From Ramlibacter sp. (GTDB lineage Bacteria; Pseudomonadota; Gammaproteobacteria; Burkholderiales; Burkholderiaceae_C): a DNA stretch of 56,705 nucleotides. The translations under genes were made by a program, and so were the position numbers. Under the pieces are notes generated by a model. That model did no database searches, was not told the origin of the DNA, and was given only the letters and a program-made list of their open reading frames with translations. This document shows, one piece after another, positions 1-56,705 of this stretch; the first letter of the stretch is position 1; each line of letters opens with the position of its first letter. The DNA lies in NCBI GenBank assembly GCA_028291885.1, contig JAQGNJ010000109.1, positions 1 through 56,705 of the forward strand. Reading direction: 5' to 3'.

Positions 1-506
1 CGGCCGCCGCGCAGGCGGGCGTGCCCTTGCTGGCGCTGACCCGCCCGCCCTGGCAGCCGGGCCCCGGCGACCGCTGGCAGCCGGTGGCCGACATCCGCGC
101 CGCAGTCGCTGCACTGGAGCGGCCTGCGAGAACCGTCCTGCTGGCGCTGGGCCGCATGCACCTTGCGGAATTCGCGGCGCAACCGCAGCACCACTACGTC
201 CTGCGGCTGGTCGATGCGCCGGCCAGCCAGCCACCGCTGCCGCAGCACACCGTCGTGGTCGCGCGCGGCCCGTTCGACGTCGAAGGCGACACCGCGCTGA
301 TGCGCCAGCACCGGGTGGACCTCGTGGTGGCCAAGAACGCCGGCGGGACCGGCGCCCAGGCCAAGCTGCAGGCGGCGCGCAGCCTGGGCCTGCCGGTCGT
401 CATGGTGGAGCGGCCGGTGATCGCCGCGCGGCGCGAAGTGGGCAGCGTGGCCGCGGTGTTGCAATGGCTGGATCATTCTGGAACCGGCACGGAGCGCGGC
501 GTGTAG
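1..506 (+). CDS. cobK: Precorrin-6A reductase, C-terminal part (partial)
   Basis: The reading frame is already open at base 3, so the N-terminus lies outside the window. About 167 residues remain. The text matches the C-terminal half of CobK/CbiJ, the NADPH-dependent reductase that turns precorrin-6A into precorrin-6B: a LLALGRMHL stretch, a VVARGPFDVEGD stretch, and the conserved LVVAKNAGGTGAQAK segment followed by LPVVMVERP. The GTG at 21 is internal, not a start. The gene is on the plus strand and runs head-on into cobJ, overlapping its 3' end by 34 bases. It probably belongs to a second cob transcription unit lying to the left. Family assignment is confident; length and start cannot be judged. 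Confidence 0.85.
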   Translation, partial: AAAQAGVPLLALTRPPWQPGPGDRWQPVADIRAAVAALERPARTVLLALGRMHLAEFAAQPQHHYVLRLVDAPASQPPLPQHTVVVARGPFDVEGDTALMRQHRVDLVVAKNAGGTGAQAKLQAARSLGLPVVMVERPVIAARREVGSVAAVLQWLDHSGTGTERGV

Positions 507-1231
507 ACCCATGGCGCACCGTCCCGTGCGATGACCCGCGTGAGGCTGGAGCCGACGATGACGACGGTCCGCATGTCGGCCATTTCGGCTTGCGCCTGGC
601 TCAATGGGACGACGTGCAGGACCTCTTCGGGCGTAGCGACGGCGCGGGCAAAGATCACCGGGCGGGCATCGCCGCAGGCCTCGCGCAGGACGGCCAGCGC
701 ACGGGCGAATCCGTGCGGGCGCGACGCGGAGCGGGGGTTGTACAGGGCCATCGCGAAATCGGCCTGGGCCGCCAGCCGCAGCCGGTGCTCCACCAGCGTC
801 CAGGGCTTGAGGTTGTCCGACAGGTTGATGGCGCAGAAATCATGTCCCAGCGGGGCGCCGGCCCGGGCTGCGGCGGCCAGCATGGCCGTGACGCCGGGCA
901 GGACGCGCACGTCGAGGCTGCGCCACGCGGCGGGGCCGGCTTCCACCGCCTCGAACACGGCCGAGGCCATGGCGAACACACCCGGATCGCCGGAAGACAC
1001 CACCACCACCTGCCGGCCTTCGCTGGCCAGCCGCAGCGCGTGCGCCGCCCGCTCCAGTTCCACGCGGTTGTCGCTGGCATGCAGCGTCAGCCCGGCGCGC
1101 GCCGGCACCCGGCGAACGTAAGGGAAGTAGCCCACCACATCGGTGGCTGCGGCCAGCGCCGCCGTCACTTCCGGCGTCACCAGGCCCGCTGCACCGGGCC
1201 CGAGTCCGGCCACCACCAGCCAGCCCTTCAT
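473..1231 (-). CDS. cobJ: Precorrin-3B C17-methyltransferase
   Basis: A 252-residue SAM-dependent methyltransferase of the tetrapyrrole (CobA/CbiF) family. It methylates C-17 of precorrin-3B with ring contraction to give precorrin-4. Visible motifs are the N-terminal LVVAGLGPGAAGLVTPE loop, VVVSSGDPGVFAMA, VLPGVTAM, GHDFCAINLSD and ALYNPRS, all typical of CobJ/CbiH. The ATG at 1231 is chosen because it overlaps the cobI stop in an ATGA tetranucleotide, which implies coupled translation. The frame is open far upstream, but that part is antisense shadow of cobI and cobH. It is the last gene of the minus-strand cob operon, and its end overlaps convergent cobK. Confidence 0.95.
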   Translation of the reverse strand: MKGWLVVAGLGPGAAGLVTPEVTAALAAATDVVGYFPYVRRVPARAGLTLHASDNRVELERAAHALRLASEGRQVVVVSSGDPGVFAMASAVFEAVEAGPAAWRSLDVRVLPGVTAMLAAAARAGAPLGHDFCAINLSDNLKPWTLVEHRLRLAAQADFAMALYNPRSASRPHGFARALAVLREACGDARPVIFARAVATPEEVLHVVPLSQAQAEMADMRTVVIVGSSLTRVIARDGAPWVYTPRSVPVPE

Positions 1232-1959
1232 GGCCTGCGCCCCTGCCCGTGCACCAGCACGATCGAAAAGTAGGGCGCGATGCGGCCCTGCGCATCGGCC
1301 AGGCGCACCACCTTCTGGCCCGGCATGGTGGCGAATTCGACCAGCCAGGCTTCTTCCAGGCGGCCAGCTGCAGTCAGCGCGCGCCTTACCTTTTCGATGT
1401 GGCGCCCGATCTTCATCACGACCAGCGCATCGCTGTCCGCCATGTGGCGCGCCAGCCTGGCTTCCGGCAAGGTCCCCATCAGCACCGTCAGCACATCGTC
1501 GCCCCAGGTGATGGGCTGGCCCGTCGCGGTCCAGGCGCCCGACATGCCGGTGATGGCCGGCACCACCTGCACCGGATGGGTATCCACCAGCCGGGTGTAC
1601 AGGTGCATGAAGGAGCCGTAGAAGAACGGGTCGCCCTCGCACAGGATGACCACGTCGTGGCCGGCGTCCGACAGGCTGCGCAGCTGGCGCGCGCTCTCGG
1701 CGTAGAACGCCGAGAGCGCCTCGTTGTAGGCCGGGTCGTCCAGCGCGATCTCCGTGGTGACCGGGTACTCCATGGCGTATTCCACGGCGCCCGCCGGCAG
1801 CAAGCCGTCGACGATGCGGCGCGCCTGGCCCGGTCGTCCTGCCTTGCGGAAGAAGGCGACGTGGGTCGCGCTGGCCAGCAAGCGATGGGCACGCACGGTC
1901 ATCAGGTCCGGCTCGCCCGGGCCCAGGCCCAGGCCATAAAGGGTGCCGCGGCGCGTCAT
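1228..1959 (-). CDS. cobI: Precorrin-2 C20-methyltransferase
   Basis: A 243-residue SAM methyltransferase that adds the C-20 methyl to precorrin-2, giving precorrin-3A. The N-terminal LYGLGLGPGEPDLMTVRA is the class signature. VILCEGDPFFYGSFMHLY, PAITGMSGAW and DALVVMKIGRH are characteristic of CobI/CbiL. Length is normal. Its ATG at 1959 overlaps the cobH stop (ATGA), and its own stop overlaps the cobJ start in the same way, so cobH-cobI-cobJ should be translated as a coupled unit. Cytosolic. Confidence 0.95.
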   Translation of the reverse strand: MTRRGTLYGLGLGPGEPDLMTVRAHRLLASATHVAFFRKAGRPGQARRIVDGLLPAGAVEYAMEYPVTTEIALDDPAYNEALSAFYAESARQLRSLSDAGHDVVILCEGDPFFYGSFMHLYTRLVDTHPVQVVPAITGMSGAWTATGQPITWGDDVLTVLMGTLPEARLARHMADSDALVVMKIGRHIEKVRRALTAAGRLEEAWLVEFATMPGQKVVRLADAQGRIAPYFSIVLVHGQGRRP

Positions 1960-2582
1960 TCGGCGCGACTCGCCAGGGCGTTGACGGCGGCCACTGTGAT
2001 CGCGCTGCCGCCCAGTCGCCCGGCCACGATGCAGCAGGGCACCGGCTGTTCGGCCCACAAGGCCTCCTTGGACTCGGCCGCGCCGACGAAGCCCACCGGG
2101 CAGCCGACGATGGCGGCCGGACGCGGACACGCCGGGTCCTGCAGCATGTTGAGCAGGTGGAACAGCGCAGTGGGCGCATTGCCGATGGCCACCACGGCGC
2201 CTTGCAGGTGCGGCCGCCACAGTTCCAGCGCCGCCGCGGAGCGGGTCGTCGCCAAGGACCCGGCGAGCTGCGCAACCGCAGGGTCGTGCAGCGTGCAGAT
2301 GACGGCGTTGCCCCTGGGCAGCCGCGTGACCGTCACGCCCTGGCCGACCATGCGCGCATCGCACAGGATGGGCGCGCCGGCGGCGAGCGCCGCCCGGGCT
2401 GCGCGCACGAAGTCCGGCGAAAAACGGATGTGCCGTTCCAGGCCGATCAGGCCGGCGGCGTGAATCATCCGCACCGCCACCGGCTCCTCGTCGAGGCCGA
2501 AAGCCGCGAGCTCGGCCTCGGCGCGGATCATGGCGAAGGAGCGGCGGTAGATCTCCGCGCCATCGGTTTCATAGACATGCAT
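1956..2582 (-). CDS. cobH: Precorrin-8X methylmutase
   Basis: A 208-residue CobH/CbiC protein that moves the C-11 methyl to C-12, giving hydrogenobyrinate. Recognisable segments are EIYRRSFAMIRAEAEL with the nearby RMIHAAG (the histidine is the family's catalytic residue), ILCDARMVGQGV, VAIGNAPTALFHLL and the C-terminal IVGCPVGFVGAAESKEAL. It starts with ATG at 2582, 14 bases inside the end of cobG, and overlaps cobI by 4 bases. Full length, no defects seen. Confidence 0.96.
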   Translation of the reverse strand: MHVYETDGAEIYRRSFAMIRAEAELAAFGLDEEPVAVRMIHAAGLIGLERHIRFSPDFVRAARAALAAGAPILCDARMVGQGVTVTRLPRGNAVICTLHDPAVAQLAGSLATTRSAAALELWRPHLQGAVVAIGNAPTALFHLLNMLQDPACPRPAAIVGCPVGFVGAAESKEALWAEQPVPCCIVAGRLGGSAITVAAVNALASRAE

Positions 2583-3777
2583 CTTCAGTTCCGATCAATG
2601 AGGGCAGCGCGGCGGGCGCAAGTCCGCTGCGCGCGGGCGGATCCCAGGCCGCACCGGCGCGAACCAGGTCGAAGCTGCCGCCGCGCCCCACCAGCGTGAG
2701 GTCCGCCGCGCGTGGGCGGGCGCAGCCCTTGGCGCACCCGGAGACGTGCAGGCTGCGCGGGGTATCCCCGGCGGCGGCACTCAGGAAAACAGGAGCGATC
2801 GCGCGGGCCAGCGCGCGGGTTTCCACCGTGGCGGAGGCGCAAGCGGGTGCGCCGGGGCAGGCGTCGACGCGCAGCAGCGGATCGTCGCTCGCCGTGAGGA
2901 ATTCGCTTGAATCGCGCCACTCGCCCCCCTCCACGATCAGCACGCGATTGGGCGCGAGGCGCAGCGCCGCGGCGCCGCAGTCGCGCAGCAGGCTTTCGAG
3001 CGCAGCTGCCTTGATTTGGCCAAAAGCGACACCGTATACCGGCCCGTGCGCCGAGAGGCCTGGGATCGGCAGCGCCCCGGCCTGCGCAAAGGCCTCCACC
3101 GGGGCCAGTGCGGCCGGCAGCGCATGGCTGGCCAGATGAAGGACCATGCGACCTCTCGCCGCGCCGGCGGTCGCGGCAAACCACGCCGCCAGCGCGATCG
3201 CGGCATCGACCGCGCTGGATGGCGTCACCGGAACACCGCCAGCCGCGCCGTCGGCACGTACGATCAGCCCGCCCGAGCGGCCACGCTCGATGCGCACGTC
3301 GGCGGAGGCGCCGGCCAGCACCGGCGCCGGCCCGGCGTCCACCGCGAAGCCGAACTTGGACGGCAGCCCCGGCAATTCGGCCAGGCGCGCGGCCAGTTCG
3401 GTGGCGATACGCTCGGTGTCGTCTCCAGCTTGCCAGCAGGGCGCGACCAGGATGCTGCGCCGGTCTTCCAGCGCCGGGTCGGCATCGAGCAGCCCCAGGC
3501 GGCCGAGCGCAGCCATGACTTCCGGGTGGTCGCCGGCCTGCACGCCCCGCAGCTGCAGGTTGGCGCGATTGGTCAGGTCGATCAGGCCCGATCCGAAGCG
3601 GCGTGCCGTGTCGCACAGGCCCAGCGCCTGTCCGGCCGTCAGTCGCGCCAGGCGTGGACGCACGCGCACGATCAGGCCATCGCCGGAGGTCATCGGGCGG
3701 TAGGCGCCTGGGCACCAGCCTTTCGCGGCCGGGCGCACGCTCGCGGCTTGGGGATCCTGGCGTTCGGTAGAAATCAT
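2569..3777 (-). CDS. cobG: Precorrin-3B synthase
   Basis: A 402-residue protein of the sulfite/nitrite reductase-like superfamily, carrying an iron-sulfur cluster. It is the oxygen-dependent monooxygenase that converts precorrin-3A to precorrin-3B, the mark of the aerobic cobalamin route. Two half-repeats are visible: N-terminal LIVRVRPRLARLT with LTNRANLQLRGV, and a C-terminal region with the cluster cysteines in DACPGAPACASATVETR and SGCAKGCARPR. The ATG at 3777 overlaps, as ATGA, the stop of a short frame left over from cobQ, so coupling from the former upstream gene seems preserved. The last 14 bases overlap cobH. Confidence 0.94.
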   Translation of the reverse strand: MISTERQDPQAASVRPAAKGWCPGAYRPMTSGDGLIVRVRPRLARLTAGQALGLCDTARRFGSGLIDLTNRANLQLRGVQAGDHPEVMAALGRLGLLDADPALEDRRSILVAPCWQAGDDTERIATELAARLAELPGLPSKFGFAVDAGPAPVLAGASADVRIERGRSGGLIVRADGAAGGVPVTPSSAVDAAIALAAWFAATAGAARGRMVLHLASHALPAALAPVEAFAQAGALPIPGLSAHGPVYGVAFGQIKAAALESLLRDCGAAALRLAPNRVLIVEGGEWRDSSEFLTASDDPLLRVDACPGAPACASATVETRALARAIAPVFLSAAAGDTPRSLHVSGCAKGCARPRAADLTLVGRGGSFDLVRAGAAWDPPARSGLAPAALPSLIGTEDACL

Positions 3778-4330
3778 CGGCGCAGGATCCGGTCAAGCAC
3801 CCCGGGCTCGAAGTGTGTGTCGACGAGATGTGCCAGGCGGTCCAGGCCGGCATCGAGCGTGTTCACCTCGGCGCCCAAGAGTGCGCGCATGACTGCTGCC
3901 GAACAGACCGCGCCTCTACGCGCCCAGCACCGCCCCGCATTGCCGGCCGATCGTGGCGCCCTGTCATCGCGAAGAGCGATTGAGATGCGCAGCGCGCAAG
4001 GTTGCGACTCGTGCAGGCCGTGACACCGGTCCTGATTTCATCCGCGGGGCCTTTGATGTCATGCGGATCCGTCGGCCCAGCACCCCGCATCTGCAGGCCG
4101 CCGCACACCCCGGGGATTCGTTTTCCGGCCGCCGCGTGGCGGGTGATGGCGCGGTCCGTCCCGCGATCGCGCAGCCATTGCAGGTCGCCGCTGACCTGCC
4201 TGGATCCGGGCAGGATGATCCAGTCGCCCCCCTCCGGCTCGCCTGGATGCCGGGCCGAGCTCAGCTGCCCCGGATCATCGTGCTGCGTGTCATGGGGCGC
4301 CTCCTGCGGAGCCGACCCGCGACGGTGGCG
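3774..4330 (-). pseudogene. cobQ: Eroded cobyric acid synthase (cobQ remnant)
   Basis: Two pieces of CobQ, the glutamine-dependent amidase of the cobyrinate side chains, survive in different frames. One (about 4050-4260) reads DWIILPGS, then WLRDRGTDRAITRHAA, then IPGVCGGLQM with TDPHDIKG. This is the class-I amidotransferase region, where VCGG corresponds to the usual nucleophile motif GICGG. The other (3774-3935) reads AVMRALLGAEVNTLDAGLD and VDTHFEPGVLDRIL, the normal CobQ C-terminus. Roughly 70 residues expected between them are missing or scrambled, and no N-terminal synthetase domain is recognisable upstream. The last 38 codons still form an ATG-initiated frame that overlaps the cobG start. 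The enzyme cannot be functional from this copy. Confidence 0.75.
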
Positions 4331-4704
4331 GTGCTGTCGGGAGGCGCCAACACTCGCCACGACGTGGCGTTGCGGGCCACTGATCTGCGAGCACGGGTGC
4401 AGGCCGGCAACTGGCCAGCCATCGCCGCGCCGGCCGCCGGCCGCCGTGCGAGACGATAGCGGCGGGCCCGGGCGGCGGTTGCCAAGGCGCGACACGATCG
4501 AACAGGCCGCGCAGGTTCCCGCCGCCGCCGAGCGCTGGCAGCGCGCGCCAGCGACACAGGCGTCGCCCGACGGGCCCCTGAACCCGGCCCGGCCAGACGA
4601 CAGCGTGCAGGGCGTTTGGCGGCTCGGCGAAGGACGCGTCCAGTGTTCAGGCGATGAGTGGTGCCGCGGCGGCGTGCAGTTCATACGAGTTGAGGTCACT
4701 GCGG
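4331..4704 (-). other. Non-coding stretch, probably decayed cobQ 5' part
   Basis: No intact gene is visible. Long open frames exist on both strands, but their translations are Arg/Ala/Pro-rich and match nothing I recognise. Given the cobQ pieces just downstream on the minus strand, this is most simply the unrecognisable N-terminal region of the same pseudogene. CobQ is normally about 480-500 residues, so most of its sequence has been deleted here. No riboswitch or terminator hairpin was found. Confidence 0.4.
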
Positions 4705-5154
4705 TCAACGCTCAATGACGCCGACGAGCGCATCTGCGAAGGGCGGCAACTTGGCCAGAATGCCGTTGCGCATCCGCTCCGGCCGCTCTTTGCGGGGCAA
4801 CGCGCCATCGACGCTTTGTTGGTGCATCGCGGCGCAGGCAAGCACCTGGACGGCTGTGACGGCGTCGGCCTGCAGGTCACCGAACACATAGGTGTGCTTG
4901 CCTGTCGCCCGAAGAGCCACGGTGCAGGCGCGCGAGCAGCCGCTCATGCAGGCGATGCCCCTCACGTGCAGACTTGGCGCGGGTCCAGCATCGCTCCCTT
5001 CCCGTTCTTGGGCCGACCTTTGGACGGCGTGCTGTACGGCTTCGAGCAAAGCCTGACCCGCGGGTGGGGAGTCGCGAGACGCTTGCGCAGGGCGACAGCT
5101 CGTGCAGATGAGGACTTCGGTGACGTGCATGGGGCGGTGATCCAGGAGGCTCAT
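4705..5154 (-). CDS. DUF1636 ferredoxin-like protein of the cob cluster
   Basis: A 149-residue small cysteine protein. The N-terminal part has VLICTSCRPAQ (a CxxC), and the middle has GIACMSGCSRACTVALRA followed by GKHTYVFGDL. The C-terminus KERPERMRNGILAKLPP is the family's usual ending. This is the DUF1636 pattern, which I associate with cobalamin loci. The fold is thought to be thioredoxin/2Fe-2S-ferredoxin-like, and its function is not established. A redox partner or metal-handling role near the cobalt chelatase is only inference. The ATG at 5154 is chosen because it overlaps the chlD stop as ATGA. An internal ATG at 5130 is an alternative. Confidence 0.8.
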   Translation of the reverse strand: MSLLDHRPMHVTEVLICTSCRPAQASRDSPPAGQALLEAVQHAVQRSAQEREGSDAGPAPSLHVRGIACMSGCSRACTVALRATGKHTYVFGDLQADAVTAVQVLACAAMHQQSVDGALPRKERPERMRNGILAKLPPFADALVGVIER

Positions 5155-5861
5155 GGTGTTGTCGGACAGGCTGCGCAAGGCTGGCTGGCAAAGCGGTGCT
5201 CGGCGCCCCAACGTGCTGCCCAGGAGGCGCAGCGGCCGATGGGCCGCGATCGCTCGTCAAAGTCAACGATGACGACGTGCTGGGGCACTGTGGGCTGGGC
5301 TGGCTGCTCCAGTGTGCGGCCATCGGTTAGCAACCACAGCCAGGATTCGCCCGCGCCGTTCCCCCGGGCCGCGCGGCGCAGCAACCCTTCGGCCTGTGCC
5401 AGGGCCTGGGTGAGCGGCGTGCCGCCGCCGCCGCCCACGCGGGCCACGCGAGCGCTGCCGGCGCTGCGCGCGCGCCCGGGCGGCAACAGCAGATCGACGC
5501 CCTGGCCGCCGAAGCACAGCAGGCCCACGTCGTCGCCGGAGCGCGCCGCCTCTTGGATCAAAAGCATCGCATGCCCCTTGGCCAGGGCCAGCCGGCCGCG
5601 CTGGCGCATGGAGCCGGACACGTCGAGCACGATCAGGTGCAGGCGCACCGGCTGTGCCGCCCGCGGCCGGCGCCGCAGGTGTTGCGGCTGCAGCGGCCTG
5701 GCACCCTTGGCGAGCAGCGTGGGCAGCCAGGCGATCGGGCCGCTGCTGTGTGAGTCTGCTTCGGCGCGCAGCACGGGCGCCCGGCGTGACGGGTCATGAG
5801 GGCTGAGCCACCGCCAGCCGCCTGGCCCGTGATCCGGGCCGCGGCTGCGGTGGCTCAGGCT
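5151..5861 (-). CDS. chlD: ChlD-type VWA domain of cobalt chelatase, expressed by -1 frameshift
   Basis: This is the C-terminal von Willebrand A module of a magnesium/cobalt-chelatase D subunit. It has the MIDAS motif in LIVLDVSGSMRQRG, a threonine in GGGGTPLTQ, and the later aspartate in WLLTDGRT. Homologous sequence (RWLSPHDPSRRAP) extends upstream of the first possible start, GTG 5774, right up to the end of chlI. No good initiation codon or ribosome site exists there. A -1 slip on the A7 run at 5867-5861 would join it to chlI after residue 358, giving a 594-residue AAA-linker-VWA protein of normal ChlD build. Independent initiation at GTG 5774 (207 residues) is the alternative. The stop overlaps the DUF1636 start. 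Confidence 0.85.
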   Translation of the reverse strand, partial: SLSHRSRGPDHGPGGWRWLSPHDPSRRAPVLRAEADSHSSGPIAWLPTLLAKGARPLQPQHLRRRPRAAQPVRLHLIVLDVSGSMRQRGRLALAKGHAMLLIQEAARSGDDVGLLCFGGQGVDLLLPPGRARSAGSARVARVGGGGGTPLTQALAQAEGLLRRAARGNGAGESWLWLLTDGRTLEQPAQPTVPQHVVIVDFDERSRPIGRCASWAARWGAEHRFASQPCAACPTTP

Positions 5862-5867
5862 TTTTTT
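5803..5867 (-). promoter_or_regulatory. Candidate -1 programmed frameshift signal (slippery A7 plus stem-loop)
   Basis: Read on the minus strand, the chlI frame ends CCA AAA AAA GCC TGA. The A AAA AAA heptamer (5867-5861) is a classical -1 slippery sequence with both lysine codons in register. Two bases later a stem begins: 12 bp (5858-5847 with 5814-5803), then 6 bp (5846-5841 with 5821-5816) and 6 bp (5840-5835 with 5829-5824). Only a 1-nt and a 2-nt bulge interrupt it, and the loop is 5 nt. The chlI stop codon lies inside the first stem. Slippage by -1 enters the VWA frame. The spacing from slip site to stem is shorter than the usual 5-9 nt, so the base of the stem would need to open first. 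Confidence 0.85.
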
Positions 5868-6934
5868 GGTAGCCAGTCTCCCGCCGACTGCACGCGCGTC
5901 GTGGACTCGGGGCGGGGCGGCAGGGCGCCCCAGTCGCCCTCCGGAGCGCGATCGCCGTCCCGGCTGTCACGCGGACGGCTCTCCTCGCCGGCAGACGCTC
6001 CGCCCGCGGCCTGCGGCGTGCCGCCCTGTGCTGCGCGCGGCGGGGCGCTTGCCTCCGCTCCCCGGCGGTGCGCCAGCGCGAGTTCGGCCACGGCATCGAC
6101 ATCGCTCACCGTCACCGCCGTGCGACCTTGCAGGGCCGCCAGCGCGCGCGCGGCGCGCAGCATCACCAGGTCGGCGCGCATGCCGTCCACGGCGGCGGCC
6201 AGCGCGCGGCGGGCCGCATGGTGCAGCACCTCGTCGGACCAGTCCAGGCGCGCCAGTGCCGCCCGCGCGCCGGCGACCGCGGCCACCAGGCGAGCTTGCT
6301 CGCCGGCGTGCACCGCGGCCAGCGCGAGCGGATTCTCATCGAAGCCCAGGCGGGCGCGCGTGATCGCCACCCGCTGTTCGGGCTCGCTCGGGTTGCCCAG
6401 CGTGACCGACAGCCCGAAGCGATCGAGCAGCTGCGGCCGCAGCTCGCCTTCTTCCGGGTTCATCGTTCCCACCAGGACGAAGCGGGCCGCATGCTGCTGC
6501 GACACGCCGTCGCGCTCCACCGTGTTGACGCCGCTGGCGGCCACATCGAGCAGTGCATCGACCAGCGAATCGGGCAGCAGGTTGACTTCGTCGACATAGA
6601 GCACGCCCTGGTGGGCGCGCGCCACCAGGCCGGGCGCCAGGCGCAGGTGGCCGTCGCGCAGCACGCCTTCCACGTCCAGCGTGCCGACCAGTTGCTCCAG
6701 GCTGGCGGCCAGCGGCAGCGTCACGAAGGGCGCGCCCGGCAGCAAGGCGGCCAGGGCGCGCGCCGCGGTGGACTTGGCGCTGCCGCGCGGACCGCTGATC
6801 AGGACGCCGCCGATCCCGGGGTCGATCGCCGAGAGCAGCAGCGCCTGTTGCAGCAGCGGCTGGCCGACCAGGGCGGCAAAGGGAAACGCCGGTCGGCTGG
6901 CGGCTTCGAGGTGCAACTTGGGTGCGGTGGTCAT
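5855..6934 (-). CDS. chlI: ChlI-like AAA+ subunit of cobalt chelatase (zero-frame product)
   Basis: A 359-residue AAA+ ATPase of the BchI/ChlI family. The Walker A is GPRGSAKST, the Walker B is GVLYVDEVNLL, and a sensor/arginine region reads VGTMNPEEGELRPQLLDRFG. After the helical lid (residues up to about 290) comes an acidic/proline-rich linker (EESRPRDSRDGDRAPEGD) of the kind that joins AAA and VWA parts in D subunits. The zero frame stops just after it. The start at ATG 6934 overlaps the cobN stop (ATGA). No separate chlI, cobS or cobT is present in the window, so this short product and its frameshifted long form could supply both partner subunits of CobN. Confidence 0.9.
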   Translation of the reverse strand: MTTAPKLHLEAASRPAFPFAALVGQPLLQQALLLSAIDPGIGGVLISGPRGSAKSTAARALAALLPGAPFVTLPLAASLEQLVGTLDVEGVLRDGHLRLAPGLVARAHQGVLYVDEVNLLPDSLVDALLDVAASGVNTVERDGVSQQHAARFVLVGTMNPEEGELRPQLLDRFGLSVTLGNPSEPEQRVAITRARLGFDENPLALAAVHAGEQARLVAAVAGARAALARLDWSDEVLHHAARRALAAAVDGMRADLVMLRAARALAALQGRTAVTVSDVDAVAELALAHRRGAEASAPPRAAQGGTPQAAGGASAGEESRPRDSRDGDRAPEGDWGALPPRPESTTRVQSAGDWLPKKA

Positions 6935-9900
6935 GGCAGGGGCCCTTCGCCGTGTTCTTCGAGCCGGCGCTCCAGCGCCAGCAGGTGTTCTTCGATGCGC
7001 TCGCGGTGCTCGCCGGGTTGTTCCCACAGGCCGCGCCGCATCGCTTCGAGCAGGCGCTCGCCGAGGCCGCGCAGCGCCTGCGGGTTGTGCTGCTGCAGGA
7101 ACTCGCGCGTGCTGTCGTCGTGCAGATAGGCGTCGGCGATCAGCGCGTACTGTGGGTCGCCGACCACGCCGGTGGTGGCGTCGAATGCAAAAAGGTTGTC
7201 CACGGTGGCCGCGATCTCGCAGGCGCCCTTGTAGCCATGGCGACGCACACCCTCGATCCACTTGGGGTTGACGGCGCGGGATCGCAGCACGCGCGCCACC
7301 TCTTCGCGCAGCGTCCGGATCCGCGGCGAACCGGGGACGCTGAAGTCGCCGTGGTACAGCGCCGCGGGTGCGCCGGCCAGGTGCTGCACCGCCGCCGCCA
7401 TGCCGCCCTGGAACTGGGCGTAGTCGGCCGAGTCGAGCACGTCGTGCTCGCGGTTGTCCTGGTTGTGCAGCACGGCGTCGAGCTGCGCCAGGCGCTGCTC
7501 GAACGCGCCGCGCGCCGGGGCGCCGTGATCGCCCTGGCCGTAGGCGAACGCGCCGGCGCGCAGGTAAGCCTGGGCGAGCTCGCCGACCGCCTGCCAGCGT
7601 CCGCTGTCCATGAGGTCCTGCATCCCGGTGCCATAGCCGCCCGGGCGGGGCCCGAAGACGCGCCAGCTGGCCTGGCGCAGGGCGGCCTCGGGCGCCTGGC
7701 CGGCGGCCTGCGCCTGGGCGGCTTCGCGCTGCACCCGGGCGCGGATCGGGTTCACGTCGTCGGGTTCATCGTCCTCGCTGATGGCCGCGACGGCGCGCAC
7801 CGCGGTGTCGAAGAGGTCGATCGCGTTCGGGAAGGCGTCGCGGAAGAAGCCCGATACGCGCAAGGTCACGTCCACCCGCGGCCGGTTGCGGATGGCCATC
7901 GGCAGCAGCTCGATGTCCACCACGCGGCCGCTGCCCTCGGCCCACTTGGGCCGCACGCCCAGCAGCGCGAAAGCCTGGGCCAGGTCTTCGCCGCCGGTGC
8001 GCATGGTGCTGGTGCCCCAGACCGACAGGCCGACCTCGCGCAACATCTCGCCATGGTCCTGCAGGTGGCGCTCGATCACCCGCTCGGCCGCCGCCGCGCC
8101 CATGGCGTAGGCCGTGGGCGTGGGCACGCAGCGGGTGTCGACGGAATAGAAGTTGCGACCGGTCGGCAGCACGTCGGGACGGCCGCGCGACGGTGCGCCG
8201 CTAGGGCCGGGCGGCACGAAGCGGCCCGCCAGCCCGCGCAGCAGCTGGGTCATCTCCTGCGGGCCGCAGGCGTCCAGGCGCGGGCCCAGCACCTGGCGCA
8301 GGCGCTGCAGCACAGGCGCGGTGTGGGGCCAGGCCGCCGCCTCGAGCGGATTGGCGTCGGCGGCCGTCACGTGCTCGGCCACCAGCCGCGTGGCCAGCAG
8401 CTCCAGCCGTTCGCGCGTGTGACCGGCATGGCGCCAGGCCTCGGCGCTGAGCTGCTGCAGCACGGCCGGGCGCGGGCCTTGCCAGGGCTTGGCCCACTCC
8501 GGGTCCAGCACCTTGAAACCCTCCACGGCATCGAGCCCCAGGTCCTGCGCCAGCGCCGCCAGCAGGCTGCGCTGGCCAGGCGCCGGACCGCCGGGAAAGC
8601 GCGCCAGCGCCACCAGGGTGTCGATTCGCTGGCGGCCCTGGGGTGAGCGGCCCAGCGTGTGCAGCCCGTCGCGGATCTGCGATTCCTTGATCTCGCACAG
8701 GTAGGCATCCAGCCGCGTCAACAGGCCTTCGCGCGCCGCGTCGTCGGTGGGCCGGGCGACACCCAGTTCCTCGTGGAGTTGTTCGCGCAGAACCCGTTCC
8801 AGGATGTCCGCGCGCAGCCGGCGCGCCCGCCGCGGATCCAGCGCCAAGGCCTCGTAGTACTCGTCCATCTGCCGCTCCAGCTGCTGCAGCGGACCGTAGC
8901 TTTCGGCGCGGGTCATCGCCGGCATCAGGTGATCGATGATCACGGCCTGGGTGCGCCGCTTGGCCTGGCTGCCCTCGCCGGGGTCGTTGACGATGAAGGG
9001 GTACAGGTGCGGCAGCGGGCCCAGGATGGCGTCGGGCCAGCAGGCCGCACCCAGCGCCACGCTCTTGCCCGGCAGCCATTCGAGGTTGCCGTGCGTGCCC
9101 ACATGCACCAGGGCATCGACCTGGAAGCTGCGGCGCAGCCAGAAGTAGAACGCCAGGTAGTTGTGCGGCGGAACGAGATCGGCGTCGTGGTAGCTGGCCA
9201 CCAGGTCCATGTCGCGCCCGCGCGCCGGCTGGATGCCGACGAAGACATGGCCAAAGCGCAGGCCGGGGATCATGAAGCGGCCGCTGCGCAGCATCGGATC
9301 CTGTTCGGGCGGGCCCCAGAGCGTGGCGACGGTGGCCCGGCTCGCGGCCGGCAGGCGGGCGAAATCTTCCAGGTAGTCGGCCAGTGCCAGGCTCTGCCCC
9401 GCCGGCCGCGCGTCGTTGGCGCCCAGGTGATTGGTGACGCTGCGCGTCAAGGCTGCGATCAGCGCGTCGCCGCCGGCCGGCAGTTCGCCCGTGCTGTAGC
9501 CGGCCTCCCGCAATGCGGCCAGGATGGCCACCGTGGAAGCCGGCGTGTCCAGCCCCACGCCATGGGCCAGGCGGGAGTCGCCGCCGGGATAGTTGGCCAG
9601 GATCAGCGCGATGCGCTTGTCGGCGTTGGGCTTCTCGCGCAGCGTGCACCAGCGGCGCGCCAGTTCGGCCACGAAGGCCATGCGTTCGGGCTCGGGCTGG
9701 TAACGCACCACGTCCAGCTCGGTGCGCTCGCAGCGCCAGGCCAGCCCCTTGAAGCTGATGGCGCGCGTCACTATGCGGCCGTCCACCTCGGGCAGCACCA
9801 CCTGCATGGCCAGGTCGCGCGGCGCCAGGCCGTGCGGGTCGGCCTGCCACTGCTCGAGCGAGCAGCCCGCGGTGATGAGTTGCAGGACGGGGGCGTCGCC

Positions 9901-10773
9901 GGCCAGTCCAACTGCGGCTGCGCCCGCGCCGCCGGCTTCGCTGCCGTCAGCGTCGGCGTCCAGGGCGGCGACCGCGAAGTTGGTCGCGTTCAGCACGATC
10001 CCCACCCGGTGTTGCGCGGCCAGCGAGCGCACCAGGGCCTGGCTGACCGGGTTCTTGAGCGAATCCACGGCCAGCGCCAGCGCGTTCAGCCCGGTGTCCG
10101 CCAGCGCGGCCAGCATGGCATCGAACACCGCCGTGTTGCCCGACTGCAGGTGGGCCCGGTAGAACAGCAGCAGGGCCACCGCGGCGTCCGCTTTCCAGGG
10201 CGGCAGGCTGGCACTGCCTTGCGGCCGATACAGGAGGGCCGGGGGCAAGGCCGCAGGCGGCGCAGGGCGTGCTCCAAGGCCGAACGCGGCGTGGCCGATC
10301 AGCGCGAAAAAGGCCAGCGCGTTGTCGCGCCCGCCTTCGCGCAGGCAGCGCCACAGGTGCCTGCAGTCATCGTGCGTCGCGCTGCTTCGCAGCAGCAGCT
10401 GCGGGTCTTCGCTGGAGTCGCCCGAGAACATGGCCAGCCACTGGCCGCGCTCGCGCGCCAGCGTGGTCGCGCGTTCCACCACATAGGCCCAGTCGCTGGG
10501 GCTGCCCAGGTGGTCGATGACCACCACACGCGCATGGCGCAGCACGTCGTCCACGTACAGGTCCGCCGAGGCCGGCTGGCGCAGCGACATCAGGTTGACC
10601 AGCCGCACGCTGGGGTAGTCAGGCGCGAGCTGCGCGGCGACGTCGGACAGCAGCGACAAGGTGGTGTCCGCGGCGCTGAGCACCACGACCTCGCCGGGGC
10701 TCTGGGCGACGCGCACGACGCCCTGGCCACCGTCTTCGACGTGGCCGCCTGGGCGCGTGGACAGCAGATGCAT
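6931..10773 (-). CDS. cobN: Cobaltochelatase large subunit CobN
   Basis: A 1280-residue CobN/BchH-family protein, normal in length. It binds hydrogenobyrinate a,c-diamide and inserts Co(II), driven by the AAA+ partners encoded directly downstream. Family landmarks include ALILANYPGGDSRLAHGVGLDTPAS, LVASYHDADLVPPHNYLAFYFWL, VHVGTHGNLEWLPGKS, and near the end GYGTGMQDLMDSGRWQ and a WIEGVRRHGYKGACEIA block. The start at ATG 10773 lies 17 bases behind the cobW stop. The stop overlaps chlI as ATGA, which fits a fixed ratio of chelatase subunits. Cytosolic. Large plus-strand open frames opposite it are GC-driven shadows. Confidence 0.96.
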   Translation of the reverse strand: MHLLSTRPGGHVEDGGQGVVRVAQSPGEVVVLSAADTTLSLLSDVAAQLAPDYPSVRLVNLMSLRQPASADLYVDDVLRHARVVVIDHLGSPSDWAYVVERATTLARERGQWLAMFSGDSSEDPQLLLRSSATHDDCRHLWRCLREGGRDNALAFFALIGHAAFGLGARPAPPAALPPALLYRPQGSASLPPWKADAAVALLLFYRAHLQSGNTAVFDAMLAALADTGLNALALAVDSLKNPVSQALVRSLAAQHRVGIVLNATNFAVAALDADADGSEAGGAGAAAVGLAGDAPVLQLITAGCSLEQWQADPHGLAPRDLAMQVVLPEVDGRIVTRAISFKGLAWRCERTELDVVRYQPEPERMAFVAELARRWCTLREKPNADKRIALILANYPGGDSRLAHGVGLDTPASTVAILAALREAGYSTGELPAGGDALIAALTRSVTNHLGANDARPAGQSLALADYLEDFARLPAASRATVATLWGPPEQDPMLRSGRFMIPGLRFGHVFVGIQPARGRDMDLVASYHDADLVPPHNYLAFYFWLRRSFQVDALVHVGTHGNLEWLPGKSVALGAACWPDAILGPLPHLYPFIVNDPGEGSQAKRRTQAVIIDHLMPAMTRAESYGPLQQLERQMDEYYEALALDPRRARRLRADILERVLREQLHEELGVARPTDDAAREGLLTRLDAYLCEIKESQIRDGLHTLGRSPQGRQRIDTLVALARFPGGPAPGQRSLLAALAQDLGLDAVEGFKVLDPEWAKPWQGPRPAVLQQLSAEAWRHAGHTRERLELLATRLVAEHVTAADANPLEAAAWPHTAPVLQRLRQVLGPRLDACGPQEMTQLLRGLAGRFVPPGPSGAPSRGRPDVLPTGRNFYSVDTRCVPTPTAYAMGAAAAERVIERHLQDHGEMLREVGLSVWGTSTMRTGGEDLAQAFALLGVRPKWAEGSGRVVDIELLPMAIRNRPRVDVTLRVSGFFRDAFPNAIDLFDTAVRAVAAISEDDEPDDVNPIRARVQREAAQAQAAGQAPEAALRQASWRVFGPRPGGYGTGMQDLMDSGRWQAVGELAQAYLRAGAFAYGQGDHGAPARGAFEQRLAQLDAVLHNQDNREHDVLDSADYAQFQGGMAAAVQHLAGAPAALYHGDFSVPGSPRIRTLREEVARVLRSRAVNPKWIEGVRRHGYKGACEIAATVDNLFAFDATTGVVGDPQYALIADAYLHDDSTREFLQQHNPQALRGLGERLLEAMRRGLWEQPGEHRERIEEHLLALERRLEEHGEGPLP

Positions 10774-10790
10774 GGCCGCGGTCGGTGCAG

Positions 10791-11852
<1,062 letters not shown>

Positions 11853-11894
11853 GGGGGGTTCCTGTGTCTGGCGTGAAGAGGCGGGCAGGACGGA

Positions 11895-12464
11895 TCAGTC
11901 CTCGATGCCGCGCTGCGCCGGGATGCCGGCCTGGAAGTGGTGCTTGATCAGCGTCATCTCGGTCACCGTGTCGGCCACGGCCACCAGTTCGGCCGGGGCG
12001 TTGCGGCCGGTGAGCACCACGTGCACGTGCGGCGGGCGCTCGCGCAGGCAGGCCAGCACCGGCTCCAGCGGCAGCCAGCCATAGCGCAGCGGGTACATGA
12101 TCTCGTCGAGCACCACCATGAAGTGCTCGCCGGCGCGCACCGTGGCTTCGGCCCGGGCCCAGCCCTCGCGCGCCAGTTCGGCCGAATGTTCGAGGTCCCG
12201 GCTCTTCCAGCTGAAGCCGTCGCCCAGGCCTTCGATCGGCATGCCCAGGCGCTCGAACAGGCGGTGCTCGCCAAAGCGCGCCGACGGCACTTTCATGAAC
12301 TGGTAGACCTTCACGGTCTTGCCGCGCCCGACGGCGCGCAGGGCCAGGCCGAAGGCGGCGGTACTTTTTCCCTTGCCGGTGCCCGTGTGCACGATGACCA
12401 GGCCGCGCCGCTCCCCTTGCGGTTTCGGCGTGTCGCGCAGCAGGGGCGGGCTCTCGATGTCCAT
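11895..12464 (-). CDS. cobO: Cob(I)yrinic acid a,c-diamide adenosyltransferase
   Basis: A 189-residue CobO/BtuR (CobA-type) ATP:corrinoid adenosyltransferase that attaches the 5'-deoxyadenosyl ligand to cobalt. It shows the P-loop [15 protein letters not shown], the family core [38 protein letters not shown] and the [13 protein letters not shown] near the C-terminus. The ATG at 12464 gives normal length. The long open frame upstream is cobB antisense/other-frame shadow. It sits 19 bases downstream of cobB. Confidence 0.95.
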
Positions 12465-12483
12465 GGCGGAGGTCTCCGGGTGC

Positions 12484-13785
12484 TTAGGGTTTGAACAATT
12501 GCGCGATTGCCGCCGGATTGCTCGGAAAGTACAGGTGCATGAACGAGGCGAACAGCCGCGCGTCGCGGAACACGCCTTCGGCCTGGCCGTGTTGCCTTTG
12601 GGGCCGGGTGCATTGAGCGGGCTGCAGGGCGCTTTCCATGCGCGCGTGGTGGAACGTGTGCCCGCGCACCTCGCCTTGCGGCAGCGTGAGGCTGTGCATC
12701 CCCAGGTTGACCAGCCGGCCGGCCATGACGCCCCGCCCGGGCAGGAGGCCGAGCATCGGTGCGCTGCGACCCTCGACATCGGTGAGCGAGTCCAGCAGCA
12801 CCAGCAAGCCGCCGCACTCGGCCACCAGCGGCCGGCCGGCCGCGTGGTGGGCGTGGACGGAGTCGCGCCACCGGGTGTTGCCCGCCAGCGCCGGCAGGTG
12901 CAGCTCGGGGTAGCCGCCGGGCAGGTACAGCGCATCGGCCGCGGCGGGCACCGGCTCGTCGGCCAGCGGCGAAAAGAACGTGAGCTCGGCGCCCAGCGCG
13001 CGCAGGGTGTCGAGGTTGGCGCGGTACAGGAACGAGAACGCGGCATCGCGCGCGACGGCGATGGCGACGCCTGCCAGCGCGCCCGGCGGCGTGACCGGCC
13101 TGTCTTCCTGCGCCGGCGCGCTGAACCGCACCGCCGGCGGCATGGCCAGCGCGCCGTTCTCATGCAACCCGCGGGCCGCGGCGGCGATGCGCTGGTCCAG
13201 GTCGTCGACCTCGCCGGCCTGCACCAGCCCCAGGTGGCGCGACGGCAGCGCGTAACCGGGGCCCCGGGGCAGCGATCCGTACCACGCCATGCCCGGCGGC
13301 AGGCTTTCGCGAACCATCTGCGCATGGCCGACGCTGCCCACCCCGTTGGCCAGCACGCCCGCCAGTCGCAGGCCCGGCCGGTAGCTGGCCAGGCCATGTG
13401 CCACCGCACCGAAGGTCTGCGCCATGGCCGATGCGTCGATGACCATCAGCACGGGAAGGCCGAAATGCAAGGCCAGGTCGGCACTGGAGGGGGTGCCGTC
13501 ATGCAGGCCCATCACGCCCTCGACCAGGATCAGGTCGGCCTCTTGCGCCGCGCGGTGCAGCAGGTCGGCGCAATGGGCCGGGCCGCCCATCCACAGGTCA
13601 AGCTGGTGGACCGGCGCGCCGCTGGCGCGCTCCAGCACCGTAGCGTCCAGGAAGTCGGGCCCGGTCTTGAACACGCGCACCCGCAGGCCCTTGCTGCGGT
13701 GCGCATGGGCGAGCGCGGCGGTGACCGTGGTCTTGCCCTGGCCGGAGGCCGGGGCCGTGATCAGCAACGCGGGACGATCGATCAT
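12484..13785 (-). CDS. cobB: Cobyrinate a,c-diamide synthase
   Basis: A 433-residue CobB/CbiA protein that amidates the a and c side chains of hydrogenobyrinate with glutamine and ATP. The N-terminal dethiobiotin-synthetase-like half has [19 protein letters not shown] and [13 protein letters not shown]. The C-terminal class-I amidotransferase half has [12 protein letters not shown], the nucleophile motif [13 protein letters not shown] (Cys), and the C-terminal GHTFHHARM (His). The start at ATG 13785 overlaps the stop of the upstream cobU-like gene as ATGA. The frame continues open upstream, but that is shadow of cobU. Confidence 0.95.
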
Positions 13786-14294
13786 GCCGTCACGCCCAGC
13801 TCGGCGCGGGCCGCCATCAGTGTGACGTGCTCGCACGCGGTCGCAATCCGCTGGTGCAGCGTGTTCAGCGCGTCGACGTAGCGGCGGACCTCGCGGCAGA
13901 GCGGTGCCACGCCCGCGCCGATCTCGTGGGATACGAGCACCACGCGACCAAGCGCCTCGCGCAAAGCGGCGCACGGCGGGTCCTGTTGCTGTTGCCACGC
14001 CAAGTCGTCCAGCGGCTGGCGCGCCGCCGGCATCGATTGCAGCGTGTCGGTCCCAGACCTTTCGCGCAGGGCCGCGGCCGGTTCGCAGCGTACCGCCGGC
14101 GTTTCGGGCGCGTCCACGTGATGCAAGCGTTCGGCGCGGTGGCGGGCGCTGCGTTCGCGCATCTCCTGGTCACCGGGCAATCCGGGCGCGATCAGCAGCG
14201 CGCGCCGCGCGGGCAACTGCAGGCAGCTTTTGGCGCGCGAACCCACACGGCATGACTTGCCGCTTCTCCGGCCAACGAGGATCAACACACGCAT
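13782..14294 (-). CDS. cobU: Degenerate CobU/CobP-like adenosylcobinamide kinase
   Basis: A 170-residue frame of about normal CobU length, first behind the riboswitch and coupled to cobB (ATGA). The N-terminus LILVGRRSGKS recalls the CobU P-loop GGARSGKS with one glycine lost. EMRERSARHRAER matches the family's IARHRAER, and the C-terminus RVVLVSHEIGAGVAPL and LNTLHQRIA matches the usual LVSNEVG and LNQRLA. The central segment, where CobU carries its DCLTLWLSN motif, reads instead as unrelated Gln/Pro-rich sequence, and the guanosine-linkage histidine is uncertain. The frame is intact but activity is doubtful; an early-stage pseudogene is likely. A working copy would have to lie elsewhere. 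Confidence 0.6.
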   Translation of the reverse strand: MRVLILVGRRSGKSCRVGSRAKSCLQLPARRALLIAPGLPGDQEMRERSARHRAERLHHVDAPETPAVRCEPAAALRERSGTDTLQSMPAARQPLDDLAWQQQQDPPCAALREALGRVVLVSHEIGAGVAPLCREVRRYVDALNTLHQRIATACEHVTLMAARAELGVTA

Positions 14295-14459
14295 GGCGCG
14301 CATCGGACTGCCGCCCGGACCGCGTGATCTGTGGCGCAGTCGGCGTGCCGCAGGAAGCCGAAAAAGACGAAACATCAGGGAACCGCCGGAACAATCGCGC
14401 TCGCCCGCTTCCCCGCAGGCCTGCGCCGTAAGGCGCGCCGTTTGCATGACGCGCCGCCT

Positions 14460-14675
14460 CGTTGGCCGGTATCCGGGCTGGCGAAGGCAACCGGTGTTTC
14501 CTTCCCAGACGCCGATGGCGCCCAGTGGATTGCAGACACAGGCTGTGAGCACATGTGCTCACGTTCGCTTACCGTTGCGGGGGCAGCTCAGGTTAGGGCG
14601 CGCCGGCATGTACGGGCGCGCCCCTCCTGATTCCCGTTGAACTGCTTTGGCTGTAGCCATCGCGAGCACCAACGA
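14460..14675 (-). promoter_or_regulatory. Cobalamin (AdoCbl) riboswitch
   Basis: Minus-strand leader of the cob operon. Reading 5' to 3' it contains GGGAATCAGG (about 14640-14628), GCTGCCCCCGCAACGGTAAG (around 14586-14567), CACTGGGCGCC (about 14528-14516), GGGAAGG (14506-14500) and the B12 box AGCCCGGATACCGGCC (14479-14464). These are the conserved blocks of the cobalamin riboswitch in the right order and spacing. Ligand binding should repress expression of cobU* and the genes behind it. About 170 nt separate the B12 box from the first start codon, room for an expression platform. I did not identify a clear terminator in it. Confidence 0.93.
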
Positions 14676-14749
14676 TCTCATGATAGCAGGCGGACCTTCA
14701 CAGGCGTTGAGCCCTGCCGCTCGCGTGACGTAAGATCGCCGCCGCCTCA

Positions 14750-14956
14750 ATGCAAAAGTTTTTCAACATGCACCGATACCCACTTGCTTCCGCGCTTGAT
14801 GAGATTCGCGCCGCCTCACACAGCGTTCCGCGACAGCTCGCGGCCGCGGCCTTGCTGGGATCGGCAGTGCTGTACGGCGTCGCCTTCGCCGACAGTCCGC
14901 TGCTTCACAACGCGGCGCATGACGTTCGTCACGTGACCATCAAGCCCTGTCACTGA
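14750..14956 (+). CDS. cbtB: Cobalt transporter subunit CbtB
   Basis: A 68-residue single-pass membrane protein. A transmembrane helix (LAAAALLGSAVLYGVAFA) is followed by the family's histidine-bearing tail HNAAHDVRH and a final PCH. This is the CbtB pattern, the small partner of CbtA in a predicted cobalt uptake system found with cobalamin genes. It starts at ATG 14750 and ends 9 bases before cbtA. It is divergent from the riboswitch-controlled operon, and the roughly 75 bases between must hold both promoters. No separate riboswitch is seen on this strand. Confidence 0.9.
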   Translation: MQKFFNMHRYPLASALDEIRAASHSVPRQLAAAALLGSAVLYGVAFADSPLLHNAAHDVRHVTIKPCH

Positions 14957-14965
14957 GGGGGCGGG

Positions 14966-15763
14966 ATGCTGCTGCGTCGCTTGATCTGGTGCGCACTGCT
15001 GACGGCGCTGCTGGTCGGCAGCGTTCAACTTGCTGTGGGGCGCTGGCAGGCCGTGCCCATCGTTCTGGCTGCCGAAGTCTTCGAGTCGCGGAAACTGCAC
15101 GCTGAGCACCCGCACACGCATGAGCAGATTGCCGCGCCCGGGCATGCCCATGGCGACCCGAATCCCACCGCCGCCGGATCAGGCGAACGCACGGCCTGGA
15201 CCTGGGTTGCCCATGTGCTGCACGGCTTCAGCATGGCACTTTTGATGTTCTCGGTCATGGGCTGGTGGGTCTGGAAGCGCGGCGCGCCCATGGGCACGGC
15301 GCGCGTCGCGCTGGCCGTGGCCGCCGCCGGATTGCTGAGCATGGATCTGTGGCCGGCGCTCGGGTTGCCTGCAGAGATTCCCGGCATGGACGCTGCCGCC
15401 CTCGGCTCACGTCAGGCCTGGTGGGTTCTGGCCGCAACGAGCGCTGCGCTGGCTTGCGCAGCGCTTGCGGGCGTTGCGGCGAAATCCGTGCCAAGCCATT
15501 GGCGCTGGCTGATCGCTGCGGCGCTGCTGGCCTTGCCTTTTATGGTGGGCGCACCCCAGCCCCCGGGCGATCCGCTGGCCGGCTTCGACGCCCAGACGCG
15601 CGCTCAGCTCCAGGATCTGCAGCGTGAGTTCATCTGGGCCACCCGCTGGACTTCCCTGGCATTCTGGACCTCGCTCGGAGGGATTGGCGGCTGGGTGTTC
15701 GCCCGCTGGTTGAAGCCTGCCATTGCTCCCGGACGCCCGCCGCAGATCGGTCAGTCGACGTGA
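14966..15763 (+). CDS. cbtA: Cobalt transporter subunit CbtA
   Basis: A 265-residue membrane protein with about five or six hydrophobic helices. The first is at the N-terminus (LIWCALLTALLVGSVQLAV), and a histidine-rich periplasmic loop near residues 47-63 (HAEHPHTHEQ, HAHGD) probably gathers Co2+. Further features are the LHGFSMALLMFSVMGWWVW helix and a C-terminal ATRWTSLAFWTSLGGIGGWVF helix. It forms a two-gene unit with cbtB and should import cobalt for CobN. Family function is inferred from genome context in the literature; direct transport data are limited. Confidence 0.9.
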   Translation: MLLRRLIWCALLTALLVGSVQLAVGRWQAVPIVLAAEVFESRKLHAEHPHTHEQIAAPGHAHGDPNPTAAGSGERTAWTWVAHVLHGFSMALLMFSVMGWWVWKRGAPMGTARVALAVAAAGLLSMDLWPALGLPAEIPGMDAAALGSRQAWWVLAATSAALACAALAGVAAKSVPSHWRWLIAAALLALPFMVGAPQPPGDPLAGFDAQTRAQLQDLQREFIWATRWTSLAFWTSLGGIGGWVFARWLKPAIAPGRPPQIGQST

Positions 15764-15808
15764 GCGCGAAACGTGCCCCGAGCGCGCGTGCTTCCGAGCC
15801 GGGCGTCA

Positions 15809-15907
15809 ATGCCGGCTGAGGCAGCGGCGGCCGTGCCCGGCATGGTCTCCATCGTCGGTGCCGGGCCCGGAGAATGGCAGGCGCAACGTTTTGATCTCGA
15901 TTGGTAA
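15809..15907 (+). pseudogene. N-terminal scrap of a SUMT/CobA-like methyltransferase
   Basis: A 32-codon frame ends with MVSIVGAGPGEW before running into unrelated sequence and a TAA. The VGAGPG loop preceded by a short Ala/Pro leader is how uroporphyrinogen-III C-methyltransferases begin (V-VGAGPGDP). Nothing after the loop matches. It lies between cbtA and the panD remnant, so it is plausibly the broken-off start of a cobA gene. The match is very short, so the call is tentative. Confidence 0.4.
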
Positions 15908-15974
15908 CGTTCCATTCGTTCGCCTTGGAGCATGTGAGAATTGCGACAAACCCTGAACGACAAAGATCTCTCCG

Positions 15975-16180
15975 ATGGTTTGCACCCTGCTGAAGTCCAA
16001 CATCCACCGGCTTGCAGGGACACACGGCGAGAGCGCGTTGTCACGTACGCCATCAAGGGCCAGGCACCGAATGATCCGGATCACCGGATCGGCCGCCCCG
16101 CGCACGGCCATGGGCGACATCACCATCGTTACCCAGGTTCCAGAACCCCTGCTGGCCGGGCCCAACAAACCGCAACTGGT
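15975..16180 (+). pseudogene. panD: Aspartate 1-decarboxylase (panD) remnant with internal deletion
   Basis: The start MVCTLLKSNIHRL is a typical PanD N-terminus. After it the frame breaks. A second piece in another frame reads RVVTYAIKGQAP, and a third, back in the first frame, reads MIRITGSAAPRTAMGDITIV, matching the middle and C-terminal parts of PanD (usually about 120 residues). About 30 residues are missing, including the Gly-Ser self-processing site that makes the pyruvoyl cofactor. The copy is therefore dead. It sits just upstream of bioA. Confidence 0.75.
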
Positions 16181-16245
16181 CTCCGTGGATCAGGCAGACC
16201 GCCAGACGGGCGCGCGCCAGCTCGTGCCGACACAGCAGCTTTGAA

Positions 16246-17571
16246 GTGAGGAAATCCCTGTCCGCGCGCAGCATGCGCAGCGTGTGGCATCCGTGCACGC
16301 AAATGAAGCTGCTCGAAGAGCAGCCACCGATCGCCATTGCGAGCGCAGCTGGCCCTTGGCTGTGTGATGAAACGGGTAAGCGTTACCTGGACGGCATCAG
16401 CTCCTGGTGGGTCAACCTGTTCGGCCACGGCCACCCGCACATCAAGGCTTCCCTGACGGATCAGCTCGATCGCCTTGACCATGTGATGCTGGCCGGTTTC
16501 ACGCACGCGCCTGTGGTGGAGTTGTCCGAACGCCTTGCGTTGCTGACGGGCCTTGGCCATGCGTTCTATGCCAGCGACGGGGCGAGTGCCACCGAGATAG
16601 CGCTGAAGATGAGCGCGCATTTCTGGCGTAACAGCGGGCGCCACACCAAGTGCCGGTTTGTCGGGCTGGCCGGGGGCTACCACGGCGAAACGATTGGCGC
16701 CTTGGGGGTGACCGACGTCCCGGTATTCCGTGACCCATACGCGCCTCTCCTGCGTCTCGCCGCCACTGTGCCCAGCCCCGATGCGCGCGGCGCCCGCCCC
16801 GGTGAAAGCGCAGCGGATGTGGCCAGTCGCTGCGCCGCCGCACTGGAGGCCTGGTTCATCGAGCATGGAGACGAGACCGCGGCGCTGATCGTCGAGCCAC
16901 TGGTGCAATGTGCGGCCGGCATGGCGATGTACGACCCGCAATTCCTACGTCTGGCCCGTGAACTGTGCAACAGATATGACGTTCACCTCGTGGTTGATGA
17001 GATAGCCACCGGATTCGGCCGCACCGGGTCGATGTTCGCTCACCAGCAAGCGGGGATCCGTCCCGACTTCATCTGCCTGTCCAAGGGATTAACGGGGGGA
17101 ACGCTGCCGCTGTCGGCCGTGCTCACGACCGATGCGGTCTACCAGGCTTTCTACGACGACGCGCCGGCCCGGGCGTTCCTGCACTCACATTCCTACACGG
17201 GTAATCCGCTGGCCTGCCGCGCGGCGCTGGCAACGCTCGAGATCTTCGAGCAGCAGGATGTCCTCGCCGGCAACGTCCGACGGGCGCGGATGCTGAGCGA
17301 CGCGCTGGCGCCACTGTCGGCGCATCCGCGGGTGCGGCACGCACGCCATCTGGGGATGATCTGGGCCTGGGACGTGAAGACCACGCTTGCCGATTTCCCG
17401 CAGCGTTATCGCCAGCAGGCCATGGCGCGCGGCCTGCTCCTGCGCCCGATCGGCCGCACGATCTACGCCATGCCGCCATATGTGCTCGACACCGAGGAAG
17501 TCGAGTGGCTGGCCCATGGCGCGCTGGCGGCGCTGGAAGCCGCTCTTGCCGAAGAGACGGCCATCGCATGA
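16246..17571 (+). CDS. bioA: Adenosylmethionine-8-amino-7-oxononanoate aminotransferase
   Basis: A class-III PLP aminotransferase (441 residues from GTG 16246) that converts KAPA to DAPA with SAM as amino donor. Key features are SVWHPCTQMK near the N-terminus, LDGISSWWVNLFGHGHP, YASDGASATEIALKM, GGYHGETIG, the cofactor aspartate in LVVDEIATGFGRTG, and the Schiff-base lysine in FICLSKGLTGG. The start is uncertain: GTG 16246 is preceded by poor ribosome-binding sequence, and ATG 16273, just before SVWHP, gives a length closer to the family (432). The stop overlaps bioD as ATGA, opening the bioADFB operon. Confidence 0.96.
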   Translation: MRKSLSARSMRSVWHPCTQMKLLEEQPPIAIASAAGPWLCDETGKRYLDGISSWWVNLFGHGHPHIKASLTDQLDRLDHVMLAGFTHAPVVELSERLALLTGLGHAFYASDGASATEIALKMSAHFWRNSGRHTKCRFVGLAGGYHGETIGALGVTDVPVFRDPYAPLLRLAATVPSPDARGARPGESAADVASRCAAALEAWFIEHGDETAALIVEPLVQCAAGMAMYDPQFLRLARELCNRYDVHLVVDEIATGFGRTGSMFAHQQAGIRPDFICLSKGLTGGTLPLSAVLTTDAVYQAFYDDAPARAFLHSHSYTGNPLACRAALATLEIFEQQDVLAGNVRRARMLSDALAPLSAHPRVRHARHLGMIWAWDVKTTLADFPQRYRQQAMARGLLLRPIGRTIYAMPPYVLDTEEVEWLAHGALAALEAALAEETAIA

Positions 17572-18239
17572 TCGGATGCTTCGTCACCGGCACCGATACC
17601 GGCGTGGGCAAGACTCTGGCCGCCTCGGCGCTGCTGCACGCGCTGGCCCGCCGTCATGCCCGGGTGGTGGGCATGAAACCGGTCGCCGCGGGCTGCGATC
17701 GCGCAGGCGGCGTCTGGACCAATGAAGACGTGCTGGCGTTGCGCGCTGCCTCCACGATTGAAGCGCCTCCCGAACTGCAGAACCCGATTCTGCTGGCAGA
17801 CGCTGTGTCGCCACACATCGCGGCCGAGCGCGCGGGCGTCGGCATCGACATCGGTCACCTCGTTGCCTGTTACTGCGCACTGAGTCGCCGCGCCGAAGCG
17901 GTCGTTGTTGAAGGGGCCGGCGGCTTTCATGTCCCGCTATCGAGGGAGACTACCGGTGCCGACCTGGCGCAGGCGCTCGCCCTGCCGGTGGTGCTGGTCG
18001 TAGGGTTGCGGCTGGGGTGCCTGAGCCACGCCTTGCTGACGGCAGACGCGATCCGCGCCCGCGGCCTGAAGCTGGCCGGATGGGTAGCAAACAGGATCGA
18101 TGCTGAGATGCAGGCGCAGGAAGACAACATCGCGTTGCTGCGCCACAAGCTGCCAGCGCCGCTGCTTGGCGACTTTCCCCACCTCAGCCGCCCCGACGCC
18201 CGGTCTGTCACCCTGCTTCTTCCCCCCGAATGGACATGA
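17568..18239 (+). CDS. bioD: Dethiobiotin synthetase
   Basis: A 223-residue ATP-dependent carboxylase that closes the ureido ring of DAPA to give dethiobiotin. The P-loop is CFVTGTDTGVGKTLAAS at the N-terminus. MKPVAAGCD carries the substrate lysine, VVEGAGGFHVPL holds the switch motif, and WVANRID precedes the C-terminal part. The ATG at 17568 overlaps the bioA stop. The 3' end overlaps bioF by 10 bases (4 if bioF begins at 18236). Confidence 0.95.
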   Translation: MIGCFVTGTDTGVGKTLAASALLHALARRHARVVGMKPVAAGCDRAGGVWTNEDVLALRAASTIEAPPELQNPILLADAVSPHIAAERAGVGIDIGHLVACYCALSRRAEAVVVEGAGGFHVPLSRETTGADLAQALALPVVLVVGLRLGCLSHALLTADAIRARGLKLAGWVANRIDAEMQAQEDNIALLRHKLPAPLLGDFPHLSRPDARSVTLLLPPEWT

Positions 18240-19471
18240 CCCCCTCCTGGCTCGATGATTTCCCCCGGCGCATCGCCGAGCTTGACGGCGCGCACCTGCG
18301 CCGCCGCCGCAGGGTGGTGGTGCCCGAGGCCGGAGGCCGCATGTCCGTCGACGGCCAGTCGCTGCTGGCGTTCTGCAGCAACGACTACCTCGGGCTGGCC
18401 GCCCATCCCGATCTCATCGAAGCTGCCTGTGCCGGCGCCCGCGAGTTCGGCGTGGGCTCCGGCGCTTCACCCCTCGTGAGCGGCCACAGTCTGGCCAACG
18501 CGGCACTGGAGCAGGAGCTCGCGGATTTTGTCCAGATGCCGCGAGCCTTGTACTTCTATGCCGGCTACACCACCAACATCGGCATCATTCCCGCCCTGGT
18601 CGGCCGCGACGACGCCGTGTTCTCCGACGCGCTCAACCACGCCTGCCTGATCGACGGCGCCCGGTTGTCGCGCGCCCAGATCCACCTCTACGGGCACGCA
18701 GAGTACGGGGCGCTCGAGACCGCGCTGGCCAAGAGCCAGGCACGGCGCAAGCTGGTCATCACCGACGCCGTGTTCAGCATGGACGGCGACGTCGCCGACA
18801 TACCTCAGCTGCTGGCCCTGTGCGAGCGCCACGACGCATTGCTGCTGATCGACGATGCGCACGGCTTTGGCATTCTGGGCCCGCAGGGCCGCGGCAGCCT
18901 GGCCCGAGTCGGCCTGACCGCGCAGCGCGCACCGCACCGGGTCCTCTACATGGCGACGCTGGGCAAGGCGGCAGGCGTTGCAGGCGCATTCGTCGCCGGG
19001 CACGAGCCGCTCATCGAGTGGCTGCTGCAGAAGACGCGCAGCTACATTTTTGCCACTGCCGCTCCCCCCATGCTGGCCAGCGCACTGCGCGCGAGTCTGC
19101 GGCTGATCGAAGGGGACCAGTGGCGCCGCGACCATCTCAATCGCCTCATTGCGCAACTGCGGGGCGGCCTGGGCGCGTTGCTGCGCAGCACGCCCTGGAA
19201 GCTGGGCGTCTCGACGACCGCCGTGCAGGCCCTGGTGATCGGTCCCAACGAGCAGACCCTGGCGGTCATGGATGGATTGCGCGAACGCGGAATTTGGGTT
19301 CCTGCCATCCGTCCACCCACGGTGCCGGAGGGCACGGCCCGGCTGCGCATCGCTCTCTCAGCCGCCCACAGCCACGCTGATGTTGATCATCTGCTCCTGG
19401 CATTGGCGGAACTGGCAGCCAAATCGGTACACACCAACTCGTCCAACCAGCAGACAGACGCGCTGGCCTGA
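18230..19471 (+). CDS. bioF: 8-amino-7-oxononanoate synthase
   Basis: A 413-residue alpha-oxoamine synthase that condenses pimeloyl-ACP/CoA with alanine. It shows [72 protein letters not shown] and the PLP lysine in [14 protein letters not shown] (the lysine is kept). Two starts are possible, ATG 18230 and ATG 18236; the second overlaps the bioD stop as ATGA. It is slightly longer than usual because of a polar C-terminal tail after SVHTNSSN. Third gene of the biotin operon. Confidence 0.95.
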
Positions 19472-19497
19472 AAACCTCGCAATTATCCGGAACCAGG

Positions 19498-20559
19498 ATG
19501 TCCACCATGGCAACGCAACCCGTCTCACGACACCCACTGCAACGCAGCAAATCTACACGTCCCCCCGCAAGCCGCTGGAGTGTGCCGGCAGTCCAGGCCT
19601 TGTTCGACCAGCCGTTCCCGGATCTGCTGCACCGCGCACAGACTGTGCACCGAGAAAACTTCGACGCCACCGTGGTCGAGTTTGCCACCCTGCTGTCGAT
19701 CAAGACCGGCGGCTGCCCAGAGGACTGCAGCTACTGCCCCCAGGCTGCGCGTTACGACACCGGCGTCAAAGCCTCGAGCCTGATGGAGCCGGCCGAGGTG
19801 CTGCAGGCCGCGCAACGCGCCAAGGCCGCCGGTGCCACGCGCTTTTGCATGGGCGCGGCGTGGCGTGCACCGAAAGACCGCGACGTCGAAAAAGTGGCCG
19901 CGCTGATCAGCATCGTGAAAGCCCTGGGTCTGGAAACCTGTGCCACGCTGGGCATGCTCGAGGACGGCCAAGCGCGAACCCTGCGGGATGCGGGGCTGGA
20001 CTACTACAACCACAACCTGGACAGTGCGCCCGATTTCTACGGCGACATCATCACCACGCGCAATTACCAGGACCGCCTCGACACGCTGGCGCGCGTGCGC
20101 GGTGCGGGGGTCAAAGTCTGCTGCGGCGGCATTGTCGGCATGGGCGAATCCCGCCAACAGCGCGCGGAACTGATCGCGCAATTGGCCAACCTCGATCCCT
20201 ACCCGGAGTCGGTGCCGATCAACCACCTGGTGCGGGTGCAAGGCACGCCCCTGGCGGGGCAGGCGTCGCTTGATCCCTTCGAGTTCGTGCGCACCATCGC
20301 CGTCGCCCGCATTACCATGCCGCTGGCGCGGGTGCGGCTATCGGCCGGGCGCCAGCAGATGGGCGAGGCGGTGCAGGCGTTGTGCTTTCTGGCCGGCGCC
20401 AACTCCATCTTCTACGGGGACAAGCTGCTGACCACCGGTAATCCAGACACCGATGCCGACCTGGATCTGCTGCAGCGCCTGGGCCTGAAGCCCGGCCAAC
20501 CCGGGGCCGTCAGCCACAAGACCCCCCCGCTGGTCGGCCCCGGTCGGGACTGCGACTAA
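19498..20559 (+). CDS. bioB: Biotin synthase
   Basis: A 353-residue radical-SAM enzyme that inserts sulfur into dethiobiotin. The cluster-binding CxxxCxxC is [12 protein letters not shown] near residue 75. Downstream are [63 protein letters not shown] and the C-terminal [18 protein letters not shown], all standard BioB. It begins 26 bases behind bioF and closes the operon. No clear hairpin terminator was found after it. Confidence 0.97.
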
Positions 20560-20609
20560 GGTCTCGTGGTGTGAGTCGCTCTGGGTTGGACCAGCGCTGC
20601 GGCAGATGG

Positions 20610-20997
20610 CTGCCATTCACCGTAAGGGCCGAACTTCACGCGCAGGCCGGCAGGCGCACCGATGGCCAGCTGTATCGCGTAATGCGAGTGCGGGGCAATC
20701 GTCCCCACCGCCCTCCCCCATGCAGCCGCGCACACCGTCCAGGCGACGAAATCACCTCGGGCCTTGAAGCTGCCTCTGGCCTCGAGTTTGTCGGCGCCGG
20801 CCGGAGCCAGCGTCACCTCCTGCTTCTCCTTGCCAGCCAGAAGCGGCACCTTGGCTGGCCTTGGAGTGGTCCATCCTCTCGCCGTGGTCGCTCCGGTACA
20901 ACTGGATGACGTCCGGCCCGGCGACAAGCTCAAGGTCAGCCTGCTTGGCCTCCACGACGATGCCGCCGTGTTTCGTGGCGGCGGCACACTGAACCCG
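20610..20997 (-). pseudogene. Frameshifted remnant of a small hypothetical protein
   Basis: On the minus strand one frame reads HGGIVVEAKQADLELVAGPD, then VIQLYRSDHGE and MDHSKAS. Near 20860 the similarity moves to another frame, reading AKVPLLAGKEKQEVTLAPAG and then ADKLEARGSFKA. Together these resemble a small periplasmic hypothetical protein family that I recall as beginning HGG and containing a LYVRDHG segment, often near metal-efflux genes. No signal peptide or start is present, and the C-terminal part does not match. The broken frame and missing N-terminus mark it as a pseudogene. Confidence 0.5.
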
Positions 20998-21065
20998 GCC
21001 TGACTTCATGCGACGAGGTCGATTCGGTTCTGTCCAGTGAGCGTTGGTTAGCGGTGAGCAGGCGG

Positions 21066-21791
21066 CTATGGCAGCCTCGACAGGTAGCGCTTCTGCAACT
21101 GCCTCAAGCTCTTCTCCATCTCCCCCGCTGCCCCTTCCCCGTCGCGGCTGGCCAGCAACGCGATGAACCTGCGGCGGCTGGCGAAGAGGAACGATGCATC
21201 GTAGGACCCGATGGTCCCGACGAATGCCTGCATCACGTCCAGTATTGCTTCCATCACCATGACCAGGAGCGGATTGTGCGTGGCGCGCGCAAGCAGACGG
21301 TGAAAGTCCAAGTTCGCCTGCAGCCGTTCGTCGACCCGCCCTTCCTTGTGCAGCTTCACCGCTTTCGCCACGTTGGCGCGCAGTTCGCGCAGATCGTCCG
21401 GAGTGCAGTTCTCGCACGCGGCGCGCACGATAGCGGTCTCGACCAGGATGCGCGCGTCGGTGAGCTGGCCCGGCGTGACCCCGCCCAGCTTGTACATATC
21501 GAGCAGGCCTGTCGCTACGCCCCGTCCGCTGCTGTCGCAGATGTAGCAGCCCGCATGCGCGCCGCGCCGCAATTGCAGGACACCCGAACTTTCGAGCGAA
21601 CGCAAGGCCTCGCGCAGCGTGTTTCGCGAAACTCCAAACTGTGCGGCGAGTGTGCGTTCCGGCGGCAGGCGCGTCCCAGGCTTGAGAACGCCCGAGGCCA
21701 TCGCTTGGCGGATCTGGGTGGAAATGTCGTCGAACGCACGGCCCGCTTGCACAGGCGCAAAGGAAAGGGCGGAGAGTGCGCAGGCATTCAT
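21066..21791 (-). CDS. GntR-family (FadR/VanR type) regulator
   Basis: A 241-residue transcription regulator. The N-terminal winged helix-turn-helix reads LPPERTLAAQFGVSRNTLREALRSLE. It is followed by an FCD ligand-binding domain (from about residue 90) with metal-site residues such as the D and H of ANLDFHRLLARATHN. It starts with ATG 21791 and is transcribed away from the monooxygenase at 21893. The tandem palindromes between them are its probable operator. It most likely controls the aromatic-degradation genes on the plus strand, responding to a pathway acid. Effector unknown. Confidence 0.88.
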   Translation of the reverse strand: MNACALSALSFAPVQAGRAFDDISTQIRQAMASGVLKPGTRLPPERTLAAQFGVSRNTLREALRSLESSGVLQLRRGAHAGCYICDSSGRGVATGLLDMYKLGGVTPGQLTDARILVETAIVRAACENCTPDDLRELRANVAKAVKLHKEGRVDERLQANLDFHRLLARATHNPLLVMVMEAILDVMQAFVGTIGSYDASFLFASRRRFIALLASRDGEGAAGEMEKSLRQLQKRYLSRLP

Positions 21792-21820
21792 TGGGAACAG
21801 GAGTGTAGCGTGCTCCCCAT

Positions 21821-21847
21821 GAGGTTGAACCACCGTGGTTGAACCAC
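21821..21847. promoter_or_regulatory. Tandem GntR operator candidate
   Basis: Two copies of a 13-base near-palindrome, GAGGTTGAACCAC (21821-21833) and GTGGTTGAACCAC (21835-21847), stand 14 bp centre to centre. The second is perfect around its middle base. The TTGAAC within the second copy could also serve as a -35 element, with GATACC about 16 bases on as -10 for the monooxygenase gene, so binding would block the promoter. The spacing of more than one helical turn suggests two dimers. Only 100 bases separate the divergent genes. Confidence 0.65.
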
Positions 21848-21892
21848 GGCGCCAGTTTCTGATACCCTTGGGAACCAATTCGAGGAGACGAC

Positions 21893-23080
21893 ATGGCGTT
21901 GAACGCGATCGTTGTGGGCGCGGGGCTCGGTGGGTTGACTGCCGCCGCCGCGCTGCTCCAGCGCGGCATAGACGTGACGGTGCTGGAGCAGGCCGCGCAG
22001 CTCGGAGAAATCGGGGCCGGCGTGCAGCTTGCCCCCAATGCACTCAAAGTGTTGCGCGCGCTCGGCTTGGAGAGTGGCGCGGCACAGCTCGGTTTCGAGC
22101 CGAATGCCCATGTGGTGCGCAACTGGAAGAGCGCCGAGATTCTTGCCTATACGCCCTACAAAGGGGTGCTGCGCGAGGTGTTCGGCGCCGCCTATTACGG
22201 CTACCACCGGGCTGACCTGCACGAGCTATTGCGCACAGCGGTGCCGAAGGCGGTGATCCGGCTTAACTCCCGCTGTGCCGCGGTTCGCCAGGAAGGTGAT
22301 TGCGCAGTGGTGGAACTGACGGATGGCTCCACGCTGAAGGCGGACGTGGTCGTGGGCGCCGACGGCATTCACTCGGCGGTGCGGCAAAGCCTGTTCGGCA
22401 ATGCGCCGCCACGGTTCACCGGGAACGCCTGCTGGCGCGGCATGACGCCAACCTCGGCGCTCGAGCCCGGCCTGCTTCCCCCGGACATGACGGTGTGGTT
22501 TGGGCCTGGAGCGAGCGTGGTCCACTACTACATCCGTGGCGGTTCCGTGATCAACTGGATGGCAGCTTTCGAATCGGACCAGTGGGCCGAGGAGTCGTGG
22601 ACGGCCGAGGGTACGCGCGATGAAGCGGTCGCGCGTTTCGCCGACTGGCACCCTTCCGTGCGGTCGCTCGTGACCAAATCCGACCGCTACCTCAAGTGGG
22701 GCCTGTTCGACCGCGATCCACTCCCCCAGTGGAGCAAGGGGCGCATCACGCTTATGGGGGATGCGTGCCATCCCATGCTGCCGTATCTCGCGCAGGGCGC
22801 ATGCATGGCGCTGGAAGACGGCTACGCGGTAGCCGATGCGCTGGCCAAGGGCGGCAGCGACGTTGCTGCCTCGCTGCAGCGCTACGAACAGGCGCGCCGC
22901 GAGCGTACCGCACGCGTACAGCTGCTGGCTCGGCAACGCTCAATCGAGAACCACCTGCGCGACGAAGATGCGATGCGCGCCCGCGACGAGCGCTTCGCCC
23001 GCGTTCGGGCTGAAGCCGCGACGGGCAAGCATGCCTACGGAATCGAGTGGATCTACGAGCACGACGTCACCGCCAACTGA
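21893..23080 (+). CDS. FAD-dependent aromatic monooxygenase, salicylate/3-hydroxybenzoate hydroxylase-like
   Basis: A 395-residue group-A flavoprotein hydroxylase. The N-terminal dinucleotide fold is IVVGAGLGGLTAAAAL with ELGEIGAGVQL-type context (LGEIGAGVQLAPN). The DG motif is VVGADGIHSAVR, and the second FAD motif is GRITLMGDACHPMLPYLAQG. This is the build of salicylate 1-hydroxylase, 3-hydroxybenzoate 6-hydroxylase and relatives, which use NAD(P)H and O2 on a phenolic acid. The exact substrate cannot be read from sequence. The neighbouring gentisate-type dioxygenase suggests the product is a gentisate-like diol. A good ribosome site (GAGGAG) precedes ATG 21893. Confidence 0.88.
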   Translation: MALNAIVVGAGLGGLTAAAALLQRGIDVTVLEQAAQLGEIGAGVQLAPNALKVLRALGLESGAAQLGFEPNAHVVRNWKSAEILAYTPYKGVLREVFGAAYYGYHRADLHELLRTAVPKAVIRLNSRCAAVRQEGDCAVVELTDGSTLKADVVVGADGIHSAVRQSLFGNAPPRFTGNACWRGMTPTSALEPGLLPPDMTVWFGPGASVVHYYIRGGSVINWMAAFESDQWAEESWTAEGTRDEAVARFADWHPSVRSLVTKSDRYLKWGLFDRDPLPQWSKGRITLMGDACHPMLPYLAQGACMALEDGYAVADALAKGGSDVAASLQRYEQARRERTARVQLLARQRSIENHLRDEDAMRARDERFARVRAEAATGKHAYGIEWIYEHDVTAN

Positions 23081-23099
23081 GCAACCTGCAGGAACCCCC

Positions 23100-24101
23100 A
23101 TGAACTTCTTCTCCTTGCTCCCCCGGGCTTCGGCGCGCTTCGGCGCGGCCTGCCTGCTCGCGACCGCCTCGCTGATCGCCCAGGCCCAGGGTGGCACGGG
23201 CGACTGGCCCAACAAGGCTGTCCGATTCGTGGTCCCGTACCCGCCCGGGGGTCTGGCCGATGCGTTTGCGCGTGCGCTTGCCGACGGCTTGTCGGAAAGG
23301 CTCAAGCAGCCAGTGGTCATCGACAACAAACCCGGCGGCAGCTTGATCATTGGTACGGACCTGGTGGCGAAGGCCGCACCCGACGGATACACGATCCTTC
23401 TGGGCAGCGCCTCCAGTCTGGCGATCAACGTCGGCGCTTTCAAGAAGCTGTCATACGATCCCGCCAGGGACTTCGCGCCAATCTCTCTGGCTTTCCGCAC
23501 GCCCCTGATGTTGATGGTGGCGCCGTCAATTCCCGCCAACAACGTTCGCGAACTCATCGCCTATGGAAGAGCCAACCCCGGCACTCTCAGCTACGCCTCG
23601 CTTGGCCACGGCAGCACGCTGCACCTATCGGGCGAACTGTTCAAGTCGCTCGCGGGCATCGATGTGGCGCACATCCCTTATAAGGGCACCACGACCGCCA
23701 TCCCCGATCTGATGACCGGACGCGTGAGCATGATGTTCGACGGGGGCGCGCTGTTGCCGCAGGCGCGCGAGGGCAAGGTCAAGATGCTGGCAGTCACAAG
23801 CGCCAAGCGCGTTCCCGGGCTGCCGGACGTCCCGACCATGGCGGAGTCTGGCGTCGCCGGGTACGAACTGGATCTCTGGTTCGGGGTCGTCGCCCCCACC
23901 GGTACACCGGCGTCCATCGTCGAGCGCTTGTCGCGCGAAATCGTCGAGGTCGAGAAGCAACCCGCCTTCCGCAACCGCCTCGCATCGTTCGCCCAGATCC
24001 AGTACGACACGTCCACGCCGGCCGAGATGGCCAACATCATGCGCAAGGACATCCAGATGTGGGGCCGTCTGCTGCGCGACTATAAGGTCGAGCCCCAGTA
24101 A
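23100..24101 (+). CDS. Bug-family (TctC-type) extracytoplasmic solute receptor 1
   Basis: A 333-residue secreted receptor. The signal peptide ends near LIAQAQ (about residue 29), and the first strand reads WPNKAVRFVVPYPPGGLAD, the hallmark of Bug/TctC proteins. VVIDNKPGGSLIIGTDLVAKA and HIPYKG are also standard. These periplasmic clamshell proteins bind carboxylates. No TctA/TctB membrane partners are nearby, as is usual for Bug genes in Burkholderiales. Its place behind the monooxygenase suggests it captures the aromatic substrate. It starts at ATG 23100, 19 bases after the previous stop. Confidence 0.92.
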   Translation: MNFFSLLPRASARFGAACLLATASLIAQAQGGTGDWPNKAVRFVVPYPPGGLADAFARALADGLSERLKQPVVIDNKPGGSLIIGTDLVAKAAPDGYTILLGSASSLAINVGAFKKLSYDPARDFAPISLAFRTPLMLMVAPSIPANNVRELIAYGRANPGTLSYASLGHGSTLHLSGELFKSLAGIDVAHIPYKGTTTAIPDLMTGRVSMMFDGGALLPQAREGKVKMLAVTSAKRVPGLPDVPTMAESGVAGYELDLWFGVVAPTGTPASIVERLSREIVEVEKQPAFRNRLASFAQIQYDTSTPAEMANIMRKDIQMWGRLLRDYKVEPQ

Positions 24102-24125
24102 CCATCAAGAAAACACGGGACTTTC

Positions 24126-25106
24126 ATGAACCGCAGAGCCCTCATTGTCGCAACGCTCCTCGCAGGCGGTATCACCGCTGTGGCCAGCGCGCAGACCGCC
24201 GCACCCTTTCCGAACAAGGTCGTCCGCTTCGTAGTTCCCTTTCCGCCCGGCGGCGGCATCGACATCCTGATCCGCGCGGTAGGTGCCGAACTGGGTGCCC
24301 GGTGGGGCCACCCCGTGATCATCGAGAACAAGGCCGGCGGCGGCACCTTGATCGGCGCTGACGCAGTGGCCAGGTCCCCGGCCGATGGCCACACCTTGCT
24401 GGCCACCGTCAACCAGACCATGACGTCCAACCGCTTCCTCTTCAAGAGCCTTCCCTACGACCCCGACAAAAGCTTCGTGCCGGTGATGGAGATGGTCGAA
24501 AGCGAGCAGCTGATCGTGGCCCACGCTGGCGTGCAGGCCAACGATCTGAAGGAGTTCATGGCGCTGGCCAAGCGCGATCCCGCCAAGTACCCCTACGGTT
24601 CCTTCGGCCAGGGCACGCAGCCGCACCTGCTGTTTGCGCTCATGAACAAGCGGGAGGGCACCGACCTCACCCACATTCCCTACAAGGGCGTAGCACAGCT
24701 CATGGCGGCCGTCGCCGCTGGCGAGGTGGCCGTTTCCACTGGCAGCGGCAGCGTCGCTGGCGGGCTGATCCAGACCGGCAGGATGAAGCCGCTGGCCATC
24801 ACGAGCAAGCAGCGCTCGCCGCTGCTTCCCAATGTCCCGACTGCGCAGGAGCAAGGCTTTGGCTACATGAATGCCTCGATCTGGTATGGCCTCTTCGCGC
24901 CCGCGGGCACGCCAGCTGCGGTCGTGGACAAGATCAACGCCGATGTGCGCGCGATCCTGCGCGATCCCGCGTTCGCCGAGAAGAACGTCACTTCGCGAAA
25001 CCTGCGCGTCGTTGCCGGAACGCCGCAGCAGTTCCAGGCGACGATCCGGGAGGAGACTGTTGCGGTCGGGGAGATGGTGCGCGCCGCGGAGGTCAAGGCG
25101 GAATGA
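24126..25106 (+). CDS. Bug-family (TctC-type) extracytoplasmic solute receptor 2
   Basis: A 326-residue paralogue of the preceding receptor. The signal peptide ends near AVASAQ, followed by FPNKVVRFVVPFPPGGGID, VIIENKAGGGTLIGADAVA, THIPYKGVAQ and LLPNVPTAQEQG. Two different Bug proteins in tandem inside one catabolic operon suggest two related substrates, or redundancy after duplication. The two are clearly divergent, so any duplication is old. Its stop overlaps the next start as ATGA. Confidence 0.92.
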   Translation: MNRRALIVATLLAGGITAVASAQTAAPFPNKVVRFVVPFPPGGGIDILIRAVGAELGARWGHPVIIENKAGGGTLIGADAVARSPADGHTLLATVNQTMTSNRFLFKSLPYDPDKSFVPVMEMVESEQLIVAHAGVQANDLKEFMALAKRDPAKYPYGSFGQGTQPHLLFALMNKREGTDLTHIPYKGVAQLMAAVAAGEVAVSTGSGSVAGGLIQTGRMKPLAITSKQRSPLLPNVPTAQEQGFGYMNASIWYGLFAPAGTPAAVVDKINADVRAILRDPAFAEKNVTSRNLRVVAGTPQQFQATIREETVAVGEMVRAAEVKAE

Positions 25107-26752
25107 CCGACACAATGGCTACCGAGTTTGTCGAGACCGAGGTCCTTGTGGTGGGTGCAGGACCGGTCGGTTTGGCCCTGGCCGGCGACCTGGGCTGGCG
25201 TGGCCGCCGCTGCATCGTGGTAGAGCGGGGCGACGGCGTGATCTACCAGGCCAAGATGGACCAGGTCGGACTGCGGACCATGGAATACTGCCGCCGCTGG
25301 GGCATCGTTTCGGAGGTTGAAGCCAGCCCCTACAACCGGGACCGGCCGCAGGACAACATTTACCTGACGGCGCTGACCGGCTGGGAGCTAGGGCGCGAAC
25401 CGTTCAGGAGCATGCGGGAAGACCGGCCGCCGCCGTACAGCCCGCAAAAGCGCGAGCGCTGCCCTCAGAACATGTTCGACCCCATCCTGCAGAAGTTCGC
25501 CCGTTCGCACCCGACCGTGGACTTGAGGATGCGGCACAAATTCGTTGGCCTGGAGCAGGATGCACAAGGCGTGACCGCACAAGTGCTGGATGAGGCGAGC
25601 GGACGCAAGCTGGCCGTCCGTGCCCGCTATCTGGTAGGCGCCGACGGCGGCCGCAGCCGTGTGCGCAAGCAACTGGACATCACGATGAGCGGCCGTGGCC
25701 TGCTGACTCACACCACCAACGTCATTTTCCGCGCCGGGGATCTCGACGCGCTGCACCACACGCCACCGGGCTATCGGTACATCTTCGTCGGCCCCGAGGG
25801 GACCTGGGCCACGCTGGTCGCGATCAACGGCCACGACCAATGGCGCATGTCCATCATCGGCAGCAGGGAGCCACAGACCTTCACCGAGGAAGAGCTCAAG
25901 GCTTTTGCCCACCGGGCGATGGGCAAGCCGTTCCCGCTCGAAATACTGACCGTGCTGTCCTGGGAGCGGCAGGAGCTGGTGGCCGACAGCTACGGCAAGG
26001 GACGCTGCTTCATCGCCGGCGACGCCGCGCACCTGACTTCACCGACCGGCGGCCTGGGCATGAACACCGGCATCGGCGATGCCGCGGATCTGGGCTGGAA
26101 GCTTTCGGCCGTGCTGGAGGGCTGGGGCGGTCCCCGGCTGCTGGCCTCGTACGAGGTCGAGCGCAGGCCGGTGGCGCAGCGCATCGTCTCCATTTCCACG
26201 GCCAACCTGCAGCACATGCGCTCGCCCGGACGCAACGAGCATCTGCTCGAAGACAGCGACGAGGGGCGCGCCACCCGCGAGCGCGTCGGCAAGGCCTTCA
26301 GCGAAGCCATGAAGCGCGAATGGTACCTGGACAACGTGCACGTCGGATACCGCTACCTGGATTCGCCCATCATTGCCTACGAACCGGAAGACCCTGAGCA
26401 GGTCGCGCGGGAAGCGGCCGAGACCGCGGTCCACACGCCGTCGACCCAACCCGGCCGCCGGGCACCGCATGCGTGGCTGCCCGACGGCCTTTCCACCCAC
26501 GACGTTTTCGGCCGCGGCTACGTGCTGGTGGACACTGGCGACGGGTCGCCCAATGGGCGGGTGTCGGAGCTCGAGCGAGCTGCCCGGATGCGCGAGATGC
26601 CACTGAAGGTGGTGCGCTGGAGCCAAGGCGATCTGCCGGACCTGTACCAGCGCCGCTACGTGCTGGTGCGGCCGGACGACACCGTTGCGTGGCGCGGCAA
26701 CGAACTGCCGAAGGAGCCGCCTGCGCTGCTCGCGCAGGTCATCGGACACTGA
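25103..26752 (+). CDS. FAD-dependent monooxygenase, PheA/MhpA-like
   Basis: A 549-residue flavoprotein hydroxylase of the longer phenol/3-(3-hydroxyphenyl)propionate hydroxylase type. The FAD fold is VLVVGAGPVGLALAGDL, the DG motif is LVGADGGRSRVRKQL, and the second FAD motif is GRCFIAGDAAHLTSPTGGLG with MNTGIGDAADLGWKL. A C-terminal thioredoxin-like region (from about residue 440) ends DDTVAWRGNELP, typical of this subclass. It is a second hydroxylase in the operon, so the pathway may need two ring hydroxylations before cleavage. ATG 25103 overlaps the receptor stop. Confidence 0.9.
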   Translation: MTDTMATEFVETEVLVVGAGPVGLALAGDLGWRGRRCIVVERGDGVIYQAKMDQVGLRTMEYCRRWGIVSEVEASPYNRDRPQDNIYLTALTGWELGREPFRSMREDRPPPYSPQKRERCPQNMFDPILQKFARSHPTVDLRMRHKFVGLEQDAQGVTAQVLDEASGRKLAVRARYLVGADGGRSRVRKQLDITMSGRGLLTHTTNVIFRAGDLDALHHTPPGYRYIFVGPEGTWATLVAINGHDQWRMSIIGSREPQTFTEEELKAFAHRAMGKPFPLEILTVLSWERQELVADSYGKGRCFIAGDAAHLTSPTGGLGMNTGIGDAADLGWKLSAVLEGWGGPRLLASYEVERRPVAQRIVSISTANLQHMRSPGRNEHLLEDSDEGRATRERVGKAFSEAMKREWYLDNVHVGYRYLDSPIIAYEPEDPEQVAREAAETAVHTPSTQPGRRAPHAWLPDGLSTHDVFGRGYVLVDTGDGSPNGRVSELERAARMREMPLKVVRWSQGDLPDLYQRRYVLVRPDDTVAWRGNELPKEPPALLAQVIGH

Positions 26753-26776
26753 TACCCGCAAGACCCCAGGAACACC

Positions 26777-27598
26777 ATGAAGCTTTTCAGATTCAGCGGC
26801 GGCCGCATCGGCTTGACCGAAGGCAGCCGCAGCTATGACATCACGGATGCGCTCGGTGTGGACACCACGGCATGGCCGCCGGTCCAAATGGTGCAGCTGA
26901 TCGCAGATTTCGCTCGGCGGACCGCAGGCATCACCCGTCACCCAAAGGCACGCGAAATTTCGATGGGCGACATTCGGTTAGAGGTGCCGATCGAGTGGCC
27001 CAACAAGCTGCTGGCCTACCCGGTGAACTACGTCAAGCACGGCGAGGAGATGAAATCCAGCAATCGCGCCGACCGTAACGGCTTTTTTCTCAAGGCGAAC
27101 TCGTCCCTGAGTGGCCCCAATGATCCGATCGTGCTCCCCGAATTGCCGGGGCGCGAGATCCACCACGAGTGCGAACTCGGCATTGTGATCGGGAAGAAGG
27201 GAAAGAACATTTCGCGCACGGATGCACTCGGCTTCGTGTTCGGCTATGCGTGCCTGATCGACATGGTGGTGCGCGGCACCGAGGAGCGGGTGATGCGCAA
27301 GTCCTACGACACTTTCTGTCCGTTCGGGCCATGGATCACCACTGCCGACGAAGTGCCAGACCCGTCGAATCTGCAGGCGCGGCTGTGGGTGAACGACGAG
27401 CTGAGACAAAACGCCAACACGCGCGACCTGATCGTCGATATTCCCGAGATGATTGTGACCGCCTCGCGAGTCGCCACCCTCTATCCCGGTGACATCATTG
27501 CCACCGGCACCCCGGAGGGCGTCGGGCCGGTCCAGCGGGGAGACCGGGTGCGCATTGCCATCGATAGCGTCGGTGAGATGACGCTGGACGTGCGCTGA
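26777..27598 (+). CDS. Fumarylacetoacetate hydrolase-family protein
   Basis: A 273-residue FAH-superfamily enzyme. Metal ligands are visible in HHECELGIVIGKKG (ExE) and the aspartate of LIDMVVRG. Further marks are SYDTFCPFGPWI, ASRVATLYPGDIIATGTPEG and VQRGDRV. Relatives include fumarylpyruvate hydrolase (NagK) and 2-hydroxyhepta-2,4-diene-1,7-dioate isomerases. Downstream of two hydroxylases and beside a gentisate dioxygenase-like gene, hydrolysis of fumaryl- or maleylpyruvate to pyruvate plus a C4 acid is the best guess. Cytosolic; starts at ATG 26777. Confidence 0.88.
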   Translation: MKLFRFSGGRIGLTEGSRSYDITDALGVDTTAWPPVQMVQLIADFARRTAGITRHPKAREISMGDIRLEVPIEWPNKLLAYPVNYVKHGEEMKSSNRADRNGFFLKANSSLSGPNDPIVLPELPGREIHHECELGIVIGKKGKNISRTDALGFVFGYACLIDMVVRGTEERVMRKSYDTFCPFGPWITTADEVPDPSNLQARLWVNDELRQNANTRDLIVDIPEMIVTASRVATLYPGDIIATGTPEGVGPVQRGDRVRIAIDSVGEMTLDVR

Positions 27599-27622
27599 CG
27601 CAGCCTCATCAAGGATGCCCTC

Positions 27623-28588
27623 ATGAGCAACGCCGAACCCGCTGTCGATTTCCACTCGGCCGCCGACCTTCCAGCCCTGTACAGGCTGCTGGATGAGGTA
27701 CAGGTCAAGAATGGCTGGGCCAAGGCCGTGCCGGTGATCGTGCGCGAACCCAAGCAAGTGTTCGTGCCGCATCGCTGGCGCTTCGCCGATACTCGCGCCG
27801 CGTTGCATGCTGCCGGCCGGTTGGTCGGCACTGAATGGGCGGAACGCCGCAATCTGATCATGGCGAACCCGTTCCCTGGGAACGACTACGCAACAGTGCC
27901 GACCCTGGTGGGCGCCTACCAGATGGTGAAGGCTGGCGAAAAGGCCCACAGCCACCGTCACACGCCCAATGCAATGCGCGTCGTGCTGGAAGCGGCCCCC
28001 GGGACATTCACCGTCGTCGAGGGCGCGAAGATTCCGATGGCGCCCGGTGACGTGCTCCTCACGCCGAACTGGTGCTGGCACGGACACTCCAATGAGAGCG
28101 CCATGGATGCTTACTGGATCGACTATCTGGACGCACCACTGACTGCGGCCATTGGTCCCATGTTCTTCGAGCAACACCCCGACAAAGTGGAAGGGTCGAA
28201 CCGGACCGAGGAGCGCTCGCCTATGCGCTTCGCATTCGCCGACTACAGCCGCGCGCTCGCGCAGGCCGATCGGATAGCGCCGGGTGTGCGCCAGCACGTG
28301 CTGGGCCCGGCGACCCTGGAGAGCTTTGACCGGGTTGCGCTCGAGATGTCTTCCGGCGTTCAATGGGAACCCGGCCGCACCTCGGCCAACCAAATCTATA
28401 CCGTGGTGCAGGGCCGCGGCCGCTCACTTGTTGGGCAGCGCGAATTCAGCTGGGAACGAGGCGACATGATGGCAGTGCCCTGTTGGCAGCCGCAGCAGCA
28501 CCAAGCTGACGAGAACACCATCCTCCTTCGCGTCTCCGACGAACCGCTGATGCGCATGCTCGGGTGGCTCCGCGGCGGGGCAGCATAG
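27623..28588 (+). CDS. Gentisate 1,2-dioxygenase-like bicupin
   Basis: A 321-residue bicupin. The first cupin carries the iron motif AHSHRHTPNAMRVV, close to the gentisate dioxygenase signature HRHT..A.R, and later LLTPNWCWHGHSNES. The second cupin (from about residue 225) has GRGRSLVGQREFSWERGD. Gentisate dioxygenases open the ring between C1 and C2 of gentisate, 1-hydroxy-2-naphthoate or salicylate-type acids to give pyruvate derivatives. It ends the plus-strand operon and converges on the ABC permease gene 48 bases later. Substrate within this family is not certain. Confidence 0.87.
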   Translation: MSNAEPAVDFHSAADLPALYRLLDEVQVKNGWAKAVPVIVREPKQVFVPHRWRFADTRAALHAAGRLVGTEWAERRNLIMANPFPGNDYATVPTLVGAYQMVKAGEKAHSHRHTPNAMRVVLEAAPGTFTVVEGAKIPMAPGDVLLTPNWCWHGHSNESAMDAYWIDYLDAPLTAAIGPMFFEQHPDKVEGSNRTEERSPMRFAFADYSRALAQADRIAPGVRQHVLGPATLESFDRVALEMSSGVQWEPGRTSANQIYTVVQGRGRSLVGQREFSWERGDMMAVPCWQPQQHQADENTILLRVSDEPLMRMLGWLRGGAA

Positions 28589-28636
28589 GATTGACTCGTG
28601 TGGCACCCAGGCCCTGCAGTCAACGCTTGGGGCGAT

Positions 28637-29401
28637 TCAATTCTTCCAGCGGATCGCCAGCTTCTCCACTAGTTCGACCAGGTAATACAGGGCGATGCTG
28701 ATGACGGTCAGGATGATCAGCGCGCTGAAGGCGAGCGGCGTGCGTGACTGCGCGGTCGAAGTCATGATCAGGTAGCCCAGTCCCTCCTCGGCCCCGACGA
28801 ACTCGCCGATCACGGCTCCAATCACCGCGAAGGTGATGGCCACCTTGCAGCCCACCATGATGTGCGGCATCGCCTCGGGAATGCGCAGGCGCACGAACAC
28901 CTGCCAAGCCGAGGCCTGCATCGAGCGCATCAGGTCGACCCTCGTGCGCGTCGTCGCTTCCAGCCCCGTCGTTGCGCTCACAACAATCGGGAAGAAGCAC
29001 ACCAGGAACACCACCACGATCTTCGGCAGGATCCCGAAACCCAGCCACAGGGCGATTAGCGGCGCCAGCGCCACTTTGGGCACGGACTGCAAGGCCAACA
29101 GCACCGGGTAGATCGTGTTCTTCAGTGCCGGCGTGTAAGCGACCAGCACTGCAACTGGCAGCGCGATCGCCAGTGCCAGGCCGAAGCCGATGACCGTTTC
29201 ATACAGTGTCACCCACGTATGCCGCATGAGCTCGGCGCGCCACTCCACCGAGACCTGGGCGATGCTGGTGGGTGACGGCAGCATCCATTGCGGCACCTTG
29301 AAGCCATGGACGAAGACTTCCCACGCGACCAGGAAGACAAGCAGGGTCAACACCGGCAGGGCGCCGTTCAGCCACTGGCCAGTACGGGAGTTCTGCTTCA
29401 T
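28637..29401 (-). CDS. ABC transporter permease, SsuC/TauC type
   Basis: A 254-residue inner-membrane permease with about six helices. The binding-protein-dependent transport signature is the EAA loop around LEATTRTRVDLMRSM, QASAWQVFVRLRIPEAMPHI and GCKVAITFAVIGAVIGEF. It is typical of importers for sulfonates, taurine, nitrate, riboflavin or pyrimidine precursors. ATG 29401 overlaps the ATPase stop as ATGA, and the preferred direction of translation is ATPase then permease. Together with the binding protein at 31166-32170 it forms one importer. Confidence 0.92.
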   Translation of the reverse strand: MKQNSRTGQWLNGALPVLTLLVFLVAWEVFVHGFKVPQWMLPSPTSIAQVSVEWRAELMRHTWVTLYETVIGFGLALAIALPVAVLVAYTPALKNTIYPVLLALQSVPKVALAPLIALWLGFGILPKIVVVFLVCFFPIVVSATTGLEATTRTRVDLMRSMQASAWQVFVRLRIPEAMPHIMVGCKVAITFAVIGAVIGEFVGAEEGLGYLIMTSTAQSRTPLAFSALIILTVISIALYYLVELVEKLAIRWKN

Positions 29402-30243
29402 GCCTGGCTCCTGCGGGCGAAGATCAGTCCGCGGATGTGGTGGGTCAGTTCGCGAAAGCGCGGGTGCAGTTCCGTATGCGGGCCGCGGGGGCGAGGCAGG
29501 TCGATGGTGATCGTTTCGACGATGCGGCCCGGCCGCGGCGACATCACGACCACGGTGTCCGAGAGCATCACGGCTTCGTTGATGTCGTGCGTGATCAGCA
29601 GGGCCGTCTTGCGCGTCTCTTCCCACAGGCGCAGCAATTCCAGCGACAGTTCCTCGCGCGTGAGCGCGTCCAATGCGCCGAAGGGCTCGTCGAGCAGCAG
29701 GACCTGGGGATCCGCGAGTAGGGCCCGGCAGAGGGCCGCGCGCTGTTTCATGCCGCCCGAGAGGTCCTGTGGCTTGCGATGCTCAAAGCCGCCCAGGCCC
29801 GCCATCGCCGTGAGCGACCGGGCGCGCTGCAAGCCTTCTTCCTTGGGCAGCCCGTACAACTGCGCCGGCAGCATCACGTTCTGCAGCACCGTGAGCCAGG
29901 GGAACAGGACGTGCTCCTGGAAAGCGATGCCCACTTCGCGCGACGGCCCGGAGAGTTCGCGCCCGTCGCGCAGCACGGTGCCCTCGCTGGCGGCCTCCAG
30001 GCCGGCGAGGATCTTCAGCAGGGTGGACTTGCCGCAACCGGAGGCACCGACGATCGCGACGAAGCCGCCCTGCGGGATGTCCAGGCTGATGTCGTCCAGC
30101 GCGCGCACCGGGCCTTCCCGCGTCTGGTAGGTTTTGGACAGGTGGCTGACATGAAAGGTTGGCCCGACTGCCGCAGGGGTGGGCGCGGCTGGGCGCAGTG
30201 TCGCCGCGGGTGGCGCACTAATATCGGAAAGGACAGCTGCCAT
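29398..30243 (-). CDS. ABC transporter ATPase, SsuB/TauB type
   Basis: A 281-residue ATP-binding subunit. It has Walker A VGASGCGKSTLL, the Q-loop in GIAFQEHVLFPWL, the signature LSGGMKQR, Walker B VLLLDEPFGALDAL and the H-switch LLITHDINEAV. The N-terminus carries a 25-residue Ala/Pro-rich lead before the core. ATG 30243 follows the hydrolase gene by 48 bases. Operon with the permease. Confidence 0.94.
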   Translation of the reverse strand: MAAVLSDISAPPAATLRPAAPTPAAVGPTFHVSHLSKTYQTREGPVRALDDISLDIPQGGFVAIVGASGCGKSTLLKILAGLEAASEGTVLRDGRELSGPSREVGIAFQEHVLFPWLTVLQNVMLPAQLYGLPKEEGLQRARSLTAMAGLGGFEHRKPQDLSGGMKQRAALCRALLADPQVLLLDEPFGALDALTREELSLELLRLWEETRKTALLITHDINEAVMLSDTVVVMSPRPGRIVETITIDLPRPRGPHTELHPRFRELTHHIRGLIFARRSQA

Positions 30244-30291
30244 GGGGTGACTCCAGGTGGAAGGACGGAAGGCGACAGGCCGGGATGGGTG

Positions 30292-31158
30292 TCATGCGCG
30301 CATCAGCGCACTGGCCATCCGTCGTGCGAGGGATCCAGCGGGATCGGCGAGGCGCTCGAGGATGGAAAAGTGATCGGCGCCCGGCTCTTCCCAATGGGTG
30401 CAGGCCAGGCCGGCGCGCGTGTGCGCGGCAGCCAATTCGGCCGACTGCCGACGCAGTTCCGGCAATTCCGCGCCGCCTGCGACGACCCATGTGGGCGGAC
30501 CGGCGGCGGGAACATGGTGCAATGGCGAATTGCGCAGCGCGCAGGCCTCATCCATCGCCAGCTTCTCGTTCAGGTAGGTATGGCGGATCGGCTCCAGGTC
30601 ATAGACCCCGCTGGCCAAAAACGCTGCGCGCACCGCCCTGTGGTCCAGCACCATGGCCGCAAGCTGCGCGCCGGCCGACCAGCCGGCCAGCCGCAAGCCG
30701 TCCGATGAAGCGCCCAGAGATGGCACCGTGCGCACCAGAAAATCCAGCGCCGACCGGCTCTCCGCCGCGATCTGGTCCAGCGTGGCCTCGGGTGCGAGCG
30801 TGTACCCCACGAGGGCCAGGCTGATGCCGTTGGGAACGAGGCCATCGGCGAGGAAGGTGAACGTGTGCTTGGAGCGCGACTGCCAGTAGCCGCCGTGAAA
30901 GAAGACCAGCGTCGGCGCGCCGGGGCCGGCAGGGATGAAATCGATTGTCTGCCGCGGCGCCGGCCCATAGCGCAGGTCCAGCCTCGCATCGGCGCGCGAC
31001 CGCGCCTTTTCGCTGCGGCGCTCCCAGTCGACGACGCATTCGGCGCTGCCCGCCACCGCCGCGGCGTTGTTGTACGCGGCGTCGAGGGTCTCGCGGTCCC
31101 ACGCGCGCCACGCGCTCGCCCGGAAGTCGCGCGCTTGGCCGATCACGGGAATGCTCAT
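30292..31158 (-). CDS. Alpha/beta hydrolase, arylformamidase-like
   Basis: A 288-residue hydrolase. The oxyanion motif is VFFHGGYWQSRSKHTF and the nucleophile elbow is LAGWSAGAQLAAM (Ser). The catalytic histidine is probably in GADHFSILERL, with an aspartate or glutamate before it. HGGYW and the layout resemble kynurenine formamidase and related N-formyl or carbamoyl amide hydrolases. Lying between an ABC ATPase and its binding protein suggests it acts on the imported compound, perhaps removing an acyl group. The last codon ends 48 bases before the ATPase start. Confidence 0.82.
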   Translation of the reverse strand: MSIPVIGQARDFRASAWRAWDRETLDAAYNNAAAVAGSAECVVDWERRSEKARSRADARLDLRYGPAPRQTIDFIPAGPGAPTLVFFHGGYWQSRSKHTFTFLADGLVPNGISLALVGYTLAPEATLDQIAAESRSALDFLVRTVPSLGASSDGLRLAGWSAGAQLAAMVLDHRAVRAAFLASGVYDLEPIRHTYLNEKLAMDEACALRNSPLHHVPAAGPPTWVVAGGAELPELRRQSAELAAAHTRAGLACTHWEEPGADHFSILERLADPAGSLARRMASALMRA

Positions 31159-31165
31159 GGAAGGC

Positions 31166-32170
31166 TCAGCGCGGCACGAAGCCCGAAGCGATCATTTCCT
31201 CCGCGCTGACGGTCCGCTTGAGTTCGAACGCACTGGCGACCGCGTCCACTGTCGCCTTCATCTTCTTCGCATTGAGGCTGCCCATGGGCGTGCCCGGCAC
31301 CTGCGCGAGTTCGGCCACGGCCCGGGTCTCGCCCGCACCGATGTCGGGATCCACCTGCTTTTGTAGCCGGTTGAGGATGGCGCCCGCGGCCACCGGATCC
31401 CGGAAGGCTTCCTGCATGCCCTTGATCGTGGCGGCGACGAACTTGCGAACGGTCTCCGGGTCGCTCCTGATCGTCTCTTCGGAGGCCACGATGCCGTTGC
31501 CGTAGAAGTCCAGGCCCGCATCCTTGTAGGCGAGGCGAACCAGCTTGCGCGGCGCCACGACCTTGGCCAGCAGCGGCTCGCCGACCGAGAACTGGCCGAT
31601 GGCATCGACCCGGCCGGTCGCCAGCATGGCAGGCAAGGCGGAGCCGTCGGCGATGACGAAGCTCACCTTCTCCTTGGGAATGCCGGACGCCTTCGCGTAG
31701 GCGCCGAACATCAGCAGTACCGCGCTGCTGGCCGTGTCCGCCACCTTGCGCCCCACCAGGTCCTTGGGGCTGCTGATGCCGCTGCCCTCGAGGGCGAACA
31801 GCGTGTGCGGAGCGTTCTGGTAGACCACCGAAACCAGCTTGACCGGCAGGTTGTCGTTGGCGCGTGCCAGCACCAGCGAACCGGCATCGGCGAATCCGAA
31901 CTGTGCCTGGCCGGCCGCCACCTTCTTGATCGCATCGGCCGAGCCGCCACCGCGCACGATGGTCACGTCCAGGCCCTGCTCCTTGTAGTAGCCCTTCTCC
32001 AGGGCCACGAAGTAGTACGCGTGCCGCCCGTTGACGCCGAAGTCGGTGACGAAGGTCACGTCCTTGGCTTGGGCCTGCGCCACCACCAGACCCAGGAGTG
32101 CTGCCGCTGGCCAATGGCGCAGAGACCCGGTTGAAGGAAGACGAAAGGGCGACGTGCGGAGTGCGTTCAT
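31166..32170 (-). CDS. ABC substrate-binding protein, NMT1/SsuA-like
   Basis: A 334-residue periplasmic protein. The signal peptide ends near AQAQA (about residue 35), followed by KDVTFVTDFGVNGRHAYYFVALEKGYYKEQGLD in pieces typical of NMT1/THI5-like and SsuA-like receptors: the EKGYYKEQGLDV segment, GSADAIKKVAAGQAQFGFAD, and later LPAMLATGRVDAIGQF. Substrates in this class are often pyrimidine-like or sulfonated. It is the first gene of the minus-strand transporter operon, only 7 bases before the hydrolase, and divergent from the IclR regulator. Confidence 0.9.
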   Translation of the reverse strand: MNALRTSPFRLPSTGSLRHWPAAALLGLVVAQAQAKDVTFVTDFGVNGRHAYYFVALEKGYYKEQGLDVTIVRGGGSADAIKKVAAGQAQFGFADAGSLVLARANDNLPVKLVSVVYQNAPHTLFALEGSGISSPKDLVGRKVADTASSAVLLMFGAYAKASGIPKEKVSFVIADGSALPAMLATGRVDAIGQFSVGEPLLAKVVAPRKLVRLAYKDAGLDFYGNGIVASEETIRSDPETVRKFVAATIKGMQEAFRDPVAAGAILNRLQKQVDPDIGAGETRAVAELAQVPGTPMGSLNAKKMKATVDAVASAFELKRTVSAEEMIASGFVPR

Positions 32171-32409
32171 TGGTGGTGACCTGTCGATGAAAAGGTATCC
32201 GAACCGAAGCAAGGGCTGTGCCAGCCATTACTTGACCACTACGCACGGAATTTTGGGCTACGCCGTGGTCTGGTTCAAATATACTGTCAATTATTGAACT
32301 TGTCGCGGCAAATTGTACGGATATTGGTGAAAGCACCAATCCGCGACCGAAGCGATGACATGCGTCAGCGGCTGCCGCCGTTGGCACGCGTCCTGTGTAA
32401 AGGGTAGGA
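32171..32409. promoter_or_regulatory. Divergent promoter region with candidate IclR operator
   Basis: This 239-base gap is clearly richer in A and T than its surroundings. It holds an inverted repeat GTTCAA (32273-32278) and TTGAAC (32294-32299) with a 15-base spacer. A minus-strand TTGACA lies inside the repeat (32288-32283), possibly a -35 element for the transporter operon. The plus-strand IclR gene starts 110 bases further on. Binding by the IclR product is inferred from position only. Confidence 0.5.
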
Positions 32410-33345
32410 ATGAAATCTGAAATCAATGCGGTCAAGTCAGAAGTCGCTCCGCGTCCCGCGAGGCCTGCGGCACGCCCAACGCCGCGCGCGCCGGCTTCAG
32501 CGCAAGCCGGCGCCGACGAAAGCCGCGGCGGGTTGCGTCCGGACTCCTACCTGCAGTCGCTGGAAAAGGGCCTTGCGGTACTGCATGCCTTCACGGCGGC
32601 GCGGCCGTGGCTGACCATGGCGGAAGTGGCCGACCTCACGGGCCAGGACCGCGCCGCGGCGCGCCGCGCGCTGCTCACACTGCACCAACTGGGCTACCTG
32701 TCGCAGCGGGGCAAGCACTTCGGCCTGACCGCGAAGGTCCTGGGCTTTGGCTACGAATACCTGGCGGCCCTGCCCTTCTGGGCACTCGCGCATCCCGTGC
32801 TCGAGGCCTTGTCCGATGAATTGAATGAGACGATCTCGATCGGCGTGCTCGATGGAGCCGACGTCGTCTTCATCCTGCGGGTGCCGGCCAAGCGCCTTCT
32901 GACGTTCGATCCCAGCACCGGCAGCCGCCTGCCGGCGCACCTGCATTCACTGGGTCACATCCTGCTGGCCCAGTTGCCGGACAACGAGTTGCAGCCGGTG
33001 CTCAAGCGCGTGAAGTACACCCGGTTCACACCGCGCTCCGTGATGACCGAACAGGAACTGCAGGACTACATCGCCCGTGCCCGCAACCAGGGATGGGCCT
33101 CTTCGTCCTGCCTGTACGACGAGATCATCGGCGGCATCTCCGTGGCGCTGAAGGACCGGCAGGGCACGACCCTGGCCGCCCTGAACGTCAGCTACGTCGT
33201 CGACAGCGATGCCGAGCGCCGCAGCGTGGCCGACATCCTGCCGCGCCTGCAGCTCGCTGCCAGGCGCATCCAGGAAGCCATGCCGGCGGCGGCCGCTCCG
33301 CGACGGCCCGAGCGCACCCGAACGCGCGCACCGGACGCCCCCTGA
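32410..33345 (+). CDS. IclR-family regulator, PcaR/PobR subgroup
   Basis: A 311-residue regulator. After a disordered basic/Pro-Ala N-terminus (about 45 residues) comes the IclR winged helix: YLQSLEKGLAVLHAFTAARPWLTMAEVADLTGQDRAAARRAL in segments, then LHQLGYLSQRGKHF. The effector domain has HSLGHILLAQLP and a C-terminal GISVALKDRQGTTLAALNVS. The arrangement SLEKGLAVL is that of PcaR/PobR/PcaU, regulators of aromatic acid pathways. A variable Arg/Pro tail ends it. It likely governs the flanking transporter and hydrolase genes. Confidence 0.92.
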   Translation: MKSEINAVKSEVAPRPARPAARPTPRAPASAQAGADESRGGLRPDSYLQSLEKGLAVLHAFTAARPWLTMAEVADLTGQDRAAARRALLTLHQLGYLSQRGKHFGLTAKVLGFGYEYLAALPFWALAHPVLEALSDELNETISIGVLDGADVVFILRVPAKRLLTFDPSTGSRLPAHLHSLGHILLAQLPDNELQPVLKRVKYTRFTPRSVMTEQELQDYIARARNQGWASSSCLYDEIIGGISVALKDRQGTTLAALNVSYVVDSDAERRSVADILPRLQLAARRIQEAMPAAAAPRRPERTRTRAPDAP

Positions 33346-33396
33346 TCTTCTTCTGTCCAGCACCTTCAACCCCGTCCTACTCCCGGAGCACCCACC

Positions 33397-34683
33397 ATGA
33401 CCGCAACCCGTTCCGCACCGGCCGCCGAGATCGACCTCGTCATCGAAGGAGGCCGCGTCATCGACCCGTCCAGCAACATCGACGCACTGGCCGACGTGGC
33501 GGTGGACCGCCAGGGGCGGATCGCCGCCGTGGTGCAGGCACGCGACGGCGGCCTTCGGTCCGCTGCCGCACGGCGGCGCATCGCAGCCGATGGCAAGCTG
33601 GTGTGCCCCGGCCTCATCGACCTTCATGTGCACGTTTATGAGTGGGTCACGAACTTCGGCGTCCGCGCGGACGGCGCCGGCGTGGGCTCGGGCGCCACAA
33701 CCATCGTCGACCAAGGCAGCACCGGCCCGTGGACGTTCGGCGGCTTCAAGGCCTTCGTAGCCGACCCCGCCGCCACCGACGTGCGCGCCTTCGTCTCCAT
33801 CAATGCCGCCGGCGCGCTGATGGGCGGCATGAAGGGCGACATCCTGCACAACCCGGGCATGACCGACGCCGCGGCCCTGCTGGCCACCATGGAACGGCAT
33901 CCGCGCCAGGTGCGCGGCATCAAGTGCCACGGCGAGTCGGGCGCGCTGTCGCATTGGGGCACGCAGGTGCTGGAGCAGGCAGCGGAGGTCGGCCGCCGGG
34001 CTGGACTGCCGCTGTACGTGCATACCGGGCAGCTGTTCCCGGTGATCGAGTCGTCACGGCCGGCGCCGCGCAGCGTGCTGGAGCAGGTGCTGCCGCTGCT
34101 CAAGGCGGGCGACGTCCTCGCGCACATCTACAGCAGCATGCCGGACGGCATCATCGGCGAGGAACGCCAGGTGCCGGCCGTGGTCCACCGCGCGCTCGAC
34201 CAGGGCGTTCACTTCGACATCGGGTACGGGGTGAATTTCAGCTACCGGATCGCGCGGATGATGCTCGCCGCTGGCATCGAACCCTACACGATCAGCAGCG
34301 ACCTGCACGCGGACTTCAACAGTTACCACGACAACAGCCAGCTCGATTACAGCCTGCTCGGTGCCATGAGCCGCCTCTGGGCCCTTGGCATGCCGCTGGC
34401 GAACGTGATCCGCGCGGCGACCGTGCATCCGGCCCAAGTGCTGGGCGAAGCCGGTCAACTGGGCACGCTGGCGGTTGGCACGCCGGCCGACATTTCCATC
34501 CTTGAAGTGCGCAAGGAGCCCTGGCGCTTCGCCGACGGCCGCTACGAGTGCATCGAGGTTGGGGAGCGCCTGCTGCCCTGGCTCACCCTGCGCGAAGCCG
34601 TGGCCCACGAGCCCTGCCCGGAGATGATGCCGGACCTCTACCAACCCGCCCTGGCGGCCTCGCGCGCGCCCGTGCTCGCCTGA
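33397..34683 (+). CDS. Amidohydrolase/deacetylase-type metal-dependent hydrolase
   Basis: A 428-residue amidohydrolase-superfamily protein. The N-terminal beta-sandwich strand reads DLVIEGGRVIDPSSNID. The metal motif is LVCPGLIDLHVHVYEW (HxH). A probable carboxylated lysine is in RGIKCHGES, with later histidines in YVHTGQ and LAHIYSS and the aspartate in ISSDLHADF. The C-terminus returns to the sandwich (GTPADISILEV). It resembles dihydroorotase-like deacetylases with ring-amide substrates. With a formamidase-like enzyme and a C-C hydrolase nearby, it suggests degradation of an N-heterocyclic or N-acyl aromatic compound. Ribosome site CGGAG precedes ATG 33397. Confidence 0.88.
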   Translation: MTATRSAPAAEIDLVIEGGRVIDPSSNIDALADVAVDRQGRIAAVVQARDGGLRSAAARRRIAADGKLVCPGLIDLHVHVYEWVTNFGVRADGAGVGSGATTIVDQGSTGPWTFGGFKAFVADPAATDVRAFVSINAAGALMGGMKGDILHNPGMTDAAALLATMERHPRQVRGIKCHGESGALSHWGTQVLEQAAEVGRRAGLPLYVHTGQLFPVIESSRPAPRSVLEQVLPLLKAGDVLAHIYSSMPDGIIGEERQVPAVVHRALDQGVHFDIGYGVNFSYRIARMMLAAGIEPYTISSDLHADFNSYHDNSQLDYSLLGAMSRLWALGMPLANVIRAATVHPAQVLGEAGQLGTLAVGTPADISILEVRKEPWRFADGRYECIEVGERLLPWLTLREAVAHEPCPEMMPDLYQPALAASRAPVLA

Positions 34684-34717
34684 CGCCGTCGCCACCCCCT
34701 CCCTTCAGCATCGCACC

Positions 34718-35548
34718 ATGACACTCTCCAAGCAGCACTGGGCCTTCGAAGGCCACGAGATCAACATCTACACCGGCGGCAGCGGCCCCACCCTCCTGCT
34801 GTTCCACGGCGTCGGACCGGGCACTTCCATTCCGGCGAACTTCTCCGCCGTGACCGACGCCCTGACGCCCCACTTCCGCGTCGTCGGCATGGACCTGGTC
34901 GGCTTCGGCCTGTCGTCGCGAAAGGAGGCCGACCCGTACTTCGACTTTCCGCTGTGGTGCCGGCAGGCCGCCTTCGTCGCCGAGCGCGTGCGCGCCGAGC
35001 GCGGCGAGAGCACGCTGCGGGTTTGGGGACATTCGATCGGCGGTGCCATTGCCCTGCACCTGGCGGCCACCACGCCGGGCGTGAGCCACGTGATTGCCAC
35101 CGGCACCGCCGGCGGCGAGCAGCGGCTCAATCCGCCGCTCGACAAGTTCTGGACCTTCCCGGCGAGCCGCGAACAGTTGCGTGAAGCGATGATGAGCTCG
35201 ATGTTGAACCCGGCCGACATCACCGACGCTCTGGTGGACGATCGCTACGCCACACTGCAGCTGGGCGACATCGGGCCGTACTTCGGCCGGATGATGAGCG
35301 GCGACAAGCAGGCGCTGCTGGACTCGTTGCGGCTGCCGCGCGAACTGCTGGCCCGCGTCAGCGCCCGCGTGACGCTCATTCACGGCCGGGACGATAAGCC
35401 CTGCCCCTACGAAGAGAGCGTGCTACCGCTGCTGAAGAAGATTCCGAAGTGCGACGCCATCCTGCTAGGACAGTGCGGCCACAACCCGGCACGCGAACAA
35501 CCCGCGCGCACGGTGAAGATGGTCATCGACCGCTTGCTGGAGACCTGA
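34718..35548 (+). CDS. Alpha/beta hydrolase, MhpC/DmpD-like
   Basis: A 276-residue hydrolase. The oxyanion loop is LLLFHGVGPGTS, the nucleophile elbow is VWGHSIGGAIALH, the acid is probably in LIHGRDDKPCP, and the histidine is in GQCGHNPAREQP. This set (HGxGPG and GHSxGG) is that of meta-cleavage C-C hydrolases such as MhpC and DmpD, though ester or lactone hydrolysis is possible. It follows the amidohydrolase by 34 bases in the same operon and is the last intact gene before the decayed zone. Confidence 0.88.
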   Translation: MTLSKQHWAFEGHEINIYTGGSGPTLLLFHGVGPGTSIPANFSAVTDALTPHFRVVGMDLVGFGLSSRKEADPYFDFPLWCRQAAFVAERVRAERGESTLRVWGHSIGGAIALHLAATTPGVSHVIATGTAGGEQRLNPPLDKFWTFPASREQLREAMMSSMLNPADITDALVDDRYATLQLGDIGPYFGRMMSGDKQALLDSLRLPRELLARVSARVTLIHGRDDKPCPYEESVLPLLKKIPKCDAILLGQCGHNPAREQPARTVKMVIDRLLET

Positions 35549-35569
35549 GGCGAGCGGGCGTCCCGACAT

Positions 35570-35960
35570 ACGTTTTCGTTCATCGCCGGCCTGGCGGCGG
35601 AACAGCGGTCGGCCAAGGACGTCGAGCAACTCAGGACCTGGTCGCGAGGTGGACGACGCGGCAGACGCGGGTGACAGCACCGAGTACTACGCTTGAACCT
35701 CGCATTCCACGCTGCAGTCGTGGCGCTCTGCGGAAGCAAGACGGCGGCTGGCGTGTACTCCGGCTTCGTCAAGGAGCTGCACCTGTTTCGTCGACAGAAT
35801 ATCAACGAACGCGGCAAACATGCGCAAGTTCCAAAGCGAGCACCGGCGCATCTTCGAGGCAATCGCGTCGGGGAGCAAGATAGACGCCGTGCGGAAAGCA
35901 GAGCAGCACATTCTGGCGGGCTGCCAAAAGGATGCTGCGAGACGACGGACGCACGCAGTG
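35570..35960 (+). pseudogene. GntR/FCD regulator fragment with several frameshifts
   Basis: Pieces of one FCD effector domain follow each other in different frames: AEQRSAKDVEQLR, then VDDAADAGDSTEYYA, then LNLAFHAAVVALCGSKTAAG with VKELHLFRRQNINERG, and finally FQSEHRRIFEAIASG with AEQHILAG. That order matches the C-terminal domain of a FadR-type GntR protein. The DNA-binding half is absent. At least three frame changes make it a dead remnant, perhaps the former regulator of the adjoining hydrolase operon. Confidence 0.72.
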
Positions 35961-36008
35961 AATGAGGGGCAGTGGAATTCCGTTGCCAGGACGGGCTGAT
36001 ATCGCTGA

Positions 36009-36527
<519 letters not shown>

Positions 36528-36695
36528 TGTGTGGAAGCAGTCCTGTGACGAGCTTGCGCAGGCAGAGGACCGCCTGGCAGCGCAACTGAAGGAGCATGCC
36601 GGACAGAAGGCGTCCTACCCGATCGAACCTGCTTTCGGAGTCGTCGAGCTGCGCCGACGAACCGACAGTTTGCAAGGGCGCCCGGGCCATCCCTG

Positions 36696-36956
36696 TCACC
36701 CCAGCCACAATGCCAACCGATTCCAGACGGCTTGCAGCCAGCGGACAGCCGGATCCGCAATCATGAGCCCGACCAGTGCCGCGAGTACGCCCGCCACTGG
36801 CGCGCATACGAACAACCCAAGGTACGGCGGACTTCCTGCTCCTGGGGAGGTCCCTTGAGAAGAACTCGGCTCGTTGTGAAGAACGGCAAGGCACCAAGGG
36901 CATTCGCGCGCATCCGCCTGGATGACGGCCGCACATCGGGGACACGGAGAATGCAT
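36696..36956 (-). CDS. Small zinc-ribbon membrane protein
   Basis: An 86-residue hypothetical protein. A short zinc-ribbon (CPRCAAVIQ and ECPWC, residues 5-22) is followed by a polar linker and two hydrophobic segments (YLGLFVCAPVAGVLAALVGL and a weaker C-terminal one). The middle resembles the protein at 38640-39020: both have P(Y/L)LG-F---AP-AG-LA-L-GLM. No function known. The 168 bases between it and the IS end contain only a short open frame (plus strand, VWKQSCDELAQAEDRLAA) that I cannot assign. Confidence 0.5.
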   Translation of the reverse strand: MHSPCPRCAAVIQADARECPWCLAVLHNEPSSSQGTSPGAGSPPYLGLFVCAPVAGVLAALVGLMIADPAVRWLQAVWNRLALWLG

Positions 36957-37170
36957 GCCGCATCATATTGGCTGCTGACAGCCGGCCTGCGCAACCGCGA
37001 CGCAGATGACACCGGCGTGCCGTTCAATTGGATGACAGCGAAGCAAATTATGAATGTTGCGATCAGAGGCACACAGTTTCCGGAATGGCCCCAGGGCTCC
37101 GTGCGTGATCAGGCAAGGGGCGACTGCCTACCTCCAGCGCAATACCGGCGGAACCTTCTCCGAGCGCAGC

Positions 37171-37684
37171 ATGATCATCCCCGCCCCCATGCTCCTCGCC
37201 GAGCACCGGACACTTTCCCTCGATGAGCCGGAGTGGGTCGATGAAGGGAAGCTAGAGGGATGGCGCATTATGGCCGGGGTCGATCACGGTCGCGTCACCC
37301 TCATGACTTCCAAGGGTGCCGACGCGACGAGTTGGTTCCCGGAGATCTGCGCCGGGCTGGCGACGCTGCGTGATGCTGGGCCCCACGTCCTCGACGGCCT
37401 GGCCTGCGCACTGGACGCGTCGGGACGCCGCGATTCCAGTCGTCTGCAGGCGCGGGTCAGTCGGCGACGCCGGCACGAGGATGCCGATCCTGTCGTGTAC
37501 TGCGCTTGACCTGCTCGCGCTCAACGGCGCGCCACTGATCGGGACGCCGCTCGAGTGGCGCAAGACCAAACTGACGCAATTGCTGACACCGCCGCCTTCG
37601 GCGGTACGGCTGGTCGAACATTTCGACGCCGGCAGGGCCCGCCAACTGCTTGACGATGCCGCCTCAAGCCACACGGCCTTTTAG
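37171..37684 (+). pseudogene. ATP-dependent DNA ligase remnant, frameshifted and truncated
   Basis: The first frame begins MIIPAPMLLAEHRTLSLDEP and continues EGKLEGWRIMAGVDHGRVTL, the ligase nucleotidyl-lysine motif (KxDGxR, here KLEGWR), then LMTSKGADATSWFPEI. It stops at about 37509. Similarity resumes in another frame with LDLLALNGAPLIGTPLEWRK and then VRLVEHFDAGRARQLLDDAA before a stop. The junction GCTTGACCTG is best explained by loss of two bases from a codon for Phe before Asp-Leu-Leu. Motifs IV-VI and the OB domain are absent. Related genes are LigD-like or stand-alone ATP ligases. Confidence 0.75.
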
Positions 37685-38162
37685 CAGCGCTCGAACGACG
37701 TTGCGACGAATTGGATGCGATGCACCGAAGTGGGACGCCGTCCGCTTTGTTTGGGGGCCGCCCGGTCAGCGCGGCGCGCACGCCGCCGTCTGCACTGCCG
37801 CTGCGGTCCTCGGTCCCTGCAGCGGGCGGCGTCCTTTTGCTTGCAGCCAGCCGTTCCGCGCAATGGCCGGATGCGTCATGCCTGACGGGACCGTCGGTCG
37901 CGTTCCGTCTTGACGACGCGTCGACTTCGCGCTCAAACTTGCTCCGAGCCCACCGCCACATGACGGTCGTACCACGCGTGCAGCAGATGCTTTCAGGCCG
38001 GGAACTTGCGTCTGACTGACCAAGTGCGGTCGCCGCTGTCAGCAGGGCTGACGTCCAGCTGTTCGCGGAACGTACCGGAAAGGCCATTCCGCGTCCGGAC
38101 CTCCGGGCGAGCACGTACTTGTCTAGCCAGAACGCAGGGCCCGCCGGCACACTTCCCACACC
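37685..38162. other. Stretch without a recognisable gene
   Basis: About 480 bases. Open frames exist on both strands (for example a 102-codon one at 37711-38019, plus), but their translations are low in hydrophobic order and match nothing known to me. It may be further debris behind the ligase remnant. No hairpin terminator, tRNA or insertion end was noticed. Confidence 0.4.
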
Positions 38163-38672
38163 ATGCCCAAGCACGGAGATCGAGCGCTGCTGATTTGCCA
38201 AGGCCAGGTGATGGACTGGCAGGCGCACGTCATCGCGCGTGCGCCCCACTCGACGGCCTTCGGTTTGCTGGACGGGGCAGTCCTGCAGTTGCGCGGCACG
38301 CTGAAGGAACCGCCGCGGGGCATCGCGCGAGAGTTTGATCTCACCGTGAGGCGCGGCACTGCCGATGTCCGGACGCAGGAAGACTGGCAAGTCGGAGTGC
38401 TCATCAGCACACGTCGTGGCGTCAAGGGCTATCTCACGTTGACGGCCGGTCAATACCAGACCTTGCTAACACTGACGACCTCGGGGCATCTGTGCACCTG
38501 CGCCTTTGAATTCCAGTCGCCAAGGCAAGGAAGGGGTCTGATTTCAGCGGTTGCCTTCAGCAGTGGTGATTTGCCCGCTTCCGGGGCGCCAACTGCGGCC
38601 GCGATGGGCGGCACGCGGCAGCGGGAGCCCCGTTTTCTCTCACCAGGGCCCGCCGACGATCCACCAGAGTAG
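38163..38672 (+). CDS. Hypothetical protein
   Basis: A 169-residue frame from ATG 38163. The first two thirds have alternating hydrophobic pattern suggestive of a beta-rich soluble fold (ALLICQGQVMDWQAHVIARA, AFGLLDGAVLQLRGTL, EFDLTVRRGTADV, VLISTRRGVKGYLTLTAGQ). The last 35 residues are disordered and overlap the convergent gene by 33 bases. No signal peptide, cysteine motif or family match recognised. Codon pattern in the first part looks coding. Confidence 0.5.
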   Translation: MPKHGDRALLICQGQVMDWQAHVIARAPHSTAFGLLDGAVLQLRGTLKEPPRGIAREFDLTVRRGTADVRTQEDWQVGVLISTRRGVKGYLTLTAGQYQTLLTLTTSGHLCTCAFEFQSPRQGRGLISAVAFSSGDLPASGAPTAAAMGGTRQREPRFLSPGPADDPPE

Positions 38673-39020
38673 CGCGGCATACAGGACGAAGACGACAGTG
38701 GTGGCTGTGAGAGTCCATCGCACCGGCATTCCGGCGTGCGGACCGACACTGGTTGTTCCGTACAAGGCCACCAGGGCCCACGCGGACACGACGGCAACGG
38801 GCCCCCAGTGGATCCAGCGGCCGTCAGAGTCGAAAACCATCAAGCCGAACAGGCCAGCCAGGATCCCGGCGCACGGGGCAAACAGGAACGTCCCGAGCAG
38901 CGGAAGCTCACCGGAGGAAGGCGAGCCAGGTAGGACCGCCCTCACGCAGTCACGCAGGCCGGCGCCGCCCCAGGCAGCAAGCCGCCGGGCCCGGCGCGGG
39001 CGATTCGAAAGTGTCGGCAT
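38640..39020 (-). CDS. Small multi-pass membrane protein
   Basis: A 126-residue hypothetical protein with a basic N-terminus (about 30 residues) and three hydrophobic helices: LLGTFLFAPCAGILAGLFGL, WGPVAVVSAWALVALYG and LTATTVVFVLYAALLWWIV. Its first helix and flanking residues resemble those of the zinc-ribbon protein at 36696-36956, so the two may be diverged copies. The start (ATG 39020) is uncertain. No function known. Confidence 0.5.
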   Translation of the reverse strand: MPTLSNRPRRARRLAAWGGAGLRDCVRAVLPGSPSSGELPLLGTFLFAPCAGILAGLFGLMVFDSDGRWIHWGPVAVVSAWALVALYGTTSVGPHAGMPVRWTLTATTVVFVLYAALLWWIVGGPW

Positions 39021-39457
39021 AGAGCAATCCGTCGCCGATCGGCCAGGCGCCCCCAGCTGCGCGCGACTGGTGTCAGGGCGTACGTCTTGTGTATCCTACT
39101 CTGCGATATTGTCACACCGTCCGACGAGCCCGGGCCTGGTGCTGTCGCAGGGCGTGCAGAAGCCTCGCTTTCATCACTAATGGCTCCGCCGTTGGCCCGT
39201 CAGGTCTCCGAAATTGCTGCGATTCACACAACGTGACACAGCACCCCGGGCGAACTTGGGCCGCAGCGCACGGTCCCGCCTGCACGAGCCGTCATAACCC
39301 TAGCACGGCGACCAGACTGTTTCTGCCTGTGTACGGCAGAGCACCAAAAGTCGGATGCTCTGCCGTTGCCATGAGACTGCGGCCAGCCGACGTCGGGGAC
39401 CAGTTTCTGACACTCATCCGCCACCCCGGGCAATGTCGGTGTGTTTCCCGAAATCTC
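39021..39457. other. Intergenic leader of the Tat-exported protein
   Basis: 437 bases without a convincing gene. A plus-strand frame is open from 39089 into the next gene, but its N-terminal part (Arg/Cys/Ser-rich) does not resemble protein, whereas the Tat signal begins at 39458. The segment 39088-39115 (TTGTGTATCC, then GATATTGTC) is locally AT-rich and could be a promoter. Nothing firmer. Confidence 0.4.
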
Positions 39458-40531
39458 ATGCAAAGACGTGCCTTTCTCTCTTCCTGCGCCTCGCTTGGCG
39501 TCGCAGGAACCCTCCTGTCACCCTCCCTGGTCATCGCCCAGACGAGCGACACGCCCATAGACGCAGTGGCCGCCATCAAGGCGCTTCGGGTCAATGTCGG
39601 CCCCTACGCCGGAGGCTACGAGATTGCCCCCAATGGCCGCCTGAACTGGTACTTCACGGCGCTGGGGTTGCTGCCGATCGTGCAGAGCCTCGCACCGGCG
39701 GACCTGGACAAGTACATCCGCACCTACCTGGACCTGTACATCGGGCACCTGACGCCGGAGCGCACAATCTCGGACGTCAACTTCCCCTGGGGCCGGGCCG
39801 ATCCGTACACCTGCACGATCGTAGACTCGGATTCGGACGACTCCTATGCAGCGACCTTCCTGTCGCTGGCAACCCGTTATCTGCGGGCGAGTGGTAACGT
39901 GGCCTGGTGGAACGCCAACAAGGCAGTGCTGCTGGAGGTCGCCTACCGCAACCTCGCGATGACACTCAAGCCCAACGGCATGACTTCCGTGTTCCAGTCG
40001 CCGCGCGGCCAGACCAACTCGATTGGTTACCTCATGGATAACTGCGAGGTCTACCGCGGCCTGCGCGACTTCGGCGCCCTACTCACGGATGCCGGCGATT
40101 CCAAGGAGGGGACCTACTACCAGGCGCTTGGCAGCAACGTGGCCGCCGGTCTGGCGCGCCAGTTCAAGACGACCACCTCAGGCTTCACGCCGGGCGATGC
40201 CTTCTCGGTCACCGAGCGAGCCTTCTATCCCGGTGCCACCTGTCAGGTCTTTCCGCAGGCTTTCGGAGTGCAGGAACTGGCCCCCATGTTCGATCGCGCC
40301 TGGAACTACCTGGGCCAGCACGCAGCCGGCTGGGCGGACGGCCGCTACGACTCCTATCCCTGGGCCATTCTCGGCCTGGTTGCCGCCAAGCGCGGGCAGA
40401 CCGCGCTCGCGCGGACGCAGTTGCGCCAGATCCAAGGCAAGTTCGTCAACCAGCGCTCACTGGTGACGATTAACGAACTCGGTTTCTACCAACGAACACT
40501 CAACGTGCTCGCTGGACGCGTCGAGGTGTAA
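39458..40531 (+). CDS. Tat-exported six-hairpin (GH-like) protein
   Basis: A 357-residue protein with a twin-arginine-type signal MQRRAFLSSCASLGVAGTLL cleaved near VIAQ. The mature part is rich in paired helices with aromatic residues (RLNWYFTALGLLPIVQ, YLRASGNVAWW). It contains TIVDSDSDDSYAATFLS, a cluster of aspartates like the acids of alpha/alpha barrel glycosidases, then SIGYLMDNCEVYRGL. The same two landmarks (DxDDS and MDNxEV) recur in the protein at 50949-51947, so both belong to one family. A role in trimming a surface polymer is plausible but unproven. Confidence 0.72.
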   Translation: MQRRAFLSSCASLGVAGTLLSPSLVIAQTSDTPIDAVAAIKALRVNVGPYAGGYEIAPNGRLNWYFTALGLLPIVQSLAPADLDKYIRTYLDLYIGHLTPERTISDVNFPWGRADPYTCTIVDSDSDDSYAATFLSLATRYLRASGNVAWWNANKAVLLEVAYRNLAMTLKPNGMTSVFQSPRGQTNSIGYLMDNCEVYRGLRDFGALLTDAGDSKEGTYYQALGSNVAAGLARQFKTTTSGFTPGDAFSVTERAFYPGATCQVFPQAFGVQELAPMFDRAWNYLGQHAAGWADGRYDSYPWAILGLVAAKRGQTALARTQLRQIQGKFVNQRSLVTINELGFYQRTLNVLAGRVEV

Positions 40532-40559
40532 TACCGGTGTCTGGGATTGGCGCTGACGT

Positions 40560-41456
40560 GTGGACACGCCACGATCGGCTAGGGTGAGCGAAGGCGACAC
40601 TCGTCGCCGCCGGGAGCAGCAGATCGACCAGACCACCGCCAATCGCCTTGTAGGCACGCTCGCATCGATCCAGCGGCGTCGCCTGCTGGATCGATGCGAG
40701 CACGTCGAGGTGCATCAGCGACCAGCGGTGCAGCTGGGGCGCGGCCGCGATTCGTACAGCTACTTTCCTACCGACTGCGTGATCTCGGTGCTGCTGCCCG
40801 TCGACGGCCGGCACGGCATGGAGGTCGCGACCGTCGGGCGTGAGGGCCTGTTCGGGGTGCAATCGTGGATCGGCGTCAGGCCGACCGAACTGCGCGCCAT
40901 CGTCTCGACACCCGGCCATGCATGGCGCATTGCGAATCGTGAGTTCGATGCCCTGGCCGATGCGGACCCCGATCTGAGGCGGATGCTCCAGCGGTACCTA
41001 CGCATGATCCTGGCCCAGACTGCGCGGCACGCCGCCTGCTGCCGGTTCCATCCGCTGGCACAGCGGCTGGCGCGCTGGCTGCTGACGCACGCTGATTGCG
41101 CACCAACGGACGACGTGCTGGTGACGCACCAGAGGCTCGCAACGCTGCTGGGCGCGCAGCGCGCCGGCATCACCTCAGCAATCGGAACGTTCGAACGCAG
41201 GGGTCTGATCGGCGCGGCACGCGGCCACATCCTGCTGCTGGACCGCCCCGCACTTCTGCAGGAGGCATGCAGTTGCTACGGGGCAAACCGCGACGCCTAT
41301 TCCCGGGCGCTCGGTATGCGGCAGTCAGACGGTGCGCCCGCCGGTGTCGGGTATGCCGGGGACGACGGGCGCAACCAGAATGGCTCTCACAGCAGGCCGC
41401 GTTTGGCGGCGAAGGCGCTGGCCTCGGCGCGCGATCGGACGCGCAGCTTGCGGTAG
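40560..41456 (+). CDS. Crp/Fnr-family regulator
   Basis: A 298-residue regulator from GTG 40560. The cyclic-nucleotide-like beta-roll reads YFPTDCVISVLLPVDGRHGM and VATVGREGLFGVQ, followed by a long helix and a helix-turn-helix (VTHQRLATLLGAQRAGITSAIGTFERRGLI in parts). This is the Burkholderiales subgroup lacking Fnr cysteines. The final 45 residues after GANRDAYSRAL are low-complexity and lie antisense to the end of the response-regulator gene (70-base overlap). They may be an extension caused by loss of the original stop. The true start may be downstream of GTG 40560. Confidence 0.8.
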   Translation: MDTPRSARVSEGDTRRRREQQIDQTTANRLVGTLASIQRRRLLDRCEHVEVHQRPAVQLGRGRDSYSYFPTDCVISVLLPVDGRHGMEVATVGREGLFGVQSWIGVRPTELRAIVSTPGHAWRIANREFDALADADPDLRRMLQRYLRMILAQTARHAACCRFHPLAQRLARWLLTHADCAPTDDVLVTHQRLATLLGAQRAGITSAIGTFERRGLIGAARGHILLLDRPALLQEACSCYGANRDAYSRALGMRQSDGAPAGVGYAGDDGRNQNGSHSRPRLAAKALASARDRTRSLR

Positions 41457-42175
41457 ATGGTCTTCACATGCGCGTTGACGGTCTGCATGCTGATCTTGAG
41501 CTCGACTCCGATTTCGGCGCTGGTGTACCCGGACGCAACCATCCGAAGCACTTCCTGTTCACGCTGGGACAGGTGAACATCGGGCCGAAGCCCGGTCTGC
41601 GCCGCGCTCGGGCGCAAGCGGTGCAGCAAGCGGCGTGCGAGGTTGGGTGTGATTGACGCGCCGCCGTTCACGACCTGCAGGACCGCCTGAGAGAAGCTTC
41701 CGAACCAGCAGTTCTTGACGAGATAACCGGTCGCACCGAGATCGAACGCAAGCATCGCGTGGTCCTCGTCCTCCATCACGGACAGCACGATCGCTTCGGC
41801 ATCTGGATGGAGCATCTTCACTTCCTTGATCAGGTCGAACCCGCTGCCGTCACCGAGATTGAGGTCCACCAGCAGGACGTCAAAGCGATGCTTGGAAACG
41901 AGGCGCTGTCCCTGGCGCAAGCCCGATGCCTGGGCGACCAGATCGATCCGCCGGTCCGCCATCAGTTCGTTCGAAATCACCTTGCGGATATGCGGGTCGT
42001 CGTCGACGAGAATGACACGCACCGGCCTCGCGGCCTGCCCCTCCATGTAATCCGGCCACATCGACTGCACGGCGTCGACCGACGTGGGGCCATCATTCAT
42101 CGCCGAACCAACGACAGCCAGGCGCCTGAACGACCAGTCGGCATCCCCCTCCGCGACGGTGCGGATGTTCTTCAT
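41387..42175 (-). CDS. LuxR-type response regulator (copy 1)
   Basis: A 262-residue two-component regulator. The receiver domain (about residues 35-155) has ILVDDDPHIRKVI, the phospho-acceptor in DVLLVDLNLGDGSG, the threonine/serine position in VLSVMEDEDHA and the lysine in GYLVKN. The C-terminal NarL/LuxR helix-turn-helix is LSQREQEVLRMVASGYTSAE and then VNAHVKTIYRKL. ATG 42175 is chosen for the strong GGAGG 5 bases before it. It is paralogous over its whole length to the regulator at 55292-56068. It is transcribed away from the secreted-protein genes. No kinase adjoins it, so the kinase at 53956 may serve both copies. Confidence 0.93.
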   Translation of the reverse strand: MKNIRTVAEGDADWSFRRLAVVGSAMNDGPTSVDAVQSMWPDYMEGQAARPVRVILVDDDPHIRKVISNELMADRRIDLVAQASGLRQGQRLVSKHRFDVLLVDLNLGDGSGFDLIKEVKMLHPDAEAIVLSVMEDEDHAMLAFDLGATGYLVKNCWFGSFSQAVLQVVNGGASITPNLARRLLHRLRPSAAQTGLRPDVHLSQREQEVLRMVASGYTSAEIGVELKISMQTVNAHVKTIYRKLRVRSRAEASAFAAKRGLL

Positions 42176-42605
42176 TCGACCTCCTACATTTTCCATCCTT
42201 GTCCGCGCCACACTGCGCATCGCAGAGTTGATATTTTTGGAGAATGGTAAACCGAAAACCAGGGTAGATAGCCGCGTTGTGCGCAACACGTGAGTGACTT
42301 GTTGCGAAGAATACAAATAGAGAGTCACCAGCAACCTACCCTGCCCTGGAATCGATCCCATCCGCCGGGCGGCCTCTGCTGGCGCGGCATGCGGCCTGAT
42401 CTGACACAAACATGGCCGCCCGGCAACGTGTAACAGCATAGCCACTACTGGCGATTGGCAGCCTCTTTGTGAACTTCGAGACTGGCTTCCGACACCTCGC
42501 TGGCAAGAAGTCATTTCAAACTTTTGCAGGCGCGTTGTCCGGACGCGGTAAGCAACGAGCCGCGGACGATCAGAGCGTTGCGGTTTTAACGAAGAGGTGA
42601 TTATC
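42176..42605. promoter_or_regulatory. Divergent intergenic region before the surface-polymer locus
   Basis: 430 bases, less GC-rich than the rest, between the response regulator (minus) and the first secreted protein (plus). It includes AT-rich runs at 42225-42260 and 42300-42325 and a small inverted repeat GTTG-TGCG-CAAC near 42279-42290. A GAAGAGGTG ribosome site stands before ATG 42606. Both directions need a promoter here, and autoregulation by the response regulator is likely, but I cannot pick out -35/-10 pairs with confidence. Confidence 0.5.
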
Positions 42606-43262
42606 ATGAAGAAGACCCTTATCGCCGTGGCCCTCATGGCCACCGGCACTGTGTTCGCGCAGGTGGCCGCCGTGTCGACCGTGAGTGGCATGACGCAGAG
42701 CGCTTCGGCTGCATCCGGTAACCAGGTCAGCAGCGTGGCATCCAACTCGTCGGCGGCCAACTATTCCGGCGCCACCGCGCCTTTTGCAAATGGCGTCTGG
42801 TCCGCAGCAGCCGGCACCACGGCGGAAACCAGCGGCTTCACTCATGCCGCCACGCTCAGCACGGGCACGGGGCCCGGATTCGCCCTGTCGGATGTGATTC
42901 AGAACGGCCGGGCCACCGGAGCGACCGTGGGGACGGCCAGCGGTGCCGGAGGCGGCTCGGGCGGCGTGGTCAATGCGTTCTCCGATGCCCGGGTCGGCAC
43001 CCGGTCCCAGGCAGCTGTCGGCGGCGCGCCCGGTGCGGCCACCGGCACAAGCTTCGCCGTCGCCAAGAACGCTACTGCCGCCAACATCAACGCGCCGGTA
43101 CCGGGGAGCTCGGCCGCCATGGGCGGAACCATCGGCAACGTCGTCCTGAACATGGCAGCCCCGAGCAACGGCTCCGGCGCGGCAGCGTCTTTCGGAACGC
43201 TGGGCTCGGGTTTCGGCGCGATGCAGGGCGGTTTCTTCGGCGGAACCATGACCCGCCCATAA
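42606..43262 (+). CDS. Secreted Ala/Gly/Ser-rich low-complexity protein
   Basis: A 218-residue protein with signal peptide MKKTLIAVALMATGTVFAQ. The mature part has no cysteine and is made almost entirely of Ala, Gly, Ser, Thr, Asn and Val (for example SAASGNQVSSVASNSSAANY and TVGTASGAGGGSGGVVNAFS), ending in a Gly/Phe-rich tail (GSGFGAMQGGFFGGTM). Composition recalls fibre or matrix proteins such as curli-type or silk-like polymers, but no regular repeat length is evident. The start is set at ATG 42606 by the ribosome site; GTG 42597 is an alternative. First gene of the locus. Confidence 0.75.
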   Translation: MKKTLIAVALMATGTVFAQVAAVSTVSGMTQSASAASGNQVSSVASNSSAANYSGATAPFANGVWSAAAGTTAETSGFTHAATLSTGTGPGFALSDVIQNGRATGATVGTASGAGGGSGGVVNAFSDARVGTRSQAAVGGAPGAATGTSFAVAKNATAANINAPVPGSSAAMGGTIGNVVLNMAAPSNGSGAAASFGTLGSGFGAMQGGFFGGTMTRP

Positions 43263-43335
43263 CGACGACCGTCTGCTATCCCGGGGACGGTGCGACCTTC
43301 CCCGGGCTCCAAACATCAACGCGTGGAGAACGACA

Positions 43336-44544
43336 ATGAACAAGCTCTTAGCATTGGCCGTTGTAGCGGCCATAGGTACGGCCCCTCTGGCGCATGCGCA
43401 GTCGACGGCGACATCGGCGCAGACCTCGAATTCGAACTCAAACGCAAGCAACACGGGCACCAACGCATCGACCAACACGTCCGGGGCAAGCGCCAGCCAG
43501 AGTGCGACCTCGGCGTCGAACAACCAGGGCAACACCCAGTGGAACGGCTCCGCGTCGCTGTCCTCGGGCGGCGCCGGCGGCAGCGCCGGCTCCACTGCCG
43601 GGGCCACCGGCGGCAACGTTAGCGCGACCGTCAATCCGGTCACGACGATCCAGTTCACTTCGCCGCCGACCTCGCGGGTGGAGTCCGCCTCGGTGCAGGA
43701 CATGACCTCGCGCATCGAGCAGTCGGGCAAGACCGAGCAGATCCTCAGCGGGACCCGCACCGAAAGGATCGAATACAGCGGGACCACAACAGTGCGGAAC
43801 GTGCCTTCCATGAATGCCCCGCCGCTGACCTCATCGAACGACACCTGCATGGGATCGTGGTCGGCCGGAGTGGCCGTGGCCGGCTTCGGCGCCAGCGGTG
43901 GCAACACCTACACCGACGAGCACTGCAAGCGAATCAAGATGTCGCGCGAGCTGTGGAACAAGGGCATGAAGGCGGCCTCGCTGGCACTCGACTGCATGGA
44001 CCACGACGCCCGTGAGGCGCTCGAACTGACCGGCTTCGTGTGCCCGCAGACCACCCGGGCCCAGCAGCTCGCGGGTGTGCGGGCAACGACAAGCGTCTCG
44101 TCGGCGGTCGTGGTGACCCCGGTCGTTGCGCCGCCGGACCGGCCAGCCCTGCGACCGGTCGCTTACGCCCCGCCCGGGGCCGCCGCCCCGGCAACGCAGG
44201 AATCCGTAGCAGCCGTCCCGGCGCCGGCCAATGTACTGGAGACTCCACCGGTGCCGGCGGTCGCGGCAGCCACGCCCATTCCGCCGGCCGTGAATGTTAC
44301 GCCCGCTGCACCTCCTGCCGCAACGCCGGCAGGGGCTGAAACCGTCCAACCGCCCGCCCCCGGTGCGCCGCCAGCACTCGCGGGTGCAGCCCCGGCCGGC
44401 GACCTCGCCATGCCGATTTCGCTGGCGCGCGCGGGCAAGGCGGTGACCGAATCCGTGACGGTGCGCGTGCTGCAGCAGCCTGCGTCGGCGGACGACGACC
44501 GCGCCGGCCCCGAAGATGTGCTGTCCACCGGTGACGCGCAATGA
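43336..44544 (+). CDS. Secreted protein: Ser/Asn-rich N-terminus, Cys domain, Pro/Ala tail
   Basis: A 402-residue protein with signal peptide MNKLLALAVVAAIGTAPLAHAQ. Residues 23-95 are a Ser/Asn/Thr/Gly low-complexity stretch. About 100-165 is a charged segment. About 170-240 is a compact domain with four cysteines (NDTCMGSWSAG, TYTDEHCKRIKMSRELWN, ALDCMDHD, TGFVCPQT). The rest is Pro/Ala-rich (APPGAAAPAT and following) and ends with a short acidic tail. I have a faint memory of similar Cys domains in proteins encoded near phage or exported-protein genes, but cannot name a family. A GTGGAG ribosome site precedes ATG 43336. Confidence 0.75.
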   Translation: MNKLLALAVVAAIGTAPLAHAQSTATSAQTSNSNSNASNTGTNASTNTSGASASQSATSASNNQGNTQWNGSASLSSGGAGGSAGSTAGATGGNVSATVNPVTTIQFTSPPTSRVESASVQDMTSRIEQSGKTEQILSGTRTERIEYSGTTTVRNVPSMNAPPLTSSNDTCMGSWSAGVAVAGFGASGGNTYTDEHCKRIKMSRELWNKGMKAASLALDCMDHDAREALELTGFVCPQTTRAQQLAGVRATTSVSSAVVVTPVVAPPDRPALRPVAYAPPGAAAPATQESVAAVPAPANVLETPPVPAVAAATPIPPAVNVTPAAPPAATPAGAETVQPPAPGAPPALAGAAPAGDLAMPISLARAGKAVTESVTVRVLQQPASADDDRAGPEDVLSTGDAQ

Positions 44545-45035
44545 ACCCGGCCGCTAAACTCATCGCGCTGGCATGCGCACTGTGGCTCGGGGCCTCCTGC
44601 GCCCAGGTCCGTATCGGCCGCGCCGTGCTGGGCTCCGGCGAACCGGGCACGACCGGGCTCGAAAACGCGTCGGCGGTCGCCAACGACATCTACCACGCGC
44701 CCCAGTACCTGCCCGGCTCGCCGACAGCGGCAACCATCTATCCGCGCGTGCTGGAACTGCCGTGCCATGCGGCCGAAGGCGAAACGCACTGCGCCGGCTA
44801 CAACTGGTCGCCGCGCATGGGGCGCGCCGAATACCTGTTCTTCACCCCAGTGCCGGTGCCTGCTGTCCCAGTGGCCATGGTGCAACCGGTGGAGCCGCCG
44901 GCGCAAGCCGATCCGGTCCCGGTGCCCGCCGTCGCGCCCGCGTCCGATCTCGTGCTGACGCGCAGCATTGCGCCTCTTCCAGAAAAAAGAGAAAGGCCCA
45001 AGCAACGAGCGGGGATCAAACGCGACCGCCAGTAA
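44541..45035 (+). CDS. Small secreted Cys/Pro-containing protein
   Basis: A 164-residue protein whose ATG overlaps the previous stop (ATGA). It has a signal peptide MNPAAKLIALACALWLGASCAQ, then a short globular part with two cysteines (LELPCHAAEGETHCAGYNW) and a Pro/Val-rich tail (VPVPAVPVAMVQPVEPPAQA). It ends in a basic segment (EKRERPKQRAGIKRDRQ). The coupling to the preceding gene suggests the two products work together, perhaps as a complex. No family recognised. Confidence 0.7.
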   Translation: MNPAAKLIALACALWLGASCAQVRIGRAVLGSGEPGTTGLENASAVANDIYHAPQYLPGSPTAATIYPRVLELPCHAAEGETHCAGYNWSPRMGRAEYLFFTPVPVPAVPVAMVQPVEPPAQADPVPVPAVAPASDLVLTRSIAPLPEKRERPKQRAGIKRDRQ

Positions 45036-45082
45036 GGCTTTGTTGTCCGGCCCGGGGATCCACGCCACAAGCCCGGGTTGTT

Positions 45083-45111
45083 GCCCTGAGACCTGGTCTC
45101 AGGGGCTTTTT
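45083..45111 (+). terminator. Rho-independent terminator
   Basis: The stem CCCTGAGAC (45084-45092) pairs with GTCTCAGGG (45096-45104) over a 3-base loop, followed by GC and five T's. The next gene's ribosome site (GGAGAG) begins right after the T run, so some transcription must read through or start close by. It divides the three secreted-protein genes from the polymer-synthesis genes. Confidence 0.85.
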
Positions 45112-45121
45112 GGAGAGCGCC

Positions 45122-45331
45122 ATGCAACAGGAACCATCACCACGGGGTGGCCCGCACGCAACGGCCGCCTGCGTCACCAACCGCCAGCGCCTTGCCCGCT
45201 ATGACCGGCTGATCGAGCGCGCCGAGGAGCGCGCGGAATATGCCGGCAGCCTCGCGACCCGCCGTAGGTACCTGCATCTGATGCTGCGCCTGCAAGAGCG
45301 CGCACTGCGCGCGGTCACCCGCTGCAGGTGA
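45122..45331 (+). CDS. Small charged helical protein
   Basis: A 69-residue protein from ATG 45122, with GGAGAG 5 bases before it. After a short polar lead it is a single very basic/acidic amphipathic helix (NRQRLARYDRLIERAEERAE, then RRRYLHLMLRLQERALRAV). There is no signal peptide, so it is probably cytosolic, possibly self-associating or membrane-surface binding. Its GTGA end overlaps a potential start of the following frame. No family recognised. Confidence 0.6.
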   Translation: MQQEPSPRGGPHATAACVTNRQRLARYDRLIERAEERAEYAGSLATRRRYLHLMLRLQERALRAVTRCR

Positions 45332-45372
45332 GCCGGCGAGGACAAACGATGACCGCAGCACGGGAGAACAAC

Positions 45373-45813
45373 ATGAAGACATCGATCGGCCTGCTGCTCG
45401 CGCTGGTCAGCTCGGCCACCGTCGCCGGGCTGGGCAGCCGGGCCGCGCCGTCATCCGCTTTCCCTTCCCCTTCCGCTTCCGCCTGGACGCTGGCGCCCAG
45501 GGCGATTCCTGACGTCTATTCGACCACCGTCACGATCGAAGCGGGAACCGAGATCCGTCAGTATGTCAATCGTGACGGGCTGGTCTTTGCGGTGGCCTGG
45601 TGCGGACCCGACCTGCCCGACATGCGCGACCTGCTCGGCGCGCATGTCGGCGCCCTGCTGGCGCGTGGCCAGCGCAGCGGCCAGTTCACCCACCTGCGGC
45701 TGCAGGCTGGCGGCGTGGTGATCGTCTCCGGCGGGCGGATCGGCGCCTTCGATGGCAAGGCCTGGGTCCCGGAGCTGCTGCCGGCCGGGTTCTCGATCGA
45801 CGAGATCCGCTGA
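45373..45813 (+). CDS. DUF2844-family secreted protein
   Basis: A 146-residue protein from ATG 45373 (GGGAGA ribosome site); an upstream GTG at 45328 is in frame but poorly placed. It has a signal peptide MKTSIGLLLALVSSATVAG. The conserved part reads IRQYVNRDGLVFAVAWCGPDLPDMRDLLGAH and ends with a small beta-rich region, matching DUF2844. Family function is unknown. It is followed directly by a DUF3443 gene, a pairing I have seen associated in Burkholderiales. Confidence 0.8.
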   Translation: MKTSIGLLLALVSSATVAGLGSRAAPSSAFPSPSASAWTLAPRAIPDVYSTTVTIEAGTEIRQYVNRDGLVFAVAWCGPDLPDMRDLLGAHVGALLARGQRSGQFTHLRLQAGGVVIVSGGRIGAFDGKAWVPELLPAGFSIDEIR

Positions 45814-45823
45814 GGAACGGCCA

Positions 45824-47251
45824 ATGAACCGGTTCAGCAAAATGTGTGCGAGCTGCGGCGTCGCGATGGTACTGGCCGGCGTCGCCCTGTTGGCTGGCTG
45901 CGGCGGAGGCTCGCCGGCCGGGCCGGCGCCGCAGCCGACGTTAGCCATCACGGTGGCGCCGCCAAAGGTCGCCGCGGGCGAGGCTGCCGTTCTCACCTGG
46001 TCCTCGCCGGGCTCCAGCGAATGTGCCGCCTCTGGTGCCTGGTCGGGTCCGCAGGCACCATCGGGCGCGCTCACGCTGTCGGCCGGAAGCCCGGGCCGGC
46101 AGTCCTTCTCGATCCGCTGCAGCGGATCCGGGGGTTCGGTCGCGGGCACGGCAGTGTTGTCGGTGCTGGCTGCGCCAGCGGCCCCCGGGACCAACGTGAT
46201 GCAGGTGGTCGTGGACCGCGGGCCCGTGGGGACCTCTTTCAACATGCCCTTCGTCAGTGTCACGGTGTGTGTCCCGGGCCAGGCGACCTGCCGCACGGTC
46301 GATCGCGTCCTGGTCGATACCGGTTCGGTCGGGTTGAGGCTGATGGCCGCGACACTGGACATCACGCCCATGCTGCCGGCGGTCGCCACCGAGACCGGGG
46401 CCGCAGCCGGCGCCTGCGGGCAGTTCGTCAGCGGCTTCAGCTGGGGTTCGCTGCGGCGTGCCGACGTCCAGCTGGGCGGCGCCGTCGCCGCCGCCATCCC
46501 GATCCAGCTGGTCTCGGACCCGTCCGCACCCTACGCCGCCATCCCGACCGCCTGCAGCAACATCGGCTTCAATCAGGGAACGGCTATCGCCCTGGGCGCG
46601 AACGGCATCCTGGGCGTCGGTCTTTTCCTGCACGATTGCGCTGAGCGCTGTGTTGCCAGCACCGTGCAGCGGACCTACTACGGTTGCGACGCGGCCGGCT
46701 GCGTGGTCAGCGCGCTGCCGCTCGAGTCGCAGCTGAGCAACCCTGTCGCATCGCTGGCGGGCCACGACAACGGCCTTTCGATCACCCTGCCGCCGGTGCC
46801 TGCGGGGGGCGCCAGTGCGGTGGTCGGGACGCTGACTTTTGGCCTGGGGACCGCCCCCAACAACCAGCTCGCGGGCGCGACGATCCATCCGACCGATCGG
46901 CTGGGCTACTTCACCACGGTCTACAAAGGGCGCGCGTACAGCCGCTCCTTCATCGACTCGGGATCGAACGGCATCTTCTTCGACGACCCGGACCTGCCGG
47001 TCTGCGGCGACTTCTACTGTCCGCGGGAGTCATTGCTGCTGACCGCCAGCACCGGCGCGGCCACCGTCAGCTTCACCATCGACAACATCGCCCTGCTGAC
47101 TGCCGGGACGTCCGCGCTGCACGCAGCCGGTCCCTACGGCCTGTCGCAGAACTTCGACTGGGGACTGCCCTTCTTCTTCGGCCGTACGGTCGCCCTGGCA
47201 CTTTCCGGGGCCGCGACCCCGTCCGGCTCCGGCCCGTACTGGGCTTACTGA
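45824..47251 (+). CDS. DUF3443 lipoprotein with pepsin-like active-site motifs
   Basis: A 475-residue lipoprotein from ATG 45824. The lipobox is LLAGC with Cys26. Residues 40-125 look like an Ig-like beta domain (APPKVAAGEAAVLTWSSPGS). The main domain has VDRVLVDTGSVGLRL (Asp165), ANGILGVGLF (Gly264) and RSFIDSGSNGIFF (Asp378). These are the two D[TS]GS catalytic motifs and the hydrophobic-hydrophobic-Gly motif of pepsin-fold aspartic peptidases, at pepsin-like spacing (about 99 and 114 residues). Several cysteine pairs suit the periplasm or cell surface. It starts 10 bases after DUF2844. Protease activity is inference. Confidence 0.85.
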   Translation: MNRFSKMCASCGVAMVLAGVALLAGCGGGSPAGPAPQPTLAITVAPPKVAAGEAAVLTWSSPGSSECAASGAWSGPQAPSGALTLSAGSPGRQSFSIRCSGSGGSVAGTAVLSVLAAPAAPGTNVMQVVVDRGPVGTSFNMPFVSVTVCVPGQATCRTVDRVLVDTGSVGLRLMAATLDITPMLPAVATETGAAAGACGQFVSGFSWGSLRRADVQLGGAVAAAIPIQLVSDPSAPYAAIPTACSNIGFNQGTAIALGANGILGVGLFLHDCAERCVASTVQRTYYGCDAAGCVVSALPLESQLSNPVASLAGHDNGLSITLPPVPAGGASAVVGTLTFGLGTAPNNQLAGATIHPTDRLGYFTTVYKGRAYSRSFIDSGSNGIFFDDPDLPVCGDFYCPRESLLLTASTGAATVSFTIDNIALLTAGTSALHAAGPYGLSQNFDWGLPFFFGRTVALALSGAATPSGSGPYWAY

Positions 47252-47291
47252 CCGCGAAATCCAGACACCGTCAACAACCAAGGAAAACAGC

Positions 47292-48467
47292 ATGAGAAAC
47301 CTGAGTCACAGCGAAACCGCTGCCGGCGCCGGCAGCCATGGCAGCACCGTCCGCAAGCCGATCCTGATCGTCGCCGGAACGCGGCCGGAGATCATCAAGC
47401 TGGCGCCGCTCTATCACGCCCTGCTGGAATCGCCCTGGGCCGAAGTGCACTGGCTGCACACCGGGCAGCACGACGGCATGGCCACGCCCATCCTCGGCTG
47501 CTTCGACATCGTTCCGGACATCGTCCTGCGGCGCACCGGGGGCAGCCTGCAGGCTTTCGCGGTCGGCTGCCGGCAGCAACTCGACCTCGTGATGATGTCC
47601 AGGCCGTGGTCGCTGGTGATCGTCCAGGGCGATACCGAAAGCGCATTCCTCGGCGCCCTGGCGGCGTTCTACAACCGGGTCCCGCTCGCGCATGTCGAGG
47701 CCGGACTGCGCACCTACAACATGGACCGCCCTTTCCCCGAGGAAGGCCTGCGCCAGATGATCAGCCGCATTGCCAGCTTCCACTTTGCACCCACCCTGCG
47801 TTCGCACGCGGCCCTGTTGTCCGAGGGCATCGACGACGCCACCATCCACATGACCGGCAACACCGTGATCGACGCCCAGCAATGGACCTGTAGCCGGCAC
47901 GGCATCCAGCGTTGCGTGGACGGCCGCGGCCAGCTGCTGGTGACGGCTCACCGGCGTGAGAACTGGGGCAATGACCTGGCGGAGATCTGCCATGCGATCG
48001 CCGAGATCGCGGCCGAGATCCCGCAGTTGCGGGTGCTGTTTCCGGTCCACCTGAACCCGGTGGTGCGCGGCCCGGTCCAGGCCATCCTGGGCGGCGTCGC
48101 CAACGTCACACTGACGGAGCCGCTCGACTACCCCGGCATGCAGCAGGCCCTGGCCAACGCCTGGCTGGTGCTTACGGACTCGGGCGGCCTTCAGGAAGAA
48201 GCGCCCACCTATGGCGTCCCGGTCCTGGTCCTGCGCGAGGAGACCGAGCGGCCCGAGGCGGTGGAAGCGGGCTGTGCCGCCCTTGTCGGCCCGACGCACG
48301 CGGCCATCGTGCGGCAGGTACGGCGTCTTTGGATGGATGCCGACGCTTACGGGCGTATGTCACGGTCAGCCAACCCATTCGGCGACGGCACCGCGTCGCG
48401 CCAGATCTTCGACCTGCTGGAGGACGCCCTGGTCGGGTCGCCGCGGCTGATCGCCCAGACTGCCTGA
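47292..48467 (+). CDS. wecB: UDP-N-acetylglucosamine 2-epimerase, non-hydrolysing
   Basis: A 391-residue WecB/MnaA-family enzyme that interconverts UDP-GlcNAc and UDP-ManNAc in the cytosol. Landmarks are VAGTRPEIIKLAPL, LHTGQHDG, VIVQGDTESAFLGA, VPLAHVEAGLRTYN, FPEEGLRQMISRIA, MTGNTVIDA, LVTAHRRENWG and LTDSGGLQEEAPTYGVPVLVLREETERPE (in parts). It carries a 20-residue N-terminal extension before the Rossmann strand. The next gene is a polysaccharide synthase 17 bases on, so it should provide the amino-sugar donor. Confidence 0.94.
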   Translation: MRNLSHSETAAGAGSHGSTVRKPILIVAGTRPEIIKLAPLYHALLESPWAEVHWLHTGQHDGMATPILGCFDIVPDIVLRRTGGSLQAFAVGCRQQLDLVMMSRPWSLVIVQGDTESAFLGALAAFYNRVPLAHVEAGLRTYNMDRPFPEEGLRQMISRIASFHFAPTLRSHAALLSEGIDDATIHMTGNTVIDAQQWTCSRHGIQRCVDGRGQLLVTAHRRENWGNDLAEICHAIAEIAAEIPQLRVLFPVHLNPVVRGPVQAILGGVANVTLTEPLDYPGMQQALANAWLVLTDSGGLQEEAPTYGVPVLVLREETERPEAVEAGCAALVGPTHAAIVRQVRRLWMDADAYGRMSRSANPFGDGTASRQIFDLLEDALVGSPRLIAQTA

Positions 48468-48484
48468 CGCCGCGGGAGACTGAA

Positions 48485-49915
48485 ATGAACGTCCCCGCCT
48501 TTGAGCGCGGCGAACGCCGACGGACTACGCTGGCTACGCCAGGCGTGCGCCGCCTGCTGCGCACCCTGGTTGGCGGCGTCGTGCCGCTGGTCTGGCTGCA
48601 GCCCGCCAACCCGACCGGGGAGCAGCGAGGCACCGCCCTGGGCGCGGGCGACCTGACAGCAGCGCTGCTCGTGGCCTCGCTGGTGCTGATCCTGCTGGTG
48701 ATGGCCGTGTACGGGATCCGCCACCTGGTGTTCACGATCAACCGGCTGGCGGCAAGGCAGCGCCACCCCTACATCGACGTTGCGGTTGCCAGCTGGCCGG
48801 TGATCACCGTCTTCATTGCCGCCCACAATGAGGAGAAGGTGATTGCCGGCTGCATCGATGCGCTGCTGGCCAGCGACTATCCGCGCGGGCAGCTCAGGAT
48901 CGTCCCGGTCAACGACCGGTCGACCGACGGCACCCGGGCCATCGTCGACGACTACGCCGCCCGCTTCCCGGAACGGATCTCGCCGTTCCACCGCAGTGCC
49001 GGGAAGGCTGGCAAGGCCGCCGCGCTGAAGGATGCGTTGCGCTATGCCCAGGGCGACATCGCGATCATGTTCGACGCCGACTACATCCCGGGCGCCGGGC
49101 TTCTCAAGCAGCTGGTGGCGCCGTTCTTCGACCCCGAGGTCGGGGCCGTCATGGGCCGCGTCGTGCCGATCAACTGCGGCCGCAATCTGCTGACGCGCCT
49201 GCTCGACCTGGAGCGTTCGGCCGGCTACCAGGTCGATCAGCAGGCGCGCATGAACCTGAACCTGCTGCCGCAGTACGGCGGCACCGTCGGCGGCGTGCGA
49301 CTGTCCGCGGTCCACGCCGTCGGCGGCTTGCGCGACGATACGCTGGCCGAGGACACCGACATCACCGTGCGGCTGATGCTGCATGGCTGGAAGACCGTTT
49401 ACAGCAACCGCTCCGAATGCTACGAGGAGGTGCCGGAGGAGTGGACGGTGCGCATCGGCCAGGTCAAGCGCTGGGCCAAGGGCCACAACCAGGTGCTGGC
49501 GCGCTACCTCGGGCGCTTCGCCACCAGCCCCCACCTCACGCTGATGCAGCGGATCGACGGCGTGCTCCTGCTGTTCGTGTTCGTGCTGCCGCTGCTGATG
49601 TTGGCAGGCTGGGTGCTGGCGCTCTGCCTGTATTTCGTCGGGGGCGCAAATCTGCTGGCGCCGGTGGTTCCGCTGTTTGCCGTGATGGTGTACGGCACCC
49701 TCGGAAACTTCGCCGCCTTCTACGAAATCATCGCAGCGGTGGTGCTGGACGGCAACCGCAAGCGGCTGCGCCTGCTGCCACTGAACCTGCTGGGGTTCAC
49801 CGTCAGCCTGTTCGCGATCTCGGACGCTGCCGTCAGCCTGATGCTCGACCGCGTGTTGCGGCGCGAGCTGGTGTGGACCAAGACCATCCGCTACCGCACC
49901 GCGGAGGCCAAATGA
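48485..49915 (+). CDS. Membrane GT2 family processive glycosyltransferase
   Basis: A 476-residue inner-membrane synthase. An N-terminal helix (LTAALLVASLVLILLVMAVY) precedes a GT-A catalytic domain with FIAAHNEEKVI, VNDRSTDGT, IMFDADYIPG (metal DxD), LAEDTDITVRL (base) and QVKRWAKGH (QxxRW). Three or four helices follow the domain. These are the marks of processive synthases such as PgaC, NodC, HasA and BcsA. With WecB upstream, an N-acetylmannosamine or N-acetylglucosamine polymer is likely. No PilZ domain is present. The stop overlaps the next start as ATGA. Confidence 0.92.
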   Translation: MNVPAFERGERRRTTLATPGVRRLLRTLVGGVVPLVWLQPANPTGEQRGTALGAGDLTAALLVASLVLILLVMAVYGIRHLVFTINRLAARQRHPYIDVAVASWPVITVFIAAHNEEKVIAGCIDALLASDYPRGQLRIVPVNDRSTDGTRAIVDDYAARFPERISPFHRSAGKAGKAAALKDALRYAQGDIAIMFDADYIPGAGLLKQLVAPFFDPEVGAVMGRVVPINCGRNLLTRLLDLERSAGYQVDQQARMNLNLLPQYGGTVGGVRLSAVHAVGGLRDDTLAEDTDITVRLMLHGWKTVYSNRSECYEEVPEEWTVRIGQVKRWAKGHNQVLARYLGRFATSPHLTLMQRIDGVLLLFVFVLPLLMLAGWVLALCLYFVGGANLLAPVVPLFAVMVYGTLGNFAAFYEIIAAVVLDGNRKRLRLLPLNLLGFTVSLFAISDAAVSLMLDRVLRRELVWTKTIRYRTAEAK

Positions 49916-50952
49916 ACTGGTCGTTCGCGCTGGCACTGGCGGCCTTCCTGACGGTCACCGGCGGGCTGCTCGCGCTGCTTTTCATCCCGGTCGTGCGCGA
50001 GTGGCGCCGCCCCACCGACGCCGCCGCACTGGGGATCGCCGCCGAATATACGACCGACATCGAGCATTTCGCCAAACGCTTCCAGGCCAGGGCGCTCGCC
50101 GCCCTGCGCAATCCCGGTGCGGCGAACGGCTTCGGCTTCTTCAACGGCTCGCCAAGTCAGCTTGCGTCCGATGCCAGCCGGCCGCTGATCGCGAGGAGCG
50201 ACCTTGATTCGGCGAAGGCCTTGAGGGTGCACCAGCCACTCTATATTGCAGGCCGGTTGCGGGCCGGGGGCGGCAGCAGGTTCTCGGCGTTGTACGTCGC
50301 CGGCGACCTGGATCTGGGCTGCGACTCCTGCATCACCCAGTGGGCCCATGCCGAAGGCGTTGCCCGACTGCGTGAGCAGTGTGGCGCCGTGGGCCGGCTG
50401 TCGGCCGGCGTCGCAGTCGAACTCGCCGGCGGCTGCTGGTTCGAGCGGATCCGTGCCCCGCTGGTGCGTGCCGGGGGTGCGGGGGCCGACCGGCTCGCCC
50501 CGAACCTGTTCGCGCCGCAGCTGTGCGCCAGCATGTTGGAGCTTCCCGGCGCCGTGCAGCAGTCCGCCTCCACCTACTTGGTGGACGGCGACTGCGCGCT
50601 GCCCCCCGGGCGGCGCTTCACCGGGTCCCTGGTGGTGCGGGGCTTCCTCACCATCGACGCCCACACGACGGTGGTCGGCGACATCAAGGCCCGCGACGGT
50701 GTCCGCATCGGCCACCGCGCCGTGGTCGAAGGCGCGGTGACCTGCGGCAGCCGCGTCTATGTGCTGCCGGAGGCCCGGGCCTTCGGACCGCTGGTGTGCG
50801 AATCGGACGTGCGGGTCGGCGCGCGCGCGGTGGTCGGCTTGCCATCGGCGCCGACCACACTCAGCGCCCGCACCATCATCCTGGAGCCGGGCGCACTGGT
50901 GCATGGCGAGATTCGGGCCTGGGTGCTGGGCATGGTCAAGGCCCCGGCATGA
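49912..50952 (+). CDS. Membrane-anchored bactofilin-like (polymer-forming) protein
   Basis: A 346-residue protein. An N-terminal helix (FALALAAFLTVTGGLLALLF) anchors it. The middle (residues about 90-220) has repeated short strands and several cysteines. The C-terminal third (FTGSLVVRGFLTIDAHTTVV, GDIKARDGVRIGHRAVVEGA, SARTIILEPGALVHGEIRAW) has the rising hydrophobic hexapeptide rhythm of bactofilin or DUF342 beta-helices. Bactofilins form filaments that place envelope enzymes, so this may scaffold the synthase. It is coupled by ATGA on both sides. The assignment rests on repeat pattern only. Confidence 0.7.
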   Translation: MNWSFALALAAFLTVTGGLLALLFIPVVREWRRPTDAAALGIAAEYTTDIEHFAKRFQARALAALRNPGAANGFGFFNGSPSQLASDASRPLIARSDLDSAKALRVHQPLYIAGRLRAGGGSRFSALYVAGDLDLGCDSCITQWAHAEGVARLREQCGAVGRLSAGVAVELAGGCWFERIRAPLVRAGGAGADRLAPNLFAPQLCASMLELPGAVQQSASTYLVDGDCALPPGRRFTGSLVVRGFLTIDAHTTVVGDIKARDGVRIGHRAVVEGAVTCGSRVYVLPEARAFGPLVCESDVRVGARAVVGLPSAPTTLSARTIILEPGALVHGEIRAWVLGMVKAPA

Positions 50953-51947
50953 GGCGCACCCTGCTGCACTCTCTCGTCTGGCTGACCGCCGTGCTGGTGT
51001 CCCGCTGCACCCTGGCCGGTCCGTTGCCGCTCGACCTCCGCGGCTATGCCGACGACGCCGGCGCCATTTCGGTGGTCCATGAAGGCGCTTCGATGGACCC
51101 CTACTTCGCCATCCAGGCGCTGCTGCTGGCGCACGACAGTGGCCTCGAGGTCGATCCGCATGTCCAGCGGCTCGTGGCCTGGCTGCTGCCTCGCCAGAAA
51201 CCCGACGGCACCTTCGACCGATTTTGCAGAGGCGTGCTGCAGCGCTGGGAGCCATGCCAGCGGGCCGACGCCGACGACTCACTTTTGGCGATGTGGAGCC
51301 GGCTGCTCGAACTGACACCGGCGGCCCTTGCAGCCCACCCGGGCTGGCAGCGCAGCCATGCTGCCGCCCGGGCGGCACTTGACCGGCTGTACCAGCCGTC
51401 GCGCGGAATCTACATGGTGTCGCACCTGTCGCTGCACGGGCTTTTCATGGACAACCTGGAAGTCTGGTGGCTGCGGGCGCAGGCGTCCGGGCCCGGCGCC
51501 AAGGTCGAGGCGGGGGCTCTGGCCAAGGCAATCCACTCCACCTTCTGGAACCCGGTCGACGGCCGCTTCCTGGTTTCGACCCAGCTGGAGCACCGATCGG
51601 TCAAGCCCGGCTTCTATCCGGACGCCGTCGCCCAGATCTTTCCGCTGCTGGTTGGCTTCCCGCATCTGCCGCAGCCAGCGGCAGCCTACTACCGCAGCTG
51701 GATGCGCGAACACCGGCGCGAGTGGCTTGCGCAGGGGGCGACCGATTACCCCTGGGGGCTGATTGCGGTGATCGCGTTGCAGCACGGTGACACCGAGAGC
51801 GCGGCATGCTGGATCGCCCGGTCGGCGCGCCTGCGGCACGGCGCGCGCTGGTCGGTCACGGACGAGACCGCCTACCAGATCCTGCTGAGCCGGGGCTTGA
51901 CGGCACGCGCGCCCGCGGCAAACTGCCTGGACCGCGGGCCAGCCTGA
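50949..51947 (+). CDS. Exported six-hairpin (GH-like) protein, second copy
   Basis: A 332-residue protein with signal peptide MRRTLLHSLVWLTAVLVSRC. Paired helices follow, with PYFAIQALLLAHDSGLEVD, RQKPDGTFDRFC, QRADADDSLLAMWSRLL, GIYMVSHLSLHGLFMDNLEV and PGFYPDAVAQIFPLLVGF. The DADDS and MDNLEV landmarks match the protein at 39458-40531. The pattern suggests an alpha/alpha toroid hydrolase or lyase acting on the polymer in the periplasm, as BcsZ and similar trimming enzymes do in other synthase loci. ATG 50949 overlaps the previous stop. Confidence 0.75.
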   Translation: MRRTLLHSLVWLTAVLVSRCTLAGPLPLDLRGYADDAGAISVVHEGASMDPYFAIQALLLAHDSGLEVDPHVQRLVAWLLPRQKPDGTFDRFCRGVLQRWEPCQRADADDSLLAMWSRLLELTPAALAAHPGWQRSHAAARAALDRLYQPSRGIYMVSHLSLHGLFMDNLEVWWLRAQASGPGAKVEAGALAKAIHSTFWNPVDGRFLVSTQLEHRSVKPGFYPDAVAQIFPLLVGFPHLPQPAAAYYRSWMREHRREWLAQGATDYPWGLIAVIALQHGDTESAACWIARSARLRHGARWSVTDETAYQILLSRGLTARAPAANCLDRGPA

Positions 51948-51979
51948 GCTTGCCCGACAACCAACGATGGGAGAGTTCT

Positions 51980-52804
51980 TTGCTGCGATCCACCCTGTTC
52001 ATGATCGGGCTGCTGGCTGCCGCCCACGTCCTTGCCCAGCCCGCGGCAGGACCATTGCCCGACTTCCCGGACTCTGCACCTCCTCCCGCGCCTACCGCGC
52101 CTGTCCGGTCGCTGGAAGTCAGCTTCGGCGCTCAGCACCTGAGCGACGGTTACGGTGCGTGGCGGGACGTCACGGCCACCGGCCGGTTCGGGCTGGGGCC
52201 CCACATGCTACGCGGCGAGGCTTCGGCCATGCGCCGGTTCGGCGCGGATGGCGCCATCGTCGCGGTAGGCGACAGCTACACCTTCGACCAGGACTGGTAT
52301 GGATCCCTTGCCGTGGGCGCCGGCGACGGCGCCTTCTACCTGCCGCGGGTCCGGGTGGACGCGGCGCTGAGCCGCAAGCTGCTGGCAGACCGCAACCTGG
52401 TGCTGACTGTCGGTCCCGGCTACTACCACGCGCCGGACGGCCACACCGACCGCTCCCTGCTGCTGGGCGCAACCTATTACTTCACTGCGCCGTGGATCCT
52501 GGAAGGCGGCGTGCGCTTCAACGCCAGCAATCCGGGGGGCGTGCACACCCGGCAGCAGTTCGTCGTCGCGACGTGGGGCCGCCACCGGCAGGACCTGGTG
52601 GTCGCACGCCACACCTGGGGCAGCGAGGGATACCTCACGATTAGCTCGCAGACCCAGCTGGTCAACTTCCGCAGCCGGGAAACCAACCTGAGCTGGCGGC
52701 ACTGGGTGACGCCGCAGAGCGGCGCAGTGCTGGGCCTGGTGCGGTACTCCAATCCGCTGTACCTGCGCACTGGCGTCACAGTCGGCGTGTTCCACGACTT
52801 TTGA
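51980..52804 (+). CDS. YaiO-type outer-membrane beta-barrel protein
   Basis: A 274-residue protein, probably starting at TTG 51980 with GGGAGAG just ahead; ATG 52001 would cut the signal peptide. The signal LRSTLFMIGLLAAAHVLAQ is followed by a Pro-rich linker, then amphipathic strands: SLEVSFGAQHLSDGYGAWRD, DWYGSLAVGAG, LVLTVGPGYYHAPDG and a terminal LRTGVTVGVFHDF with a C-terminal Phe. This resembles the YaiO outer-membrane barrel family. It is the obvious exit pore candidate for the polymer. The stop overlaps the TTG of the next frame. Confidence 0.8.
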   Translation: MLRSTLFMIGLLAAAHVLAQPAAGPLPDFPDSAPPPAPTAPVRSLEVSFGAQHLSDGYGAWRDVTATGRFGLGPHMLRGEASAMRRFGADGAIVAVGDSYTFDQDWYGSLAVGAGDGAFYLPRVRVDAALSRKLLADRNLVLTVGPGYYHAPDGHTDRSLLLGATYYFTAPWILEGGVRFNASNPGGVHTRQQFVVATWGRHRQDLVVARHTWGSEGYLTISSQTQLVNFRSRETNLSWRHWVTPQSGAVLGLVRYSNPLYLRTGVTVGVFHDF

Positions 52805-52812
52805 CCAGCATC

Positions 52813-53643
52813 ATGCCCAAGGCGCCGCTCAGCGACCCCGACGCCGACAGGCCGGATGCCCGTTTCGATGCGGCGTTCGCCTCGGCGCTCAGGATGAAGG
52901 CGCGGCTGACGGGAGTCCGTCCGCATCGCGCGTTCGCCCGGGTGGAGTTCACCCCCGCGATGCTGGCCCGGGCGACCGTGCTGCCGCTGGTGCTCTGCGG
53001 CCTGCTTTGGCACTATCGCGAGCATCTCTACGGGTTCTGGCAGGCCTGCATGACATTCTGGGCGGTGCGGCTCGAGCTCCCGCTGGCGCTGCTGCCAGGG
53101 CCGCATGGCAGGACGATGTTCATGCCGCTTGCGTCGCTCGGGCCGGCCGAGGCTGCAGGCGGCACCGCCCCATGGCTGATCTTGGGCGGCAGCGTACTCG
53201 CCTATGCGCTCTCGTACCGCCTGCGGCGCGCGGCCTACCCGCTCCGGTTCCCGCTGCGCATCGTGTGCGTGATCCTGGTGGTGTCCGTGCTGGTTTTCTG
53301 GTTATGGCCCGGACTGTTCCCTCGTAACAGCGCGCAACACGGCGAACAATTGCTGTCGATGGGATGGGCCCTTATCCTGGCCAGCCCCGGTATGCTCGGA
53401 ATGGGTTACTTCCTGATGCACCAGAACCTGCTCAAAATGCTCGGCAACACGGCACTGCTCCTGCTGTTCCTGGCATTGATGGTGCCGCACCAGGTGGTTT
53501 TGCATGTCCTCATCCTGAGCAAGCTATCGCTTTTGTTCATGCCCCTACTGTATTTCGTGTTCGGAGCGATCTTTGACGCGCTGGTCTTCGTGGCCCTCTA
53601 CGCCTGGGTGGTCAGCAACGTCCCGGTCCAGACCACGCTTTGA
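52813..53643 (+). CDS. Multi-pass inner-membrane protein of unknown function
   Basis: A 276-residue protein from ATG 52813 (TTG 52801 overlaps the previous stop and is an alternative). The first 60 residues are hydrophilic and likely cytosolic. About six helices follow, among them LPLVLCGLLWHYREHL, PWLILGGSVLAYALSY, IVCVILVVSVLVFWLWPG and ALLLLFLALMVPHQVVLHV. It lacks the Cys/Arg/His set of exosortases. Its place at the end of the synthase operon suggests a modification or export component, but nothing in it names a reaction. Confidence 0.75.
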   Translation: MPKAPLSDPDADRPDARFDAAFASALRMKARLTGVRPHRAFARVEFTPAMLARATVLPLVLCGLLWHYREHLYGFWQACMTFWAVRLELPLALLPGPHGRTMFMPLASLGPAEAAGGTAPWLILGGSVLAYALSYRLRRAAYPLRFPLRIVCVILVVSVLVFWLWPGLFPRNSAQHGEQLLSMGWALILASPGMLGMGYFLMHQNLLKMLGNTALLLLFLALMVPHQVVLHVLILSKLSLLFMPLLYFVFGAIFDALVFVALYAWVVSNVPVQTTL

Positions 53644-53955
53644 ACGTTTGCACCCTGCCACATTGTGTTACTTGTTGCATTTGATACATCTAGCATTATT
53701 TGGCGCAAAGACGCCGTGCCCGCAGCTCATCAATCGAACGTGTCGATCTACGTTGTCCTCCAGAAGCATGCCAGGACGCATGACGCGCTGGCTGCCCCGT
53801 CGGCGCCCGCCAAATATGGTGATTGGCAGTCCCCAGCATGGACTCGACACTTATTACCACTAGAACCAATTCACTCCCTTCGCCAAGTACAGCGCAGAAG
53901 TGTCCAACTGCCGCGTTTGGAAGGAGGAGTGAAAGATCTTTCAAGGGGTAACAAG
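53644..53955 (+). promoter_or_regulatory. Intergenic region before the histidine kinase
   Basis: 312 bases, notably AT-rich at 53660-53710. TTGTTG (53672-53677) and ATTATT (53695-53700) are 17 bases apart and make a weak sigma-70 candidate. A frame is open through it into the kinase, but the translation lacks a signal or fold pattern. A GGGGTAAC ribosome site before ATG 53956 marks the true start. The kinase and regulator probably have their own promoter. Confidence 0.45.
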
Positions 53956-55290
53956 ATGATGAAAGCTCCCGCTGTGACGCCTGGCGTCGCGCAATCCCAG
54001 TTACGTCCGGTGACGCCGGCCGCGCCGACCAGACGTCCGGTCCGAGGCAGCCGTCCCCGGGCCGCTGCCGCCGCGGCGGTGGCCACTGCAGCGGCTCCCC
54101 ACATCGCCCTCAGCATTTGCGCCGCAGGCATCGCAGTCACGATCGACGCGATGGGTACCCGTTACCTGGGTACCCCACCACTCGGAATTCCCCTGGTTGC
54201 CGCCATCGTGGCCGCCGCATGGTTTGGCACCTGGCGCTCCGGCCTGGCGACCGCCATGTTCTGCCTGCTGCTGCTCAGGCTGCCTCAGCTGCACCCTGCG
54301 TGGCAAGGGCCCACCGGTGGTCAGGCCGCAACAGCATCCTTCGTGGCCCTGGCCATGATGGTCGTTCTGCTGTGCCACTTCGCAACCAGCGCCCGGCGGG
54401 AGAGCGCCGCGGCGCTCGGCCTGATCCGCCAGGCCGACGCGCGCAACTCCGAATGCGTTGCGCTGCTGGCCCATGAACTGCGCAATCCACTGGCGGCCGT
54501 CTGCTCGGGACTCGAGCTGGTCCGCCTCTGCCCCGATCCTGACACCCTGCGGACGACGGCCGGCCGGATGGAGCGGCAATTGTCGCATGTGACGCGCTTG
54601 GTCGAAGACCTGCTCGAATCCGCGCGACTGGACCGCGGTACGGCGCGGCTCCAGCTGCGGAGCCGGTCAGTCGATTCGCTGGTGACCGATGCGGTCTCGT
54701 TGGCCACGGCATTCACCGCCCCGGCACGCCAGCATGTGATCGCGGCGCTGGATGCCGACGCCGGGTCGATCGACGTCGACCCCGACAAGATCATGCAGGT
54801 GCTGGGTAACCTGCTGCACAACGCATCCAAGTTCTCGCCGCCAGGCAGCACCATCACCGTACGAGTCATGGCTTCCGGTGAGGAAGTCCTGATAGCGGTC
54901 CGCGACGCAGGGATCGGCATCCCGCCGGATCAGCTTGATCGGATCTTTTGCCGCTATGCGCAGGTCGAGCCCGGGGCCCACAAGGGCCTCGGGCTGGGCC
55001 TGTCGCTGGTGCGCCAGTGGATGGATCTGCATGGCGGCAGTGTGGTGGCCCGAAGCGCGGGGCTGGGGGCCGGTTCCGAGTTCATCCTGACGTTCAGACG
55101 GCCGGTACTGGCCACGCACCCGGAATCCGATGTCGCTCCCGTCGGTCAGATCGCCCCGCTGCGCGTGCGCGACGCGGTCGCGGCGGAGGCAGCATGGCTT
55201 CGCCGGACGCTGCCGCTACGGCCGTTCATCCGCACCCGGCGGCCAACGCGCGCAGCGGGCCAGGCCCGGTCCGAACGGGCGGGAGCCTGA
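53956..55290 (+). CDS. Membrane sensor histidine kinase
   Basis: A 444-residue kinase. A basic N-terminus is followed by three or four close-packed helices (residues about 45-145) of the DUF4118/KdpD-like sensor type with hardly any periplasmic loop. The H-box is VALLAHELRNPLAAV, the N-box is LGNLLHNASKFSPPG, and the G-boxes are VRDAGIGIPPDQ and GLGLGLSLVRQW. An Arg/Pro-rich tail of about 55 residues has no receiver domain. The next gene, 1 base away, is its response regulator. A signal dissolved in or near the membrane is likely sensed. Confidence 0.92.
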   Translation: MMKAPAVTPGVAQSQLRPVTPAAPTRRPVRGSRPRAAAAAAVATAAAPHIALSICAAGIAVTIDAMGTRYLGTPPLGIPLVAAIVAAAWFGTWRSGLATAMFCLLLLRLPQLHPAWQGPTGGQAATASFVALAMMVVLLCHFATSARRESAAALGLIRQADARNSECVALLAHELRNPLAAVCSGLELVRLCPDPDTLRTTAGRMERQLSHVTRLVEDLLESARLDRGTARLQLRSRSVDSLVTDAVSLATAFTAPARQHVIAALDADAGSIDVDPDKIMQVLGNLLHNASKFSPPGSTITVRVMASGEEVLIAVRDAGIGIPPDQLDRIFCRYAQVEPGAHKGLGLGLSLVRQWMDLHGGSVVARSAGLGAGSEFILTFRRPVLATHPESDVAPVGQIAPLRVRDAVAAEAAWLRRTLPLRPFIRTRRPTRAAGQARSERAGA

Positions 55291-55291
55291 C

Positions 55292-56068
55292 ATGTCGGTC
55301 CCCGTTTACCGCCTCAGCGAAGTAAAGGCCGACCCCGGCTCGCGCGAATTTGGCATCCCCTTGACCACGCCAGCCGGCTCGCCAGCGTGGCCTGGATTCC
55401 TGGCAGGCCAGGCCGAACGGCCGGTCCGGGTCCTGCTCGTCGACGACGATCCCCATATCCGGCAGGTGATTGCGCAGGAACTGCTGACCGACCGGCGCAC
55501 CGATCTCGTCGCCCAGGGCGGCAGCGTGCGCGACGGCACCCGGCTGGCAGCCACCCACGACTTCGACGTGCTGTTGGTCGATCTCAACCTGCGCGACGGC
55601 AGTGGCTTTGACCTGATCGAGACGGTAAAGCTGACGCGTCCCTCGGTCGAGGTGGTAGTGATCTCCGTGATGGAGGACGAGGAACACGCGGTCCACGCGT
55701 TCGAACTGGGGGCGACTGGCTACCTGGTGAAGAACTCCTGGTTCGGAAATTTCGCGCAGGCAGTCCTCCAGGTCGCGAATGGCGGTGCGTCCATCACACC
55801 CAGCCTGGCGCGGCGGCTGCTGCACCGCCTGCGGCCGCTGTCGCCGATGCTGGCTTGGTCCGGCGCCGGCCTCAAACAGAAGCTGTCACGGCGCGAGCGG
55901 GAGGTTCTCAAGATGCTCGCCTCCGGCTACACCAGCACCGAGATCGGCCAGCAGCTGTGCATCAGCCCGCAGACTGTCAATGCCCACATCAAGAACATCT
56001 ACCGCAAGCTACACGTCCACAGTCGCGCGGAAGCAAGCAGCGTTGCCGCCCAGAGTGGCATCCTCTAG
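55292..56068 (+). CDS. LuxR-type response regulator (copy 2)
   Basis: A 258-residue regulator with GGGAG before ATG 55292. The receiver has LLVDDDPHIRQVI, the phospho-acceptor in DVLLVDLNLRDGSG, ISVMEDEEHA and GYLVKNSWFG. The LuxR helix-turn-helix is LSRREREVLKMLASGYTSTE and VNAHIKNIYRKL. It aligns end to end with copy 1 at 41387-42175, sharing well over half of its residues by eye, including unusual blocks such as NGGASITP and LARRLLHRLRP. Both carry a 30-35 residue lead before the receiver. It forms an operon with the kinase. Confidence 0.95.
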   Translation: MSVPVYRLSEVKADPGSREFGIPLTTPAGSPAWPGFLAGQAERPVRVLLVDDDPHIRQVIAQELLTDRRTDLVAQGGSVRDGTRLAATHDFDVLLVDLNLRDGSGFDLIETVKLTRPSVEVVVISVMEDEEHAVHAFELGATGYLVKNSWFGNFAQAVLQVANGGASITPSLARRLLHRLRPLSPMLAWSGAGLKQKLSRREREVLKMLASGYTSTEIGQQLCISPQTVNAHIKNIYRKLHVHSRAEASSVAAQSGIL

Positions 56069-56070
56069 AC

Positions 56071-56705
56071 GTGGTCGGCATCGACAAGCCCACACTGCTA
56101 GCCACGGTGCTGGGCCTGTCGATGGCCATTGGCATCATCCACCGGTCCCGCCTCGAGTACTGGCGCTGGAACAATCCGGTGGACCTCGCGATGTGCCTGG
56201 CGGCCTGCTTCTGGCTGTTCCACATGGTGGCGTTGGAGACGCTGCGCCAGCTGGGAGCGGACGAGCGCGCGCTGCTGGTGGCGCTCTGCATCCGCAATCA
56301 GACGCTGACGGTGGCGGTCGCAATGCTGCTGATCGGACTGTCCAACAACGGCCGGCGGCGCACCTACCGCTATCTGCTAGTGCAGATGGGCACCGGATGC
56401 GCGGCCCTGACCTGGATGCTGGTGATTGACGGCGATGCCGCGGGCATCGGCGCCAGCCGGGCCTACCGCTGCTGGATCATCGTCAACCTGAGCGGATCGG
56501 CGGCGCTGGCGTGGAGCCTCGCGCGGCGCGCGCGCCATCGTCCCTCCGTCAGCAACGGGCTGGCCTTCGTTGCTATCGCCCTGGTCTGCGTCTTATGGAC
56601 CGACGGCCTGCAGCCGGGCGAAGTCGAGGTGGTGCCAGCGACGTTCACGAAGTTCACTCACCTCTTCTACGCCATGTGCCTCACCTTCATGTGGTACCTG
56701 AGCAA
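56071..56705 (+). CDS. Seven-helix membrane protein, cut by the window end
   Basis: The frame opens with GTG 56071, two bases after the regulator stop, and is still open at the last base (211 codons seen). It contains about seven hydrophobic helices, for example LLATVLGLSMAIGII, LAMCLAACFWLFHMVAL, TVAVAMLLIGL, WIIVNLSGSAALAWSL and NGLAFVAIALVCVLW, with short loops. It could be the sensor part of another signalling protein or a third component of the kinase/regulator operon. No motif allows a choice. Confidence 0.7.
   Translation, partial: MVGIDKPTLLATVLGLSMAIGIIHRSRLEYWRWNNPVDLAMCLAACFWLFHMVALETLRQLGADERALLVALCIRNQTLTVAVAMLLIGLSNNGRRRTYRYLLVQMGTGCAALTWMLVIDGDAAGIGASRAYRCWIIVNLSGSAALAWSLARRARHRPSVSNGLAFVAIALVCVLWTDGLQPGEVEVVPATFTKFTHLFYAMCLTFMWYLS

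Follow-up and report, generated by a model that had tools for sequence, protein, structure and literature searches.

Within a B12 (cob) cluster of Ramlibacter sp. (GCA_028291885.1, contig JAQGNJ010000109.1), a minus-strand reading frame encoding a ChlI-like AAA+ protein closes just downstream of a run of seven A's, and a ChlD-like VWA module follows in the overlapping -1 frame. The locus, analysed within a 56,705-nt stretch of DNA (hereafter the window), raises the question of how the VWA part is translated and whether a single gene provides two subunits of a cobaltochelatase. Programmed -1 ribosomal frameshifting, as an earlier note on this DNA had proposed, is by far the best reading, and we hold it with high confidence because the heptamer, the position of the stop codon, the position of a downstream stem and its covariation are conserved in 66 junctions, and because reporter tests of three relatives in E. 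coli have been published. The mechanism is already in print for the chlD family, of which the window is a further member, namely a new and well-preserved fs-chlD example; what is added here is a Shine-Dalgarno (SD)-like GGGAGA element, unmentioned for the chelatase in those portions of the literature examined.

The coordinates of the relevant features are collected in Table 1. The AAA+ frame opens with an ATG that shares 4 nt (ATGA) with the cobN stop codon, and it contains the Walker-A-like stretch GPRGSAKST. Matches to TIGR02442 (5e-110) and BchI-ChlI (4e-91) were obtained, both below the curated cut-offs. The 3' end reads CTA CCA AAA AAA GCC TGA, with A7 to TGA at 5855-5867, in agreement with the earlier note, and translation of both frames reproduced the proposed product sizes of 359 and 594 residues, the latter being the ChlD-like -1 product (358 + 236), which retains the entire AAA+ sequence. 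A VWA module is indeed encoded in the -1 frame (Pfam VWA_2 at residues 76-181), but the further claim that this frame is ChlD-like right from the junction is an overstatement, since its TIGR02442 match starts at residue 57 (model positions 457-584). Both parts thus hit TIGR02442, the NCBIfam model of a 'putative cobaltochelatase', the best stretch of the AAA+ frame covering model positions 87-350; scored apart, the two frames reached 368.8 and 80.4 bits, the whole-protein cut-off being 779.45. The linker preceding the VWA match is variable and about 44-56 residues long. In the alignment, residues 4 to about 44 of the -1 frame are poorly conserved, and W45 is the next invariant column after the first three residues (S-L-S), which may be conserved merely because the DNA signal is.

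Table 1. Features of the fs-chlD locus and of its surroundings in the window.
Feature	Coordinates	Strand	Remarks
Cobalamin riboswitch heading the minus-strand cob cluster	14447..14688	-	RF00174, 68.1 bits (gathering score 31.5)
cobN (large subunit of the cobaltochelatase), adjoining fs-chlD on its upstream side	6931..10773	-	TIGR02257, 1515 bits (cut-off 822)
0-frame ORF, AAA+ (ChlI-like) subunit, 359 aa	5855..6934	-	Pfam AAA_5, AAA_lid_2, Mg_chelatase
SD-like GGGAGA, candidate upstream stimulator	5877..5882	-	-6.9 kcal/mol with the anti-SD
Slippery heptamer A_AAA_AAA (A7)	5861..5867	-	A_AAA_AAR in 66/66 distinct junctions
GCC codon between A7 and stop	5858-5860	-	
0-frame stop TGA, one codon past the heptamer	5855..5857	-	position common to 64/66 junctions
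Candidate stimulatory stem-loop of 24 bp around a 5-nt loop, with bulges of 2 and 1 nt	5803..5858	-	from folding
Conserved part of the stem, 6 nt past the heptamer	5807..5854	-	5847-5854 pairing with 5807-5814
-1 frame entered by slipping (236 residues), a linker followed by the VWA module	5151..5861	-	stop at 5151-5153

The gene belongs to the aerobic B12 pathway. Upstream there are, besides cobN, cobW and the genes for an adenosyltransferase of CobO type and an amidotransferase of CobB type; DUF1636, a sulfite-reductase-type protein that we take to be CobG-like, CbiC and two tetrapyrrole methylases are encoded downstream, with CbiJ/CobK on the opposite strand. In the draft genome of the window (G000; 340 contigs, 91.5% complete), fs-chlD was the sole strong ChlI/ChlD-type match, the other ChlI-like matches showing at most 34% identity and being either short or of low significance (E no better than 5e-9). 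cobN is present, and no separate small-subunit gene was found, neither CobT nor CobS giving any match, although at a completeness of 91.5% one may be missing from the assembly. A CobN match was found in 34/34 genomes examined; by match positions, the end of cobN lies at most 130 nt from the AAA part in 18 of 20 relatives of the family, the gap being 2.1 kb in G190 and the two parts falling on different contigs in G109. Two genomes of the same genus (G097 and G198, both rated 100% complete) gave neither a VWA-part nor a cobN match, and the cob/fs-chlD cluster looks patchy within the genus.

Relatives were collected by genome searches that each retrieved up to 30 loci. With the VWA part as query, 65 of 200 genomes of the family matched, the window's own included, and from the 64 others 29 loci were examined: AAA+ and VWA parts stood in a -1 relation in 20, seven were single-frame, with about 30% AAA identity, and two were without an AAA part. 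A contig scan yielded 66 named loci, 36 with a -1 junction, one spurious -1 case (L079), five single-frame loci and 24 without an AAA part. Searches at the level of the order (399 genomes, 90 of them matching) and of the class (369 genomes, 77 matching), with mostly weak or distant matches, added at least 58 loci, 13 of them with heptamer and -1 junction; here the heptamer was a condition of inclusion, and 13 of 16 rows scored '-1' were kept. For the first 57 loci, from which L079 had already been removed as two separate genes, inclusion was independent of the heptamer. L079, L128, L129 and L133, although scored '-1', were dropped: about 1.1 kb separates their AAA match from the VWA match that follows it, a stop closely follows the AAA match, and the heptamer is absent there, as expected for two separate genes; L157, scored '+1' and matching the VWA part from query residue 125 on, was dropped too, and loci without an AAA or a VWA match were left uncounted. 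The resulting 70 junctions comprise 66 distinct ones, and among the named carriers of fs-chlD are Variovorax, Hydrogenophaga, Rhodoferax, Caballeronia, Cupriavidus, Paraburkholderia, Burkholderia, Pandoraea, Pseudothauera and Pseudomonas. As the junctions are related by descent, p-values given below are too small and the statistics inflated.

All 66 distinct junctions carry A_AAA_AAR, as A_AAA_AAA in 49 and as A_AAA_AAG in 17, and the heptamer was found in every one of the first 57 loci, where its presence had no bearing on inclusion. Within the AAA parts, over all 66 genes compared, it occurred at none of 22,211 in-phase codon positions. The A run is seven long in 49 junctions, six followed by G in 14, eight in two and ten in one. 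The 0-frame stop (TGA in 56, TAG in nine, TAA in one) stands one codon past the heptamer except in L025 and L026, where it stands eight codons past and falls within the stem region; heptamer and stem are retained in both. The junction alignment in relatives that the earlier note had put forward as a check came out in its favour, for the heptamer and the stem as for the two frames.

In the window, the reported 24-bp stem with two small bulges was recovered two bases past A7 (75-nt fold, -52.1 kcal/mol, z -6.4). A 101-nt fold gave -63.1 kcal/mol and z -6.9, with none of 200 shuffles as stable, and placed a stem of 23 bp three bases past A7. Across the family, folding energy is unremarkable (median z -1.8; z < -2 in 27/57), 23 of 57 loci being more stable than all their control windows. 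It is rather the position of the helix that is shared. Among 56 junctions, the longest uninterrupted helix peaks 6 nt past the heptamer, at a mean of 8.62 bp against a background of 4.21 bp over 70 offsets (sd 0.27, highest 4.82), and at least seven of eight Watson-Crick pairs form at this place in 58/66 junctions compared with 10.9% of 2505 control positions. Covariation was assessed on the 28 distinct rows of an alignment of 29, drawn from the 66 by a stem span of 48 nt that was chosen for best pairing, which biases the set toward pairing: in six of ten pairs both partners had changed while remaining paired (shuffled mean 3.9; 7/500 as high), and the covariation score was 0.379 (shuffled mean 0.149, 0/500 as high; highest slid version 0.225). 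RNAalifold independently picked six basal pairs of the same conserved helix. Departures from Watson-Crick pairing in the first eight pairs number 40 over the 66 junctions, namely 15 G-U, five A-C and 20 others (14, two and 18 of 34 in a smaller 55-locus set), and since G-U is commoner than A-C, the pattern leans to a stem acting in the sense RNA. L143 and L145 each carry a further run of eight A's immediately past the short stem. The fixed spacing of 6 nt is unmentioned for the chelatase family in the portions of literature examined, and it may be in Antonov 2020.

Upstream of the heptamer, the GGGAGA of the window lies at -15, that is 9 nt ahead. When anti-SD pairing was followed along the mRNA of 56 junctions, the hexamer peak fell at the same offset of -15 (mean -3.27 kcal/mol; background -0.92), and pairing of -4 kcal/mol or stronger at offsets -18 to -12 was seen in 28/66 junctions against 13.9% of matched control places. 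The element tracks relatedness to the window, being present in 10/11 junctions with at least 70% AAA identity (window included), in 16/38 with 60-70% and in 2/17 below 60%. Glycine codons at the site are GGA in 12/44 cases compared with 75/1790 elsewhere in the same frames (Fisher p 4e-7, overstated by common descent), so that codon choice, and not the peptide alone, appears to be biased. According to Atkins et al. 2016 (PMC5009743), an SD placed 9-14 nt before the shift site serves -1 shifting and is a major feature of dnaX; the 9-nt internal spacing in the window falls inside this range, which makes the element a putative stimulator. An SD is not mentioned for the chelatase in the chelatase section of PMC5009743 or in the text seen of PMC3711429 and PMC9227772, and may be in Antonov 2020. 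On this basis we tentatively suggest that the Comamonadaceae branch near the window has a full dnaX-type cassette, slipping well above 10% and giving about equal amounts of short and long subunits, and that distant branches reach their ratio without an SD; this is possible, although we would not rate it as probable. Three family genes with 11, 9 and 7 A's shifted at 63, 40 and 10% in E. coli, as measured by Antonov et al. 2013 (PMC3711429), and that the published seven-A construct reached only 10% counts against the frameshift reading of the window. If the suggestion is true, one homologous gene shows a clade-by-clade tuning of the subunit ratio.

Taken together, programmed frameshifting would proceed as follows. 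Ribosomes translating the AAA+ frame would reach A_AAA_AAA, where the stem, with its conserved base 6 nt downstream, would hold them at the slip site, probably helped by pairing of the upstream GGGAGA with 16S rRNA. A fraction of them would slip back by one base and continue into the VWA module, yielding the 594-aa medium (ChlD/CobT-like) subunit, while those that do not slip would add one alanine, meet TGA and release the 359-aa small (ChlI/CobS-like) subunit. Both products would serve the CobN encoded upstream in cobalt insertion, with a presumed division of labour.

An alternative that accepts the frameshift is that the long protein suffices as the enzyme, the short product being a by-product or a regulator. 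The long product does keep a complete AAA+ sequence, and single-frame chlD occurs in five genomes (G864, G949, G857, G779 and G954, the last being Marinomonas sp. MED121) that all have a cobN match, although that of G954 comes in two pieces on opposite strands. Neither a second strong ChlI nor a strong CobS was found in them, CobT having been searched in the genome of the window only. These five genomes may supply the small subunit in another way or do without it. We nevertheless regard this alternative as improbable: a stop fixed one codon past the slip in 64/66 junctions suggests that the short form is purposely kept, and known class I chelatases combine CobS with CobT, or ChlI with ChlD, besides the large subunit. 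A second strong ChlI-type match is missing in 24/26 fs-chlD genomes (20/21 and 4/5), the others being G109 (49%) and G907 (45%). A CobS-like gene scoring 497-525 bits, below the cut-off of 558.55, is also carried by the fs-chlD genomes G158, G018, G175, G147 and G069, and the single-frame genomes G880 and G638 have a CobS above the cut-off. That one gene supplies two indispensable partners is likely but no more than that, given the single-frame genomes that have cobN and no detected small subunit.

The linkers of single-frame loci were inspected for a shift signal. No X_XXY_YYZ heptamer was present in L051, L140-L142, L144, L146 and L147, nor any slippery site in L149; the linker of L075 (G954) has CCCAAAC only, and that of the AT-rich L152 has many A and T runs. 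L140, L144, L146, L147 and L075 are the loci of the five genomes named above. L051 (Acidovorax sp. SUPP3334, G953:C66) is single-frame and has no A7, and the cobN match there holds two TAA codons and a frame change; the G953 cluster is possibly decaying.

Translational coupling or internal initiation would instead make the VWA protein a separately started subunit. An in-frame ATG, GTG or TTG does occur between the slip site and the first VWA strand in 59/66 junctions, and the SD-like sequence shortly ahead of the stop codon in 28/66 could be read in this sense. Yet an internal start with anti-SD pairing of -5 kcal/mol or stronger at 4-10 nt was found in just six of 66, at scattered places. The earlier note had seen no start codon with a ribosome site for the VWA part, and indeed none is conserved: the single VWA-frame start of the window before the first VWA strand is a GTG at 5774 with an anti-SD pairing of -2.5 kcal/mol, and the 9-nt interval downstream of the SD-like element ends in the A run, where ATG, GTG and TTG are absent. 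Separate starts, moreover, leave the fixed heptamer and the 6-nt spacing of the stem unexplained, and we consider them very unlikely. We are equally disinclined to accept transcriptional slippage on A7, by which mixed mRNAs would arise, one of them fusing the frames. The A runs, mostly 6-7 long, are mostly short of the length threshold for such slippage, A_AAA_AAG is a ribosomal shift heptamer, and a covarying stem at a fixed downstream spacing also argues against an event in transcription. In its favour, A7 is a homopolymer, and PMC4066793 names transcript slippage as a possible cause of A7 avoidance in E. coli genes.

On the plus strand, the stem followed by T7 could be an intrinsic terminator of an antisense transcript, and it is indeed the sole terminator-like match in 4500-7200; about one such match is expected there by chance (mean 0.9), the conserved stem base in relatives lies 6 nt from the T run, and the G-U over A-C excess (15 vs 5) leans to the sense RNA, which together make a terminator extremely improbable. 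A sequencing error or a pseudogene, conceivable in a draft assembly and listed in the earlier note as a refuting outcome, has a negligible probability and is already refuted by the relatives, as the same frame relation and signal recur in 65 further distinct junctions spread over many genera, some of them in single-contig assemblies such as G099, G120 and G072.

Programmed frameshifting at chlD is thus a phylogenetically well-supported case of one gene giving two subunits of a metal-inserting motor through ribosome slippage. The 66 junctions show an invariant order of heptamer, a single codon, stop and a stem at 6 nt, the SD-like stimulator emerges as a testable candidate, and those single-frame relatives in which no small subunit was detected ask whether the short product is needed.

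Among known systems, the single-frame TIGR02442-like chlD genes resemble the window in having AAA+ followed by VWA and cobN in the genome, and differ from it in lacking the frame change and, in the seven linkers listed above (L051 to L147), the X_XXY_YYZ heptamer. The products of E. coli dnaX are AAA+ proteins as well, and there the slip gives the short product, whereas in the window it gives the long one. By published descriptions, dnaX shares with the window an upstream SD, an A-rich heptamer, a downstream stem and two products from one gene, its heptamer (A_AAA_AAG) ending in G and that of the window in A. The closest counterpart is fs-chlD itself. Antonov et al. 2013 (PMC3711429) described a -1 shifting cluster of 23 genes including those of Delftia, Burkholderia and Pseudomonas, and later work (Atkins et al. 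2016, PMC5009743; Kuznetsov et al. 2022, PMC9227772) states that fs-chlD yields both cobalt-chelatase subunits, so that what the earlier note said of published frameshifting in chlD of cobN genomes is borne out. From this family the window differs in nothing of kind, and it shares with it the ChlI-like AAA+ part followed by the ChlD-like VWA part in the overlapping -1 frame, the conserved A_AAA_AAR in the overlap, the downstream RNA structure, the use for a cobalt chelatase and a small subunit from the same gene.
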